A program made the translations under genes and the position numbers. Of a stretch of 64,000 nucleotides of DNA, positions 1-64,000 are shown in pieces (position 1 is the first letter of the stretch; each line of letters begins with the position of its first letter). The stretch is taken from contig NZ_ML675584.1 in the NCBI RefSeq assembly GCF_007826885.1, positions 1 to 64,000 on the forward strand, in the 5' to 3' direction. Under the pieces are notes generated by a model. It did not search any database and had not been told where the DNA came from. It worked only from the letters and a program-made list of their open reading frames with translations. This DNA is from Candidatus Nitrosocosmicus arcticus. Its GTDB lineage: Archaea > Thermoproteota > Nitrososphaeria > Nitrososphaerales > Nitrososphaeraceae.

Positions 1-120
1 GATCAACTAAAGCGTGAAATTTTTCTAACAAAAAAATTTTTTATAATTTATTGTCCGTATCTTTAATAACAATCTACCCCAAAGATTATAACTATTGGTA
101 TTATGATGCTGAATTAGAAG

Positions 121-1683
121 ATGGACTTTACAATTAATGAGGGGCGAAGAAATTTAACAGTTCCCCTATTAGTTGAATCAGCTATTCTAAATGATGAGGG
201 TAAACTATCATCTACCGGATCATTATCGGTAAAGACCGGAAAATTTACTGGTCGTTCACCTGAGGATAAATTTATTGTCAAGGATGAAATTACTGCCAAC
301 TCGGTAGATTGGGGTAAGGTTAATCACCCTATTTCTGAAGAAAATTTTGAAAAAATACTCGATCGTATGACAAAGTACATTCACGATAATAATCTAGAGG
401 AGAAACTCTACACTTTCGATGGATTTGTTGGAGCTGATATCTCCTCTAGGCTATCGATAAGAGTCATTACAGATAGAGCATGGCATAGTTTGTTTGCAAC
501 TCAAATTTTCATAAATACATCACAAGAAGAATTGTCTAATTTTAGACCTGATTTTACTTTATTGTCAATAAATGATTTTGCGTCTATTCCAGAGTTAGAA
601 GGAACAAAATCTGAAACTTTTATTATTATTAGTTTCAAGCGAAATTTGATCCTGATGGGGTCAACTTCTTATGCTGGTGAAATAAAGAAATCAATGTTTT
701 CAGTTATGAATTTTCTTTTACCTAAAAAGGGCATATTTCCTATGCATTGTTCCGCAAATATGGGTAAAGATGATAAGTCCGCCCTATTTTTTGGTTTATC
801 GGGAACAGGAAAAACAACTCTTTCAGCCGATGAAAATCGACGATTAGTGGGAGATGATGAGCATGGCTGGTCTGATAAAGGTATATTTAATTTTGAAGGA
901 GGTTGTTATGCTAAATGTATCAATCTAAACAAAGATAAAGAACCACAAATATGGAATGCAATTAAATTTGGTTCCGTAATGGAAAATGTTGTTATTGATC
1001 CGTTTTCAAGAGAACCTGATTTTTCTGATGGTAGTTTGACAGAAAATACCCGTGTGGTATATCCTTTGAATTTTATTCCTGGGGCAGTTATCCCCAGTAT
1101 CTGCGGTCATCCATACGTCATAATTTTTCTTACGGCGGATGCGTTTGGGGTTCTTCCTCCTATTTCTAAATTATCAAAAGAGGGTGCTATGTATCATTTC
1201 ATGTCGGGGTATACCAGCAAATTGGCAGGGACAGAACGAGGAATTACCGAACCAAAAGAGACATTTTCTCAATGTTTTGGAGCCCCTTTCATGCCATTAA
1301 AAGCTGCAGAGTATGCTAAGTTACTTGGGGAAAAGATAACTAGATATGATTCAAAAGTTTATTTAATCAACACCGGCTGGTCGGGTGGTCCCTACGGAAT
1401 AGGTAAACGAATAGATCTGAAATATACCAGGCGGATGGTTTCTGCAGCACTGAAAGGTATACTCGATGACGTTCCATATGAGACACATGAAATGTTTAAT
1501 CTCGATTACCCCACATCATGCCTTGACGTTCCTGCTTCGATACTAAATCCTCGAAATACATGGCATGACAAAAATCAATATGACTTTTCTGCCAAAAGAC
1601 TGGCTAAATTATTCATAAATAATTTCAGGAAATTTGAACCCATCTCTGAAGAAATTATTAAGGCGGGTCCTTACTTGAACTAG
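121..1683 (+). CDS. pckA: Phosphoenolpyruvate carboxykinase (ATP type)
   Basis: This 520-residue protein interconverts oxaloacetate and PEP with ATP, in the cytosol. The P-loop GLSGTGKTTLSAD begins at residue 225. It is followed by a GDDEHGW metal/nucleotide motif near residue 247 and by the N-terminal substrate motif FTGRSPEDK near residue 42. All of these are typical of the ATP-dependent family, and the length is normal (about 520-540). The ATG at 121 gives the usual N-terminus and no longer start is needed. In an autotrophic ammonia oxidizer the enzyme would connect the C4 and C3 pools for gluconeogenesis; that role is inference. It is monocistronic and followed by a tRNA on the other strand. 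Confidence 0.96.
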   Translation: MDFTINEGRRNLTVPLLVESAILNDEGKLSSTGSLSVKTGKFTGRSPEDKFIVKDEITANSVDWGKVNHPISEENFEKILDRMTKYIHDNNLEEKLYTFDGFVGADISSRLSIRVITDRAWHSLFATQIFINTSQEELSNFRPDFTLLSINDFASIPELEGTKSETFIIISFKRNLILMGSTSYAGEIKKSMFSVMNFLLPKKGIFPMHCSANMGKDDKSALFFGLSGTGKTTLSADENRRLVGDDEHGWSDKGIFNFEGGCYAKCINLNKDKEPQIWNAIKFGSVMENVVIDPFSREPDFSDGSLTENTRVVYPLNFIPGAVIPSICGHPYVIIFLTADAFGVLPPISKLSKEGAMYHFMSGYTSKLAGTERGITEPKETFSQCFGAPFMPLKAAEYAKLLGEKITRYDSKVYLINTGWSGGPYGIGKRIDLKYTRRMVSAALKGILDDVPYETHEMFNLDYPTSCLDVPASILNPRNTWHDKNQYDFSAKRLAKLFINNFRKFEPISEEIIKAGPYLN

Positions 1684-1737
1684 AATCATTTACTTTGTAA
1701 TTAATCCAAAGGATTTTTCTTACTTCAATCTAAAGGG

Positions 1738-1868
1738 TAGCCCGGAGCAGATTCGAACTGCTGTCTCCAGGTTTCTTTTCTATAAGATTCAGAGCCTGAA
1801 ATCCTTAGTCCTTTTGGAGTTTGACCGCTAGATTCGGCACCATTTTTTTTCTATGGTTCCACCGGGCT
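1738..1868 (-). tRNA. tRNA-Gln(CUG) with three probable introns
   Basis: Read on the minus strand, the 131-nt gene starts with acceptor AGCCCGG and ends CCGGGCT plus discriminator A. The T arm is AGCAG-TTCGAAT-CTGCT and the D loop contains TAGCGGTCAA, as in archaeal tRNA-Gln. The anticodon stem TCAGG/CCTGG closes a CTCTGAA loop, giving anticodon CUG. A 73-nt tRNA is recovered only if three inserts are removed: about 26 nt inside the D arm (near 1831-1857, containing an ACCAT/ATGGT hairpin), 16 nt between D arm and anticodon stem (near 1800-1815), and 16 nt at canonical position 37/38 (near 1772-1787). Exact borders are uncertain by 1-2 nt. CCA is not encoded. Confidence 0.85.
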
Positions 1869-1958
1869 TCACGAGCTACACTTTATGATATTTGTTTCCA
1901 TTATTTTATTTTATCTCTAATCTAATGGAATTACTTGTCAACTAAAGAATAATGGTGT

Positions 1959-2306
1959 CTATTTTTTGGTATTTATCTCTCTAATTACCGTTCCATAATC
2001 GAGATGAGCTTTTTTTCTCATATATGGGATCAACTTATAATGAATTGAATAAATATTATTTTCACGCATTAAGATGCCTTTAACCAATAATGACACAAAC
2101 CCTCCTGCAACTTTGGATGGTAAAATCTCTTTGTTTTCACAAATGCAATCTCTCTTTATATGATATTCTTGTAATGTAAAATAATTTCTGTTCACTTCTA
2201 AAATTAGAGGCCAGATTACGTACTCCCATACTAACCTGCGATTTTCAGTCGAGGATGCATGTTTTCCCTTTTTTATTTCCCTTTGTTTGTAATTGTCTAA
2301 TGTCAT
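1959..2306 (-). CDS. Hypothetical protein, 115 residues
   Basis: I do not recognise this family. The protein is basic and soluble, with no signal peptide or membrane segment. The middle (about residues 40-100) has alternating helical and short beta-like segments that would suit a winged-helix domain, but no diagnostic motif is visible. The ATG at 2306 starts with MTLDNYKQREIKKGK. It is divergent from the cysteine-cluster gene at 2385, sharing a 78-bp promoter region. The ORF spans most of the space between tRNA-Gln and the next gene, which supports it being real. Confidence 0.55.
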   Translation of the reverse strand: MTLDNYKQREIKKGKHASSTENRRLVWEYVIWPLILEVNRNYFTLQEYHIKRDCICENKEILPSKVAGGFVSLLVKGILMRENNIYSIHYKLIPYMRKKAHLDYGTVIREINTKK

Positions 2307-2384
2307 TTCTCTATGTTTTGATCTTTATTATTAGACTTGATATCATAGTCACATTTAAACATCCGGTTTTATAATTCTACATAC

Positions 2385-3131
2385 ATGGCCTTATCTCACG
2401 GGGAAGAGGAGAAAGTTAATGATGTCTCCTTCGCACTAGATGATCTCTCAAAAAAATGGAAGATAGATCCAATTGTTAGGGATGTACATCTTGGCAAACG
2501 TACAGACATTCAAGATTATACGATTAAGATTAACCAGGTCACTTATCATATCCCTTTTTTGTCTGGGTCATCTCTTTTTTTACTGTGGGATTGTTTATGG
2601 CCCGATTGTCATAATTGCTGTGATAAGCAAGGAAGGTTACCCTTAACGTCTGGAGATATAACCAATATTTCAAAACAATTGGGATATGAAACAAAATCGT
2701 CCTTTCTGCGGAATGAAACTTACGTAGCAACATGGGACAATGATTCCACTTCAGATTCAAACTCTCCGATAATAACTACTTTAACCATGCTTAATTTGAA
2801 GAGAAAGCAGTCAGAAAACGAAACTGACAATGGTCATCCATTAACCTGCAGATTCCTAGATGAATGTGGATCATGTCAGCTCCATCCTAATAAGCCTGGA
2901 GTTTGTTGGCTATATCCTTTTTTTTCGTGGAGCCAAAATGAAAAGAATTTAGTTTCTGTACATGCATCATTTCAACTAACAGGTGATTGTCCAGGTTTCT
3001 ACTTGAGTAAGAAAATGGACGACATTATGCCTACTCTAATTAAATATTCTGAAATAATCTATAATTATACAATGAATGTTAACACTACCATTAGAGAAGG
3101 GTTTGGAAAAATCGATGTTATTAACTATTAA
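2385..3131 (+). CDS. YkgJ-type cysteine-cluster protein
   Basis: This 248-residue soluble protein carries two groups of cysteines. The first is CLWPDCHNCC near residue 70; the second is CRFLDECGSCQLHPNKPGVC near residue 155, followed by WLYPF. That spacing, with the HPxKPxxCxxYP signature, is typical of the YkgJ (CxxCxxCC) family, thought to bind zinc or an iron-sulfur cluster. The exact biochemical role is unknown. An alternative is an Fe-S or maturation factor, but no partner gene is beside it. Confidence 0.75.
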   Translation: MALSHGEEEKVNDVSFALDDLSKKWKIDPIVRDVHLGKRTDIQDYTIKINQVTYHIPFLSGSSLFLLWDCLWPDCHNCCDKQGRLPLTSGDITNISKQLGYETKSSFLRNETYVATWDNDSTSDSNSPIITTLTMLNLKRKQSENETDNGHPLTCRFLDECGSCQLHPNKPGVCWLYPFFSWSQNEKNLVSVHASFQLTGDCPGFYLSKKMDDIMPTLIKYSEIIYNYTMNVNTTIREGFGKIDVINY

Positions 3132-3160
3132 AAGAAATACTTTTCATAACAAAAAATAGG

Positions 3161-3781
3161 TTATTTTGATTTGGCGTACCTATTGTTAACGTCTTCCCAA
3201 TTTATCAGATTCCACCAGGCATTGACATAGTCGGGTCTTTTATTCTGATATTTGAGATAATAAGCGTGTTCCCAAACATCACATCCTAATAATGGTATGA
3301 GATTTTCTGTCCTAGGACTCGTTTGATTAGGCATGGATTTATAGTCTACTTTGTTGCTTTTTGGGTCAAATACCAACCATCCCCAACCACTTCCTTGAAT
3401 ACCTACCGTACTTGTAGTAAACTTTTCTTTAAAAGCTGCAAAACTTCCAAATGAATTATTTATTGCCTCAGCAACAGATCCTTGTGGTTCCCCTCCGCCG
3501 TTTGGAGTTAAATTGTTCCAGAAAATTCGATGATTGTCAAACCCACCGCCGTTAAAGTTTATTGCTGATCTCAAATCATTGGGTACACTCCCTAGGTCAC
3601 TAAGAATTTCTACTATATCCTTATTCTGAACGTCTTGAGGACATTTTTCAAGAGCTGCGTTAAGATTGTTGGTATATGTTTGATGATGTTTTGTATAATG
3701 GATTTCCATAGTTTTTGCATCTATATTTGGTTCTAATGCCTCATAACTAAATGGAAGAGGAGGTAATTCGTATTTGTTCAT
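3161..3781 (-). CDS. sodA: Superoxide dismutase, Mn-type (Fe/Mn family)
   Basis: This 206-residue cytosolic enzyme dismutates superoxide to O2 and H2O2. The metal ligands are visible as His28 (HYTKHH), His84 (DNHRIFW), Asp168 and His172 (DVWEHAYY). The second-sphere glutamine lies in PNQTSP near residue 152 rather than in the N-terminal half, and a glycine replaces the FeSOD glutamine, so Mn is the likelier metal. No signal peptide is present. The gene is convergent with the YkgJ-like gene and divergent from the ribosomal protein pair at 3958. Ammonia oxidation and aerobic respiration make superoxide defence expected. Confidence 0.95.
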   Translation of the reverse strand: MNKYELPPLPFSYEALEPNIDAKTMEIHYTKHHQTYTNNLNAALEKCPQDVQNKDIVEILSDLGSVPNDLRSAINFNGGGFDNHRIFWNNLTPNGGGEPQGSVAEAINNSFGSFAAFKEKFTTSTVGIQGSGWGWLVFDPKSNKVDYKSMPNQTSPRTENLIPLLGCDVWEHAYYLKYQNKRPDYVNAWWNLINWEDVNNRYAKSK

Positions 3782-3957
3782 TAAACAGTTGTGTATACGA
3801 AACCTTTTATCCTTTTCCTTTTTCTTGATCCGTTGCTAAGGCCCGGAATTCTCAAGAATAATGGTTTAAAAAGACTAGCAAACGCAATTACTATCTGAGG
3901 CTATTTAGCATCAATCGGAAACATATTTATTTATTCTAAGTAGAATAAAACGATATT

Positions 3958-4386
3958 ATGGTAATCAATAATGATCTCCTTGAACAACGTAAAAAGGTTT
4001 CAGAGCATCGTCCCAAATTTAAGAGACAAGAAAGCTGGAGATATAAAAGATTAGCTGTCAACTGGAGAAAACCCAAGGGTGTTGACAATAAGATGAGAAA
4101 GCAAGTCTCAGGAGTGCCACCATTGGTAAAGATTGGTTACCGTGGCCCTAGAATATCACGTGGATTACATCCTTCCGGTTATGTTGATAATTTGGTTCAT
4201 AACATTAAGGATTTGATGTTGTTGGATAATACTAAGGATGCAGCCCGCATAGCACATACTGTTGGAAACAAGAAAAGACTAGAGATTATCTCAAAAGCAG
4301 AGTCAATGGGCATCAAACTAATAAACGGAAAAAAAGCTGAATCGGATTCATCCAAATCCTCAATCGTGAAGAAAGATCAAAAGTAG
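3958..4386 (+). CDS. rpl32e: Large subunit ribosomal protein L32e
   Basis: This 142-residue archaeal/eukaryotic-type ribosomal protein is rich in Lys and Arg. The family core is visible as RPKFKRQESWRYKRL near residue 20 followed by WRKPKGVDNKMR and GYRGPRISRGLHPSGY. A Lys/Ser-rich C-terminal tail of about 25 residues extends past the core. It is followed 8 nt later by L19e, so the two are almost certainly co-transcribed. In many archaea both genes sit in the spectinomycin-type operon; here they stand as an isolated pair. Confidence 0.96.
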   Translation: MVINNDLLEQRKKVSEHRPKFKRQESWRYKRLAVNWRKPKGVDNKMRKQVSGVPPLVKIGYRGPRISRGLHPSGYVDNLVHNIKDLMLLDNTKDAARIAHTVGNKKRLEIISKAESMGIKLINGKKAESDSSKSSIVKKDQK

Positions 4387-4394
4387 TGATCTAA

Positions 4395-4841
4395 ATGGTA
4401 GTAAATATACATAAAAAAAGAGAACTAGCATCCCGAATTCTTGGAGTTGGGGTTAATAGGATAAGATTTGAACCTGATAAATTAGATGACGTGGCCGATT
4501 CCATTACACGAGAAAATATAAGATCTTTGATAAGTAATGGGTCCATTTGGACCGCAAAAGTTAAAGGCACTTCTAGGGGTCGAACAAGGACAAAACTCGC
4601 AACTAAGAAAAAACATGGAACTGGTCCGGGATCCAAAAAAGGCAAAAAGACAGCTCGAGTTGGGAAAAAGGAAGTTTATGTTATCAAGGTACGATCGATG
4701 AGAAGGCATTTAAAGATATTAAAAGAGAGAAAGGATATAACAAATGAACAATTCTGGGCACTCTATAAAAAAGTAAATGGTGCTCAAGTACGCTCCTTGT
4801 CTCATCTTAGGGAACTTGTCAAGATAACAAAAACTCATTAA
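4395..4841 (+). CDS. rpl19e: Large subunit ribosomal protein L19e
   Basis: This is a 148-residue archaeal/eukaryotic ribosomal protein. The N-terminal KRELASRILGVGVNRIRFEP, the central basic stretch SRGRTRTKLATKKKHGTGPG and the RSMRRHLKILKE segment near residue 97 are all characteristic of L19e. It follows L32e with an 8-bp gap and ends the two-gene unit. Strong positive charge and absence of acidic patches suit direct rRNA binding. Confidence 0.96.
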   Translation: MVVNIHKKRELASRILGVGVNRIRFEPDKLDDVADSITRENIRSLISNGSIWTAKVKGTSRGRTRTKLATKKKHGTGPGSKKGKKTARVGKKEVYVIKVRSMRRHLKILKERKDITNEQFWALYKKVNGAQVRSLSHLRELVKITKTH

Positions 4842-4905
4842 AATCGTATTTCATTATCCTTTTTTCTCTTACACGACAATTCTTACTTTTTAATAATTTG
4901 TATTA

Positions 4906-5349
4906 CTATAATTCTTTAATACACCTCACGATAATTTCTTTAAATCTAGGAACGTAATCAAAATCGTCCATTTCATTATCATTGATCCAGTAATAGTCTG
5001 AATGTTCCCAATCCAGTAATACTTTCCTAGTATTAGAAACAAAACAGAAAGGTTGGATGATTACCATCAACTCGTTGTGAATATGAACACTTAATTGATT
5101 GAATATTTTTCTTAAAATTAATTCATCTTTGTTTATTCGTGTTTCTTCATAAATTTCTATCAATGCCCTAGATAGTAAATCTTCATTTTTTTCAAGATAT
5201 CCGCTCACCCCTGCCCATTTTTCTTGCATAGTTTTAACATTCATACTTCTGCGTAAAATCAAAACTTCACTTTGGTTTTTCAAAACTGAGGTTACAACCA
5301 TTGAAGGTTTGTTACGAATTGAATCACTAAGAACCTCATCCTTCTTCAT
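4906..5349 (-). CDS. Nudix hydrolase with degenerate box
   Basis: This 147-residue protein has a Nudix box around residues 50-72 (GVSGYLEKNEDLLSRALIE followed by IYEETR). The glycine, the first glutamate and the final EE pair of the consensus are present, but the arginine of REUxEE is replaced by isoleucine. The fold should bind nucleoside diphosphate-X substrates through Mg2+. The substrate cannot be predicted, and the replacement may lower or change activity. The gene stands alone, convergent with L19e. Confidence 0.75.
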   Translation of the reverse strand: MKKDEVLSDSIRNKPSMVVTSVLKNQSEVLILRRSMNVKTMQEKWAGVSGYLEKNEDLLSRALIEIYEETRINKDELILRKIFNQLSVHIHNELMVIIQPFCFVSNTRKVLLDWEHSDYYWINDNEMDDFDYVPRFKEIIVRCIKEL

Positions 5350-5537
5350 TTTAATTATTGATTTATTGTTTGCAGTATAAGTTAATCTAAGTTTAGGACC
5401 TTGGTTGTGAATTTGGAAATAGATTTTATTAACCTATCTTGCGGTTATACCTTTTTGGGTTGTTTAATGCTTTATTTTTTATTTAATTGATTCTATTTTG
5501 ATACTTTGAACCTAAATAAAAAAGCTATACTGTGAGA

Positions 5538-6431
5538 TCAGACGTACTTTGTCTCTAATTCTTGCGTTCTTAGGAGTGATAATATTCTATCCTTCTCACT
5601 ACCCAATCCTTTCTTGTCAATATAAATACTGGTCACCTTTTCAATGCTTTTTCCCTTCATCTGTTCCAACATTTCATTACTAATGAATCTCAAATTATGT
5701 TTACTAGCAATAGATGCAAAGGCGATATTCGAAGTTAGAATTAGATTGTTAAATTTTTGCGGATAATGGTTTCCACCCAACCCTATTGCGATTTCTGATT
5801 CTTCAACATTCGCTTTTTCACTCACATTTTGAATCGTTTGGATTAAACAATCACAAACCAACTTGGCTGTTTTCTTATTGCTCCATTCTTCTTCAGAAGA
5901 TCCTATCTCTATGAACAAAATTGGTTTTGAAGATGATGTTGGCCCGTGATGCGAGGCTTCAATTGTCAGATCATACTTGGGCAGGCTGTTTTTCATCGAA
6001 TATAAATTTTTCATGAACCCTTTTTGAAAACTGGGGCATGCAACACCTATCTCAAATGGTGTTCCGCCAAGTGAATTATCTATTGAAAAATTTCCTGTAA
6101 AGTGGGATGTCAATGCAGGTATTTTACTCTTTGAGGCATGTTTAGATAAGAAGATTAGTGCGCTGTTTTGAAATTCGGATTTTTCAATGTTTTTTAGGTG
6201 AATTAATTCTTCGTCTGTTACAACTAGATTCAAATTATGATATTTTTTTGACTTTAGAAATATGATTTTGGAATCAAAAGTTCTAACCTCTTGATTTTTG
6301 TCAATTTCAAGTTTAGAATGATCATTGAGAGAATAATAGTCCTCAAACTCTATCTCATTTTTCAGATAGTTTAGCATTGTAAAACTGGCAATATCTTTGG
6401 AAGATGTTATGATTGTATACTTGCTTATCAA
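5538..6431 (-). CDS. dtdA: Archaeal D-aminoacyl-tRNA deacylase (DTD2)
   Basis: This 297-residue enzyme is expected to hydrolyse D-aminoacyl-tRNAs mischarged with D-amino acids (proofreading in translation). Family motifs visible are SKHASKSKIPALTSHFTGN near residue 95, EASHHGPTSSSKP near residue 158 and LGGNHYPQKF near residue 219. The histidines in these segments are the conserved metal/catalytic set of the archaeal/plant DTD2 family. Length and start are normal. It is divergent from the spt5 gene. Confidence 0.93.
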   Translation of the reverse strand: MISKYTIITSSKDIASFTMLNYLKNEIEFEDYYSLNDHSKLEIDKNQEVRTFDSKIIFLKSKKYHNLNLVVTDEELIHLKNIEKSEFQNSALIFLSKHASKSKIPALTSHFTGNFSIDNSLGGTPFEIGVACPSFQKGFMKNLYSMKNSLPKYDLTIEASHHGPTSSSKPILFIEIGSSEEEWSNKKTAKLVCDCLIQTIQNVSEKANVEESEIAIGLGGNHYPQKFNNLILTSNIAFASIASKHNLRFISNEMLEQMKGKSIEKVTSIYIDKKGLGSEKDRILSLLRTQELETKYV

Positions 6432-6558
6432 GAAGGACTAGAAATCTTGATTTAGATTTATTTCTTATTTCTATTGTATAAGCATTAAAATTGATATTTG
6501 AACCAGATATTATAAACTTATAAATTCCAAAACAAATACGTTTAATGATTCTATAAGT

Positions 6559-7293
6559 ATGCCAAAAAACCTCAACAAAGACGATGATGATTTGGATTTG
6601 ATAGGCTTGAACGATGATAAGCATAATAATGATGGTAATGAATCTGATAAAATTGACACTGTCAAGGATCTTGATAAGGGTCAGCACGAAAAAAAATCAA
6701 TCAAGACTAAGTCAATTAATAAAAACAATACAAAGAGGACCAAAGATGTTAATCTAAGTGCAAAGGAATCTGGAAATGCTCGTGAGAAGGAATCAGAAGA
6801 TTCTGACAGCGAAGATGGGAAATCTTCTCTGCTGTCAAACGACGAGGATGGTGATTCAAAATTTTTTGTTGTTAGGGTGGCTGGTGGTCAAGAAAGCATG
6901 ATAGCTTCTATGCTTCAGAGTAGATTACATTCAAAGAAAATAGAAGGTATATACTCGGTTTTATTTTTAGAAAATTTTAAGGGTTACGTAATCGTTGAAG
7001 CAGTAGACTCAAATATTGCATATGAGGCTTTGCATGGAATCCGACATATACGGGGGCAAATAAGAGGTGAACTTCCCTTTAAAGATCTGGAGGGTTATCT
7101 CATTAAGAAACCAGTAGTTACCGAACTAATTATTGATGACACGGTAGAGATTATTGCTGGACCGTTCAAATCCATGAAGGCCAAAATAATGAGAGTTGAT
7201 TATGAAAAGCAAGAAGCTACAGTTGTTTTACTTGATTCTCCATATCAAATACCTGTAACCGTTGACGCCAATTATTTAAAGAAGTCTTTATAG
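6559..7293 (+). CDS. spt5: Transcription elongation factor Spt5/NusG with long charged N-terminal extension
   Basis: Residues from about 110 form the NGN domain (FFVVRVAGGQESMIASML onward) followed by a KOW domain (DDTVEIIAGPFKSMKAKI, about residues 185-235). Spt5 clamps RNA polymerase with Spt4. The first ~105 residues are low-complexity, rich in Asp, Glu, Lys, Asn and Ser, with no membrane segment. Archaeal Spt5 is usually about 145-160 residues, so this extension is unusual and recalls the acidic N-terminus of eukaryotic Spt5. No secE ORF precedes it. It is followed 41 bp later by L11, the usual archaeal order. Confidence 0.93.
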   Translation: MPKNLNKDDDDLDLIGLNDDKHNNDGNESDKIDTVKDLDKGQHEKKSIKTKSINKNNTKRTKDVNLSAKESGNAREKESEDSDSEDGKSSLLSNDEDGDSKFFVVRVAGGQESMIASMLQSRLHSKKIEGIYSVLFLENFKGYVIVEAVDSNIAYEALHGIRHIRGQIRGELPFKDLEGYLIKKPVVTELIIDDTVEIIAGPFKSMKAKIMRVDYEKQEATVVLLDSPYQIPVTVDANYLKKSL

Positions 7294-7334
7294 AGTTATA
7301 AGTGGTTTTTACTTAAGTCAGTTTGTAATATCTT

Positions 7335-7817
7335 ATGAGTGAAAAAAAAGTTGTGAATGCATTAGTAAGTGGGGGCGAAGCTAGCGCGGGGCCACCTTTG
7401 GGACCTGCTCTCGGACCACTTGGAATTAACATTTTACAGGTTGTTAATACTATAAACGAAAAAACCAAAGATTTTCCGGGAATGAAAGTTCCAGTCAAAG
7501 TGGAAGTAGACACCGAGACCAAACAATTCACAGTTGAAGTAGGTATACCTCCTACTGCTGCCCTTATTTTTAAGGAATCTGGAATTACCAAAGGTTCAGG
7601 AACTGCTGGTACTAATTTTGTAGGGAATATCTCGATGGAAGGTATTGTCAAAATATCAAAAATGAAACTAGATGTTTCTTATGCACCAACGATAAAATCA
7701 TCTTCAAAGGAAATCATAGGCACCTGTCTGAGCTTGGGTATAAAAGTGGAGGATAAGGTGGCAAATGAGATATATCAAGATATTACGTCTGGCAAATACG
7801 ATTCTTTGCTGTCCTAA
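7335..7817 (+). CDS. rpl11: Large subunit ribosomal protein L11
   Basis: This 160-residue protein has the archaeal L11 length. GGEASAGPPLGPALGPLGIN near residue 14 is the diagnostic proline/glycine-rich segment, and the C-terminal rRNA-binding domain contains GTCLSLGIKV near residue 128. It forms the base of the ribosomal stalk. The gene follows spt5, probably in one transcript; L1, L10 and P1 are not next to it in this window. Confidence 0.96.
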   Translation: MSEKKVVNALVSGGEASAGPPLGPALGPLGINILQVVNTINEKTKDFPGMKVPVKVEVDTETKQFTVEVGIPPTAALIFKESGITKGSGTAGTNFVGNISMEGIVKISKMKLDVSYAPTIKSSSKEIIGTCLSLGIKVEDKVANEIYQDITSGKYDSLLS

Positions 7818-7921
7818 CTTTTTTTTATATTTTCAGTAAACAAATTAATTTTATTTAAGTAAGTTTAAAATATACCAACGACTGCAGAGTAAACTATAAT
7901 TTTAAGGTGAATGATGGAAAT

Positions 7922-9583
7922 ATGTCAATTCAAACAGGATCAGCAGGCGGAATGCCCGTAATAATATTAAAAGAAGGCGCAAGTGAGACTAAAGGCAGAG
8001 AAGCACAGAAAAATAACATAAATGCAGCAAAAACAGTCGCAGAAATAGTACGAACTAGTTTAGGTCCTAGAGGCATGGATAAAATGCTTGTAGATTCTTT
8101 AGGTGATGTTACGATCACTAACGACGGTGCCACTATTTTGAAGGAGATAGATGTTCAACACCCTGCTGCCAAAATGATGGTGGAAATAAGCAAGGCAACA
8201 GATAATGAGGTAGGGGACGGTACAACTTCAGTAGTGGTTCTAGCCGGTTCTTTAATTGAAAAAGCAGAAGACTTGATAACGAAGAATGTTCACCCGACGG
8301 TGATTGTAGATGGGTATAGAAAATGTGCTGTCAAGTCAATAGAACTTTTAAACAGTATCGCTATCAAAATAACAAATAACGAGAAAGAGCAATTAATAAA
8401 AATAGCAAAGACATCCATGCAAACTAAGCTGGTTTCAAAGGAGTCAGACGACCTGGCTAATATTGTAGTGACAGCTGCACAACAAGTATCAGAGTCTCGA
8501 GATGGATCTACTAAGGTAGATTTGGATGACATCAAAGTTGAAAAGAAATCTGGTGGTTCTATTAAAGATACAAAATTGATAAAAGGTATCGTTTTGGATA
8601 AGGAGGTAGTTCACGGGGGAATGCCTAAAAGGGTGGAGAAAGCTAAGATAGCATTAATTAATTCTGCCTTGGAAATCGAGAAGACTGAATTCGACGCAAA
8701 ATTAAATATTACATCACCAGAACAAATGAAGAGATTTCTTGATGAAGAAAATACCATGTTAAAGAACATGGTTGAAAAAATAACTGGGTCTGGAGCTAAC
8801 GTAGTAATTTGTCAAAAAGGATTAGATGACATCGCACAACATTACCTCGCAAAAGCTAATGTTTTGACGGTTAGGCGTGTGAAAGAAAGCGACATGACCA
8901 AGTTATCTCGAGCTACAGGCGCGAGAGTTATCAACAATCTAGATGACCTGACTAGTAAAGACCTAGGAGCAGCTGATCTCGTAGAAGAAAGGAAAATTGA
9001 GACGGATAAATGGGTATTTGTTGAAGGATGTAAGAATCCAAAATCTGTAACTATCTTGATACGCGGCGGATCCCAGAGGGTGGTGGATGAGGCAGACCGT
9101 TCTGTTCATGACGCACTTATGGTGACCAAAGATGTTTTGGAAAAACCCTTGATAGTAGCTGGAGGCGGATCACCTGAGGCATACGTTTCTGGTAAATTAA
9201 GAGAATGGACTAATACCTTGACTGGCAGAGAACAATTGGCAGCTGAAAAATTTGCAGAAGCATTGGAAATTATCCCCTTAACCCTTGCTGAAAATGCAGG
9301 CATGAACCAAATTGATACTTTGGCTGAATTGCGATCTAAGCAAAATAAGGGATCAAAATGGGCTGGAATTGATGCACGTAATTCACGAATTGCAGACATG
9401 GCTAAACTTGACATATTCGAACCATTAGCAGTGAAAGAACAGATTATCAAATCTGCTACTGAAGTAGCATCCATGCTATTAAGAATAGATGATGTAATTG
9501 CATCAAGTAAATCGGCTGGTGGAGGAGGAATGCCTCCAGGCGGAATGGGTGGAATGCCTCCAGGCATGGACGGCATGATGTAA
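7922..9583 (+). CDS. thsA: Thermosome (group II chaperonin) subunit
   Basis: This approximately 553-residue subunit of the archaeal TCP-1-like ATP-dependent folding chamber shows all the ATPase motifs: [11 protein letters not shown] near residue 45, NDGATIL, and [14 protein letters not shown] near residue 92, with GGGSPE near residue 410. The C-terminus ends in Gly-Met repeats that project into the cavity. A GTG at 7907 would give five more residues, but AAGGTGA at 7904-7910 sits at ribosome-binding distance from ATG 7922, so I prefer 7922. A TATA-like TTTAAAATAT lies near 7864. It is monocistronic; whether other paralogous subunits exist elsewhere cannot be seen. Confidence 0.96.
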
Positions 9584-9689
9584 AAGAATTCTCACCACCA
9601 TATTTTTCCCAAAAAAATTACTGTTGTTTTTGTTCATAAGTGGATCTACTATCCAAAGAATATTATTTTGATTTTAGAATAACGTCATC

Positions 9690-9707
9690 CAATAAAATTA
9701 TATTTGA
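9690..9707 (+). promoter_or_regulatory. TATA box of the SRP RNA gene
   Basis: AATAAAATTATATTTG contains an archaeal TATA-like core about 28 nt upstream of the inferred 5' end of the SRP RNA at 9729. The spacing matches that of the amo gene promoters in this window. Confidence 0.5.
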
Positions 9708-9728
9708 ATTGGAAGTACAAGTTATCGG

Positions 9729-10046
9729 GGTAGGTAGGGTCGGGGTGCTAGCCGTACCCCATACCGAAAATCGGCTTTATGTCGGGATCAGTAACCGTTA
9801 GGTAAATTCGTGAATGGGGGGATACCCGCTCATCCGACTAGGATGAAATCATGCCGTATCGGATGGCTATGAGCAGCAACTTACATGAAGGTGTAAAATT
9901 GACTGTGGATTGTTGAAATGGGTGAGGTCCGGGAGGGAGCAACCCTAAGGCATCGCAGCCGTGCTGTTACGTCTACGTGGTGGATTTGGGAGGATTTGAA
10001 ATGGGACCTTTTGTTCGTGTTGGTACTAACGGGCTACCCTACTTAC
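9729..10046 (+). ncRNA. ffs: Signal recognition particle (7S) RNA
   Basis: About 318 nt with terminal complementarity: GTAGGTAGGGT at the 5' end pairs with the 3' ACCCTACTTAC. The diagnostic helix 8 / SRP54-binding region GGTCCGGGAGGGAGCAACCC followed by TAAGGCATCGCAGCC lies at about 9927-9965. A TATA box sits 28 nt upstream. This is the RNA scaffold of the archaeal signal recognition particle. The ends are inferred from pairing and may be off by a few bases. Confidence 0.93.
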
Positions 10047-10126
10047 TTTAATTGTGTTTTTTATAAAACTTTATTATTTAACTAAGTTTGAAACAGGTTA
10101 AATGTTTTGTTCCATATTTTAAGAAT

Positions 10127-10492
10127 ATGGTTCAAGATATTTCCGACAGCCACAGGGATGAAAATAATACTGATGGGCTTCAAAAGAGCATTGGTGATAA
10201 AGGCATAACCCGATCTAATAGCAGCAATTTAAATGAATCAGAAAGTGACGTCACAAGAGCCATAAGGGATTCAATAGAGAGGAGTTCTCGTGGTAACGTA
10301 AAAGGTTCTGAAACATCATTCAAACAAGTCCTTGATTTGGCGATGAACGTCGTTAATGAATTACCAACAATGGTAAACTTAACCGGTAAGACTATTAACA
10401 AAATGATAGTGAAAGGGAAAGAAGGTATCGAATCCATAAATAATTTTAAAAATAATATGAGTTACTCCTACAAGGATAAGTCCGAACAATAA
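10127..10492 (+). CDS. Hypothetical protein, 121 residues
   Basis: I do not recognise this family. The protein is hydrophilic; the first ~55 residues are low-complexity (Ser, Asn, Asp rich) and residues about 60-105 form a predicted amphipathic helix pair (SFKQVLDLAMNVVNELPTMV, TGKTINKMIVKGKEGI). No signal peptide is present. A TTG at 10088 would add 13 residues, but a TATA-like TTTATAAAA at 10060-10068 would place transcription start near 10092, so ATG 10127 is chosen. It lies directly after the SRP RNA. Confidence 0.6.
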   Translation: MVQDISDSHRDENNTDGLQKSIGDKGITRSNSSNLNESESDVTRAIRDSIERSSRGNVKGSETSFKQVLDLAMNVVNELPTMVNLTGKTINKMIVKGKEGIESINNFKNNMSYSYKDKSEQ

Positions 10493-10944
10493 TAACAATA
10501 ATCCATATTCAAATAATTCAAAATGTCTTTTTAGTTAGACCATTATTTGTAAATATGATGGTTAAATTCGATTATATCATCATTAGGTTTTGCTTTGGTT
10601 TGCAGTATAAATTTATCCATAACCTAGTCAATTTCTTCTTATGTCGCAAAAATATTTACATCAACTCACCGAGATTTTTGAATCTCCTTGTAATTATCCT
10701 CGTTTAATTTCATATTAAGATAAGACATGTTTTAATACTGCAAAATTTGCTTATTCAAACGATTCATGAAAACCATGTATCTTTTCTGCTTTGACTTGTG
10801 ATTGTTGTGAATTATTCATATTATTTCTCAGTTCTTCATAAATGGGAACACAGTTATTTTTTAAAAATAATTCATCATAAGAAACCTATGATACTTTTAG
10901 GTGAAATTGTTATAAATATTATTCATCTAATTTTTTTGATTCTT

Positions 10945-11637
10945 ATGACTCTTCCAGGCGGTGAAATTTCAAAAAGAGAATTACATTTTATATGGATTGT
11001 AGATTGCTCCGGTTCTATGAGGGATGAAGGAAAGATCCAAGCCTTGAATTATGCTATCAAAGAGGCGATTCCTCATATGCAAAGAGAATCTGAAAATAAT
11101 ATCCAAGCGAATTTGTTAATAAGTGCATTAAAATTTTCTACGGGTGCACAGTGGATTATTCCCCCTACAATGGTAAATGAATTCAAGTGGACTGATATTG
11201 AAGCAAAAGGTGAAACTGATTTGGGACAAGCTTTCCTTTTACTTTCTGAAATTTTGCATATACCTCCGATGACCGAAAGAGGACTACCACCAGTATTGGT
11301 ATTGCTCTCTGATGGACAACCAACTGATAATTTTAAAGATGGTTTAGATAAATTGTTGTCAGAGCCATGGGGGCGAAAAGCAATTCGCGTTTCTATTGCA
11401 ATCGGTGAGGATGCCAACACGGACATTCTTCAAAGATTTATTGGGGATGGTGAAAGACAACCGCTGCTGGCGAGAAATCCTGAATCACTTACGAAATATA
11501 TAAAATGGGTATCAACGGTTGTGCAGTCAGCTTCTGCTAAACCCAAAAGTCAACAAAAATCCTATGACGGCTCTATCTCTAATGTCGATATCCCTAAACC
11601 TCCTGAAATGATATCGGGAGCAACCGACGTGTGGTAA
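10945..11637 (+). CDS. TerY-like von Willebrand A domain protein
   Basis: The 230-residue protein is essentially one vWA domain. The MIDAS metal site is complete: DCSGSM near residue 20, GETDLGQ near residue 92 and SDGQPTD near residue 121. The ORF is open to a GTG at 10798, but ATG 10945 gives the compact TerY-type start, and a TATA-like GTTATAAATATT lies about 30 nt upstream (near 10909), suggesting a nearly leaderless mRNA. It is followed by a kinase and a PP2C phosphatase in the same orientation, which is the known TerY-P triad. vWA proteins of this kind act as Mg-dependent protein interaction modules. Confidence 0.88.
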   Translation: MTLPGGEISKRELHFIWIVDCSGSMRDEGKIQALNYAIKEAIPHMQRESENNIQANLLISALKFSTGAQWIIPPTMVNEFKWTDIEAKGETDLGQAFLLLSEILHIPPMTERGLPPVLVLLSDGQPTDNFKDGLDKLLSEPWGRKAIRVSIAIGEDANTDILQRFIGDGERQPLLARNPESLTKYIKWVSTVVQSASAKPKSQQKSYDGSISNVDIPKPPEMISGATDVW

Positions 11638-11664
11638 ATAATTTTGATTACAAAGACCAAGCAA

Positions 11665-13083
11665 ATGAGCACAACACATGAATTCCAAGTAGGCGAGCCT
11701 GTGCATATAAACGGCCTAAACATAGTTTGCAATGTTGAAAAAGAATTGGGTTCAGGTACGCAAGGCAAGGTATATTCATTAATAAGTCCAGATAATTCCC
11801 CACTCGTTCTAAAGTGGTATTTTCCTTCTATGGCTACTAATGAGCAATACGATATACTAGAATCTCTCATTCAGAAAAAGTCTCCAAGTAATAGGTTCCT
11901 TTGGCCTTTGGCACTAGTTAATACTCCAAAAAAAGAAGGGTTTGGATACGTGATGTCCATGAAGGATTCTAGATTTAAAAGCTTCAGTTTGTGGCTGTCC
12001 AGGAAAATTAATCCTTCCTTTAAGGCTTTGCTGACCGCCTGTTTTGAACTGGTACAAAGTTTTCATCTACTGCATTCAAAAGGCCTTTGTTATCAGGATT
12101 TATCCCTGAATAATATTTATTTCGATCCTGAAAATGGCGAAATACGCATAGGAGATACGGATAATATTGTAATAAATGGGGAGGATAAGGGTAACGTAAT
12201 AGGTACCCCTAAATTCATGGCACCCGAAATAATAATTGGAAAAGCGTTACCAAATACTCAAACCGATTTATATTCATTAGCAATAATACTATTTTATATT
12301 TTGTTCCTAAATCATCCGCTAGAAGGTAAAATTGAAAGTTCCATCAAAAGTCTCGACCTACCTTCCATGTCTAAACTATACGGATTCGAACCTCTTTTCA
12401 TTTTTGATCCAAACAATGATTCTAATTATCCTGATCCCGCTTTTCATGCAAACGCAATAATATTTTGGAATATTTATCCCGATTTTGTTAAAAGAATCTT
12501 TGTAAGAGCCTTTACCAATGGTATTAAGGATCCGATGCATGGAAGGGTCAGAGAAACTGAATGGCAAATTACTTTGCTCTCTTTACGGGACTCTATATAT
12601 TACTGCAAACAATGTGGATCTGAGAATTTTTTTGTTCCAGGTTCTTCAGTTTTTGAAAAATTAACGATACCCGTAGAACTTGGGGGCATTCATTCTGACT
12701 TTAAAGTCCAGAATCGAAGCAGGAATCTTGAGGAAATACAAAGTAATTCTGTTTGTTGGAATCCACAATGCAAAACTATGAATACTCACATTCTAAACAT
12801 TCGAATTGATGACCGCATGTTCGTTGCTTTGAATCATGATACCAAATTATTCCTTCATCACATAGATCCGGACCACAAATATGATTTCTCAAGTCCAGTA
12901 GCAGAAGTCTCTAGACATCCAACTGATCCTCGGGTTTGGGGACTGAAGAATCTTTCTGCTTACCCTTGGAAAGTTAGCAAGGTAAATGGTGATGTAATTG
13001 AAGTATATTTAAAACAGAGTTTCTCATTAGTACCAGGTACCAAAATAGACTTTGGCAGATCTAAGGGTATTGTTTGCTACTAA
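11665..13083 (+). CDS. Ser/Thr protein kinase of a TerY-P triad, with zinc ribbon
   Basis: The 472-residue protein has an N-terminal kinase domain: glycine loop GSGTQGKVYSL near residue 30, VLKWYF with the ATP-binding lysine, catalytic YQDLSLNN (HRD variant, with Tyr for His and Gln for Arg), GDTDN (DFG variant) and GTPKFMAPE near residue 186. The variant HRD and DFG suit the TerY-P kinase branch. A four-cysteine zinc ribbon follows (CKQC near residue 314 and CWNPQC near residue 363), then a beta-rich C-terminal domain of ~100 residues. ATG 11665 is preferred to TTG 11644. It is 27 bp after the vWA gene and 7 bp before the phosphatase. Confidence 0.9.
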   Translation: MSTTHEFQVGEPVHINGLNIVCNVEKELGSGTQGKVYSLISPDNSPLVLKWYFPSMATNEQYDILESLIQKKSPSNRFLWPLALVNTPKKEGFGYVMSMKDSRFKSFSLWLSRKINPSFKALLTACFELVQSFHLLHSKGLCYQDLSLNNIYFDPENGEIRIGDTDNIVINGEDKGNVIGTPKFMAPEIIIGKALPNTQTDLYSLAIILFYILFLNHPLEGKIESSIKSLDLPSMSKLYGFEPLFIFDPNNDSNYPDPAFHANAIIFWNIYPDFVKRIFVRAFTNGIKDPMHGRVRETEWQITLLSLRDSIYYCKQCGSENFFVPGSSVFEKLTIPVELGGIHSDFKVQNRSRNLEEIQSNSVCWNPQCKTMNTHILNIRIDDRMFVALNHDTKLFLHHIDPDHKYDFSSPVAEVSRHPTDPRVWGLKNLSAYPWKVSKVNGDVIEVYLKQSFSLVPGTKIDFGRSKGIVCY

Positions 13084-13090
13084 GGACATA

Positions 13091-14020
13091 ATGAAATTTA
13101 TGACTGAAATTAATCCTGCGCTTGTTGATAAACGTATAACATTGAATTTAAAGAAGTGGTTGGTGCATGGCAAAAGTATAAAGGGTGCATTACATTCACG
13201 AACTGGTTATTCGAATCAAGATTCTATTCTATGGAAACAATCTGACAGCTCTAATACTATAATCATGTCGGTTGCTGACGGACATGGAAGCGATATACAT
13301 TTTAGGAGCAAAGTTGGTTCACGAATTGCAGTTAAAACTGCGGTAGAGACTTTATTTGAACTATTTCATAATCAACCAATTGAAATCAATAATGTTTCTC
13401 AGGTAAAGGATATTATTAGATACTCCATACCGCGTCTATTGGTCCATAACTGGATGGATCGAGTACAATATCATGTTGAGAAACATCCTTTTTCAAACAA
13501 TGAGATTGACTTCATATTGAAAAAGAAAGGTCCTCACGTATTAAAAAAAATAATTAACAATCCGAAGATCGCTTATGGATCCACGCTTTTGACTGCAGTC
13601 ATTACGAAAAACTATTTTATATTCTTTCAACTTGGTGATGGTAACATATTGATAGTCGACAATGACAAGAACATACGGAATATGTTTTCCAATAAGACTA
13701 ATGATTCTGAGGACAAACCATCAATAGAGTCTATTATTCATACCGAATCACTTTGTATGGATGATAGTTGGTTAGAATTCAAAACTGGAATATTTGCCTT
13801 TCACGCACTAAAGCCGAAGTTAATACTGTTGGCTACTGATGGGTATTGCAATTCCTTTAGGAATGCATCTGGCTTTCTTAAAATTGGACATGATTACCTA
13901 GGTATATTGGAGGATTTCGGCTGTTCATACTTAAGTCAGAACCTTGGCAACATATTAAGACAAACCTCAGTAGATGGGAGTGGCGATGATATAACGCTTG
14001 GTTTCATATATCATATTTAG
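13091..14020 (+). CDS. PP2C-type protein phosphatase of a TerY-P triad
   Basis: The 309-residue protein has the PP2C metal and catalytic motifs in order: RTGYSNQD near residue 38, SVADGHGSD near residue 60, LATDGYCNSF near residue 246 and GSGDDITLGF near residue 295. It should remove phosphate from Ser/Thr residues placed by the kinase next door. The ORF is open to a TTG at 13052 inside the kinase, but ATG 13091, 7 bp after the kinase stop, is the likelier start. There is no membrane segment. It is the last gene of the triad. Confidence 0.9.
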   Translation: MKFMTEINPALVDKRITLNLKKWLVHGKSIKGALHSRTGYSNQDSILWKQSDSSNTIIMSVADGHGSDIHFRSKVGSRIAVKTAVETLFELFHNQPIEINNVSQVKDIIRYSIPRLLVHNWMDRVQYHVEKHPFSNNEIDFILKKKGPHVLKKIINNPKIAYGSTLLTAVITKNYFIFFQLGDGNILIVDNDKNIRNMFSNKTNDSEDKPSIESIIHTESLCMDDSWLEFKTGIFAFHALKPKLILLATDGYCNSFRNASGFLKIGHDYLGILEDFGCSYLSQNLGNILRQTSVDGSGDDITLGFIYHI

Positions 14021-14108
14021 GCATAGACTTAGTCTTACTATTACCCACTTAATATGTTGAAATCATGAAATCACTAAAGATCTGTGTTTTAAAAAAATTT
14101 TTTCTTAA

Positions 14109-15299
14109 TCAACTAAAGTTACTATTCATTGCATTACCGAGCTCTGTTTTAAAATTATCCACCTTTTGATCCACTCCATTTAAACTGTCGAAGTCCATGT
14201 CATTACTCTGTGAATCGGCAGAATGCGAATGCATCCCTGATTTGTTAACATTTTGCAAAAGAGACTGGTTTTCACTAGTTAATTGGAGATTCAATTCTCT
14301 CTCTATATTATTTGTGAAGTCCGAAATTGATTCTTTATTAATGGTACTTCTCGGTGATTCTGATCCCTCATTTGTAAGATCGATATTATTCATGGATACA
14401 TCACTGGGCAGCTGAGAAATGTTCCTTAGAGGATCTCCTTCAAGACCACTATCTGTTCCGAAAATCAGATAAGCGGCAATACCTGATATCAAACACACTG
14501 CGGCTATTGCTGTCCCCAGAATGTATAAATTACTAGACTTTTGTATGCCGTTATTCAAAGTTGATACTTGACCGATAACTCGACCAGATCTCATATTGCT
14601 GCTAGTATTGGACGCTATCTCTCTGGTACTAGTCCTTCTTTTGATTATGAATTCATCTTGGGAATTAATTGCCAGTGCTTTGTCATAACATTCTAATGCT
14701 TCTGCAAATTTTCCCTGGTTATGAAGAGACAAACCTTTATTTGATAAAACATTTGAGTTGTGTGAATCTATCGCCAGTGCTTTGTCATAACATTCTAATG
14801 CTTCTGCAAATTTTCCCTGGTTATGTAACAGTATTCCGTTTTCGTATAACTGTTTTAGATTGGTTGCATTCACCATTAGTAAATTTGAGATTGGATTACT
14901 CTCGGATATTTCCACTTGTTGAATCCCTGTGCCCATATGCGCAACATAATTACTAAGCATCGAATAGTTTTCTGCTTTAGCACCATTAACTAAATTATCA
15001 TACTCTACTTCTGTCATCAGGTCAAATCCAAGGGACCATGCAATAGTTACCCACACAGCAGATCTATCTTCTAATCCAAAATCTGATGATAATCTTGTGA
15101 TCATGTTGTAAATTTTGTTTTCAGTATCATTATCATATATATTGCACCCTCGAATATCAGTGATTTTGGCCTTAAGGGCGGTTGTGAGCAAAAATATTTC
15201 CTTCTTGTTTTCTGAGCCGTAGATATCTTTGAGTAGGCCTTCAAGCCTGCTAGGCTCACTTAAAACATTGGAATAATCCGTGACAATCTTTTTTAGCAT
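14109..15299 (-). CDS. TPR protein with a single membrane segment
   Basis: The 396-residue protein has an N-terminal helical domain (about 1-120), then two almost identical 34-residue TPR units (FAEALECYDKALAI) near residues 150-217, then a membrane helix at about residues 250-273 (ILGTAIAAVCLISGIAAYLI). The remaining ~120 residues are low-complexity, Ser/Asn/Asp-rich and presumably extracytoplasmic. TPRs mediate protein-protein contacts; the partner is unknown. It is convergent with the TerY-P triad, so a functional link is possible but unproven. Confidence 0.8.
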   Translation of the reverse strand: MLKKIVTDYSNVLSEPSRLEGLLKDIYGSENKKEIFLLTTALKAKITDIRGCNIYDNDTENKIYNMITRLSSDFGLEDRSAVWVTIAWSLGFDLMTEVEYDNLVNGAKAENYSMLSNYVAHMGTGIQQVEISESNPISNLLMVNATNLKQLYENGILLHNQGKFAEALECYDKALAIDSHNSNVLSNKGLSLHNQGKFAEALECYDKALAINSQDEFIIKRRTSTREIASNTSSNMRSGRVIGQVSTLNNGIQKSSNLYILGTAIAAVCLISGIAAYLIFGTDSGLEGDPLRNISQLPSDVSMNNIDLTNEGSESPRSTINKESISDFTNNIERELNLQLTSENQSLLQNVNKSGMHSHSADSQSNDMDFDSLNGVDQKVDNFKTELGNAMNSNFS

Positions 15300-15931
15300 T
15301 TTGCCCGTAGCTGTAACAGAGGCATAGCCATCAAACTTATTCTTCAGTTCTAACCCGTGCTCCCGGATGATTGTTAAATACTCTTACAGTATTTGTAAAA
15401 TATTTTGTTAACACCCTTTTCTAAGATCTTAATGAGATTGGTTAATTTCTTTGAATTTATGAAAGCAGAATTTGACATAAGTAAAGTTCTATTTATTTAC
15501 TAATATCGATTTAAATCAATTTTTAAAAAAATTATTCAGTGATTATTGTAATAATTGAATGGTAAAGGAAAGAGTGTAGTAAGTATTTCCTGGAAGAATT
15601 GCGTCAAATATTGTTATTTAACAATATCTTCTTTTGGTTGGGGAAATCGTAAATAAGTTTGTATTAAGATAAAGACCTTTAGATACCGACTCGATCACTA
15701 TTAGGGATAATATATGTTAAAACAGTCATTACATACCAGTTCTCTGTATTTAGAATATTTTTGATTCTTGTTTACTTTAGTGTTATTCACTGTAAGTTCC
15801 ATTTTACAAATAATGCATGACTTAGACGTTCTACTTTGTGATACCATGGTATAATCATTATGTGATATAATGAGAGATGTATTTAAGTTGGTTATGGCCT
15901 CACTAACAACATGTAACTCAAATTGACACTT
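15300..15931. other. Gene-free AT-rich stretch
   Basis: No convincing ORF, tRNA or strong hairpin was found in these ~630 bases between the TPR gene start and the end of the Clp1/Grc3-like gene. The first ~100 bases would carry the promoter of the minus-strand TPR gene. Confidence 0.5.
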
Positions 15932-17065
15932 TTATATTCGATCTAATTTGATGTCACTTAGGAAGATAGTGTCAAATTCTTTAACATTCATCTTAACCAT
16001 GAGAACTCCATTCGCAAAATCATCGATTAAGCCAAACCCACAAATCTGGTCATTATCGATCTTATTTCCAAATCCTACAAAGCGGTTTTTTAGAAAACCG
16101 TTATCTGGAATATATAAAATTTTTTCATTAATTGCATTTGAGGACTCGAATTCATTTAAGAATTTTATTTCTGAATAAAATTTGTCTCTATAATTAATAA
16201 AATTGATTCCAGAAAGATCTATTTTCATGACTATTTCGTTATTTTTAGTCAAAAATTTAGTAAAGGTTTTCATTCTCTTCGCATATCTTTCCATGAGGGA
16301 TCTGTTATTCATAGCTACTTGCTTTTCTCCATACATGAAATTCATTTTCAGGTTTCTTGGGAGATGACTAAAAAATTCCATTAAATTTCTGTCCGTATTT
16401 GCATTTCCAAGATATATTATGCAATCGGGTTGAATTTTTTTCAGTAGATCGATCTTGTATCCCAATCCGTTCCCTTTTATATAGCCATCAGTATTTATGA
16501 TCGACAAATTATGCTTTATGGAGATAAATAATTGCTGGCGAATACTTGAAATTATCTTGGATTCGTACCCAATGGGTTGAATGCCCCCAATAAAATTGGT
16601 ACAATTTGTTTTTACATTCCACAGATCTATTTCCTGGAAATTCATTACTGCTGCTCCCATGCAAGTTGGTGGTGCCAAATCGCCTTGACCTATGTCTGCA
16701 TCTATTAACAATGGCTTTAAACCATGACTGATAAACACATTTGCCATATATAGTGAAAGAGTGGATTTACCTGAATTTGAGGGTCCAATTATAATGATTC
16801 TCTTTTTTTCTTGTTTCAATACGTTTCTAACAAGGTCCTTCCAAATTGAGATTCCAATTTTTGTGTGATGACTAATGGTCTCATGACTATGATGATTCCA
16901 ACTCGTGCCCTTAATTATGGATAAGGTAGAATTGTTACTTTTTTCAACTGGAATGATCCTACTACTTTCCCATCCAATGCATTCATTCTTGCATTTTACA
17001 CCTAGTATGTTACATTCTCCTTTTATCTCAAGTAGTACTGGACCCTTTATCAGTACTGTTTCCAA
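15932..17065 (-). CDS. Clp1/Grc3-family polynucleotide 5'-hydroxyl kinase
   Basis: The 377-residue protein has a Walker A motif GPSNSGKS at residues 94-101 and the family-specific IDADIGQGDLAPP near residue 121, with a Walker B-like IINTDGYIKG near residue 190. N- and C-terminal beta domains flank the kinase, as in Clp1/Grc3. Archaeal members phosphorylate RNA or DNA 5'-OH ends. A role in RNA end healing is plausible given the intron-containing tRNAs in this window, but that is inference. The start is the conventional ATG. Confidence 0.85.
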   Translation of the reverse strand: METVLIKGPVLLEIKGECNILGVKCKNECIGWESSRIIPVEKSNNSTLSIIKGTSWNHHSHETISHHTKIGISIWKDLVRNVLKQEKKRIIIIGPSNSGKSTLSLYMANVFISHGLKPLLIDADIGQGDLAPPTCMGAAVMNFQEIDLWNVKTNCTNFIGGIQPIGYESKIISSIRQQLFISIKHNLSIINTDGYIKGNGLGYKIDLLKKIQPDCIIYLGNANTDRNLMEFFSHLPRNLKMNFMYGEKQVAMNNRSLMERYAKRMKTFTKFLTKNNEIVMKIDLSGINFINYRDKFYSEIKFLNEFESSNAINEKILYIPDNGFLKNRFVGFGNKIDNDQICGFGLIDDFANGVLMVKMNVKEFDTIFLSDIKLDRI

Positions 17066-17223
17066 TATTCCCTTTTGTTATTTCCATTCTATTCTATTTA
17101 TAATGAATTTTTTATTCTCGTTTTTTTATATAATTTTGTTTTATATCTTACTGATTTCGTTTTGTTAGTGGTTTTACATTAATCAAAAATCAAAAATAAA
17201 GCAAAATTGACTAAAAGATTTCC

Positions 17224-17268
17224 AAATCAATCAGTTTTGATAGACTGATTAGACGATTGGATTGATTT
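17224..17268. repeat. Nested inverted repeats in a promoter region
   Basis: AAATCAATC (17224-17232) is the exact reverse complement of GATTGATTT (17260-17268). Between them AATCAGT (17229-17235) pairs with ACTGATT (17244-17250). The two pairings overlap, so only one can form at a time. The element lies between the divergently oriented Clp1/Grc3-like gene and the membrane protein gene at 17537. It may be an operator; this is not proven. Confidence 0.35.
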
Positions 17269-17536
17269 AGAGATTAGGCATTTTTGATAGAAGGGGGGCG
17301 GGGATCATATATGGAATCATATTCATAATTGACATAGTTAATTTGAAAGATCCATCTTTGTGTCTTACCTTTGACGATTTTTTTAGTCCGATATGGCTAA
17401 ATCTACAATATTTGTTATCCATTATGGCTATTCGATCAACGAATTATCTTATTTGGTCGACCACAAATGATAGTAAACTATCAGAAATAGATGTTTGCTT
17501 TTTAATAATTAAATACCCAATGTGAAAATAAATAAC

Positions 17537-17962
17537 ATGCAAGGAACAAGAAAAATAGCCTCGGAGGTCCTCGTATCTATAGCACTTGCCCTATTAGTAG
17601 TATATATTATAGATGTCGGTGTTTCGATGTTAAGTTATTCAGAGGGCTTTTTGCCTCTCTCAGCCAAAGATAGAGGGATGATTTTTGGTGGTGGATCAAT
17701 TTTATTATTTGTAATTTCGTTTGGGATTGGAATAAATGTGGTATCTAGAATTCTAACTGTGTTATTAATCATAGGAGGTGCTATCATGGGTACTACCGTG
17801 CTGATATCATCATTTATTGTCCCCACACAAGATGGTACTAACATGAATTCATCGTCCAATACGGGACAGGCGCAAATTTTGGCACCTCAATTCATCGGAA
17901 TAATAGTAATAGGATATATTATTATGGGGATGGGAATCCTAAGGGCTTTAAGAAGGAAATAG
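17537..17962 (+). CDS. Four-helix membrane protein, unknown
   Basis: The 141-residue protein has four hydrophobic segments: about residues 10-30, 48-66, 69-92 and 114-136, with a short Ser/Asn/Gln-rich loop between helices 3 and 4. No catalytic or transport motif is recognised. A GTG at 17522 would add five residues, but ATG 17537 gives the cleaner start. It stands alone. Confidence 0.65.
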   Translation: MQGTRKIASEVLVSIALALLVVYIIDVGVSMLSYSEGFLPLSAKDRGMIFGGGSILLFVISFGIGINVVSRILTVLLIIGGAIMGTTVLISSFIVPTQDGTNMNSSSNTGQAQILAPQFIGIIVIGYIIMGMGILRALRRK

Positions 17963-18582
17963 AAAGTATAAACCTACTATCCTTTCTATTGTTTATTTAG
18001 TCTTAAATTAAAAGAGAGAAAAATGGAACGACTTTTTAGAATTTCATATTTAATTATTATGATGATGTCCTAACAAAGACTTTTTCTATTTAACTAATTA
18101 TGTCAATGTTTCCTTTAAGACCAGATTACCTGTGCTTGTATGTCGCTGCCTTTAGATTCCTTTGAGCCTTTGTGCTGTTTTTCCACCCTGGTCGTTTACT
18201 GCTACTAATTGCTAAAGACCAGATGATAATTCCATTTCACATATGTTACTTCTTTACATCGATCACATAATATACCCTTATACTAATTTCCTCAATAGAT
18301 TTTTTTATGAGGCCGTATCTGGTTACCATCCAGGAAAATTTGTATTTATGACTCCACAAAGAAATCGCAAGGATGCTTTTCAAAAATCATCAGATAGTTA
18401 AATAATATAACCGCTGAACCTGTAAATAATTTCGTTTGTCATAGTGTATCTGTATATTATAACAATAACTGGTCTCGTGGTAATGAGATCAGCCATCCGA
18501 ATTATTGTATCGCCGCATCAACCTGAATTGCTATGATTCTTCAAATTATAACTCTCGAGTCATTAGTGCATAGTAAATATGG
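17963..18582. other. Gene-free stretch
   Basis: About 620 bases with no supported ORF. The only structure noticed is an 8-bp hairpin, CTGGTCTC/GAGATCAG, near 18469-18494. The region lies between the 3' ends of two convergent genes. Confidence 0.4.
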
Positions 18583-19431
18583 CTATTTTGGATTCGAGAG
18601 GTTTTTCTTCTTCTCTAAGATCATGTCTTTCGCTATGTCAATGTAGGTTTTATCAATGTCAGTACCCACATAGTTGATGCCAAGTTCGATACAAGCTAAT
18701 GCAGTATGACCAATGCCCAAAAAAGGATCATATACTATAAAGTCCTTATCAGAGTATCCATGAAGTTTTATACAAAGACTAGCTAGCTTCTCAGGGAAAA
18801 CGGCTGGATGTGATCGGCCCGATTGGATGGTTGGATAAGATATGAACCATACGTTCCCTCTGTCTCTCTTATCCTGATCTACTGATTTCCATCTTTTGAT
18901 ATTTGATTTATCTTGATAAGGAACACCTATTGATAGTTTTTCTAAATTTAGGTTTCCTGTCTTAGTAAAATGAAAAATGTATTCATGTGTATTAGTTAAA
19001 TATCTGTTACTTCTGATCGGTCTGAAATGACCTATCGAAAAACCGGTTTTGCAAATCTGGTTATTATTTCCTATGTCTTCCTTTTCAACGGATATTGATT
19101 TAATCCAGTGAATGGTGTTTTGTAGTTTATAGCCTGCAGAGATAAACTTGTTTAGAGCAAGGTACGGAATTAGAGGTTCAGCGGAGGTCCCACCGATATT
19201 AAGAAAAAAGGATCCATAAGGTTTTAAAATTGAATAACTCCTTTGAGCTACGATAAGCAGCCAATTTAAGTAATCATCAATCTTTTTGTTATCATGATAC
19301 GAACTATATTTCTTGCCAATATTGTATGGAGGTGAAGTAACGATAATGTCTATCTCGAATCTGCCTTCTTTTCTAATTTTTTCCATAAACACATTGCAAT
19401 CTTCGCAATAGATCTGATTAATTGAAATCAA
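18583..19431 (-). CDS. Orphan DNA methyltransferase (amino-group, beta-class order)
   Basis: The 282-residue protein has the catalytic motif IV TSPPYN at residues 32-37 and, C-terminal to it, the AdoMet-binding motif I DPFLGIGHTALA near residue 235. Motif IV before motif I is the beta-class order. TSPPY is the form most often seen in N4-cytosine enzymes, although N6-adenine cannot be excluded. No restriction endonuclease gene is adjacent, so it may be an epigenetic or solitary enzyme. The target-recognition region would be the segment between about residues 110 and 200. Confidence 0.88.
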   Translation of the reverse strand: MISINQIYCEDCNVFMEKIRKEGRFEIDIIVTSPPYNIGKKYSSYHDNKKIDDYLNWLLIVAQRSYSILKPYGSFFLNIGGTSAEPLIPYLALNKFISAGYKLQNTIHWIKSISVEKEDIGNNNQICKTGFSIGHFRPIRSNRYLTNTHEYIFHFTKTGNLNLEKLSIGVPYQDKSNIKRWKSVDQDKRDRGNVWFISYPTIQSGRSHPAVFPEKLASLCIKLHGYSDKDFIVYDPFLGIGHTALACIELGINYVGTDIDKTYIDIAKDMILEKKKNLSNPK

Positions 19432-19677
19432 TCAGCTCTAATATACTATTGCGCTTTTAAAATTTTTTTAATAATCATAGATATTTTTGTTCTACAAGAG
19501 TGATACTAATTTCACACTGGTTATAGGACTCTAGAGGGATGTCAACCAGAAATCAACTTAATCTTGGTACTCTGATTGTAGAAAATTATATCAATTTAGT
19601 TTTAATATATCAATCAATTCTGAATAGATTAATTTGTATAGATAACTCAACTACTGCTACTACAACTACTATTACTA

Positions 19678-21429
19678 CTACTTCAGTTGATCTCTGTATA
19701 TTTCAAAGATTTCCTTGACTGTCGTAGCATCCTCAGCAGATTTATCTTCTCTTATTTTTCCAGTAAATTTGGGAAACCTTAGTGCTAGGCCATATTCGGG
19801 CTTTATTCTATCAATTGCAGTTGTATAAACGGGACTTAAAGTTATTTCAGGGGAAATGATTTCTAGAACTATTTTGGGTTCAAACCAAGTATCCATTTTT
19901 GTATTTCCAGATTCTACTCTAGGATGTTTGTGTTTTATGACATGTTTGTTAAGTTTGTCTGTTATGGTTAGTAGAGTATTGTCAGTAAATCCCGTTCCTA
20001 CTTTACATATAGTACAGAAGACATCCCTCTCTGCATCGTATGAAGCTAACAATAACGCCCCGTATTTTCCAACCCTCCTTCCCTTGCCATGCAAAGCTCC
20101 TACTACTACTAGATCAACTGAATCCGTAACTTCTCCAGAATACTCTTTCTTTAATTTCATCCAAGCCCATTCTCTGGCTCCAGCCCTATACTGGCTACCG
20201 GGATTCTTTATCATAATTCCTTCACAACCATTCTTGAGCGCCTTTTCCGTATAGATTTCTATTTCTTCAATTCTTGAAACATTGATTTGATCTATTAGTT
20301 TAATTTTATCACTTTTTTTCTGCTTACCAAAAAGTTTTGCAAGTAACTTTCTGCGTTCGAGTAAGGTTACATGAGTCTTGTCGGAACCATTATAGTAAAG
20401 CAAATCAAATAAGTTTAAGATTACTGGATAAGCTGCAGTAATTTCTTGAATATTGTACTTTCTTCTTCTTCGCATTAAACTTTGGAATGGGAGATATTTA
20501 TTGTTCTCGGGATTAATTGCGACAACTTCACCCTCCGCAATCAAATCCTTTGTCTCAATATTATCAAAGGCCTTTATGATATCGGGAAAATTTGAAGTTA
20601 CATTCTCCAAGCTTCTGGTAAATAATTCTACCCTTTTTCCCTTTTTGTGTATTTGAATTCTTTCACCATCGATCTTGAATTCTGCCAATGCAACACCATT
20701 GATTTTTTCCAGGGCCTCTGAAGGATTTGACACTCTTTCTGCGAGCATTGGTCGAATGGGGATAAATAAGGAAATGGAAATTGACTGAATATCCTCAATT
20801 GATCCTTTAGATAGTATTAATGCAATCTTTCCCAAATCACTAGAAACATTATAGGCTCTTTCTAATATTCGCCTATTTTTTTTATCTCCTGTGAACGTTA
20901 GTGCTATTGCATCAAGAAGGGTAAAGTCTGCTATACCCAACCTTAAATTTCCTAGAATCAGTTTCACTATGAATTTGGCTTCTAGATTGGAAGAATTGTT
21001 CAATAAACTCACAATGAACCTGAGTTTAATGTCTAACGATCCTGTCCCGGATACTTTCGCAATCTTTAATAATGTTTCAAATACGTTCTCGATAGTAAGT
21101 AGCTGATGAACTAATGTGGTCTGTATCTTGTTCGTCAAGATATTGTAAGCGACTTCTCCCAGATCTCCTATAACAGAATATTTATTTTGGATTTCGTTCA
21201 GTGAATGACCACTTACGAGCGATAGAGACTTGATTATCAGTTTTTCAGCGATTCCCAGTTCACTCGATTCATAATCTGGTCCTAGTTTCCCCTGAATTAG
21301 ATAAACTATTTTATCAACTATGTCTGAAGGTGTTTTTTTTAATATTAATACTAGATGATCAGTAAGTTCTAACCTACTAGTAGTTTTCTCCATTATTGCA
21401 AAGGTTTCAGCTAGTTCTAAAAAATTCAC
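19678..21429 (-). CDS. lig: ATP-dependent DNA ligase
   Basis: The 583-residue enzyme seals nicks in replication and repair. The adenylated lysine is Lys252 in EFKIDGERIQ (motif I), with later nucleotidyltransferase motifs EGEVVAIN, EGIMIKNP and the AREWAWMKLK segment. An N-terminal DNA-binding domain of ~220 residues precedes it and an OB-fold domain follows, as in other archaeal replicative ligases (normal length 560-600). The start MNFLELAETF is conventional. No partner genes are adjacent. Confidence 0.96.
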   Translation of the reverse strand: MNFLELAETFAIMEKTTSRLELTDHLVLILKKTPSDIVDKIVYLIQGKLGPDYESSELGIAEKLIIKSLSLVSGHSLNEIQNKYSVIGDLGEVAYNILTNKIQTTLVHQLLTIENVFETLLKIAKVSGTGSLDIKLRFIVSLLNNSSNLEAKFIVKLILGNLRLGIADFTLLDAIALTFTGDKKNRRILERAYNVSSDLGKIALILSKGSIEDIQSISISLFIPIRPMLAERVSNPSEALEKINGVALAEFKIDGERIQIHKKGKRVELFTRSLENVTSNFPDIIKAFDNIETKDLIAEGEVVAINPENNKYLPFQSLMRRRRKYNIQEITAAYPVILNLFDLLYYNGSDKTHVTLLERRKLLAKLFGKQKKSDKIKLIDQINVSRIEEIEIYTEKALKNGCEGIMIKNPGSQYRAGAREWAWMKLKKEYSGEVTDSVDLVVVGALHGKGRRVGKYGALLLASYDAERDVFCTICKVGTGFTDNTLLTITDKLNKHVIKHKHPRVESGNTKMDTWFEPKIVLEIISPEITLSPVYTTAIDRIKPEYGLALRFPKFTGKIREDKSAEDATTVKEIFEIYRDQLK

Positions 21430-21599
21430 TAGAGAATCCTTGTGAATTTAGATTAATAATTTTTGTGACGCTACTATTGTTAAAAAGTGAGTATGTTGTT
21501 TATATCAAACTACATTAAGGTGAACATGCTTCCTGGAAGTACAATCATTTAACGAGTTGATAGTTTTTATACGAAGTTGATGAACGCTATTGTATTAAT

Positions 21600-22058
21600 A
21601 TGAGTAGTGTAAGTGAGATAATGTCCTTTAGGGAACCGTGGACAATTACTGCATATTCCAATAAAACTGCGCGTGATGTAGCTGCTATTCTAACTAAAAA
21701 TCGCATAGGATCCTTAATTGTGATTGATAAGGACAATACACCTATTGGTATTATTACTGAAAGCGACTTGGTCAAACGCGTGTGTTTGGAGAATTATAAT
21801 GCCGATAAAGTTCTAGTTGAAGAGATCATGTCCTCCCCATTAATTACTGTTATGACTTTTGATTCAGTTGATACCGCTTCGAGAGTCATGCTTTCAAATA
21901 AAATAAAGCGATTACCTGTTTTAGAGGCCGATAATCGTATAAGCGGAATAATAAGTGTTACTGATATTGCATATCACCTTGCCAAAATACTGCTTGATGA
22001 TTATAATAGGCATAGATCTTTGAAGAAAATCCTGGAAATGAACGATGTATCAAATTAG
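21600..22058 (+). CDS. Tandem CBS domain protein
   Basis: The 152-residue protein consists of two CBS domains: about residues 5-65 (SVSEIMSFREPWTI to IGIITESDLVKRV) and 75-135 (VEEIMSSPLITV to ISGIISVTDIAYHL). Such pairs bind adenine nucleotides or AdoMet and act as stand-alone energy sensors. It is a paralogue of the 137-residue protein at 33895. No effector domain is fused to it and no obvious partner is adjacent. Confidence 0.88.
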   Translation: MSSVSEIMSFREPWTITAYSNKTARDVAAILTKNRIGSLIVIDKDNTPIGIITESDLVKRVCLENYNADKVLVEEIMSSPLITVMTFDSVDTASRVMLSNKIKRLPVLEADNRISGIISVTDIAYHLAKILLDDYNRHRSLKKILEMNDVSN

Positions 22059-22465
22059 AAATAAATATTTTAACCTTTTTTCTCTATCGTGATTATGAGA
22101 TTTGTGGATCTCTGGTAATATTTTACAGATTCTCTTAAATAAAAGTAGATGTTTTTTACAAGTTTCAATCAGCCATGTTGAATGTTGGCACTCTAGATGA
22201 CTATCATTGAAGCCTCGTACTGCGAGTAGTGTGCACATGTGATTTCCTATCCCTCCTTGCTACCAATATACTATTCAAAAATTATAGTAAATCGAAAATA
22301 GAATTACGGTAGAGACATCTATTAAATACTTATCGCTCACACATGATTCACCATTGCGTAGATATTATTAGAAAATCAACTCGGGGATCATAATTCTAGC
22401 GCACTTGTGGAAAATAATGTTGAATGGAAATGGTTAAATTATGTTTGTATTTTTATTAATGAAAT

Positions 22466-22540
22466 GCCTTGGTAGCTCAGCCTGGCCAGAGCGTTGCCTT
22501 GGTAAGGCAAAGGTCGCGGGTTCAATTCCCGCCCAAGGCT
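22466..22540 (+). tRNA. tRNA-Thr(GGU), no intron
   Basis: The 75-nt cloverleaf is complete: acceptor GCCTTGG/CCAAGGC, D arm with AGCTCAGCCTGGCCAGAGC, anticodon stem TTGCC/GGCAA enclosing TTGGTAA (anticodon GGU), and T arm GCGGG-TTCAATT-CCCGC. The discriminator is U. CCA is not encoded. No intron is needed to fold it. Confidence 0.95.
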
Positions 22541-22994
22541 TTCTTTGTAGAGTTAAAGACAACCAATTTGAACTCCTTAGTGAACACGTTAATGATTAGC
22601 GATGTAGCCACTCCACAGTTAGCAGTTCAAGAACAAACTAACTATATAACATCTAAATGTGAACTTTAAAACTGCGTGTATAAATATGATTATATTTACT
22701 CACTGCTGGTAATCTCTCCCTTTTTTTGTTTTTTTAAAACTAAAAAATTGCATTGTTGATATTTGGTCGAGATATAGGACATTTTTCCTATCATTAACTA
22801 CAAAATAATCATAATTAGATTCCAAATAGGGATTAGTAAGATTATCCCTCCATCGCCTACCGGTTCGGAACTTCCAACATGATTTTTGCATTTTCTATAC
22901 TTAGCTCATCAATGGTTAAGGTCTAGCTAAAATTTTTATGAAGTTTTGAGGATCGTTGATATTCTCTAAAAGACCTATCTAGGATTAAATTTCC

Positions 22995-23630
22995 ATGCCG
23001 CCTCTTCTTTGTCATAGCAATAAATATCCTCAAAAAACCCGGAAAAATGTTTATATTGTGATAGAAATATTTATTGATAATTTGAATAAGATTAAATCTT
23101 TTCCAAAAAGAAGTCTAACCTTCGCTTATTGTTTGGGCGGTGTGTTAATATTACTTTTAATTAGCCTGGGTGTAACTTCCTCAAATGCCCAAAACTCTGG
23201 GGAAATTCTCCAACCCTCTGTCCAGATATCGAAATCATCTACGAATTCTTATCAAATCGTAAATGAAACTGCGTATATAAAACCATATTTTGATACCTCG
23301 TATATAATTAGTGGAAGTAGTAACTTTTTGAATAACTCACAAAACATTATTAACTCGACAATTATTAATGACTTTCTTTCTTCACCTACTGCAGGTTATA
23401 TAATGCAACAAACTAATTCTTCCAATTCAAGCACAAACGCAACTAATGTATTACCTGCCCTACCGAATCCTTTTGTTGATCAAGAAACGATCAGCGCTAC
23501 GATCCAACAACAACTATCTGATGCAATTAGCACGGCTATAGATATTGATTACTTTGAAGTAGATATAGAGTGCACCTTTGGAAACAAGATCCAAGATTGG
23601 GATTGCGATGTCTATAGCTTACCAACCTAA
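22995..23630 (+). CDS. Putative secreted or membrane-anchored protein, unknown
   Basis: The 211-residue product has an N-terminal basic region and a hydrophobic helix at about residues 43-60 (FAYCLGGVLILLLISLGV) followed by TSSNAQ, which fits a signal peptide or anchor. The outer part is rich in Ser, Asn and Thr with several NxS/T sites. The last ~50 residues contain two cysteines (CTFGNKIQDWDC). I do not recognise the family. The true start may lie downstream of ATG 22995 (for example GTG 23058), giving a standard signal peptide length. Confidence 0.55.
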   Translation: MPPLLCHSNKYPQKTRKNVYIVIEIFIDNLNKIKSFPKRSLTFAYCLGGVLILLLISLGVTSSNAQNSGEILQPSVQISKSSTNSYQIVNETAYIKPYFDTSYIISGSSNFLNNSQNIINSTIINDFLSSPTAGYIMQQTNSSNSSTNATNVLPALPNPFVDQETISATIQQQLSDAISTAIDIDYFEVDIECTFGNKIQDWDCDVYSLPT

Positions 23631-24171
23631 TTTTTTTAGTGTTCTAAACAACTTAATAATTCAAAATCCATTACCATTCTTCCTTTTAATAATCCCTACG
23701 ATCTATTTAGATATGCTTTTTTTGATTCAAATTTGGTTCGTGCTTGCGTTCTCCATCTACCGAGTTTTTGAGTAGAAAACATTTGTTTAAAATTCTCGTT
23801 TGCTTTGATTGAGTTAAGTAAATCGAATGCTTACTTTTTTTGATTTTGGAATTTGTCGTACATAATAGATGTATAAAATATGGTAAATGCAGTTAGAAAT
23901 GGATCTTCCTTTTACAGTCTCCAGGATCAAGCAAGTATTGATTTATCAATCTTTCAGTGTTATTACTTTATACTTTTCTAGTAATTCTAAGTTTCAGGAT
24001 GAATACTTTGGGATTAAATTCTCTTTGGCTGATTTTAGAAAGCGAACGAATTGTTAGCAATTCAGATGAGACAATTACTATCAAATTGAATATCCGCGAT
24101 ATTCCTGCCAAGTCCGGCCTTCCTACATTTCATGATATATATATTAGTGTTTGAAAATTAACATTAATTGG

Positions 24172-24288
24172 GCGGGGGTTGTAGAGCCTGGCCAAATAAA
24201 TAATAATATTTTGGAGACGCGGGACTTAAGATCTATATAAGGGATCCCGTCTCTCAGGGGTCCGTGGGTTCAAATCCCACCCCCCGCA
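24172..24288 (+). tRNA. tRNA-Leu(UAA) with two introns
   Basis: The acceptor GCGGGGG/CCCCCGC, T arm GTGGG-TTCAAAT-CCCAC and a long variable arm identify a class II tRNA-Leu. CCA is encoded at 24289-24291. The anticodon stem CGGGA/TCCCG surrounds CTTAAGA (anticodon UAA) interrupted at 37/38 by a 13-nt intron (about 24231-24243). A second insert of 19 nt (about 24198-24216) breaks the D arm. Removing it restores a perfect 3-bp D stem (GTA with TAC) and a normal D loop, leaving an 85-nt tRNA. Confidence 0.93.
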
Positions 24289-24617
24289 CCATTTTAATTT
24301 GTTTCCTCTCAAAATTTAAGCCCGGTTTTGTCTGCTGAACATTATTTGGACTTGTTAACTTCATGCGATTTGCTTCAATTTATTATTCAAATTATAAAAC
24401 AATGAAAAGTGAAGAAAATTTTTTGTCTAGCATTGTGTTAAATGTAAATGAAACAAAACGTTAGATGGATGCTTTGATATCATCATTAAGGTGGAGTTAC
24501 GGCTATAAATTAACGAAATAGTTACTGTGCTGGTCCATAGAATTTGACCAATAATCTATTGATTTATTGCAGGTCCTAGTTCAGGTTCCTTCTATTGTTA
24601 CTAATGAGATCAGTTTG

Positions 24618-25259
24618 TCATGTTCTTTTTTTGTATTTATTATATTCTACCATTAACTTTGTTAAATTGGTATGGAATCTGTTATCGTTAGCAAGTTCAG
24701 GATGAAACGAAGTTCCCAAAATGTTATTTTGCCTGACGGCCACTATCTTATTATTATATTCTGCAATAATTTCTACATTATTACCGATCTCAGTTATTGC
24801 CGGTCCTCTTATAAAAACTCCATTAAATCTTCTTTCACCTAGATAAGGTATATCCAATTCTGACTCAAAGGATTCATGCTGACGTCCAAAGGCGTTACGT
24901 TCTATCGTAACGTCCAGAACTTTTAACAATTCTTGTCTTGTTTCGCCGATAGTCTTATCATATGCCCTATTCGATAGCATTATGAGTCCAGCACAAGTTC
25001 CTAATATTGGCAGGCCGTCATGGATTTTTTTCCTGAGTAAATCTATTTGAACCCCTTGCAAAAATAAGAGCATACCTATTACTGTACTTTCACCTCCGGG
25101 AATAATTAGTCCGTCAATTTCGTCTAAATCACATAAATCTTTCATATAGATTATCGTACCTTCAATCTCCAGTTCTTCAAATGATTCTTTAATTGCGTTT
25201 GAATTTTCTTCAATATCGCCTTGAATGCTTAGGATACCTACTCTTAAGATAGGAGTCAA
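24618..25259 (-). CDS. pdxT: Pyridoxal 5'-phosphate synthase, glutaminase subunit PdxT
   Basis: This 213-residue class I glutaminase supplies ammonia to PdxS. The catalytic triad is visible as Cys89 in GTCAGL, and His186 and Glu188 in SFHPEL. The family motif PGGESTVIG lies near residue 54. Its start overlaps the end of pdxS by 4 bp (ATGA type), so the two are translationally coupled. Confidence 0.96.
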
Positions 25260-26227
25260 ACCGAAGGCCCTCTCTCTTGCATTCGCAGATCTAAATTTTT
25301 CGTATCTAATCCGATTAGGGATTTTTTTTCGTCTACCATCTTTTGAGCCTCTAGAATCTCTTTTTCATTATCATAAAATGTTGTGGCCAATACTATTGCT
25401 TTTGCCCTTGACGATGGGTCTTCTGATTTGAATATCCCTGAACCGACAAAAACACCATCACAACCTAATTTCATCAGGAAAGAAGCATCAGCAGGAGTAG
25501 TAATACCACCAGCTGCAAAGTTTACTATGGGAAGTCTTCCTAATCTGCCTACTTCTAACGCTACCTCCATTGAGACCATATATTCCCTAGCGAGTTTTAT
25601 TATTTCTTGATAATCGTTATCCAAATAGGCTGCTTTTACTAACCTTATTTCCTTATTCATTTTTTTTATATGATTTACTGCTTCTGCAACATTTCCGGTT
25701 CCAGGTTCCCCTTTAGTTCTTATCATTGATGCCCCTTCCTCTATCCTTCGTAACGCCTCGCCCAAATTTTTTGCACCATTTACAAAAGGTGTGGTAAACT
25801 CCCACTTCCAAATATGATTTTCTTCGTCAGCCGGAGTTAATACTTCGCTTTCATCAATCATGTCCACCCCACAAGTTTCGAGCATTTTGGCTTCAGAGTA
25901 ATGACCTATCCTACACTTTGCCATGATTGGAATTGAAACAGCATTCATTATGTCTTGAATTGTTTTTACCCCAGCTGTTCTTGCTACCCCTCCTGCCTTT
26001 CTAACATCATAAGGCAATTTGTCTAAAACCATCACAGCGACAGCTCCAGCTTCCTCTGCTATTTGGGCTTGTTCAACATTCGTTACATCCATGATTACTC
26101 CGTGTTTTTGCATGTGGGCAAAGCCCCTTTTTACTAAAATACTCCCTTTTACAACTTTGTTGTCTCCTTCTGTCGAGACCTTTTGACCCTTCATTTTTCT
26201 GTTCGCGGGTATTAATGAAATAGCCAC
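25256..26227 (-). CDS. pdxS: Pyridoxal 5'-phosphate synthase, lyase subunit PdxS
   Basis: The 323-residue TIM-barrel subunit makes PLP from ribose 5-phosphate, glyceraldehyde 3-phosphate and ammonia. Conserved stretches include [19 protein letters not shown] (with the substrate-binding lysine), [16 protein letters not shown] and [15 protein letters not shown] ~25-residue basic N-terminal extension precedes the usual start, so an internal start near residue 28 is possible. It is first in the two-gene operon with pdxT. Confidence 0.97.
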
Positions 26228-26411
26228 AATTTTTATTAAATAAAACGATATATAGGTATATTTTTTCAGTATGGATTAAATATTTCAGATGAATAAAAAT
26301 TTTGATTTTTACTGTCTATTCTTAAAATAACGCTTTTATGACTATTATTAAGAAATATTCATAAATAATAATCGCAGCTTACTAGTCTTAATCAGTCGAT
26401 ATTCAATAGCA

Positions 26412-26421
26412 AAATTTAAAA
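26412..26421 (+). promoter_or_regulatory. amoX TATA box
   Basis: AATTTAAAAA is centred 28 nt upstream of the amoX ATG, the distance expected for a leaderless archaeal transcript. The same spacing occurs at amoA and amoB. Confidence 0.6.
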
Positions 26422-26444
26422 AGGAACCGTCTTTATTACAAATA

Positions 26445-26777
26445 ATGACTTTACCAAAAGGGTATAAACCTAGTGGACAAACTGGTTCGGGTAGTAGTGG
26501 TAGTAGTGGTAGTAGTGGTAGTTCCTCAGGAGCAAGCAGAGACGAAATCGAGCGTATGATTGGCCGTAGAGTCGAAAATATGAAAGGTATTATTGTTTTA
26601 GGCTTTATATTATGTTGGGTAGCTACAGCTGGAGGTGTCTATGTTGGTGTTACTGTGTATCCATGGGCATATCCGTTACCAAGTGGCATATATGCTCTAT
26701 CCGTTTTGACCGTTATTGAAATTTTAGGGATGATTTGGATGCTGAAAATAGTTGGTGAAAAACCAGTAAGGATGTAA
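26445..26777 (+). CDS. amoX: AmoX, ammonia monooxygenase-associated membrane protein
   Basis: This 110-residue protein is the small membrane protein that accompanies archaeal amoA. Two hydrophobic helices lie at about residues 48-70 (IIVLGFILCWVATAGGVYVG) and 79-100. The N-terminal ~20 residues include a Gly-Ser-Ser repeat (about residues 11-26) encoded by tandem GGTAGTAGT units. It lies 152 bp upstream of amoA on the same strand, with its own TATA box. It is thought to be part of the archaeal AMO complex. Confidence 0.9.
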   Translation: MTLPKGYKPSGQTGSGSSGSSGSSGSSSGASRDEIERMIGRRVENMKGIIVLGFILCWVATAGGVYVGVTVYPWAYPLPSGIYALSVLTVIEILGMIWMLKIVGEKPVRM

Positions 26778-26898
26778 TATCCTTCATTTTATCTTTTTGC
26801 ACGTTCAATAATTTTAGACATTCGTAATAGTTTTGTAATATTCAATCAAATTTATTTCGCAAAGTAATTGCAGATTTCCGAAAAAATATACACAAAAT

Positions 26899-26907
26899 CT
26901 TATATAC
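26899..26907 (+). promoter_or_regulatory. amoA TATA box
   Basis: CTTATATAC is centred about 28 nt upstream of the amoA ATG at 26930, so amoA appears to have its own promoter and a near-leaderless mRNA. Confidence 0.6.
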
Positions 26908-26929
26908 TACCTATAAGAACAGCATAATA

Positions 26930-27580
26930 ATGGTCTGGTTAAGACGTACAACTCACTATTTGTTCATAGTTGTTGTTGCAGTAAATAGTACGTTGCTTAC
27001 AATCAACGCAGGAGATTATATCTTCTATACTGACTGGGCATGGACATCATTCGTCGTATTCTCAATTTCTCAATCCACAATGCTTGTGGTAGGAGCTATA
27101 TACTATATGTTGTTTACTGGTGTTCCTGGCACGGCTACGTATTATGCAACTATTATGACGATTTATACATGGGTTGCCAAAGGAGCATGGTTTGCATTGG
27201 GATACCCGTACGATTTTGTCGTGGTCCCTGTTTGGATACCCTCTGCTATGTTGTTGGATTTGGCGTACTGGGCAACAAGAAGAAACAAACACGCGGCAAT
27301 ATTAATTGGTGGTGTATTGGTAGGAATGTCACTCCCACTGTTTAATATGATTAACTTATTGTTAATTGCTGACCCATTAGAGATGGCCTTCAAATATCCT
27401 AGACCCACGTTACCACCATACATGACTCCAATTGAACCACAGGTAGGAAAGTTCTATAACAGTCCTGTTGCCTTGGGAGCAGGAGCTGGAGCAGTGCTTT
27501 GTGTACCTATAGCGGCTTTGGGTGCAAAACTCAATACTTGGACTTATAGATGGATGGCTGCATGGAGTAAGTGGGACTAG
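26930..27580 (+). CDS. amoA: Ammonia monooxygenase subunit A (archaeal)
   Basis: This 216-residue integral membrane subunit belongs to the archaeal AMO, which oxidizes ammonia to hydroxylamine at the cytoplasmic membrane. The start MVWLRRTTHYLFIVVVAVNS, the TINAGDYIFYTDWAWTSF segment and the C-terminal TWTYRWMAAWSKWD are hallmark archaeal AmoA sequence. Several membrane helices cover the protein. It has the usual length of 216 residues. Subunit B lies 5.3 kb downstream and amoC is not in the window. Confidence 0.99.
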   Translation: MVWLRRTTHYLFIVVVAVNSTLLTINAGDYIFYTDWAWTSFVVFSISQSTMLVVGAIYYMLFTGVPGTATYYATIMTIYTWVAKGAWFALGYPYDFVVVPVWIPSAMLLDLAYWATRRNKHAAILIGGVLVGMSLPLFNMINLLLIADPLEMAFKYPRPTLPPYMTPIEPQVGKFYNSPVALGAGAGAVLCVPIAALGAKLNTWTYRWMAAWSKWD

Positions 27581-28988
27581 ATCCCTTTTTTTTATTTAAG
27601 AAGTTATAGAATTTATTTAAGAAATTAGAAATATTTTACCATAAAAATTCGAAATTTGAAGACTATTATTTAAACCATATTGTAATGATATGAAATGATC
27701 CATTTACTTAGTAGTTTTAATATTGTATTGATGATGATATGAAAGAGCCTGTCATTAAATTGACTTCTAATCTTGTTTCCTTGAAGGTTAAACAGTGTGT
27801 CATATTTTCGTGGCAACTAGTGTGTTCGACACCCTAATCGATGGCTAGTCGTTTTGGTTTAATTCCAAAGGATATTCTCAGCCCTCTACATACTCGGGGG
27901 TGATTAAATAAACTATTATATGTTATTGCTCGATGCTAAAGGATCTGGACAAAAGGCCAAGATTATACATTTTAATGTATTCTTGATGAATATTTGGCGA
28001 AATAGGACATCCAACAATAACCTCTTTTGGAAGAAAAAAATCCATTTTCAAAGTTAAATTCAACACGAGTATATTTTAATACGGGTTTATCGATTTATCG
28101 ATAATCTTATTGGGGATGAATAGCATAACAAGTCTGAATTTTGCAAGTTAATGGATCTCGTGTGACTTGAAACTGTTCAATATGGAGGTATTTTTATAAT
28201 TTTCAGAATATCTGGATGGAAAGACGTAATTTCTGATCAATAATATATCCTTTTTAGACATATCTGCACCGGTGCTAATATGCTAAAGTTATTAGGCGTT
28301 CCTTGTTTACTTGCTCCTTACATATCATATTTTAGGCCTAGGGATAAATTAATATTATATAAGCAAATCGTAGTATGTACAGATATATTTGGTTAATTAA
28401 TGCAAAAACGGTATCCTATTGTGTCGCTTTTGTAAATCAATAGAATAAAAGGAACTTATAAAACCCTCTACAATTAATCTATCAATCAGCCTATTTAAAA
28501 AACAAGGCTGGCGTTCCGCCTATTCAGACTTCTAGTTGAATTATGTGAATGCCGTGGGTGCTCTTGAATGTTTCATTGTGTTTTTCTAACTAACTGGTAG
28601 ATGAGTCTATAATTTCTATATGGCGTATTGAATTTTAGATGCCGACGCCACTTGAATATCAAATATATACTCGGTTTTTTCTTCTTGTTTTTATGGTCAT
28701 ACCCATAAATGTTAGGATTGAGGTTGTCACTTGATGATGATGATCTAAAATGATGTCGAATGCCTAGTGAGGTATACTTAGATGCCGCTAGTGGAAATAA
28801 AATTATGATGGATTGCACAACCATTAACCAATCTTCATTGTTGAATAGATTCTCCTACTGTGTACATATCTCCGTTGTATTACAGATTAATACATCGAAG
28901 CCAGAATGATGATTTCACAGAAAGCAAACCTCAATACGAAAATAGAATAATATGAATTTTCGATGATATAGTCGAATTCAGTAACATA
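27581..28988. other. 1.4-kb non-coding stretch downstream of amoA
   Basis: No ORF here looks real; one 83-codon minus-strand ORF has no recognisable features. Several hairpins are visible: GTGT-GTTCG-ACAC within ACTAG/CTAGT flanks near 27828-27861, and a CAAGA..ATACATT/AATGTATTCTTG hairpin at 27958-27985. The stretch could carry untranslated RNA of the highly expressed amo locus. Confidence 0.4.
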
Positions 28989-29954
28989 TTATTTTGTTCT
29001 AAGTTCGTCGATCAATCTATCTATACTGATATTTGAATTTCCGTTTTCATCTTTTATTGTTTGTAGCGCGGGTGGATAAGTCTTGTAATTGTCAATTCTG
29101 CTTTGTAATCTTTCTTCATATGTAGGTGTTTTCTTATTTTCATAAAATACGCCCACAGGAATTCTGTTTTCCCATTCTTTTGATTTTTCAATTGCTTTGA
29201 TTATCTTGTTGGAAGATTCCTCGTCATTATCCACCACCCCGTTGTAACCTTCTTCCTCTAGCTTGTATATCTTGGGAATTCTTATTGAAGGGTTATTCTC
29301 ATCTAGACTAAAACTTTGATACCATTCCTTTGTGTTTATATCATTATATGTAGGACAAGGCTGCAATACGTCAATAAAGGATAAACCATTATGCTCGATT
29401 CCCCTCTTAATCACCTCCTTTAGATGCTTTATGTCATATGAATACCCTCTCGCTATATACGTGAAACCGCTGACACAAGCTAATGCTATTGGATTAATAC
29501 TATCATTTACATTAGGTTGAGGCAAAGATTTAGTCTTCATCCCTAATTTGAGCGTGGGAGAGGCTTGCCCCTTGGTTAATCCGTAAACTCCGTTATTGTA
29601 AATAATATATGTGATATCGATATTTCTTCTTCCAGAATTCACAAAATGTCCAGAACCAATTCCTAATCCATCTCCGTCACCACCAACGGCCAGAATTTTT
29701 AAATTTGGATTGGCCAGTTTGGCCCCTTGAGCGAAGGGCAATACTCTACCATGTAATGTGTGGATTCCAAATGTGTTAATAAAATGAGGCGTTTTTCCTG
29801 AACATCCAATTCCAGAAAAAATGGCCGCTTGATGCGGGGATATTTTTAATTCATAAAGAGACATTTGAATTGCATTAAGTATACCAAAGTCACCACAACC
29901 TGCGCACCAGTCATTGTGAATTGGTGTCTTAAAATCGACTAATTTATACTCCAT
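28989..29954 (-). CDS. korB: 2-oxoacid:ferredoxin oxidoreductase, beta subunit
   Basis: The 321-residue thiamine-diphosphate-binding subunit contains WCAGCGDFGILNA near residue 17, GIGCSGKTPHFINTFGIHTL near residue 48 and the TPP/Mg motif VGGDGDGLGIGSGHF near residue 90. It works with the alpha subunit to convert 2-oxoacids and CoA to acyl-CoA, CO2 and reduced ferredoxin, or the reverse. The substrate (2-oxoglutarate or pyruvate) is not certain from sequence alone. Its start overlaps the alpha gene by 11 bp. Confidence 0.93.
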   Translation of the reverse strand: MEYKLVDFKTPIHNDWCAGCGDFGILNAIQMSLYELKISPHQAAIFSGIGCSGKTPHFINTFGIHTLHGRVLPFAQGAKLANPNLKILAVGGDGDGLGIGSGHFVNSGRRNIDITYIIYNNGVYGLTKGQASPTLKLGMKTKSLPQPNVNDSINPIALACVSGFTYIARGYSYDIKHLKEVIKRGIEHNGLSFIDVLQPCPTYNDINTKEWYQSFSLDENNPSIRIPKIYKLEEEGYNGVVDNDEESSNKIIKAIEKSKEWENRIPVGVFYENKKTPTYEERLQSRIDNYKTYPPALQTIKDENGNSNISIDRLIDELRTK

Positions 29955-31977
29955 TTTTTAATATAACTCTCCTTTCAGATTGATTGTTTATTATGTTTAT
30001 TAAAGAATTGTATATTTCGGTATGAGACATTGGTCTACCATTATATTTTAGTATATTGTGATCTGATTGCATGGTTGTATTTTGCTTTATTAGAACGTCC
30101 AGTTGCGACAAATAATTCATTTCAATAATTGTCACTATTGTTTCGATAGTTGATGATGTATTGTCACTACTATGCAGTTTCTCTATCTTATTATTTACAA
30201 TGTTTTCCAAAAGTTTTCCTGGAAAAGGATTTAATAATTTGATTTGAAGGTACAAGAATTGAATTGTATCATCTGTTTCAGTTATTTTTTCTAATGAATC
30301 TAGAATTGCTCCTTTCGTAGATCCCCAACTAACTATTACCATTAATTTTTTCGATTTACTACTTGTACTATTTTCAAATTCGATCGTAATTTGTTCTTCT
30401 TTAGGTATTCTATTCTGTATTAATTCTAATTTAGACAATCTCTTTTCCATCATGCTAATCCTAGTCTCTGGGTCTTCGGTTATATGACCCATCTCGTCAT
30501 GTTCATCGCCTGTATTCCAGAATATACCATTTTCTGTGCCTAACGGTACGCGCATGGAAATCGGATTATCGCTCAATTCGAACCTTTTAAAGTGATCTGA
30601 AAAGCCTTGTTGTTTAATCTCTAATGAATTACCCTCCAATATCTTCCCCCTTTCAATCTTCAGATTTTTATATTCAAATGGGTTGCATGTAATGATGCTA
30701 TTAGAAAGATACTTGTCTAACATGTGGATAACTGGTGTCTGGAAAATATCCGCGTAATTGAATACTCTAATTGTATCGTAAAAGCTTTCTTCGATATCTC
30801 CAGAGGAATATACTATCCTTGGAAATTCACCATGTCCTGCATTAATTGCGAATAACAGATCTCCTTGTTCTTGTCTTGTGGGTAGTCCAGTCGAAGGTCC
30901 TGCTCGTTGATACAAACTAACCAATAAAGGAACTTCATTTATTCCTGCCCATCCTAATGCTTCTGCCATCAAAGAAAATCCTGGACCTGAAGTAGTAGTA
31001 CAGGCTCGGACACCGGTTAAAGCCGCTCCGATAGCCATAGTTATAGCGGCTATCTCATCTTCTGTTTGAATTACTACCACTGATCCATTATTTTTATCAT
31101 TTTGTTCTAGAATCTGGTTTAACTCTAGATATTCACTGTCATCGGTAGCTGGCGTAATAGGATAATATGTTTGAAATCTACAGCCCGCCACCATTTTTCC
31201 TAGGGGTGAAGTTTGATTCCCTTGTGCAATAATGGAATTACTATTCGCTTCATTCTGGATCTTTGTGACAAATAAAAATTTTTCTGGTATCGCACCGATA
31301 CTCTCCTTAACATAAGAATAAGTGAAATTTGCCGCTTTCACATTGAGTTCTGCTATCTTTGGTTTGTTAGCAAATGTATCTTGTATCCCTTGTTCCATAA
31401 GGGGAATATCAAAATCTAAAACCGCCAATGAAGCCGCAAGTGACATTACGTTGGTAATTCTTGCTAATTTACTTAGAGAATGATCTTTAATTTCCTCCGA
31501 AAACTTGTTTATTAATTTAGTATATGGTAATTCTACCAGTATGACTTTCCTCTCTTTGAGCTCCTCTATTATTCCTGCAAGACTATATTCTTTGTACTTA
31601 CTCTTTAAGATGTGTGCTATCCTCTTTTCGGATGATTTGTCTAAGGTGTGGATATCCTCAATTTTCTTTCCCACAACATCCGGATCATAAATCAATATAC
31701 CGCCTTCTAATAAGAATGGGGAATGTCTTACTATTGTCTCAGCATCAAAAGTTACAAGAATGTCAATATCATCAACAGGAGACCTTACAATTTGATTTGA
31801 AAATCTCACAGAGAAGTAGCTATGTTCTCCCTTTATGTTCGAGTGGTACTCTCTCTTACCAAATACATTCAAACCCGACATCGCTATGGATTTTAGAAAT
31901 ATGTGGGACGCCGAATCTACTCCACTTCCTTGAGGCCCACCAATAACCCAAGAAATGGACTCTCTAGAAATAACCAT
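29944..31977 (-). CDS. korA: 2-oxoacid:ferredoxin oxidoreductase, fused gamma-alpha subunit
   Basis: The 677-residue protein begins with a gamma domain (about residues 1-190; WVIGGPQGSGVDSASHIF) followed by the alpha domain with MVAGCRFQTYYPITPATDDS near residue 260, then TTSGPGFSLMAEALGWAG. The gamma-alpha fusion plus separate beta is the two-subunit archaeal architecture. It is probably translated with the beta gene. The operon sits between amoA and amoB on the opposite strand and is preceded on its own strand by a small cysteine-rich ORF. Confidence 0.93.
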   Translation of the reverse strand: MVISRESISWVIGGPQGSGVDSASHIFLKSIAMSGLNVFGKREYHSNIKGEHSYFSVRFSNQIVRSPVDDIDILVTFDAETIVRHSPFLLEGGILIYDPDVVGKKIEDIHTLDKSSEKRIAHILKSKYKEYSLAGIIEELKERKVILVELPYTKLINKFSEEIKDHSLSKLARITNVMSLAASLAVLDFDIPLMEQGIQDTFANKPKIAELNVKAANFTYSYVKESIGAIPEKFLFVTKIQNEANSNSIIAQGNQTSPLGKMVAGCRFQTYYPITPATDDSEYLELNQILEQNDKNNGSVVVIQTEDEIAAITMAIGAALTGVRACTTTSGPGFSLMAEALGWAGINEVPLLVSLYQRAGPSTGLPTRQEQGDLLFAINAGHGEFPRIVYSSGDIEESFYDTIRVFNYADIFQTPVIHMLDKYLSNSIITCNPFEYKNLKIERGKILEGNSLEIKQQGFSDHFKRFELSDNPISMRVPLGTENGIFWNTGDEHDEMGHITEDPETRISMMEKRLSKLELIQNRIPKEEQITIEFENSTSSKSKKLMVIVSWGSTKGAILDSLEKITETDDTIQFLYLQIKLLNPFPGKLLENIVNNKIEKLHSSDNTSSTIETIVTIIEMNYLSQLDVLIKQNTTMQSDHNILKYNGRPMSHTEIYNSLINIINNQSERRVILKNGV

Positions 31978-32042
31978 TAATTATATTAATATCCGCACTT
32001 GTTCTTATTATAGTTTCAATCAAACATGATTTGGAAGATCAC

Positions 32043-32201
32043 TCAACCGCCAGTCATCGAGTCGTGAAGACAACACTCACATTTGTCTCCTTTTCCACAG
32101 TAAGGGCATACGCACATGCAAGCTTCAAGAACATTTCCACAAAGATCACATAAAACATTATCTTCGTTTTCATTTAACTGGAAATCAGTTCCTTGATTCA
32201 A
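32043..32201 (-). CDS. Small cysteine-rich (zinc-ribbon-like) protein, 52 residues
   Basis: A minus-strand ORF with TTG start encodes 52 residues containing nine cysteines: CDLC near residue 18, CMCVCPYC at residues 28-35 and CECC at residues 41-44. The paired CxxC and CxC spacing fits one or two structural zinc sites or a metal-binding protein. It lies 65 bp upstream of korA on the same strand and may belong to that operon. No ATG is available, and an in-frame stop lies only four codons upstream, which fixes the start. Confidence 0.6.
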   Translation of the reverse strand: MNQGTDFQLNENEDNVLCDLCGNVLEACMCVCPYCGKGDKCECCLHDSMTGG

Positions 32202-32912
32202 TAACCTATTTTAATCAGATCATCGTATTAATACTTATACCTTAGTTTGAATAGAATTTGTTTTTGAACTTGTGGTTACATTTTACCATAGTACAATGCC
32301 CATTTTAGACTTATTCGCACTACTTGGTTCTAATGAAATGATTTATGTATATGATAAAGGAATTGTTCCTTTTCGTTAAAACCTTCAAGCTTTGGTAAAA
32401 CTCAAATCGATTCAATTAATAGATTACAAGACCAAATGATATACTATTGCTACGACAATTCGGATATAATTAATCCAAGTTCTAAAATTTTATTTAGCTC
32501 ATACTACATCCGACAAAATTCTAAACAATTATTCATAATACCCGTAAATAAAGCTAGATAATTGCTCTAATGAAATATCCAAGTTTTAGTCTATATCATA
32601 ATCATATTACAATTAGATCATGTCCTAAAAAACAATGAAGATGGTTCATTCTGTGATTCCCAAACCCTGGATTCATATTATTTGATATTGAATATTTAGA
32701 CACTGGGCCGTTAGATGATTAGAATAATGTCCACTTAATAGGATTGGAGCTTTTGCATCCTACATAATTATTTATCTTCTACAACGAATTTTGTAATAAG
32801 CTTGATATGTTATAGAATTTTGACAATGTTTGATTAATGTTATAAAAATTTGATGTTTAATGAATATAGGATACAGCAAACTTTTTATCTATGTAACAAG
32901 TTGAATCCCTAG
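32202..32912. other. Gene-free stretch upstream of amoB
   Basis: About 700 AT-rich bases hold no supported ORF. The proximal end carries the amoB promoter: ACTTTTTATCTATG near 32879-32892, centred about 28 nt before the amoB ATG. Confidence 0.5.
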
Positions 32913-33491
32913 ATGAATAAGAAAAGCGGCAACAAACCCGCTATGGTGTTTCTAATTGTAACTTTTATCGCAGGAGCATCCATGTTAGCTAGTATTATTG
33001 CACTACTTCCAATGGCTGATGGTCACGGAGTTCAAGCTCAGCTTCAAAGCAGATTCGTAAGAATCAACAATGAAGCCTTTTCAGCACAATCCCTAAACAC
33101 TGGTGACACATTGGTAGTTACAGGCGAGCTTCAAAGTTTGGTAAATAGACCCATGAGAGGTTGGATATCCCTTTTCAGTGAATCTACTAATGCTGGTAAC
33201 AGATGGGAATTCATTAGTCGAGACCCACCAGGAAACATCCTCGAAATTCAACCACAAGAAACTATTCCATATCGACTTGAGGCAAAGGCCCTAGAACCTG
33301 GAATTTATCACGTTCACACACAACTCAATCTAGCAAATGTGGGTCCAGGTTTGGGTCCAGGTCAAACTATTCAGGTAGTTGGCGAACCAATACTTAAACC
33401 AATTCCTTGGAACAACATAATATATCAGAGCATAATTATTGCTGCTGGGCTTGGAGTAACGTTTGCTACAAGACCGTGGCAAGTAATTTAA
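32913..33491 (+). CDS. amoB: Ammonia monooxygenase subunit B (archaeal)
   Basis: The 192-residue subunit begins with an N-terminal hydrophobic helix (about residues 10-33). The following GHGVQAQLQSRFVRIN carries the copper-binding histidine right after the signal/anchor, and IYHVHTQLNL near residue 130 supplies the HxH copper ligands. A C-terminal membrane helix lies near residues 168-186. It has the normal length for the short archaeal form, which lacks the second cupredoxin domain of the bacterial protein. It is separate from amoXA and has its own promoter. Confidence 0.98.
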   Translation: MNKKSGNKPAMVFLIVTFIAGASMLASIIALLPMADGHGVQAQLQSRFVRINNEAFSAQSLNTGDTLVVTGELQSLVNRPMRGWISLFSESTNAGNRWEFISRDPPGNILEIQPQETIPYRLEAKALEPGIYHVHTQLNLANVGPGLGPGQTIQVVGEPILKPIPWNNIIYQSIIIAAGLGVTFATRPWQVI

Positions 33492-33894
33492 TCTACTTTT
33501 TTTTCCATAATTAATCAATGTATTGTAATTCTTTTATAGTAATTCTGGTTGAAAATCACTAGTAATTTTTTGGAATCTTTTTTCAATTACTAATTTAACT
33601 ATCTTAAAAAATTTATAAATAATATTTTAATCAAAATATTAGATTTTGCATAAGTTATGCTGATACCTTATGCTTTCGTGATGCTCTTATGAGACGGATT
33701 TTATTCAAAATTGTAGTAAAAAAGTTTTTATTTTCCATTTCTATGTATTTGATTTAACATAATTATTTTTAAATCTTTTGCGAAACCTGTACAATCAATC
33801 ACTAGTTATTTTTTTTGGTTAGAAATCAATATTAATAGTATGACAATTGGCCACTAAGAGAAATCTTTTTTTATTTAATGGGTAAGAAATTGTT

Positions 33895-34308
33895 ATGCAA
33901 GAAGTGGTAAGTGAAATCATGTCTAGTCATGTTGTTACAATTAATTCTGATAAATCTGCATTAGATGCTGCTCTGCTGATGAAAGAAAAAAGGATTAGCT
34001 CTCTGATAGTTCAGGATAATGATAAATTGCTTGGAATCATTACGGAGCGAGACTTTGTTAAAAGGGTTTGCGCTAATGACAAGGTATCCTCAGAAGTGAA
34101 GATATCTGAATTAATGTCCAAGATTCAGACCTATGCAGCACCTGATACTCCTGTGGATGTTGCGGTTCAACGAATGATCAATAATCGAATAAGGCGATTG
34201 CCTGTTATATTGAATGGGAAGGTGATAGGGATCATCACTGTCACTGATTTAGCTAAAGAATTACGCAGAATCATGCTAACTCAAGGCATAGTCGAACTTA
34301 TTGATTAG
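33895..34308 (+). CDS. Tandem CBS domain protein
   Basis: The 137-residue protein has two CBS domains: about residues 4-63 (EIMSSHVVTI to IGIITERDFVKRV) and 73-130 (ELMSKIQTYAAP to IGIITVTDLAKEL). Likely ligand is an adenine nucleotide. It is a paralogue of the gene at 21600, sharing the same order and ESDLVKRV/ERDFVKRV motif. It is monocistronic, 400 bp after amoB. Confidence 0.87.
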   Translation: MQEVVSEIMSSHVVTINSDKSALDAALLMKEKRISSLIVQDNDKLLGIITERDFVKRVCANDKVSSEVKISELMSKIQTYAAPDTPVDVAVQRMINNRIRRLPVILNGKVIGIITVTDLAKELRRIMLTQGIVELID

Positions 34309-34394
34309 AAATCACTTATTTATTATATATTAAATGACATTTCCTTTTGTTACCCGTAACCCTTAATTTGTCATGTGAACCTTTTGTATGCTGT

Positions 34395-34625
34395 ATGAAT
34401 AATCTTAATAAAAAGGTAATACTTAAAAAATGGATACCGATCATTATAATTATTTTTGCAGTGTCGTCAGTGCTCGGATTATTATTGGGGATCTCTGGAT
34501 CTCAGATTCTCTCAGCCATTGTCATATCTTTAATCTTGATAACTTCTGCATTATTATTCCAAATGGTGGGTCGAAATCGTTTTGACAACCAGAATGACAA
34601 AATGGGATTATCACAATGTTTGTAG
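34395..34625 (+). CDS. Small two-helix membrane protein
   Basis: The 76-residue product starts MNNLNKKVILKKW and has two hydrophobic helices at about residues 15-33 (IPIIIIIFAVSSVLGLLLG) and 38-54. The ORF is open to 34347, but ATG 34395 gives the typical positive-inside start. Function is unknown. No family is recognised. Confidence 0.45.
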   Translation: MNNLNKKVILKKWIPIIIIIFAVSSVLGLLLGISGSQILSAIVISLILITSALLFQMVGRNRFDNQNDKMGLSQCL

Positions 34626-34797
34626 GGATTTTTATTATAGGGACTGTCTATGCCCGCTTAAAGTATGAACCGCAGAACATCGAGTTAAATATTTGAAATG
34701 TTCCTTAGCGTATTACTGTTGAACATTTATTGATTTCCTTTTTCTTGACTGTACCAATGACTTTCTAAAAGTATTCACTCTAAATGAAACTTCCAAT

Positions 34798-35749
34798 TTG
34801 AAAATATTGCAGAACCATATACTATCCGAGATTAACACAGATCGATTCAGTGCTGGACTCCGACCCGTAGCTTTAAGTGATAATAAGGCTGCACAATATC
34901 ATGCCGCCGAAATACTAAAATCAGAGCTTTTATCTCATTGGAGCAAGAATGGATTAAAACCCTACATGTTATATTCTTTATAGAATGGTACGGGATATGT
35001 ACAACAAAACATAGGTCAAATCAGCTATATTAATTCCGGCGATACTATAAAAGGAATAACATCTGATTCTTTTTGTACTAATAATTCCAAAATACATTGT
35101 GAGCCGCTAGATCCTTTTGACGCAATCGATAAGATAGAAAATTCTATGATATTGAATGATTTTTTATGTTGTCAAGATGGACATAAAAAATAATATTTTG
35201 GACAAATTTCATACGGATGTAAGTATCGGCATAGCTTTCAATGAATATTATTTCGTTCTCGTACAGAATTTTGAGAACAACTATCTGAGATACGATTTAT
35301 CAAATGAAAACGATCAAAAGTTCTTAATTGAATCTAGAATCCTTGATCCAAATGTAAATCTGCAATTAAGTCATATTTCGATCTATTTTGATAATCTACC
35401 TGACAAGTTGGATTACGAAGAGAACAAAAATAAGTTAGATTATAGCATGGGTCAGCTAGAGTTAATAGTCAGTAAGCCATTGAAATTTTATGAACAGTAC
35501 ATTCAACCGGAATCTTATCGTATAATCGAAGCAGAAAATTGGGATGTTCACAATCACAGCATAAATATTTCATTTAAACTTCCTAATGATTTGCAAATAA
35601 ATGACAGGACGGTAACCATCTTAATGTACGCTAATAACAAAACTGAAAATCCTCAAATTCCTAACACTAATGATAGGATTTCTCAAAGGGAATTAGTTCC
35701 GCTTACCTCATACACTATCCCAAACAAAGTGATTTCAAGGATAGACTAA
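34798..35749 (+). pseudogene. Broken CAP/SCP-domain protein gene
   Basis: The first 61 codons (INTDRFSAGLRPVALSDNKA, then HSHW-like LLSHWSKNGLKPYMLY) match the N-terminal half of a CAP/SCP domain. TAG at 34981-34983 then interrupts the frame, but the same frame continues with NGTGYVQQNIGQ, as in intact relatives. Near 35185-35190, a run of six A shifts the frame by one; the next frame carries NNILDKFHTDVSIGIAFNEY and FVLVQNFENNY, the C-terminal CAP motifs. No signal peptide precedes the domain. One stop, one frameshift and a missing N-terminus together indicate a pseudogene. Confidence 0.8.
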
Positions 35750-36326
35750 GTGTGATTTTTTGATTGGATGTGGCTTTTTTGCAGTCCTTTATTTTACTAC
35801 TGTGGTAGAGAAAGTCTACAAGGGATGACCATCTACTGGTCTGCCCATATATGTTATTCTGCATTCAATTATGATAAATAATTAAAAACAATGAACAGCG
35901 AAGAAAAATTTCGACTCTAATATGACTTGGAAGTCTTCCAAAAATGCTATTTTCTTTTTACCTCTTATGATGACATTCTTTGCCTTTCTAGACTCGATTA
36001 TTTATTGATCTTCATTAAACACTTTTACTTCAATATAAGGCCGTGGCATTCTCTTTGGGAATGATTTTTTTATATTATTTAAAGCATATTAAACTAATAG
36101 GGATAATTATTAAATCAAATTGATCCTAATTCCTCATTCACAATGTATCATGTGCATGAAATATATGTAATTTCAAGACATTTAATTTTCCATGATTATC
36201 CTCTGAAACTGACTTGGGGGGGATATAGGATTAATACATTACCAGTTAGGATAAATTTGATTATATCTGTGTAAGTAGGTAAGCAGGTTGTAGGGCTTCA
36301 ATTGAAATTATAAAAATATAGAGATG
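35750..36326. other. Gene-free stretch
   Basis: About 580 AT-rich bases without a supported ORF. A small hairpin CATTC/GAATG followed by seven T lies near 36048-36071 and could act as a terminator for plus-strand transcription. Confidence 0.35.
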
Positions 36327-38129
36327 CTACTCAATATTCTTGAGCTCATTTATTTTATCATTAACGAGATTAAACCCTCTCTGCCAAAAATCTTCTTTAG
36401 AAATATCAATTCCCTCACTCAAGAGCAAATCTTCTGGTTTTTTCGAGCCCCCAGATGACAGGATACGAATGTATTTGGGTATGAATCCTTTACCTTCATT
36501 CTTGAATTGCTGATATAACGACATTACAAGCAAATTTCCAAATGAATAAGCATAGCAATAGAAAGGTGAGTGATAAAAATGAGGTATGTACAGCCATTCG
36601 TATCTAAAATCATCAGATAGTTTTAACGAATTTCCGAATTGTTCTCTTAAATTATTCATGTAAATCTCTGATAATTCGTCTATACTTGTAGCACTATTTT
36701 TCCCTATCATTTCATGAGCCGATGTTTCGAAAATTGTAAAATACGCTTGCCTCATAATAGTCGCATAAAAGTCATCTATCTGTTCAGCTAACATGATTTT
36801 CTTATCTTTCTTCTTGACCTGATCCAAAAGTCGATCGTTAAGTATCATCTCTCCAAATACTGACGCAGTTTCTGCTAGTGGTAATGAAGAATGCTGTACG
36901 CTAATCGGTTTATCTGCTGCAAGAACACTATGGATCGCATGCCCAAATTCATGTGCCATGGTTGAAATGTCTCTTAAAGTACCATCAAAATTCAAAAGTA
37001 CATAGGGGTCGACTTTGGGACTGATTGTTGAACAGAAAGCTCCACCTTGTTTGTTGTCTTGAAGTTTTGAGTGAATATGTTTCTTAGTAACCATATGTTG
37101 CACTATTGTTTTAAACTCTGGATGAAAGTCATTAAAAGCATCTAAAACCATTTTTAGAGCTTCTCTATAAGTAATTTTCTCCTGATTTTGCGATTTCAAT
37201 GGGGCATATAGATGATATCTCTCTAGTTTTTTAACCTTAAGGATCTTAGCCTTTTCCTTAAAATACTGGTGAAAAACTTTAGAGTTAGATCTGCATACAT
37301 TAAGAAGCGCCACAATTGTCTCATCGCTAATGTTGTTTGATAAGTTCCTTACTGAAATGGGTGTTGGAAAGCCTCGAAGTAAGACGTATTCATTATTCCA
37401 ATTTAAAATTCGGTTGATGTATATCTCACCTAGGACTCCGCTGTTTTTCTTATAGGTTGTCAACAACGATCTATAAGCAGCAACTCTTTCGGAAGATATT
37501 GAACTTCTTACTAAAGAAACTAGCTTCTCCTTGTTAGTAATAGTTTTTCTTATCTTTCTTGTTCCTCTTTCTTCAATATACTCAAACTCAAAACCATTAG
37601 TCATTCTATCATAAATCTTGATTAGTGCACTCATTCCTGTAACATCTAGTATATTTATTATTTTCTCCTCTGCTTCATTGAGAGTATATTTGGACATGGA
37701 ACGCTCATGAAGTAAATAATCTTTGTAAACATCTGGAGCTCCTTTTATTAGACGATCGGCATTTTCCTCATCTAACGCCTTCTTGAACCATAAATCAAAG
37801 AACAAAAGTTTGTTTGATATTTCTGTAGAAAAAATATTTACTTTTGTAACTAATGCACCTACATCATTCGAAGAAGTATCTTCAGCGTACTTCAAATGAG
37901 CGTACCCAGTAACATAACTTAGAGATTCTGCAATTTCTTCTGAGTCCTTAATCAATTTCATAAAATCAGTTGTAGAAATATCATGTCCTAAAGTTGATTT
38001 TTTCTCTTCAAAGTTTACTACTTTAGTATTGATATCACTCAATGATTTGTTGAACTCATTTTTGACCGGATCCTTCAAAAGTTCTGATAAATCCCACTCA
38101 CCTGTTTTCACTTTCAAACCTTTTGACAT
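36327..38129 (-). CDS. pepF: Oligoendopeptidase F (M3 metallopeptidase)
   Basis: This 600-residue cytosolic zinc peptidase degrades short peptides. The zinc motif HEFGHAIHS lies near residue 390, with the third ligand glutamate in LAETASVFGE about 25 residues later. The YKIPHFYHSPFYCYAYSFG-like segment (here YIPHFYHSPFYCYAYSFG) near residue 507 forms the substrate pocket. The length is the family norm. It stands alone on the minus strand. Confidence 0.93.
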   Translation of the reverse strand: MSKGLKVKTGEWDLSELLKDPVKNEFNKSLSDINTKVVNFEEKKSTLGHDISTTDFMKLIKDSEEIAESLSYVTGYAHLKYAEDTSSNDVGALVTKVNIFSTEISNKLLFFDLWFKKALDEENADRLIKGAPDVYKDYLLHERSMSKYTLNEAEEKIINILDVTGMSALIKIYDRMTNGFEFEYIEERGTRKIRKTITNKEKLVSLVRSSISSERVAAYRSLLTTYKKNSGVLGEIYINRILNWNNEYVLLRGFPTPISVRNLSNNISDETIVALLNVCRSNSKVFHQYFKEKAKILKVKKLERYHLYAPLKSQNQEKITYREALKMVLDAFNDFHPEFKTIVQHMVTKKHIHSKLQDNKQGGAFCSTISPKVDPYVLLNFDGTLRDISTMAHEFGHAIHSVLAADKPISVQHSSLPLAETASVFGEMILNDRLLDQVKKKDKKIMLAEQIDDFYATIMRQAYFTIFETSAHEMIGKNSATSIDELSEIYMNNLREQFGNSLKLSDDFRYEWLYIPHFYHSPFYCYAYSFGNLLVMSLYQQFKNEGKGFIPKYIRILSSGGSKKPEDLLLSEGIDISKEDFWQRGFNLVNDKINELKNIE

Positions 38130-38231
38130 GGGTTTAACTTGTATTCGTCGGGTTTATTTATCTTTAAAACCATAAAAAACGAATCGGGGCATCTGAACAT
38201 AGTTGAATTATAAATGATATTTATTGACTTT

Positions 38232-38972
38232 CTAATTTCTAAAAATTTTCTTTTGTAGTAAATCATAAGTGCGTATTGCTTGATCCCTTTCTAATATCAG
38301 AACTATTTCATTACTACTAAAAAAAACGTTATTCAGAGTAATTTTATAATTGTTCAAAACATCAAATATGTTAAACAGCAGTTGTCTTATTCCCAATATG
38401 TTATCGGAAAACAGAGTTATTGTAATTCTTGATAAACCTTCAGTTATTTTGCCATTACATTTTTCTGTTAATGATGTAATTACTTTTCTTGAAATAAACA
38501 TATCCTCGGTTACTATCCTTATTTTTTCGGTAGTTCGTATCAAATTGTAATCCAACAGAGTTTCTTGCGTAAATTCATTCAACAAATCATTTACATTTTT
38601 GAACGAATTTTGATTACCAAGGTCAATATCGATGATGCTTCCAGTCAGTTTCATCCTTGCATCTTGTGAAGATATAAACGATTTTTGCTCTTGAAAATTG
38701 TTTCCACTTAAATGATTTCCTTGTGTCTCATCTTCAGATCGTAGATTTTGTAAATTTTTTGATTTATTTATCAGATCGGCGAATCTCTTTATAGCCACTA
38801 CAATTGTCCCTGTGTTAACTCGCGTTCCAGTAACTAATTCTACATCGGGTTGTATCTTGTTGGCTATTGCGGTGTAATTAGCAATTTCAGATTTTACCGC
38901 TTTTAAGTATAAATCATTCGACAAGATGATCTCTTTTACAGCCTGTGGGACCGAGATATCTCGGAGGTACAT
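38232..38972 (-). CDS. ACT-like regulatory domain protein, unknown
   Basis: The 246-residue soluble protein starts with a helical region (residues ~1-65; ELVTGTRVNTGTIVVAIKRF) and contains two ACT-like beta-alpha-beta units: about residues 110-165 and 172-240 (SRITITLFSDNILGIRQLLF onward). It resembles a conserved archaeal family of unknown role that may sense small ligands. There is no catalytic domain. It is divergent from the CDC48 gene, sharing a ~150-bp promoter region. Confidence 0.6.
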   Translation of the reverse strand: MYLRDISVPQAVKEIILSNDLYLKAVKSEIANYTAIANKIQPDVELVTGTRVNTGTIVVAIKRFADLINKSKNLQNLRSEDETQGNHLSGNNFQEQKSFISSQDARMKLTGSIIDIDLGNQNSFKNVNDLLNEFTQETLLDYNLIRTTEKIRIVTEDMFISRKVITSLTEKCNGKITEGLSRITITLFSDNILGIRQLLFNIFDVLNNYKITLNNVFFSSNEIVLILERDQAIRTYDLLQKKIFRN

Positions 38973-39128
38973 TATATGTAATAAATAGTTCTGGAATAAA
39001 ATAAACTTTACTATTTATTCAAATAATTTATATAATGTATAAATTATTTCATAATGTAATGGGTTTGTAATGTGATTATTCTAATTATATATCTTTATGA
39101 GATTTTTCACTTTCTGTACACGAGGTAG

Positions 39129-41333
39129 ATTACTACGAAGAATACTAGTGAGGTTCTTTTAAAAATAGCAGAAACTGATATCAAATTTGTGGGTAAAGGC
39201 TTGGCCCTACTTGATCCGAAAATACTTGGTGATCTACAACTAAATGTCGGTGAGGTATTGAAATTAAAGGGAAAGAAAGGTCCTACCTATGTCAAACTTT
39301 CTTCAGGGTTAACTTCTGATTATGGTAGAAAGATAATTCGAATTGACGGCTATACCCGAGGTATTCTGGAATCTGGAATTGATGATCATATTATGGTCAG
39401 TCCTGCTGGAAGCGTGAGTGTGGCTAAGGAAGTTCAATTGATCCCATTGGAAGAGCTAGAATATTCAGGGTTTAAGAATTCCTTAGGGAATTTGTTAGAT
39501 GGGCGTGTAATTTCCAGATCGGATACTATCCCAATTAATTTGGTAGGGAAGAAAATTGTCTTTTTGGTAAATTTCATGAATCCCAATTCTAGCCCTTTAC
39601 TAGTAAAGAATACCACAAAATTCTCGATTGGTACTTTTAAAAAAAGTAATTCCCATTCCATTGTGAGAATTAATTATGAAGATATTGGCGGAATTAAAGA
39701 CTCGATTCTAAAAATAAGGGAAATGATTGAATTGCCGATTAGACATCCGGAATTGTTTGAAAAGCTAGGAATTGATGCACCTAAGGGTGTATTGTTATAC
39801 GGTCCACCAGGCACGGGGAAGACCCTGCTAGCAAAAGCAGTTGCAAATGAAACTAATGCGAGTTTCTTTTCTATAAGTGGGCCCGAAATAATGAGCAAGT
39901 TTTATGGTGAAAGTGAGAAAAGACTACGAGAGACCTTCGAACAAGCACAAGAGAAATCCCCATCAATACTTTTTATTGATGAACTGGATTCTATCGCTCC
40001 AAAACGCGAGGATGTATCAGGGGAGGTTGAAAGGCGCGTAGTATCTCAGCTTTTGACGTTGATGGATGGCATAAATTCTAGAGGTAAAATCATTATAATA
40101 GGTGCATCAAATAGACCAAATGCTATCGACCCGGCCCTTAGACGACCGGGTAGGTTTGATAGAGAAATTGAAATAGGTATTCCTGATGATGATGGGAGAT
40201 TGAATATACTAAATATTCATACAAAGGGAATGCCACTTGGTCCAGATGTCGACCTAAGACGCTTGTCAAGATTAACTCATGGATTTGTAGGTGCAGATTT
40301 AGAAGTGTTAACAAAGGAAGCTGCAATGCGCTCGCTAAGACGGTTGATCCCCAAGGTTAATATTGATCAATCGCCTGTTCCACAAGATTTACTCAATAAG
40401 ATAACAATTCTTGATTCAGATTTTAGTAATGCTCTGAAAGATGTTACACCATCAGCGATTAGGGAGTTCTCTATCCAAAAGCCAACTGTCAAGTGGAATG
40501 AAATAGGTGGGTTAGACTATTTAAAAGAGGAGTTAGCCGATTTGATCGACTGGTTTTTAAATCACTCTGAAATATATGAAATAGCCGATATTCGACCTCC
40601 AAAGGGATTACTGTTATACGGGATGCCAGGAACCGGTAAGACTCTACTGGCAAAAGCTATTGCTTCAAACTCTAACGCTAACTTTATCAGTATAAAAGGT
40701 GCCGAATTGATTTCTAAGTGGGCCGGTGAATCTGAGAAGGCAATCCGAGAGGTTTTCAGAAAGGCTAGGCAGTTATCTCCTTGTATTATTTTCTTTGATG
40801 AGTTTGACGCAATTGCGCTTCGAAGGAATAAGGAGAGGGAGGGAACAGATTCAACTGCTAAAATGATGAGTCAGATTCTAACCGAGATGGATGGAATCGA
40901 AAATTTAGATAGTGTAATTGTCATTGGTGCCACCAATAGGATAGACTTGATAGATGATGCTCTTTTACGGCCTGGACGCTTTGATAGAGTTATCGAGATT
41001 CCTGTTCCAACGAGAGAATCCAGAAGACAAATAGTTAAGATACATCTTAAAAAAAAACCTTTGGATGAAAAAACCGTGACTATTGATAGAATATTGAAAT
41101 TGACTGATGGCTTCACTGGCGCACAAATTGAGGGCATGATTAATCATGCATCAATTTTGGCTTTAAGGGACTTTCTAAGAAAACATAGGAAGGCAGAGGC
41201 AATGAATGTTATATTTACAAATAGTAAACTAAAAAAACAGGATTTAAAGAACTTTAAGATTACCTTTGAATATTTCGAATTAGCTAAAGATAAGGTTAGG
41301 AACAATCCTAAAAGTCAGAATATTGTTACCTAA
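39129..41333 (+). CDS. cdc48: CDC48/VCP-family AAA+ ATPase, probable non-standard start
   Basis: An N-domain (~180 residues) is followed by two AAA modules: D1 with [17 protein letters not shown] and [12 protein letters not shown], and D2 with [17 protein letters not shown] and [11 protein letters not shown]. It unfolds or remodels protein substrates, probably upstream of the proteasome. The first usable GTG is at 39189, but the same frame is open upstream to 39129 and encodes [18 protein letters not shown], which matches the conserved N-terminus of CDC48 (KVAEA..DVGRG). No ATG, GTG or TTG exists between the upstream stop (39126) and 39189. An ATT at 39129 is the best start; ATA at 39165 is an alternative. 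Confidence 0.92.
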
Positions 41334-41517
41334 ATCTATTATTCGATGTCATATCCTGCATTCCACAAAAAATTAGTCAAGATTTAATGAAATAGTATCT
41401 TGATGGATTGTAATCTAAGTAACGCTTAGACTAATAGTGCTAGTGTTTGAACAAATTCGACGATTGATAGAATTATCAGTTGCAATGTTTTTGTTCATTG
41501 ATCCAATCAATACATTA

Positions 41518-41829
41518 TTACATTTCGGCCTTATTAGCTATCCTTTCCATGGCTTCATCTGTCCCCTTTAGAATATGTTCTTTGATCAAGAATGTGAATA
41601 AACTCATTAATCCTTTCATATGAATTTCGCAGCCCACTTTATTTTCGCTTTTTTCAGCATCTATTTTCGTTAGATTTATTACTTTAGTTCCAACAATTGG
41701 TCCGTCTTTAATTACTATTGTTATTTGTTTTCGAGGTATCAACGTTACCAATTCGAGACATCGTGAACGTCTGAATGCAATAATAATTTCTCGCTCAGTC
41801 GTATTTCCTTCTGTTTTTATATTTTTCAC
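41518..41829 (-). pseudogene. C-terminal remnant of an SRPBCC-fold protein
   Basis: The 103-residue ORF matches the C-terminal two thirds of a small SRPBCC/START-like protein (VTLIPRKQITIVIKDGPIVG, then GCEIHMKGLMSLFTF). Upstream of its start the same frame continues to 41871 with DKDPDVWYGTKAV, a typical N-terminal SRPBCC segment, before a TAG. Further upstream, coding-like sequence appears in other frames. The likeliest reading is a gene broken by frameshifts. It could instead be a functional shortened protein. Confidence 0.5.
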
Positions 41830-41879
41830 AGCTTTTGTTCCGTACCAAACATCGGGATCCTTATCAATTCCCTAGATAA

Positions 41880-42384
41880 CGTCTCATATCGGTTCCCTGA
41901 TGAATTAATTTTTTTGCGTGGTTGATATTAATGTCATTATAAACCATCATATCCTTGGTGTTTTTGTATTGAAATTGGTATAGTTAGATTCTAATTTGGT
42001 ATTTTCCTCAGTAGATTATTCATTGAGTAGGTAGAAACCTGATTCCTTTAAAAGAGGATATCGTTACTGTTCAAAGGTTTCATAACTCTTTTTTTCTTTA
42101 AAATGACAACCTAGATATTTTGTCATCATGCTTTGAAGCATGTAAATGACTTTCTAGTAAATATACTATACGTGACTTAGGAGTGCATTTCAAAGGCGGT
42201 TCTGCTGAATATTTCAGATTAAAGAAATATCTATTACTTGTATAAAAAATATTCTTCTACTTGAGAAATAAATGACTATTACTAGCACTGATTTCAAAAC
42301 GATTTACAGCTAGGAACAGGAAGATTGTGTGATATGAGTTCTTTTTCAGTTGCGTTCGTGTTCCTAATATAAGAATAATGTAAG
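41880..42384. other. Gene-free stretch
   Basis: About 500 bases with no intact ORF. The part nearest 41880-41960 probably holds degraded N-terminal sequence of the SRPBCC remnant. Confidence 0.35.
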
Positions 42385-43128
42385 TTAACCTATTCCAGGT
42401 CCTGACTTTTTTGATGTTTCGCTATAGCTATCATTTCGTCTGTTTTTATCGAGCATTTGATTATCATACTCTAAATCAAATGCATCGGTATTAACTGATA
42501 TATTCTCTAGAATGGAAAAAACTTTTAGAATCGATTTTGCCGCTAAAGGTTGTTTTTCGTTGGTTTCCATTATCTCCCCAAATAGACCTATCGCTTTATA
42601 CTTCATATCGCTTGCAACTCCCAAAATTACTCCATTAAACCAAGTAATAACTTCTATTTCTTTATCAAAGACATTAATTCCTAGGGTTTTCAGCTTAAGA
42701 ACAGTCTCATTATTTGTTGATACTGCGTATACCTTTGGGGCTTGTGCTAATTGAGGTTGGTGGTATCCTCCCGCAGTATAAATAATTTTTGGAATACCTA
42801 TGTTTTTTATGATGTCAAAAACGGTTAGGCACAAGTTAAAGAGGTTGCTAGGATCTTGGGGCTGTTCTTTACCAGTCATGATTATAATTTTATTCTCATA
42901 ATTTACGAAAAGGTCGTAGGTATCTATCACAGGTTTGACCAATCCCTTTTCATTTTTTACCCAAGGCTTTTCAAATATTCCAATCTCTGCGAATTTTTCC
43001 ACTGTAAGCTTTTTAATCAAATGTTCTGATACGAGTCCGCCAACCTTACCCATGTCTGGCAGGGAAGCAAAAACAATAAAATTGTCTAACTTTATTTCTT
43101 TGAGTATTTTAATCGAAATATTCATCAT
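42385..43128 (-). CDS. PAC2-family protein (proteasome assembly chaperone-like)
   Basis: The 247-residue soluble protein has the PAC2 alpha/beta core: LPDMGKVGGLVSEHLIKKL near residue 23, IIIMTGKEQPQDP near residue 80, YTAGGYHQPQLAQAPKVYA near residue 118 and GVILGVASDMKYKAIGLFGE near residue 170. Archaeal PAC2 proteins are related to proteasome assembly chaperones. The C-terminus is a charged tail. Neighbours give no further hint. Confidence 0.85.
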   Translation of the reverse strand: MMNISIKILKEIKLDNFIVFASLPDMGKVGGLVSEHLIKKLTVEKFAEIGIFEKPWVKNEKGLVKPVIDTYDLFVNYENKIIIMTGKEQPQDPSNLFNLCLTVFDIIKNIGIPKIIYTAGGYHQPQLAQAPKVYAVSTNNETVLKLKTLGINVFDKEIEVITWFNGVILGVASDMKYKAIGLFGEIMETNEKQPLAAKSILKVFSILENISVNTDAFDLEYDNQMLDKNRRNDSYSETSKKSGPGIG

Positions 43129-43275
43129 TTTTGTCGATTATACTCTTTTCTTTTATATTAAAATTTATGGTGCCCTTCGCCTTTATTTAATATTATCACC
43201 GGGTTTCTAGAGGATAAAATAAAGAGGAACAATTTGGATAATTTATAAAATTTTATCCTTGGTAATTTCAAGTTA

Positions 43276-43357
43276 AGGAGATCCATGTGGCACGGGTCAT
43301 CTTGTATGAATGGTCTATCGGCTGTATCCATCTATACATTTTGGGCGTTGGGATCCT
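43276..43357. other. Structured intergenic element (possible small RNA)
   Basis: TGTATGAATGG (43303-43313) pairs with CCATCTATACA (43328-43338) with one mismatch and one G-U pair. Outer bases AGG/ATCC (43276-43284) pair with GGATCCT (43351-43357) with a 2-nt bulge. A TATA-like TTATAAAA lies upstream near 43241. It belongs to no recognised RNA family. It may be an untranslated leader or a small RNA. Confidence 0.35.
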
Positions 43358-43425
43358 AGGTTATAAAAACCGTTTAAAGGCCGAATTGTATCCTTTTAGC
43401 CCCTTAGACGAGGTATCGAATAAAT

Positions 43426-43848
43426 CTAAAGCTGTTTGATACTTTTGATCATTTCAATAGTTCTCAAGCTAGTTTGAACGATTTTCATATATTTCTTGTA
43501 TTTTTTTGGACTGGATGTTGCATTTTGTTCCTTGTTGAGTTCCACCAATGTTAGAATCACCTGACGTTCTGTTTGATTCAGCACTTCTTGGATATCATCA
43601 AAGGTATCTGAAATCCCTTTATCCTCTTCCTCGCTCTCCACTTTGCTGGGTTCTTTTTTAGTTTCGATATCTTTAACAAGAGTTTTTTGCTGATCGAGTA
43701 TATCTTGTTCTGAGTTTTGGCAATTCATACAAATTATATCTTGCCTATACTTTATCTGGAGATTTCCACATTTTTTACAAGGCTCAGAAAGAAGAGTACC
43801 CCCTCTCAATAGATAGTAAGCTCCTTGTTTAATCAAATCGTTATTCAT
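43426..43848 (-). CDS. p27/SSSCA1-like zinc-ribbon protein
   Basis: The 140-residue protein has an N-terminal zinc ribbon: GAYYLLRGGTLLSEPCKKCG and then IICMNC, typical of the archaeal Sjogren/scleroderma autoantigen-1 (p27) family. The C-terminal ~90 residues are charged and helical. The biochemical role is unknown. It lies 5 bp after the PadR gene on the same strand, so the two form an operon. Confidence 0.85.
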   Translation of the reverse strand: MNNDLIKQGAYYLLRGGTLLSEPCKKCGNLQIKYRQDIICMNCQNSEQDILDQQKTLVKDIETKKEPSKVESEEEDKGISDTFDDIQEVLNQTERQVILTLVELNKEQNATSSPKKYKKYMKIVQTSLRTIEMIKSIKQL

Positions 43849-43853
43849 CTTAG

Positions 43854-44375
43854 TTACGTTATCGTTCTATCATCCACTTTTCTATCATCGACTTGAATTT
43901 TCTCCTGATTATTCAGCTTCTGTAATTCATTTACTAAAAAGTCTTTATACTTATTCTTTTCTTCTTCTGTCATTCTGTCCAGATTTGAACTCAATGTGGA
44001 TCCTATTGCTGAAATTCTATCAATTAAATCCATGGTCATAAATCTTCCCATATTGCCGATCCTGAACATTACTTCCAAATGCTTCTGCATTATATTGTGT
44101 GCTGATTTGATGTCTGATGCTATTGAAATGCCCTTCTTTGTTATCCGATACCTGCCATTTTCGTGCTCTTCAATTAATCCTTCCTCCAGTAGTCTTCCCA
44201 ACAGAGGATAAATAAGGCCCGGAGATGGTTTCCATTTTCCACCCGTTTGAACTATTGCTTTGTCGATGATCTCCTTACCCGTCATTGGTTCTCCAGCTAA
44301 TAACTCTAGAATATAATGGCGAGAGAATCCCCTAGGAATAGCGCTTCCTACTCGGGACAACCAGTCAGATATCAT
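43854..44375 (-). CDS. PadR-family transcriptional regulator
   Basis: The 173-residue regulator has a winged-helix domain near residues 20-85: HYILELLAGEPMTGKEIIDK, then PSPGLIYPLLGRLLEEGLIE and RYRITKKG. A C-terminal helical dimerisation segment follows. It probably represses its own operon. A TATA-like ATATATAATATAAA lies just upstream near 44377-44392 on this strand. It forms an operon with the p27-like gene. Confidence 0.9.
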   Translation of the reverse strand: MISDWLSRVGSAIPRGFSRHYILELLAGEPMTGKEIIDKAIVQTGGKWKPSPGLIYPLLGRLLEEGLIEEHENGRYRITKKGISIASDIKSAHNIMQKHLEVMFRIGNMGRFMTMDLIDRISAIGSTLSSNLDRMTEEEKNKYKDFLVNELQKLNNQEKIQVDDRKVDDRTIT

Positions 44376-44508
44376 TTTATATTATATATATCGCTAGCGA
44401 CTTATTAAAATTTTCCTTTCGAATAATATAGACAAATATGTTAATTACTTAAAACACACGAATTTATTTTCCATGTTTTGATAATCTCATTTGTAGGTGA
44501 CCTAAAAT

Positions 44509-44613
44509 TTAGTGGTTTTCTATAGCTAATTCTACATCTTTTCGATAGTTTTCCAATTCTTTTTCATCCGGGTGTTCCATAAATTTTCTCTTCTGGATGA
44601 TGTTCTCATTCAT
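44509..44613 (-). CDS. Possible 34-residue protein
   Basis: A small ATG-started ORF encodes a highly charged helical peptide (KRKFMEHPDEKELENYRKDV). An AGGT lies 6 nt upstream of the ATG. It is short and unsupported by a known family; it is included because its composition is protein-like rather than random. Confidence 0.35.
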   Translation of the reverse strand: MNENIIQKRKFMEHPDEKELENYRKDVELAIENH

Positions 44614-44814
44614 TTTTACCTATACACTGTGTGAACTGGGATATAAGACTTATTTCTGCCGTTTTCGTTGCATTCTACCTGATTATTACATTATTAGAAT
44701 CATTTTATATAAATTTTACACTTTAAGACCCCTATTATGACTCGAACTTGTAATTATTAATAGGTAAGATAGAGTTGGGAATTAATTTGGCTAGCATAGT
44801 TTTTATTTAGGAAA

Positions 44815-45321
44815 ATGGAATGCTCATTTATAAGCAAGTTGTCAGTCGAAGAGTTTAAACATATTCTAAGAATTGCCGGAAAAGATATCGAAGGCAGCAA
44901 AAAGTCCATAGTTGCATTAAGTGAAGTTAAAGGTGTTGGTTATAATTTGTCTCAAGTAATATTACAGTCTTTGAATATTAATCCATACCTAAGGGTAGGA
45001 TTTTTAACTGATAAGGAACTTTCGGAAATTGAAAATTCTATCAGAAATATAGGGACCGTAGGTGTGCCGAATTGGTACCTAAATAGAAGAAAAGATATGG
45101 ATTCAGGGGCAGATATTCATTTAATTACGTCAGATTTGGATTTTACCCAATCAAATGACATTGATAGAGAGAAATCTGTAATGAGTTGGAGAGGTTACAG
45201 GCACATGTTTGGCTTACGAGTTAGAGGTCAATGCACAAGGACCACCGGCAGGAAGGCAAGTGCCGTGGGGGTCAAGAAGGCTTCAGGAAAGGCACCAGCT
45301 GGAGCACCTGGGGCTAAATAA
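44815..45321 (+). CDS. rps13: Small subunit ribosomal protein S13
   Basis: The 168-residue archaeal S13 shows the helix-two-turn-helix region (ALSEVKGVGYNLSQVI), the WYLNRRKD segment and the C-terminal RGYRHMFGLRVRGQCTRTTG, which binds 16S rRNA near the decoding head. The C-terminal Gly/Ala/Lys-rich tail is typical. It is followed 15 bp later by S4, as in archaeal alpha operons; S11 and RpoD are not next in line here. Confidence 0.97.
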   Translation: MECSFISKLSVEEFKHILRIAGKDIEGSKKSIVALSEVKGVGYNLSQVILQSLNINPYLRVGFLTDKELSEIENSIRNIGTVGVPNWYLNRRKDMDSGADIHLITSDLDFTQSNDIDREKSVMSWRGYRHMFGLRVRGQCTRTTGRKASAVGVKKASGKAPAGAPGAK

Positions 45322-45336
45322 GTCGTGGTGATTTGA

Positions 45337-45846
45337 ATGGGAGACCCTAGAAAATCAAAAAAGAATTATAATCGACCTCGTAGCATTTGGACTAGCGATC
45401 AGATAAGTTCAGAGTTATATGTAGTTGGATCTTATGGTTTAAGGAATAAGCGTGAGTTATGGAAGGCCCAAACAGAAATTGCCAGGATAAGGAATCAAGC
45501 TCGCGCCCTTTTGTCTTTATCAATTGACGTCAGACACGAAAAGGAAACACAACTCTTAAACTATCTTTCTAGACTTGGTCTTGTTTCTAGCGGTTCATCT
45601 TTGGATGATGTTTTAAACCTAAAAATAGAAGATATTTTGGAGAGACGACTACAGACCATTATAATGAAAAAATCTAATCTAAAATCACCATATCAAGCTC
45701 GCCAGCTTGTTGTGCATGGCCACGTTAGCTTAGGAAATAGAAAGATAAATCTGCCCGGATATTTAGTAAAGAAGGAGGAAGAAACTCAGATACTTGTGCA
45801 TTTTACACCAGTGATTGAAACTTCGGAGTCTATAAAAAACAGTTGA
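45337..45846 (+). CDS. rps4: Small subunit ribosomal protein S4
   Basis: The 169-residue S4 starts MGDPRKSKKNYNRPRSIWTS, contains YGLRNKRELWKAQTEIARIR and ends in the S4 RNA-binding domain (ARQLVVHGHVSLGNRKINLP). It is the primary 16S rRNA binder of the body domain. It is co-transcribed with S13. Normally S11 follows, but here a minus-strand gene lies next. Confidence 0.97.
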   Translation: MGDPRKSKKNYNRPRSIWTSDQISSELYVVGSYGLRNKRELWKAQTEIARIRNQARALLSLSIDVRHEKETQLLNYLSRLGLVSSGSSLDDVLNLKIEDILERRLQTIIMKKSNLKSPYQARQLVVHGHVSLGNRKINLPGYLVKKEEETQILVHFTPVIETSESIKNS

Positions 45847-45859
45847 AAGTTTTAATGAC

Positions 45860-46843
45860 CTAGGTTCTTACGACCTTTTCTATGTCAACATTGTCTATTT
45901 TTCCATCACTATCCATGTCATAACCTTGAACTAACGCCTCCCATTCTTGCTCATCTCCTGAATAATCTGAAAATGTTTTTTTACTAAAATTAGTAAATGC
46001 AATTACAGCAGATTTAGTTCCAATTGATCTCACTCCAGCAATCAAAATTATAGATTTTTTCTTGTTGAATGGATTTCTAAATTTTGCAATGATTCCCAAA
46101 TTGTCTAAATGGTAAATTCTCCCAGGTTTGTCCACGAGCCCAGACCAAAAGTTTTCTTCGTTAAATTTAATTGGTAAGTATCTGTTGAATTCAGAAGAAA
46201 CTATGTTTGTTCCCGGGCCACCGATTATGATTAAGTTATTGTCTTCTAATTCCTTTTCAGCTTTAGCATCTTCATCTAACTTTACAACAAACCCTTGAGG
46301 CAAATTGCATATATTTCCTAAAAAAAAAGCCAATTGAATTGCATAATGCCCGTCTCTAGCAGATGTTTTAAAGATTCCGTGAGGATTAGGTGACCCTACT
46401 ATGATTAATCCGTCGAATTCGTTATTTTCGTCGATGAATTCTTTTAAAAACTTCCTAGCAGCCATGAATTCTGTGTTTTTTTTCCAGTTGTCCAGGTTGT
46501 AATCAACTGATAGTTTCTCACCCCATTCCATTTCGATGCCAAATGCTGGGCCGGTCGCCACGTATAGTTTTGCTGTCCCGCCTTTGACAAAATATGTCCC
46601 TGATTCTCCTATTGCTCCAATTGAGACCAACTTTCTAATATAATAATAAGCGCTTTGTTCATAGATCTCTAATTCTTTAGCTATTTGAGCTGTATACCTG
46701 GGTCTATCGGAAATCAAACTCAGTATCTTCCAGGCAATCGGATTTGATAAAACTTGGATTTCTTTTTGCTTTTCAAAGACTATGATTTTTTTCTCATAAA
46801 GTCTTCCCTCCTTTTCATAGATTATTTTTTTCTCAATTCCCAT
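45860..46843 (-). CDS. Winged-helix domain protein with C-terminal EF-hand loop
   Basis: The 327-residue protein has an ArsR-like winged helix at about residues 25-90 (VLSNPIAWKILSLISDRPRY, YIRKLVSIGAIGESG). A central alpha/beta domain follows, with LIIVGSPNPHG and NNLIIIGGPGTNIVSSEFNR, resembling the domain seen next to archaeal S-layer sequences. At the C-terminus DMDSDGKIDNVD (residues 309-320) is a complete EF-hand/dockerin-like calcium loop. The combination is unusual for a regulator. No membrane segment is evident. Confidence 0.7.
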   Translation of the reverse strand: MGIEKKIIYEKEGRLYEKKIIVFEKQKEIQVLSNPIAWKILSLISDRPRYTAQIAKELEIYEQSAYYYIRKLVSIGAIGESGTYFVKGGTAKLYVATGPAFGIEMEWGEKLSVDYNLDNWKKNTEFMAARKFLKEFIDENNEFDGLIIVGSPNPHGIFKTSARDGHYAIQLAFFLGNICNLPQGFVVKLDEDAKAEKELEDNNLIIIGGPGTNIVSSEFNRYLPIKFNEENFWSGLVDKPGRIYHLDNLGIIAKFRNPFNKKKSIILIAGVRSIGTKSAVIAFTNFSKKTFSDYSGDEQEWEALVQGYDMDSDGKIDNVDIEKVVRT

Positions 46844-47012
46844 AGGATACGATGTTATAATTTTTTTTTTGCTGGTATATATTTTATTTTATAATAAAAA
46901 TTTAATTAAGAGGAGCGACGGACATAGTGTTCAAATCGATTATACTTTTTTTTATAACGGTAAGATCTTATATTTAATAAAGGTTTTAAATAAATTTTTG
47001 TTTAGAATAGTT

Positions 47013-48788
47013 GTGTGTTCAATTATTGGGTACAGTGGGAAGTTAATCTCTGCAGCGCCATTACTAGTTGAGAGCTTGAAAAAGATGGAATATAGAGGAT
47101 ACGACAGTGTGGGAATTGCCACTCTGAATGAAGGAAATATTTTGATGAGTAAGGGTGTAGGAAAAGTTGCAGAAGTTGATAAAGAAATGGATCTCAATAA
47201 TCTTCCTGGACAAATTGGAATTGGACATACACGTTGGGCAACTCACGGCAGCGTAAACGCTAAAAATGCTCATCCACATTATTCATGTTCCTCAAATATC
47301 GCTGTAGTTCATAATGGCATAATAGAAAATTACCAAGAGCTGAAAATAGAGTTAACAAATGATGGTCATGTTTTTAAAAGCCAGACTGACAGTGAGGTTA
47401 TTGCTCACCTATTGGAAAAATACTATAAAGAATCTAACTTTAATGTAAATGAAACGATGATAAAAACTTGTAAAGTTCTTAAGGGTTCTTTTGCTTTTGT
47501 CGTTATTTTCGATAACGGTGTTATTGCAGGTGCAAGATTCGATGAACCTTTGATAATCGGAATTTCTAATAATGCTTTATTTCTGTCTAGCGATGTATTA
47601 GGTTTCTTAAAATACACTGATAAATCTGTTTTCTTAGATAATGGCGATATTGTGATCATTGACAATGATACTTTTCGCATATTTGATGTGAACGAAAAAA
47701 TTGTAACCCGACCTGTAACTCAAGTGGCATGGGAGCTAGGATCTACTGAAAAAGGAAAGTATGCACATCATACTATAAAAGAAATTCATGAACAAACATT
47801 AACTCTGTTAAAACCATTCCAGGTATCCAACAATTTTCAAACTTTTTGTGAATTCTTGAGGAATGCTTCAAATATCTATATCACTGGTAGCGGAACTAGC
47901 TACAACTGTGGTTTACTGGGAAAACAACTACTTTCAAAATTTGCTAAGATAAAAAGCGAGGTAGTTATGTCGAGCGAATTTCAATACTCTTCGGACTCAT
48001 TGGAACCTAATTCAGCTGTGATCGCCATTTCCCAAAGCGGTGAAACTGCTGATGTTTTGCATTCCGTAAAAAAAGCTAAAGAGAGTGGTGCAAAAATTCT
48101 TTCAATAGTGAACGTACCAACTTCGTCCCTCGCCAGAATGAGTGATTCATTACTTACCCTGAATTGTGGTCCTGAAATAGGAGTTGCTGCCACCAAGAGT
48201 TTCATGGGTCAGTTGATGATAATATATAAAATCGTCAATATCTTATCACGGGATCAAATGCCTTTTGATGAAATTAATCAAAAGCATTTACTAAAGATGG
48301 TAAAAAAGGTATTACGTTTAGACGGTGTTATTCAAAACCTTATTTCATCGCTGGACAAAAATATTAAAGATATATATATTTTGGGGCGGTCCATTCATTA
48401 TCCAATTGCATTAGAAGGGTCTTTAAAGATTAAAGAGTTGGCCTATATACATGCGGAAGGTATTGCTGCAGGCGAGTTAAAGCATGGACCACTCGCGTTG
48501 ATAGACAAAGAGTCAGTGGTTGTTGTCTTAAACCCTACCGATGAAACCTATCAAGACGTTATATCTAGTTCTAATGAAATAAAATCACGTGGGGCCTATA
48601 TAATAGGAATTTCAAACAAAAAAGATGATGTCTACGATCGGTTTGTAGAGTTGCCTGATGTTGATAGCTATCTTTATCCAATTCTGGAAATTGTTCCATT
48701 ACAACTGATGTCATACTACTTGGCTTTAGAGAAACAAGTTGATCCAGATTATCCTAGAAATTTGGCCAAATCCGTGACCGTAAAATAA
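47013..48788 (+). CDS. glmS: Glutamine-fructose-6-phosphate aminotransferase
   Basis: The 591-residue enzyme makes glucosamine 6-phosphate from fructose 6-phosphate and glutamine. The reading frame is open to 46869, but the glutaminase needs an N-terminal cysteine, and GTG at 47013 directly precedes the Cys of CSIIGYSGKL, so 47013 is the start. Glutaminase motifs are YRGYDSVGIA and GIGHTRWATHG; the two SIS sugar-isomerase domains carry ITGSGTSYNCGLLGK and ISQSGETADVL, and AEGIAAGELKHGPLALI near residue 490. The product feeds cell-surface amino sugars and glycans. Confidence 0.96.
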   Translation: MCSIIGYSGKLISAAPLLVESLKKMEYRGYDSVGIATLNEGNILMSKGVGKVAEVDKEMDLNNLPGQIGIGHTRWATHGSVNAKNAHPHYSCSSNIAVVHNGIIENYQELKIELTNDGHVFKSQTDSEVIAHLLEKYYKESNFNVNETMIKTCKVLKGSFAFVVIFDNGVIAGARFDEPLIIGISNNALFLSSDVLGFLKYTDKSVFLDNGDIVIIDNDTFRIFDVNEKIVTRPVTQVAWELGSTEKGKYAHHTIKEIHEQTLTLLKPFQVSNNFQTFCEFLRNASNIYITGSGTSYNCGLLGKQLLSKFAKIKSEVVMSSEFQYSSDSLEPNSAVIAISQSGETADVLHSVKKAKESGAKILSIVNVPTSSLARMSDSLLTLNCGPEIGVAATKSFMGQLMIIYKIVNILSRDQMPFDEINQKHLLKMVKKVLRLDGVIQNLISSLDKNIKDIYILGRSIHYPIALEGSLKIKELAYIHAEGIAAGELKHGPLALIDKESVVVVLNPTDETYQDVISSSNEIKSRGAYIIGISNKKDDVYDRFVELPDVDSYLYPILEIVPLQLMSYYLALEKQVDPDYPRNLAKSVTVK

Positions 48789-48844
48789 TGTAATAAAATG
48801 GTTACTATTATATTGAAATAATTTCCATTAATTTATCTGGAATA

Positions 48845-49594
48845 ATGACTATGCTAGAAAATAGAATTGAGAATTGTGTATTTCCTGTCAATTACTTTTA
48901 TGATCTTGATAACTTTACTTGGATAAAATCAATAGATGAACCGAGTGATTCCCAGGATGGCATGAAGCAGGTCATTGTAGGTATAACTCCAATATATTCG
49001 TACATAGCTGGCAGGATACTCAAATTTAAGATAAAACCTGCTGGCGTGGATATTGTTAGAAATAAAAGCCTGGGTACTATTGAGAGTTTAAAGCACTTTG
49101 GAATAATTCGTTCTCCAGTTTCCGGGCAGATTTTGGAAATAAATCCTGAAATTATTCATAATCCTAAGGTTGTTAATGACTCCCCCTTTGATAATGGCTG
49201 GATTGCAAAGATCAAAACTAAAGATAATCTAGAAAGCCTTGAATCGATAAAAACGATCAATGAGTGTAAGTATGAACTAGACTTTCAAATTAAGAAATTC
49301 AATGTGAAGTGTTTTAAATCATTTCCTGATTTTGAGATGTTTGAGTTAGGAACAGAATGTTCTGCCACTTTAGCAAAATTGGATGAATTCATGATGAAAA
49401 ATATGCGAGTCGGAGATGTCATAAGACTAGTTTCTGATGATCCTACTGCTGATCTTGAGTTATTGCGTTGGGCTGAACAAAATAAACAAGAAATCCTTGA
49501 AATTATGCAAGAGAAAAACTCTGTACAGTCTTCATCATCAAACTCTAGTAATAATTATTTATTCAATATTATTATCGAAAAAACAAAAAATTAG
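48845..49594 (+). CDS. GcvH-like lipoyl domain fused to a TusA-like domain
   Basis: The 249-residue protein starts with a GcvH-type lipoyl domain: GTIESLKHFGIIRSPVSG places the lipoyl-lysine at Lys83, and NDSPFDNGWIAKIK is the GcvH C-terminal signature. The second domain (about residues 155-222) looks like TusA/SirA: ECSATLAKLDEFMMKNMRVG, then DVIRLVSDDPTADLELLRWA. The TusA CPxP cysteine is present as Cys172 in CSAT. Lipoate-binding proteins and TusA work together in sulfur oxidation (sHdr) pathways, so a sulfur-carrier role is plausible, though not proven. The neighbour on the other strand is a rhodanese, 14 bp away and convergent. GcvP and GcvT are absent here. Confidence 0.8.
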   Translation: MTMLENRIENCVFPVNYFYDLDNFTWIKSIDEPSDSQDGMKQVIVGITPIYSYIAGRILKFKIKPAGVDIVRNKSLGTIESLKHFGIIRSPVSGQILEINPEIIHNPKVVNDSPFDNGWIAKIKTKDNLESLESIKTINECKYELDFQIKKFNVKCFKSFPDFEMFELGTECSATLAKLDEFMMKNMRVGDVIRLVSDDPTADLELLRWAEQNKQEILEIMQEKNSVQSSSSNSSNNYLFNIIIEKTKN

Positions 49595-49608
49595 AATGGT
49601 GAAAGGAT

Positions 49609-50457
49609 CTATTTCTCAATTGGATTTCCTATCATGTTACCCCATTCTGTCCACGATCCATCATAGTTCTTAACATCCGGGTATCCCAAGAGATATTTTA
49701 GGACAAACCAAGTGTGAGACGATCTCTCTCCAATCCTGCAATAGGATATTACTTCTTTTTCTGGGCGAACCCCATTTTCATTATAAAGTTTATTCAAATC
49801 TTCGGCCGATTTGAACGTTCCATCCTCATTAACTGCTTTACCCCATGGAATATTGATGGCTGCAGGAATGTGGCCTCCCCTTTGAGCATGCTCAGTAGGA
49901 TATTCAGCAGGCGCAGTCACTTCTCCAGTAAATTCTGCTGGAGACCTGACATCAACTAAAATGCTTTGTCTATTTTTAAGCGATTCTGACACATGATTGA
50001 GGTAGGTTCTTATTTTCTCATCGGGGCTTGATGCTTTGAAATGGCCTGTTGAATAAGTTGGAATTGTTTTATCGATAGACCTGTCTTCTTCAAGCCATTT
50101 TTTTCTGCCTCCATTCATTATCTTCACATCCTCGTAGCCATAATATTTGAATACCCAAAAAGCAAAGGCCGCAAACCAATTATTGAAATCTCCGTAAAGT
50201 ATCAGAGTCGTATCCTCGTTTATTCCTGATTTTTTGAGTAATTCTTCACACGATTCCTTTGAGATGATGTTTCTGTTCAAAGGATCATTAATGTCTTTCT
50301 TCCAATCAAATAACACTGAGCCGGGAATATGTCCTAAGTGGTAATTTGCTTTTGGATCATAGTCTACTTCTGCAATTCTTACATTAGGATCTTTTAAGTG
50401 ATCTTCAGTCCAACTTGTGTCAACTAAGACCTCAGGGTGGGCATATCTATTCGACAT
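49609..50457 (-). CDS. sseA: Thiosulfate/3-mercaptopyruvate sulfurtransferase (rhodanese)
   Basis: The 282-residue protein has two rhodanese domains. The first is inactive-like and carries ILYGDFNNWFAAFAFWVFKY, with the catalytic position replaced by Asp. The second carries the active loop YCRIGERSSHTWF near residue 240, with the sulfur-accepting cysteine. The VDTSWTEDHL N-terminus and the SWTEWGN C-terminus are family signatures. It transfers sulfane sulfur to acceptors; the convergent GcvH-TusA fusion next to it is a possible partner. Confidence 0.94.
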   Translation of the reverse strand: MSNRYAHPEVLVDTSWTEDHLKDPNVRIAEVDYDPKANYHLGHIPGSVLFDWKKDINDPLNRNIISKESCEELLKKSGINEDTTLILYGDFNNWFAAFAFWVFKYYGYEDVKIMNGGRKKWLEEDRSIDKTIPTYSTGHFKASSPDEKIRTYLNHVSESLKNRQSILVDVRSPAEFTGEVTAPAEYPTEHAQRGGHIPAAINIPWGKAVNEDGTFKSAEDLNKLYNENGVRPEKEVISYCRIGERSSHTWFVLKYLLGYPDVKNYDGSWTEWGNMIGNPIEK

Positions 50458-50580
50458 TTATTAAATAACCTTAACCCATATTCAGTATTTAAATAATAAA
50501 AAAATTACCAGCATGTACCGTCATTATTATTTTTTCCAAACATCAAAAACGATTTTAATGATGCCGCAACTATTAATTTT

Positions 50581-50931
50581 ATGACCATATATACTGATTC
50601 ATTAACCAACCTTTCAAGATATAAGAATGATTTCTACAGGATAGCTGTATCCTCTACGCTGCCGTTTGAACTACAACACAAAATGGATGCTTGGTTTTAT
50701 GAATTATCACCATCAAAGAGTTTGACTGAGAAGTTTGAACGCGAGGAACTGAGTATTAATGATTACACTGCGTTGTATCAGAAAGAAATGAACAGCAGTA
50801 AAGCTATCTCTAATATAAGGTGGATAAAAGATTATTCGAGGAAAAACGACGTTGTGTTACTCTGTTATGAACCGGAAAATCTCAACAACTGTCACCGCCA
50901 TATTCTGAAGCAGATCATTGAACAATCATAG
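50581..50931 (+). CDS. DUF488 family protein
   Basis: The 116-residue protein has the family end VVLLCYEPENLNNCHRHILK (cysteines about 12 residues apart with the CHRHIL motif) and an N-terminal TIYTDSLTNLSRYKNDF. The function of DUF488 is unknown. It stands between the rhodanese and dodecin genes on the plus strand. Confidence 0.75.
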   Translation: MTIYTDSLTNLSRYKNDFYRIAVSSTLPFELQHKMDAWFYELSPSKSLTEKFEREELSINDYTALYQKEMNSSKAISNIRWIKDYSRKNDVVLLCYEPENLNNCHRHILKQIIEQS

Positions 50932-51082
50932 TTTGATACAACCAACGTAATCGATTAATGGTTAAAGTGAGTTTTGTTAATCATAATCATCATTGTTGAA
51001 AAAATCTCAACAATATCTATCATGAATTTGTTTTTTGTATGCTTTTGATTATATTTTTATGTAACTAAAATTAAAATCAATA

Positions 51083-51289
51083 ATGGTCTACAAATATATA
51101 GAAATAGTGGGAACGTCACCAACCGGAATAAATGAAGCCGTCAACAACGCTTTTAAGGAAGCGTCTAAGACCATCAAGAATATCCAATGGGGTGAGATGG
51201 GAAGAGTGACTTTTAGGTTGGATGGAAATCAGCAAATTGAATATCAGGTAGAAGTTAGAATAGGATTTAAAATAGAAAGGGAGGATTAG
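51083..51289 (+). CDS. Dodecin
   Basis: This 68-residue protein forms 12-mers that bind flavins. The start MVYKYIEIVGTSPTGINEAV, the NIQWGEMGRVTFRLDG segment (with the flavin-stacking Trp) and IEYQVEVRIGFKIE are characteristic. It probably stores FMN/riboflavin or protects it from light. It is monocistronic. Confidence 0.93.
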   Translation: MVYKYIEIVGTSPTGINEAVNNAFKEASKTIKNIQWGEMGRVTFRLDGNQQIEYQVEVRIGFKIERED

Positions 51290-51341
51290 AATGAATTAGG
51301 AATTTTCTTACTAGAAGACTGGTGGTGTAAAATTAGTGAAT

Positions 51342-51716
51342 CTACGCAGGTTCACTCAACCTGCTTTGAACAATCTCCAAAAAACTATCTTTATTAATAG
51401 GTTTTCTGATTATGCAGTTAAAACTTAAATCTGAATACGACTTTATGATAGATTGATAATATTCCTCAAATGCAGTAGCTAGGCAAATTCGAATCTTACT
51501 ATCCATTATTCTAATCCTACTAGCCAACTCAAAACCGTTTATTCTAGGCATTCGTATGTCTGTTATGAGCAGATCATAAATTCCAGGCTCAAATTCCTCT
51601 AATAGGGAGTTAGGATCATTGTAAATACTAACTTGGTGTCCCTCATCTTCCAAACAAATTTTAAAGAATAATGCTGTTCCTACATCATCATCTATTACTA
51701 TGATATTATTTACCAT
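51342..51716 (-). CDS. Response regulator receiver-only protein
   Basis: The 124-residue single receiver domain has acidic residues Asp9-Asp10, phosphorylation site Asp53 in LLITDIRMPRINGFE, Thr81 in LATAF and Lys105 in RKPI. There is no output domain, so it would act by protein contact. ATG 51716 is preferred over TTG 51746 because a TATA-like AAAATATTTTAAT lies about 35-40 nt upstream of 51716. The ATP-grasp gene lies 85 bp upstream on the same strand and the histidine kinase is divergent from that, so the three are likely one unit. Confidence 0.85.
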   Translation of the reverse strand: MVNNIIVIDDDVGTALFFKICLEDEGHQVSIYNDPNSLLEEFEPGIYDLLITDIRMPRINGFELASRIRIMDSKIRICLATAFEEYYQSIIKSYSDLSFNCIIRKPINKDSFLEIVQSRLSEPA

Positions 51717-51800
51717 TATAGAATATTTTATTAATTGCGATACCAATTAAAATATTTTTACATTTGTATGCCTCAATCGGATTAAATCTTGGTTATATTC

Positions 51801-51860
51801 TCATTTTCTAAAAGGATTAAGTATGTCTCTAAGGTTAAAAAAAATACCTTCATGAGTCAT
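51801..51860 (-). CDS. 19-residue ORF overlapping the ATP-grasp stop
   Basis: The TGA of the ATP-grasp gene overlaps the ATG of this ORF in an ATGA arrangement, the usual sign of translational coupling. It encodes THEGIFFNLRDILNPFRK after the Met. It could be a coupled micropeptide, a graspetide-like precursor, or the displaced C-terminus of the ATP-grasp protein after a frameshift. The sequence alone does not decide this. Confidence 0.3.
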   Translation of the reverse strand: MTHEGIFFNLRDILNPFRK

Positions 51861-52963
51861 GTAATTCCCTTTTTATTCAATAGTCCATCCACAAAGTCAA
51901 ACATTGATTTTGTTATTGGTAAATTAGTGTGCTTTTCAATCCAATTCCAGTCACCTATTGGATTAATTTCAAGAAAAAATAAATCTCCATTTTTACCTTG
52001 AACAAAATCTATGCTTGAAACAAGTAATCCTAATTTTCTATTTAGATTAATACATAGTTTTTCCATTTTTTTGTCGATATTAATTTCAGAAAATATTAAC
52101 TCTTTTTCCTTTATTTTGTGTAAATCAGAAAATTTGCGCTTTTCTTGGTTCGTTGAAATTCTACATGAAAATGTTTTCTCATTTACTACAGTTACTCGGA
52201 TTTCCGAATCATTCTCTATTTTCTTTTGAAAAATTACTGGTGCGTAAGTTAACTCGTCGAATTTTGACAAATGACTGGTTTCAACGATGTTGGTTAGGAA
52301 CCTGTACGATTTTTGTTTGAGATAAATCTCATGATGATGAAGTACTTTGACAATTGTCGATTTACGAAACCTCTTAAAAAACTTTTTCGCTGCCTCCATT
52401 TCATTGGTTATCAATGTCTCTGGAATGCTGAAACCAATCTTTTGCGCCAGCAACAACTGATTCAATCTATTTTCAGCGTCAAAAGTTCTTTGCGGATTAT
52501 TTATCCATAGAGCATCTAGAGCTATTGGTAGACAGTTAAAAGCTTGATACCACTGTTGAGCGAAATACATTTGATTTACCCCTGAATAATAGTTCAAAAA
52601 TTTCAGATCAAAATATCTAAATAATACTATTTTGATTTCATCAGGAATTACTTTTCTATTTCCGATATGTAGTATGGAGTCATTGACTTTTCCAATTTTG
52701 AATTCAAAATGAAAATTTAGAGGTATATCCTCTTCCGTTATCTTTACATAATCGATTCCATTTTTCAGGAATTGAATGCCTAGGAGATCCGATTCTATGT
52801 CCATTTTCTTAGTTAATATCAATACTTTTGGATTAATACTTGAGTTTCCTTTTTTGGAAATATTTAGTCGTTCAATTAATTCTAAGGGATTAGTATTATT
52901 CATGAGGATTCTTTTATAGTTTAATTTCTCTAGAAAATTAAAAACAAAAGGCTGCCTAGACAC
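51857..52963 (-). CDS. ATP-grasp ligase of the MvdD/graspetide-maturase type
   Basis: The 368-residue protein has the signature of the microviridin/graspetide ATP-grasp ligases: NNPQRTFDAENRLNQLLLAQ followed by IGFSIPETLITNE near residue 170, and near residue 320 FFLEINPIGDWNWIEKHTNL then PI. These enzymes make side-chain ester or amide bonds in small peptides. No second maturase or transporter is adjacent. The GTG at 52963 is supported by a TATA box near 52987. It contains N-terminal QPFVFNFLEKLN, which recalls the PFFARFLE motif of graspetide leader peptides. The start could instead be ATG 52903. Confidence 0.8.
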   Translation of the reverse strand: MSRQPFVFNFLEKLNYKRILMNNTNPLELIERLNISKKGNSSINPKVLILTKKMDIESDLLGIQFLKNGIDYVKITEEDIPLNFHFEFKIGKVNDSILHIGNRKVIPDEIKIVLFRYFDLKFLNYYSGVNQMYFAQQWYQAFNCLPIALDALWINNPQRTFDAENRLNQLLLAQKIGFSIPETLITNEMEAAKKFFKRFRKSTIVKVLHHHEIYLKQKSYRFLTNIVETSHLSKFDELTYAPVIFQKKIENDSEIRVTVVNEKTFSCRISTNQEKRKFSDLHKIKEKELIFSEINIDKKMEKLCINLNRKLGLLVSSIDFVQGKNGDLFFLEINPIGDWNWIEKHTNLPITKSMFDFVDGLLNKKGIT

Positions 52964-53062
52964 AATTACGTTTATTTCAACAATATAAAAATTTTATCTT
53001 CTTTTTTTGAATAATAAAGATAATGAGATAAGTTTAATTAATTATTGAACTAATAAAGTTAC

Positions 53063-54511
53063 ATAACATTCATCAGTGATTCTAATTCCCAATCAAGAAA
53101 ACCTGAAACCGAAGCTGTTTGTTACCTGTGTGGAAAACATATAAAAAATCATGATGATTTTTTCATTGAGGAAATTAGTAAAGGAGATGAAAGGTTTCAT
53201 CACAAGCATTGTTATACCTTTTATAATAGACTCGTCTCTGTTTACGGGAAAGATTTTTCGGAGCTAGGTCTGGATCAAATCAATTGGGGAGCCAGATCGG
53301 GCAATCTTGTTCAATTGTCTTTGTTTGATATCAAAAGAACAAAATTCAATAGTTCAGAGGTTATTTCTGACTTTTCGCACTTTAAGCGGAGACTACTAGA
53401 TGAAGTTTATGAGACTAAGGACGAATTACAGCTAGTATGTTCTAGTACTGGTATATTTGAGCAGTTTATTGAGATTTTGGAAGGATTGTTCTTACACATT
53501 AGACAAACCCAAACATCTGCACCAAAGATTCGATTATTGTTTCCTAAAAGCAAAAAGGTAAATTCATTCTTGGAAAAAACCAACATCTCTGATCTCCCTT
53601 CGGTTGAGATCCAGTATATTCACGAAGATGAGTTTCAATATTTCATTGCTGGAGTAGACAAATCGATATCATTGTTTTCTGAACCGAGGAGAAATTTTGA
53701 AAGAGGATTCAATGATTCTTTTTTCAATGTGATTTCTTTAAAGGATTCTGTAATTTGGCACAATTCAGCTATTTTTGAAAGTCTTTGGAAGCAGTCTATA
53801 CTAGAAAATAAAGTAAAGGATCTTTCTCGTGAACTGAATAGGAATAATGTTTCAAATCATAACTTTGTCCGGATCCTTGCTCATGAATTAAAAAACCCGA
53901 TTCAACCAATTCTTGGTTTTTCAGATATGATTCAAAACAATAAGAGACTAGATTCTGATCAAAAAAACGAATTATTAAAAATTATTTCTAGAAATGCCAG
54001 AAAATTGGATATCATGACAAATAATATCCTTGATTATGCCCGAATGGAAAATAATATTTTTAATCTGAACCTTGAAATTTTTGATATCGTCCAGGTCATC
54101 GAGGAATTATTAGGTGATTATACTCTTCAAGTAAACAAAAAGAACATCAAGTTAGATTTGGATACTTTATCTAAAAAAATTATGATAAAGGCTGACAAGA
54201 TACGAATAATTGAAGTGATAGACAATTTGTTAAGTAACTCAATAAAGTTTACTGAAAGGGGGCAAATCGTCATATCTGTTCGAGAAACTGACCAATACAT
54301 TGTAGTCAAAATTGCGGATACCGGGTGCGGCATAGATGAAAAAAATCATAAAAAATTATTTTCCAAATTCTACACTACTGATAAACTTGGAACAGGACTG
54401 GGACTATACATTTCAAGAATAATAATAGAAAAGCATTTGGGCAGAATTGAAGGCAGAACTAACACGGATGGGATCGGGAGTAGTTTTACGATTAAATTAC
54501 CAGTAAAATAG
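53063..54511 (+). CDS. Histidine kinase with N-terminal zinc-type domain, non-standard start
   Basis: From TTG 53315 the ORF encodes 398 residues with a ~165-residue sensory region, a dimerisation domain with H-box VRILAHELKNPIQP (His190 in this numbering), and an HATPase with NLLSNSIKF, DTGCGID and GTGLGLYISR. The same frame is open upstream to 53057 and encodes VCYLCGKHIKNHDDFFIEEI, then FHHKHCYTFYNRLVSVYGKDF, a Cys/His domain also seen in a small gene at 57299. No ATG, GTG or TTG is available there. ATA at 53063 or ATC at 53072 lie at the expected leaderless distance from the TATA-like TTTAATTAAT at 53033-53042. It is divergent from the ATP-grasp gene. Confidence 0.87.
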   Translation: MTFISDSNSQSRKPETEAVCYLCGKHIKNHDDFFIEEISKGDERFHHKHCYTFYNRLVSVYGKDFSELGLDQINWGARSGNLVQLSLFDIKRTKFNSSEVISDFSHFKRRLLDEVYETKDELQLVCSSTGIFEQFIEILEGLFLHIRQTQTSAPKIRLLFPKSKKVNSFLEKTNISDLPSVEIQYIHEDEFQYFIAGVDKSISLFSEPRRNFERGFNDSFFNVISLKDSVIWHNSAIFESLWKQSILENKVKDLSRELNRNNVSNHNFVRILAHELKNPIQPILGFSDMIQNNKRLDSDQKNELLKIISRNARKLDIMTNNILDYARMENNIFNLNLEIFDIVQVIEELLGDYTLQVNKKNIKLDLDTLSKKIMIKADKIRIIEVIDNLLSNSIKFTERGQIVISVRETDQYIVVKIADTGCGIDEKNHKKLFSKFYTTDKLGTGLGLYISRIIIEKHLGRIEGRTNTDGIGSSFTIKLPVK

Positions 54512-54617
54512 TTCGTTGCCCTAATTGTAAATTTATTATTTGCCATACCTATAACTTTAACTTTAACTTTAACTATATTCAAAAAGTTTTTTAAATGAAA
54601 CTTTTAAAATACATTGA

Positions 54618-55472
54618 TTGGGAAAATGTATATCCTTCCATTCTTACAAAGGCGGTACTGGCAAAACGACATTAGCAGCCAATTTTTCTTATCTCTTGGC
54701 TTCAAGGGGTTACAATGTATATTTACTTGATCTTGATTTTTACGCTCCCAGTCTTTATACCTATTTTAATCACGAACCAGAGTTTTGGATAAATGATTAT
54801 TTAAGAAATAAAGCTGATTTAGATGATATCCTGATCGACTCCAGTTCTCTAATCGACTTCAAATTCGAGGGGAAATTATCACTAGGGTTTTCTAAAGGGG
54901 GAAAAGAAGATATATATCAACTCGAAGGTAGTCTGCTCAATGATAAAGAACAACAGGTTCGTCAGTTCAGAAATTTTATTGCCATGCGTGAAGACCTTTT
55001 AGTCAATAAAGAAGCAGATTTTATAGTAATGGATACGAGTCCTGGCATACGATATTGGTCAATCAATTCTATAGTGATTTCAGATATGGTCTTGTTAACG
55101 TTAAAAATGGGTGATTTAGATTTAAGAGGAACAATTAAAATGATTAAAGAGATTTACGCGTCTTTAATCGAACATGGCTCGGTTTGCAAATTGCTGTTGA
55201 ATAGGGTTGCCGGATATTGTGTGCCTCATGCAGGAATTGACCCCATTAATAAAAATGCCTTTAATGGTAACTCGGCCTTTAGGGATAAGATAGACCTTGA
55301 ATTAGAAAAACTCGTAAATGGATTAGTTAAAGTAGATACGTTGTTAGAGATTCCATGCTACTGCGATATTCAATTCAAAGAAAAGGAATTTTTGACCACA
55401 AATGAATTTCCAGAGCATCCATTTACGACAAAGATAATAGATCTGGTTGATCAAGTGGAAAATTTAGACTAG
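54618..55472 (+). CDS. ParA/MinD-family ATPase
   Basis: The 284-residue protein has the deviant Walker A KGGTGKTT at residues 11-18 and LLDLDFYAPSLYTYF near residue 35, followed by VMDTSPGIRYWSINS. It belongs to the SIMIBI ParA/MinD group, which positions cargo or regulates assembly. The TTG at 54618 is the start; a TATA-like AACTTTTAAAATAC lies just upstream. No parB is present. It ends 3 bp from the convergent membrane protein gene, so a pair is possible. Confidence 0.87.
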   Translation: MGKCISFHSYKGGTGKTTLAANFSYLLASRGYNVYLLDLDFYAPSLYTYFNHEPEFWINDYLRNKADLDDILIDSSSLIDFKFEGKLSLGFSKGGKEDIYQLEGSLLNDKEQQVRQFRNFIAMREDLLVNKEADFIVMDTSPGIRYWSINSIVISDMVLLTLKMGDLDLRGTIKMIKEIYASLIEHGSVCKLLLNRVAGYCVPHAGIDPINKNAFNGNSAFRDKIDLELEKLVNGLVKVDTLLEIPCYCDIQFKEKEFLTTNEFPEHPFTTKIIDLVDQVENLD

Positions 55473-55475
55473 ATT

Positions 55476-56837
55476 TTATTTTCTGCTGCCTTTGTTGAAA
55501 ATACTAATTGCTTCGTCCAAGTAACTTCTTAGATCTTCCTCTGTTTCCGTGGTTTCTGATTCATTACTCTGATGAATTTCTTTAGAGTATTTCTTAGTCA
55601 TTGCTAAAACCTTTTCCTTCATATTATCGATCATTTGAGATTGAGCCAGGTCTCCCATAATTTCTAATTCTTTGTATGCTGAATTCTTAATGTATTTTCT
55701 AACACGAATGTCGTTTGAAATGGCAATAATTGAATAATATATCCCTACATAGAATAATAGAGAGGCAAAAGGGAGAAAAATTATACTTGGGATACCAAAA
55801 GGCGGGAAACTTGCGCCCACTATTGTTGCATTAGCACAGATAAAAAATAAGATAATACCGTAGGAAGCCATTATTAAATATGTTTCAACGTTTGGTGATA
55901 TTTTTAGCAAATTAGCCACCGACTTAAATCCTACGCCGTAAAGTATTCCACATAATGCAATAGAAAACATGACAATTAAGATCTGAAGCGCAAATACAAT
56001 ACTCTCATCAAAATTCGTGTTTTCTGTTAATGAATAAAGTTCGTCATAGTGGTAAATGAATACAAAGAAGAATAATACTAAAGGAAGAGTAATCAACGTG
56101 AAGAACCTAATTTTTCCAATCTTCTTGATTTGATAGTGTAATAGAAAGTAATTACATAGCCAAAATAACGAGAAATATATCATCAGTGTATATGATTGAA
56201 TATTTACTATGCTTTCTTTAAACATACAATATAGAGAATCATCGTCACATTCAAAATTAAAGACAACTGGAGTTGTAATATCTATTTGAAAAGGCTTTTC
56301 AGAAAGCAAAGTTGCAAATAAGAAAATGGATACCAAATTATTTACAAAGACAAAAAAGATGGTTAAACCAAATAAAAATGAGAACTTATTCTTATTCTCC
56401 TTATACCAAGAGAACAATTTGAAACTAACAAATAGACTCATCACTATACTAGAGCTATAACTAACAACCATTATCGTAGTCAAACCTATTGTATAATATT
56501 TATTCCCAAAAATGATGTCAACCATTAAAAATGCTGACAAGGAATATAATATTATCTGCATTACTCGAAATAGCATTTTATACCGACTAAAAATTGATTT
56601 CTTTTTGTCTACTATTTTCCAAATGCTGCTCATTACTACAAGGCTTCCAAATAGACTTAGAAACATAAGAAATACAAATAAAGCGCCGCCAGCCATTGTT
56701 TGAATAAAATCATTTGCTACGTCTGTTATTGAGCTCACATACAAATCTACAAATAGGAGCAGAATCAAAACCCATATTGATATCACTGCTATTTTTGAAT
56801 TCTTATTTAAGGAACTAATTGTAGATAGAGTCTTCAA
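55476..56837 (-). CDS. Polytopic membrane protein, unknown
   Basis: The 453-residue protein has about nine to ten hydrophobic segments covering residues 15-390, then a cytosolic Glu/Lys-rich C-terminal tail (about 395-453) with low complexity. A loop near residue 200 contains a CDDDSLYC pair of cysteines outside the membrane. The hydrophobic core resembles signalling membrane domains, but there is no kinase or transporter motif. I do not recognise the family. It is 3 bp from the ParA-like gene, tail to tail. Confidence 0.75.
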   Translation of the reverse strand: MKTLSTISSLNKNSKIAVISIWVLILLLFVDLYVSSITDVANDFIQTMAGGALFVFLMFLSLFGSLVVMSSIWKIVDKKKSIFSRYKMLFRVMQIILYSLSAFLMVDIIFGNKYYTIGLTTIMVVSYSSSIVMSLFVSFKLFSWYKENKNKFSFLFGLTIFFVFVNNLVSIFLFATLLSEKPFQIDITTPVVFNFECDDDSLYCMFKESIVNIQSYTLMIYFSLFWLCNYFLLHYQIKKIGKIRFFTLITLPLVLFFFVFIYHYDELYSLTENTNFDESIVFALQILIVMFSIALCGILYGVGFKSVANLLKISPNVETYLIMASYGIILFFICANATIVGASFPPFGIPSIIFLPFASLLFYVGIYYSIIAISNDIRVRKYIKNSAYKELEIMGDLAQSQMIDNMKEKVLAMTKKYSKEIHQSNESETTETEEDLRSYLDEAISIFNKGSRK

Positions 56838-57298
56838 TAAATAGCATACTTTGATTCTCCTATTTGAATTTTTAATTAAATGACTATGCTATTATTGCCA
56901 TATTAATAACTGTATGTTACAACAAAGGTATACCAAATATTGGTAGTTTCTACGCTTTATTTATTGGATTTTTTAATCCCTAACTATTCATTTGATGCTT
57001 TTTTATCGATCGAGTGAACCATTTTCACCAATGCCTTATAATCATTTAATAAAGATTCCTAATGACTAGCAAGGTTATAATTAAAAACATTCATGATATC
57101 TTTAGCTTGTTCGGTAAAAGTTTATTCGTAATAAGTAACAAAGATTATGTTCCTTATTGTTAAATTTGGTAAAAATGACATGTGATTTTATTATAGTTAC
57201 CACGTTATATTTTAAAAACGCAATAAAAATACATACTAGATCAACGAGTGAATCCGTAATCATGGATAAGGATTCCACATCACCGCAAAGCCGGATAA
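56838..57298. other. Gene-free stretch
   Basis: About 460 AT-rich bases with no supported gene or structure. The first ~40 bases carry the promoter of the minus-strand membrane protein. Confidence 0.4.
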
Positions 57299-57499
57299 TC
57301 AGCAGGAATTCAGGATATCTATATATGATGTACCATATATTCCTAATAACCTTTTATAGATTATATAACAAAAGCCCCTTTCAATCTGGGGTTGTAGCAT
57401 CTCAGATGGATTTGCAAAAACACCTCTTTCATGAATTCTCCCACATATAATGCACTTCCTGTCTTTCAATTCAAATGAATCACTCAAACGTATATTCAT
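57299..57499 (-). CDS. Small zinc-type domain protein, possibly a fragment
   Basis: The 66-residue product contains CIICGRIHERGVFANPSE, then FCYIIYKRLLGIYG. This resembles the N-terminal Cys/His domain of the histidine kinase at 53 kb (CYLCGK ... HCYTFYNRLVSVYG). It therefore looks like a stand-alone copy or the left-over N-terminus of another sensor kinase. Start is ATG 57499 (a TTG lies 9 nt upstream). Confidence 0.5.
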   Translation of the reverse strand: MNIRLSDSFELKDRKCIICGRIHERGVFANPSEMLQPQIERGFCYIIYKRLLGIYGTSYIDILNSC

Positions 57500-57572
57500 G
57501 GGGTACAATCCTAATTACAAATTACCTTATCATGAGAGCAAATGCATTCCTAGTCAAAGTTTAATGAACGAT

Positions 57573-57743
57573 TATCTTCCTTTCAATGGGAAAAAACCGA
57601 AGCCAGATTTGCTATATCTACTTGCAAACTTGGTAATTTCCTCGATTTGCTCTTGAGTAAGTCCACTTGCTTGGATTTCATATGGTTTATTATCTATTTG
57701 AGCTTCTAAAATATTAGCAATTTCTTTTGTAAATTTATTCATA
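57573..57743 (-). CDS. Small protein, 56 residues
   Basis: The ATG-started ORF encodes a soluble helical peptide: MNKFTKEIANILEAQIDNKP, then LTQEQIEEITKFASRYSK, ending GFGFFPLKGR. The composition is protein-like (amphipathic helices). It is not recognised. It lies on the same strand as the zinc-domain ORF at 57299, with the palindrome cluster about 50 bp upstream. Confidence 0.6.
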
Positions 57744-57793
57744 CACTATATACGCAGACATAAGAAATATGAGTTATCATCATAGTAACACTG

Positions 57794-57879
57794 TTCAATG
57801 AGTATTGAATGATCCGAACAGAGTTTGATCTTTCAATACTCATTGAAAGGATTCAAACTAGTTTGTATAAACTAGTTTG
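57794..57879. promoter_or_regulatory. Cluster of perfect palindromes (candidate operators)
   Basis: Two copies of the dyad TTCAAT-N4-ATTGAA lie at 57794-57809 and 57832-57847. They are reverse complements of one another including the spacer, so they also form a 16-bp stem with a 22-nt loop. Next come two copies of the 10-bp palindrome AAACTAGTTT at 57855-57864 and 57869-57878, which together form an 11-bp stem. The cluster begins 51 bp upstream of the minus-strand 56-residue gene. Such repeated dyads are typical of multi-site operators. Confidence 0.55.
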
Positions 57880-58529
57880 TTATTTATCCGCAACACATTT
57901 ACAGTAACAACAAATTATTTAAACTTTTAAGAATATGATTTGGCCGTATAATAATATTCATGAATCAGACAATTCCGTATTTTACTATGTTACCATTAAT
58001 CTATTCATCATTAGTTCATATTGTAATATCATTTCAAGTCCTCAATCAGTTTTCTCCCTTGAAAAATAATAATAGTATGTCACATGGATTATCATACCCG
58101 CATTCCACTTAGAATGTCAGGTTTTCTTCCGCATGTATTTAATAAGAGAACGGTCTACTGTTGGGTACTAATATATATTCAAGATCAATTAGAATATTCT
58201 TTACATGGTTAAATTTTTTAAATAATTTAATATTGTTATAATCGCGTTTGTAGTCTTCAATATATTTCTGTGTTTGGGGAAAAATTTAATAATGCACCGG
58301 ATAAACTATGCAAATGTATTACTCAAAAAGTAAACGAATAGAAGTACAACTTTAGCAGCAAGTTTGCCCATTAATTACCAACTATTGTAGCAATATATGG
58401 ATATATGAATTCTAAGGTTTATCCTAAATTGATATGAGATTTATACCATAGCGGAGATATTCTTTATTTGTCCTATAAATTGACTATAATGGTTAAATAA
58501 ATGATAGAGGTATTATAAATAGACATTCT
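57880..58529. other. Gene-free stretch
   Basis: About 650 bases without a supported ORF, between the palindrome cluster and the TPR gene. The end near 58440-58520 carries the TPR promoter region. Confidence 0.4.
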
Positions 58530-60992
58530 TTGGATGGAAATTATAATATTAACAAAACCCCTAGAGATACTAATAGGGAAAATAAAACTGCTAATCCGGA
58601 TACGGATGATCATGTGGCGGACATCGATAATACCAACGATGACATCGCTGAAATTTCTATAGAGGATAACTATCTTGAAAATCTAGATCCTTCCTTACGA
58701 AATTCTATCGATGATATTACCACCATTATAAATGCCAAGTTAAGAAACTCCGATATCTCTACAAAGCACAAAGCATCAATAGAAACCCAAATAGAGGGAT
58801 TGGCTAATTTAATTAAATTAATACCTCGCAAGGCTAACAATGCTATTACCACAGATGACTCTGCTCTTTCTAACAATGCTATTACCACAGATGACTCTGC
58901 TCTTTCTAACAATGCTATTACCACAGATGACTCTGCTCTTTCTAACAATGCTATTACCACAGATGACTCTGCTCTTTCTAACAATGCTATTACCACAGAT
59001 GACTCTGCTCTTTCTAACAATGATTATCAAAGAACCGTCACTTCTCTTGATCAAAACATCGAGATAAACCCACAATATGCAGATGCCTACAACAACAAAG
59101 GCTTGTCTTTGTATTATCTAGGGGATTACCAAGAAGCCATAGCCTGCTACGATAAGGCCATCGAGATAAACCCAGAGTATGATCTTGCATTTTACAACAA
59201 AGGTATAGTGTTGTCTGTTACTGGAAATAACCAAGAAGCCATAGCCTGCTACGATAAGGCCATCGAGATAAACCCACAATATGCAGATGCCTACAACAAC
59301 AAAGGCTTGTCTTTGTATTATCTAGGGGATAACCAAGAAGCCATAGCCTGCTACGATAAGGCCATCGAGATAAACCCACAATATGCAGATGCCTACAACA
59401 ACAAAGGCCTGTCATTGTATTACATTGGGAGTCAGGATGCCATAGCCTGCTACGATAAGGCCATCGAGATAAACCCAGAGTATGATCTTGCATTTTACAA
59501 CAAAGGTATAGTGTTGTCTGTTACTGGAAATAACCAAGAAGCCATAGCCTGCTACGATAAGGCCATCGAGATAAACCCACAATATGCAGATGCCTACAAC
59601 AACAAAGGCTTGTCTTTGTATTATCTAGGGGATAACCAAGAAGCCATAGCCTGCTACGATAAGGCCATCGAGATAAACCCACAATATGCAGATGCCTACA
59701 ACAACAAAGGCCTGTCATTGTATTACATTGGGAGTCAGGATGCCATAGCCTGCTACGATAAGGCCATCGAGATAAACCCAGAGTATGATCTTGCATTTTA
59801 CAACAAAGGTATAGTGTTGTCTGTTACTGGAAATAACCAAGAAGCCATAGCCTGCTACGATAAGGCCATCGAGATAAACCCACAATATGCAGATGCCTAC
59901 AACAACAAAGGCTTGTCTTTGTATTATCTAGGGGATAACCAAGAAGCCATAGCCTGCTACGATAAGGCCATCGAGATAAACCCACAATATGCAGATGCCT
60001 ACAACAACAAAGGCCTGTCATTGTATTACATTGGGAGTCAGGATGCCATAGCCTGCTACGATAAGGCCATCGAGATAAACCCAGAGTATGATCTTGCATT
60101 TTACAACAAAGGTATAGTGTTGTCTGTTACTGGAAATAACCAAGAAGCCATAGCCTGCTACGATAAGGCCATCGAGATAAACCCACAATATGCAGATGCC
60201 TACAACAACAAAGGCTTGTCTTTGTATTATCTAGGGGATTACCAAGAAGCCATAGCCTGCTACGATAAGGCCTTCGAGATAAACCCAGAGTATGCGGATA
60301 CATTCTATAATAAAGGAATGGCCCTGTCGGCCATATCCAAATTTGCAGAAGCCATTACATCTTTTGATAAGGCCATCGAGATAAATCCCTATTATGCAGA
60401 TGCATTCTATAATAAAGGAATGGCCCTGTCGGCCATATCCAAATTTGCAGAAGCCATTACATCTTTTGATAAGGCCATCGAGATAAATCCCTATTATGCA
60501 GATGCATTCTATAATAAAGGAATGGCCCTGTCGGCCATATCCAAATTTGCAGAAGCCATCAGTTCATACGAAAAAACGCTAGAAATTGATTCTGACAACG
60601 TCAAAGCATTAAATGGAAAATCATGGATACTCGCAAATCAATTCCCTACACGCATTAACGAAGCACTGGATACAATAAAGCGGGCATTGGGGATTGATCC
60701 GACCGATATAGATATTCTGTATACATATGGTTTCATAATGGAGCACATGGGGTCATACAAAGAATCAGTCTCAATTTACAACCATATATTAAAACAGGAT
60801 CCCTTAATACCTGAAGTTTGGTATAGGTGCTTTGTATCTAAAACAAAATCTGATGATGACGAATTACCTGATTCGAGATTTTATTTGAATCAAGCAATTG
60901 ATCTAAACCCCGATTATGCAGTTATGTCAAAGACAGACGGACAAAAAAAAATGGCTGGGAATGAAACGCACTACTCTATTCCCATTATGTAA
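58530..60992 (+). CDS. Large TPR-repeat protein
   Basis: The 820-residue protein starts with TTG and a charged N-terminal region, then five exact copies of a 12-residue unit NNAITTDDSALS (residues ~103-162), then about 17 TPR units of 34 (or 33) residues, such as EAIACYDKAIEINPQYADAY. The TPR block is built of a ~303-bp (101-residue) unit repeated four times almost identically, followed by more diverged TPRs. There is no signal peptide or membrane helix. It is presumably a cytosolic scaffold or adaptor. It could bind partners through the superhelix. Confidence 0.85.
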   Translation: MDGNYNINKTPRDTNRENKTANPDTDDHVADIDNTNDDIAEISIEDNYLENLDPSLRNSIDDITTIINAKLRNSDISTKHKASIETQIEGLANLIKLIPRKANNAITTDDSALSNNAITTDDSALSNNAITTDDSALSNNAITTDDSALSNNAITTDDSALSNNDYQRTVTSLDQNIEINPQYADAYNNKGLSLYYLGDYQEAIACYDKAIEINPEYDLAFYNKGIVLSVTGNNQEAIACYDKAIEINPQYADAYNNKGLSLYYLGDNQEAIACYDKAIEINPQYADAYNNKGLSLYYIGSQDAIACYDKAIEINPEYDLAFYNKGIVLSVTGNNQEAIACYDKAIEINPQYADAYNNKGLSLYYLGDNQEAIACYDKAIEINPQYADAYNNKGLSLYYIGSQDAIACYDKAIEINPEYDLAFYNKGIVLSVTGNNQEAIACYDKAIEINPQYADAYNNKGLSLYYLGDNQEAIACYDKAIEINPQYADAYNNKGLSLYYIGSQDAIACYDKAIEINPEYDLAFYNKGIVLSVTGNNQEAIACYDKAIEINPQYADAYNNKGLSLYYLGDYQEAIACYDKAFEINPEYADTFYNKGMALSAISKFAEAITSFDKAIEINPYYADAFYNKGMALSAISKFAEAITSFDKAIEINPYYADAFYNKGMALSAISKFAEAISSYEKTLEIDSDNVKALNGKSWILANQFPTRINEALDTIKRALGIDPTDIDILYTYGFIMEHMGSYKESVSIYNHILKQDPLIPEVWYRCFVSKTKSDDDELPDSRFYLNQAIDLNPDYAVMSKTDGQKKMAGNETHYSIPIM
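58836..59015 (+). repeat. Five exact tandem 36-bp repeats
   Basis: AACAATGCTATTACCACAGA begins each 36-bp unit; five adjacent identical copies span 58836-59015. They encode NNAITTDDSALS in frame. The identity of all five at DNA level suggests recent slippage or gene conversion. Confidence 0.95.
59050..60290 (+). repeat. Tandem ~303-bp TPR repeats, near-identical
   Basis: The segment starting CTGGAAATAACCAAGAAGCC recurs at 59222, 59525, 59828 and 60131, exactly 303 bp apart, with almost no differences. Each unit codes for three TPRs (34+34+33 residues). The identity at third codon positions points to recent expansion. Confidence 0.95.
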
Positions 60993-61001
60993 TCTTGTTG
61001 C

Positions 61002-61031
61002 GGAAAATCACTTTCAGAATGATGATTTTCC
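61002..61031 (+). terminator. Hairpin after the TPR gene
   Basis: GGAAAATCA (61002-61010) is the exact reverse complement of TGATTTTCC (61023-61031), with a 12-nt loop, 10 bp after the TPR stop. It may end transcription or protect the mRNA end. Confidence 0.45.
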
Positions 61032-61352
61032 CTACACTAATAGTATTCCATGCCTGAATTAAAGAAATCTTGTTAGCCTGTATATACTAAAAATACTGGA
61101 AAATAAGGATTGTATTTTACTATCAAATAATTAAAGTGGCATTTTTTAATTGCCTTCGATGTAATTTTAAAAACCAAAATAAATCGTTTCCATGAAAAGT
61201 ATTTGCTAAGGTATTCTGCGACTTTATGTGTTATTTAAAACACACATATTTTATAACATCGTGGCTAGACATCTAATTCTATGCTTCAAAAACTTGAGTG
61301 ATAAGAACAAATTTTAATAACGTGAAACGTATTTGATAGTAATTGAGTATTA

Positions 61353-61751
61353 TTGGATTTTGCTAATGAGGATTTCGCAAATATTCACTGCAAACACATA
61401 AGGGAATTGGATCCGCTAATCAGATTTGTAGGCATAGCAAGTGGGATGGGTACATTGGTGGCAACTTCCTATCGAGAACAATTGAATGCACTGATGAGCG
61501 ACGATGAGACAAGACTCTACGCGATGCAAGCAGTATTTCGAGCTGAACTTCGTGAGGATTTTCAGAAGAATTTAGGTACTTTAAATTATTCTGTGGGCAA
61601 GTATGACAAACTAATACGTGCGACAATTCCATTAGATAGTGTTAACGAAAGTAAATATTATCTTTTAATCTCATTTGATATCGAGGCAAATTCAATATTC
61701 ATTATTGAAAAGAAAATTCTCGAATACATTAAAGTACTACCACGGGGGTAA
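61353..61751 (+). CDS. Hypothetical protein, roadblock-like
   Basis: The 132-residue soluble protein (TTG start) reads like a small sensor domain: LDPLIRFVGIASGMGTLVAT, RLYAMQAVFRAELREDF and SKYYLLISFDIEANSIFIIE. The alternation of beta strands and helices resembles roadblock/LC7 or the thaumarchaeal DUF6659 family, but I am not certain. No partner gene is adjacent. Confidence 0.6.
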   Translation: MDFANEDFANIHCKHIRELDPLIRFVGIASGMGTLVATSYREQLNALMSDDETRLYAMQAVFRAELREDFQKNLGTLNYSVGKYDKLIRATIPLDSVNESKYYLLISFDIEANSIFIIEKKILEYIKVLPRG

Positions 61752-61906
61752 TTTATTCTACAAAAAGTCTGCCAACAGTGCTTCCTGATTTGAAAAGTGG
61801 GTTTATCTTTTCACAATGAAATAAATCTAATCTAAGTTGTAATTATTCGATTATTATATATCTAAAATTACCAATTGTTATAAAGGTTGGTGTGGTTATT
61901 ATATGC

Positions 61907-62038
61907 ATGAGACAAAAATTTTCAGCGGGAACTAAATGTGAGTGCATGTGTCACGGGAAAGCGGGTATTATAGAATATTGTGGTTATTGTTCTTCTTCGC
62001 ATCGTAGAATGAATACGAGTCCAAGACCCAGAAGGTAG
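61907..62038 (+). CDS. Small cysteine-rich protein, 43 residues
   Basis: The ATG-started ORF encodes a basic peptide with CECMCHGKAGIIEYCGYC near residues 11-28, five cysteines plus a histidine. It could bind one zinc. It is too short to place in a family. A second cysteine-rich small protein in this window (32043) has a similar CxC/CxxC composition. Confidence 0.5.
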   Translation: MRQKFSAGTKCECMCHGKAGIIEYCGYCSSSHRRMNTSPRPRR

Positions 62039-62358
62039 CTTTATTCTTTTTAGGAAGATGACCTTCTTGAAAACTTGCGGACCACGATGACGTTTTTGAA
62101 ATCAGTTTGATAAAAATAGTTGTCTTATTTGGATTATCCGATCACTTTAATTTTATGGTCGAGAAATTAATTAAAAAACTATATATATTTTCTCTGTATG
62201 TGTTCAAAATGATGGTCTTTGAGTGGTTGAACCCCTATCGCGTGAACACCTTAGCCAATAACTTTGCATAATCAGAATGCTGGTTTACTACTTGTGCTAA
62301 GGAAGTTCTTTTTGAAAGGGCTTGTTTATATATTATTAAACTGATACTATTTAGCCAT

Positions 62359-62676
62359 TCATGTTTCTTTCCAATGTCTTTCTAAATCTCCGAGTCTATT
62401 CATTGCATCAAGATTATTCTGTAAATCACAGAATAGGGGTTCATTTCGGATTTTTATGAATACTTCCATAACCTGATCATTAGTAACGCCATGTTTGATG
62501 TCATAATGAATATTTCTAATTATATTTGATAATTTGCCATATTTTTTGTGTTTCCTTATCTCCCATTTCGATGCATCCTCGGGGAGTCCTTTAACATATT
62601 TTATAACGGTTTTTTCCATATTTTCAATATGCCAACTTTTTAGGGGAAAATTATTTTGGGTCAAAAAATCATCCAT
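62359..62676 (-). CDS. Hypothetical protein, 105 residues
   Basis: The protein is soluble and helical: ENMEKTVIKYVKGLPEDASK, WEIRKHKKYGKLSNIIRNI. There is no recognised motif. The start MDDFLTQNNF is ATG. It is alone on the minus strand. Confidence 0.6.
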   Translation of the reverse strand: MDDFLTQNNFPLKSWHIENMEKTVIKYVKGLPEDASKWEIRKHKKYGKLSNIIRNIHYDIKHGVTNDQVMEVFIKIRNEPLFCDLQNNLDAMNRLGDLERHWKET

Positions 62677-62904
62677 TATACTATATGTAAAGAGGTATAT
62701 AATGTTGACAAATTATTTCCGATTCTGCTTAATAAATGAGGCCGTAGTTTACTGGTCTATGTAAATCGTTGCCATGATTTTTTCTTCAATATCCTGATAA
62801 GCTTTCTCAAATATGCGCGTGAAGTTTCTAATGTGAAACAAATTCATAATTTCCTTATCTCTTAATTATCAAAATACATGTGTACATCTAGTAAATATTG
62901 CTTC

Positions 62905-62996
62905 AGGGATCACCTTTGGGCATTCTGACCTACCCTCGAGTGGCAGGGTCATAATGTTCGAGGTAAATGCCTTAGTTTTTAATTGAGGCGATCCCT
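62905..62996. ncRNA. Rod-like structured non-coding element, unknown family
   Basis: Nested pairings make one long rod: AGGGATC (62905-62911) with GATCCCT (62990-62996), CCTT with GAGG, GGCATT (62919-62924) with AATGCC (62966-62971), and TACC(C)TCGAG (62931-62940) with TTCGAGGTA (62957-62965). An alternative hairpin ACCCT/AGGGT (62932-62936, 62945-62949) uses part of the innermost helix, so two exclusive folds exist. The tRNA fold does not fit because T and D arms are missing. It lies between the yjbQ gene and the 105-residue gene, with no ORF. Confidence 0.45.
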
Positions 62997-63058
62997 TACC
63001 CGCAGTCTAATATGGGTTACCAAACTTGGAAATTAACATGTAATATTTTGATAACCTG

Positions 63059-63493
63059 TTACTCACCAATAATCTTGACTAGAACCCTTTTCTTTCTATT
63101 TCCATCAAATTCACCATAAAAAATTTGTTCCCAAGGACCAAAGTCTAATTTGCTTTTGGTAACTGCGACAACGACTTCCCTTCCCATGATTTGCCGCTTT
63201 AGGTGGGCGTCAGCATTTTCTTCGCCCGTATCATTATGTCTATACTTATTAATAGGCTCATGCGGTGCTAAATTTTCTAACCATTCATGAAAATCATGAT
63301 GTAACCCTTCTTCATCATCGTTGATAAAAATGCTAGAAGAGATGTGCATTGAATTAATTAAACACAAACCTTCTTTGATCCCGCTTCGATTTAAGATCTT
63401 TTCCACATCAAGGGTTATATTAATTAGGTTAAATCTTGATTTTGTATTAAACGTTAGATATTCAGTAATCGATTTCATTTCTTTAAAAAACAA
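63059..63493 (-). CDS. yjbQ: YjbQ (UPF0047) family protein
   Basis: The 144-residue family member has the diagnostic [40 protein letters not shown]-like (here [20 protein letters not shown]) and [15 protein letters not shown] segments. The histidine and acidic residues of these motifs are thought to bind a metal. In E. coli the family has thiamine-phosphate-synthase-like side activity; the physiological role is unclear. It stands alone. Confidence 0.92.
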
Positions 63494-63584
63494 TTTATCA
63501 ATATAATAACCTAATCATTTTTTGCTCTGATTTAGACGATCTCTAATCCGATATATATTCTAAAAAACTAAAAAAACCAAAAAC

Positions 63585-63614
63585 AAAGAAAAAATAGTAA
63601 AACCCCTGAGGGGT
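63585..63614 (-). terminator. Hairpin and T-run terminator
   Basis: On the minus strand ACCCC-TCA-GGGGT (63602-63614) is followed by TTTTACTATTTTTTC. It lies 11 bp after the stop of the secreted protein gene at 63625. This is a clear hairpin with a U tract. Confidence 0.7.
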
Positions 63615-63624
63615 ATTTGTTATA

Positions 63625-63984
63625 TTAGTTGGTGCTGTTTTGGAGAGCTGCTGTAGATGCTAATGGATTTTCGCTTTCAAGTCCGTCAGAGGGAACTTCG
63701 TTGAGTCCGTTTAATGGTGATAAGCAATCGCCATTTTGTTGACTGTTCAAATTAAGACTGTTACCAGTTAAAGCGTTAAATTCTGGTCCTATCGATTGTG
63801 CATCAGAACCACTTGCTTGGTCTTGCATTGGGCCTTGTTCTGCTGAACTACTTGCTTCTTGTCCTAGTGCACTGTTACCAGTACAGGATTCGCCCATAAG
63901 GGTTGCTGACACATTTGGAACATACATTCCAACAATTCCCGCTACGAGTAAGGCTGAAACTATTCCTGTTAATATTTTTTTCAT
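63625..63984 (-). CDS. Secreted Gln/Ser/Asn-rich protein, unknown
   Basis: The 119-residue protein begins with a signal peptide (MKKILTGIVSALLVAGIVG, cleavage probably after NVSA near residue 27). The mature part is low-complexity and rich in Ser, Gln, Asn, Gly and Leu, with two cysteines (CTGN and GDCLSP) that could form a disulfide. It resembles small secreted proteins of Nitrososphaerales of unknown function. It ends at a hairpin terminator. The start lies near the window edge. Confidence 0.75.
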   Translation of the reverse strand: MKKILTGIVSALLVAGIVGMYVPNVSATLMGESCTGNSALGQEASSSAEQGPMQDQASGSDAQSIGPEFNALTGNSLNLNSQQNGDCLSPLNGLNEVPSDGLESENPLASTAALQNSTN

Positions 63985-64000
63985 CAGGTTGAAAAGTCTT

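Follow-up and report, generated by a model that had tools for sequence, protein, structure and literature searches.

Graspetides have, to our knowledge, been studied almost only in bacteria. The ligase encoded at the Nitrosocosmicus locus described here has its ATP-grasp fold, active-site residues and ExR motif in common with the microviridin ligases MdnB/MdnC (MvdC/MvdD) and with AMdnB, CdnC, PruB and PsnB, but it adds a leader-like extension of 44 residues and scores below the curated cut-offs, and no leader-bearing precursor, protease or transporter was recognised at its locus. Its best-scoring family, TIGR04187, is that of the TgmA/TgmB (SAV_5884-type) systems and of two archaeal loci, L164 and L165. 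In these, a precursor lies directly 5' of the ligase and its leader has a P-hydrophobic motif (PWVLRF for L162 TgmA, PFLWIF for L164 and PFLLRF for L165), whereas Nitrosocosmicus has none. The SagB-linked ligases of Macrococcus and Ligilactobacillus, which are similar to 'branch 6', the SagB-associated group in Makarova et al. 2022, form a sister group; they too have an N-terminal extension (one starts KPFLLDL) and likewise no recognised leader-bearing precursor, but their partner is a SagB-type dehydrogenase, in place of the two-component, ParA-like and membrane genes of Nitrosocosmicus. The precursors of this SagB-associated branch 6 have been described as being without the Phh motif (Makarova et al., PMC8939145). 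In the engineered ligases LP-MvdC and LP-MvdD, the leader is covalently attached at the N-terminus, like the leader-like segment of Nitrosocosmicus (PMC9826346), although these were made in the laboratory by fusion through a 30-residue linker, while the Nitrosocosmicus segment is natural and a putative leader by its sequence.

The window analysed was a stretch of 64,000 nucleotides, part of the 2.64 Mb genome of Candidatus Nitrosocosmicus arcticus, which belongs to a group of ammonia-oxidising archaea from soil. A first-pass annotation had joined a response regulator, an ATP-grasp ligase and a divergent histidine kinase at 51342-54511 into one locus. All three open reading frames were recovered there, both of the MvdD-like motifs quoted for the ligase were found in its translation, and the linkage of the three genes proved to be conserved across the genus. 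The conserved block is larger, however, and reaches ~57742, beyond 54511, when the same locus is compared across ten Nitrosocosmicus species. It comprises seven genes, for the response regulator, the ligase, the histidine kinase, a ParA-like ATPase, a membrane protein, and proteins of 69 and 56 aa, with the following features:

51342..51713, minus strand: response regulator, a single receiver domain (PF00072, 1.7e-17), 3' of the ligase and on the same strand; the start is the Met kept in relatives
51857..52963, minus strand: ATP-grasp peptide ligase of 368 aa, assigned to the graspetide clade by profiles, PDB fold matches and tree
52832..52963, minus strand: residues 1-44 of the ligase, an N-terminal extension and candidate built-in leader; lies beyond the family model and is conserved in 10/10 orthologs
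52931..52951, minus strand: PFVFNFL motif at ligase residues 5-11, similar to PFFARFL / Phhx(1,2)h of the microviridin leader (definition: PMC8939145)
53084..54511 (start approximate), plus strand: soluble histidine kinase with a zinc-finger-like N-terminus (HisKA 2.7e-13, HATPase_c 1.7e-24), divergent from the ligase
54618..55472, plus strand: ParA/MinD-like ATPase with KGGTGKTT (PF13614 8.6e-18, NF047398 4.3e-16), on the strand of the histidine kinase
55476..56837, minus strand: multi-spanning membrane protein (~9 hydrophobic segments), no Pfam match
57299..57508, minus strand: 69-aa zinc-finger-like protein with a CxxCG...C..Y..YG pattern as in the histidine kinase N-terminus (alignment), in 8 carriers
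57572..57742, minus strand: 56-aa protein, candidate substrate, with 8 orthologs, in carriers only, and no family match
57575..57595, minus strand: C-terminal FFPLKGR of the 56-aa protein, a conserved tail that 53-aa paralogs do not have

Gene order is fixed: a dodecin gene, the response regulator and ligase on one strand, the histidine kinase and ParA-like ATPase on the other and, 3' of the ATPase and convergent with it, the genes of the membrane protein and the 69-aa and 56-aa proteins, with a TPR gene beyond. The divergent ligase and histidine kinase genes are separated by ~120 bp, and the 56-aa gene is 4.6 kb away from the ligase in a separate transcription unit. Rfam returned no RNA matches within window positions 49000-62000, and small ORFs of at least 15 aa between the block genes were only weak stretches, overlapping just 5' of the 56-aa and TPR genes.

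Because of its profile score, fold and tree position, the ligase is placed by descent in the graspetide-ligase clade, closer to it than to RimK/LysX. TIGR04187 (ATP-grasp ribosomal peptide maturase) was the best model (3.8e-51, 174 bits), and MvdC (1.1e-48) and MvdD (4.1e-36) also matched well ahead of rimK_fam (6.5e-16, 58 bits) and the Pfam RimK-like ATP-grasp model (1.2e-8). In this search with graspetide models, which had been suggested earlier, all of the curated cut-offs (TIGR04184/04185/04187) were missed, at 174/350, 166/425 and 125/475 bits; the TIGR04187 cut-off of 350 was also missed by two archaeal ligases that do have leader-bearing precursors (263 and 217 bits). When an AlphaFold model of the ligase (mean pLDDT 77) was compared with the PDB using Foldseek, the 32 best matches were all graspetide macrocyclases, before ArgX or RimK, and included AMdnB, PruB, MdnC, CdnC, MdnB and PsnB (Foldseek E 1e-24 to 1e-16). 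Maximum-likelihood tree reconstruction placed the Nitrosocosmicus ligases as sister to the SagB-linked ligases of Macrococcus and Ligilactobacillus (support 98/98), apart from an outgroup of ArgX/LysX/RimK-like archaeal sequences (100/100). Residues K206, E254, R256, D319, E332 and N334, presumably the ATP/Mg-binding and substrate residues, as in ATP-grasp enzymes generally, are conserved in 10/10 orthologs, and the E/R pair (ExR motif) and the E and N align with MdnB.

The match to the family model starts at ligase residue 47, leaving residues 1-44 as an extra segment. In all ten orthologs it reads MxxxPF(V/M)FNFLE, containing a PFxFNFLE motif, and P5, F8, N9, F10, P26, L29 and N34 are invariant. 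Leaders of graspetide precursors contain PFFARFL or, more generally, a Phhx(1,2)h motif (PMC8939145), the archaeal precursors carry the similar motifs given above, the Ligilactobacillus SagB-linked ligase starts MEKPFLLDL, which is also Phh-like, and artificial fusion of a leader to the ligase N-terminus produces a constitutively active enzyme (PMC9826346). Taken together, these correspondences suggest that the extension may be a leader built into the ligase, which seems a reasonable reading. A leader that was moved C-terminal to the core also remained functional (PMC13003496). The strict leader-like motif occurs by chance in ~2% of protein N-termini (3/165 other proteins of these genomes, first 45 residues). 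The extension matched nothing above chance in NCBIfam and Pfam, and AlphaFold confidence for it, docking included, was low in two runs.

The 56-aa ORF is, from its pattern of sequence change, a real gene, being under purifying selection (dN/dS ~0.19 in close pairs). The C-terminus of its product reads (F/P)(F/Y)PLK, followed by exactly two residues, in 8/8 orthologs, and PLK is invariant. Paralogs elsewhere in some carrier genomes have the N-terminal part in common with it but are missing the tail, so the tail is specific to the ligase locus. Reading the PLK tail as a graspetide leader motif was considered and rejected, as it does not match the published pattern. The conserved small ORF whose lack in relatives would, by the first-pass annotation, have refuted the graspetide reading thus exists, but the Phhx(1,2)h leader motif is absent from six of the eight orthologs, the remaining two having a loose form only, and there is no conserved core of T/S/K donor and D/E acceptor, the only invariant candidate side chains being K3, E7 and K54. 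Neither the 56-aa nor the 69-aa protein matched anything above chance in NCBIfam and Pfam. The 56-aa protein is the best candidate for a substrate, but no leader-and-core precursor was found, and the block offers no second candidate of at least 15 aa. As had been noted, no second maturase and no recognised protease or exporter family is present, although the block does include the multi-spanning membrane protein, which has no family match. Leader proteases and export proteins are common in graspetide clusters without being universal. The graspetide interpretation thus held for the ligase, in its clade and intact residues, but a graspetide biosynthesis cluster as such is not supported.

The response regulator consists of the receiver domain alone (~123 aa) and is under very strong purifying selection (pN/pS 0.08). 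It has no DNA-binding output domain, so transcriptional control, including a two-component switch acting on the ligase, is unsupported, and the earlier proposal of regulation by the two-component genes stays a hypothesis. The histidine kinase has no hydrophobic segment, and its N-terminus, with CxxC...HHxxC, resembles the 69-aa protein. For this pair, a cytoplasmic signal and an output by protein contact appear more likely. At its N-terminus the kinase extends beyond the original listing, with in-frame coding from ~53084. At window positions 53040-53130, the protein sequence of the kinase finger is conserved between this species and the two nearest to it, and in the same three there is no in-frame ATG, GTG or TTG between the upstream stop and the finger; the missing standard start codon implies a non-canonical start, perhaps a leaderless one. 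In a species without the block (G014, L092:5697-7629), the gene after a paralog of the ParA-like ATPase is RecA/KaiC-like, and its C-terminal part has CxxC...H like the kinase N-terminus, a hint that this ATPase family and the CxxC...H finger are recurring partners. A relative of the membrane protein with 28% identity lies directly 5' of the ligase in another genus (G035). Another genus of the family (G347, L095:3158-5739) encodes a different ligase of graspetide type, ~1 kb from a response-regulator-like ORF.

The explanation we tentatively prefer, with somewhat less than even confidence, is an island of seven genes for signalling and peptide modification in one Nitrosocosmicus clade. The histidine kinase would sense a cytoplasmic signal and phosphorylate the response regulator, which would then act through protein contact, since it has no output domain. 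The ligase would activate a carboxylate as an acyl phosphate and join it to an amine or hydroxyl, its target most likely being the 56-aa protein, with its PLK tail, or another partner from the block. The PFxFNFLE segment of the ligase would replace the leader of normal graspetide precursors, and the substrate would consequently need no leader of its own. The more specific proposal, of a natural leader-in-cis graspetide ligase in an archaeal phosphorelay that cross-links or tags a small signalling protein at its PLK tail, with no secreted peptide, is unlikely in its entirety. If true, these ideas would extend graspetide chemistry to archaeal signalling, and a natural ligase with its own leader would account for the absence of a recognisable precursor in some ligase groups.

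Alternatively, this could be an ordinary graspetide system with a leader-bearing precursor encoded elsewhere, the two-component genes being regulatory neighbours. The clade of the ligase would fit, as would the canonical precursor-ligase pairs in other archaea of the phylum, and precursors can be distant from the ligase or escape detection (Makarova et al., PMC8939145). Among the small ORFs of the carriers, however, none shares the leader-like segment of the ligase (best non-ligase E 0.03, in a search that is blind to precursors with an unrelated leader), and the block offers no further conserved small ORF and no known protease, exporter or second maturase, so that we consider such a system improbable.

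There is a similarly small chance that the enzyme is a RimK/LysX/CofF-like amino-acid ligase acting on a protein C-terminus or a cofactor, with only a distant likeness to graspetide ligases. Its score is above the Pfam RimK cut-off (35.2 vs 21) and below every curated graspetide cut-off, and the PLK tail, which holds its exact position at the C-terminus of all eight 56-aa orthologs, could be the site of addition. Against this stand the threefold difference between the TIGR04187 and rimK_fam bit scores, the lead of graspetide macrocyclases over ArgX and RimK in the fold comparison, and the fully supported split from the ArgX/LysX/RimK-like outgroup in the tree.

The signalling and peptide-modification island, as we prefer to read it, is present in 10/15 Nitrosocosmicus species and its order is constant, though some assemblies cut it short. 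Orthologs of the ligase, response regulator, ATPase, histidine kinase and 56-aa protein all occur in G000, G002, G003, G005, G007, G009, G011 and G013, and none of them in G001, G004, G008, G010 and G014. The incomplete blocks of the other two are due to contig ends: in G006 the 56-aa gene is missing where the contig stops, and in G012 the histidine kinase falls in a gap between two contigs. Identity among carrier orthologs is 85-95% for the response regulator, 54-88% for the ligase and 65-89% for the ATPase. Orthologs of the response regulator and histidine kinase were found in carriers only, as were those of the ATPase at an identity of at least 65%. Dodecin and TPR genes remain neighbours, within a few kb, in G001 and G008, with the entire block missing between them. 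The carriers form a single clade in a five-gene concatenated tree of ten of the species, so the distribution of the block probably goes back to one gain or one loss, and the shared presence of its genes does not amount to many independent events. Co-presence supports the block as a unit, and an arrangement kept across the genus is no chance juxtaposition. More widely, ligase relatives at E < 1e-8 were rare among 400 genomes sampled from the class, occurring only in Nitrosocosmicus, two genomes of another genus in the family, and two of another family. In Bacilli, relatives were very rare (2/399 genomes, query genome included), and the viral contigs searched had none. A passive neighbourhood of unrelated genes co-inherited in one clade is in keeping with that single event, with the conserved gene order further out from the block and with the 23 receiver-domain matches in this genome, which make such neighbours common, but it is doubtful, given block edges that match the syntenic flanks in two non-carriers without block remnants, a gene order that every carrier retains within the limits of its assembly, at ligase identities that fall to 54%, while some have lost the flanking DUF488 gene, the closely spaced divergent ligase and kinase, and the membrane-protein relative directly 5' of the ligase in the other genus.

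The combination of a complete kinase-receiver-ATPase-membrane-ligase block, an absent leader-bearing precursor and a leader-like ligase N-terminus is unusual, and no paper joining Nitrosocosmicus with an ATP-grasp enzyme was found in the open literature. The initial claim of novelty in archaea nevertheless has to be narrowed. OmpR-type regulators and histidine-kinase-like ATPases have been reported near bacterial graspetide ligases (Makarova et al., PMC8939145), so there is precedent for a regulator beside such a ligase. Carter et al. 2026 (PMC13097080) describe a graspetide group, Group 36, that is confined to 'Thermoprotea' and has a chromosome-segregation-like partner; archaeal graspetides have therefore been predicted before. 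This group might be related to the Nitrosocosmicus locus via the ParA-like ATPase, but 'Thermoprotea' corresponds to the class Thermoprotei in NCBI taxonomy. Canonical archaeal graspetide clusters were also found in two other lineages of the phylum, at L164:3686-5519 (G453) and L165:3623-5597 (G459), each with a leader-bearing small ORF, a TIGR04187-type ligase and then a membrane protein. The membrane protein of G459 is weakly similar to a protein that follows a multi-core precursor and ligase in Sinorhizobium, and in L164 a neighbouring gene looks, by sequence, like the archaeal release factor aRF1.

Several other observations were made in and around these loci. In a genome of another family within the same taxonomic order (G310, L097:3609-6868), a tyrosinase-like gene, which has tandem repeats at its C-terminal end, precedes an ORF of 222 aa and an ATP-grasp ligase gene. 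In block-free species other genes lie between TPR and dodecin (L130:1270-5134, L131:927-4225), among them paired similar ORFs resembling PRC-barrel/YsnF-type stress proteins. A single protein at window positions 48845-49594 combines a glycine-cleavage H-like domain with a TusA-like segment after it (the segment scoring below its cut-off), and its gene adjoins a rhodanese-like gene. In the TPR protein (window 58530-60992), NNAITTDDSALS occurs five times in tandem and the TPR repeats are long and nearly identical; the length of the protein differs strongly between species.
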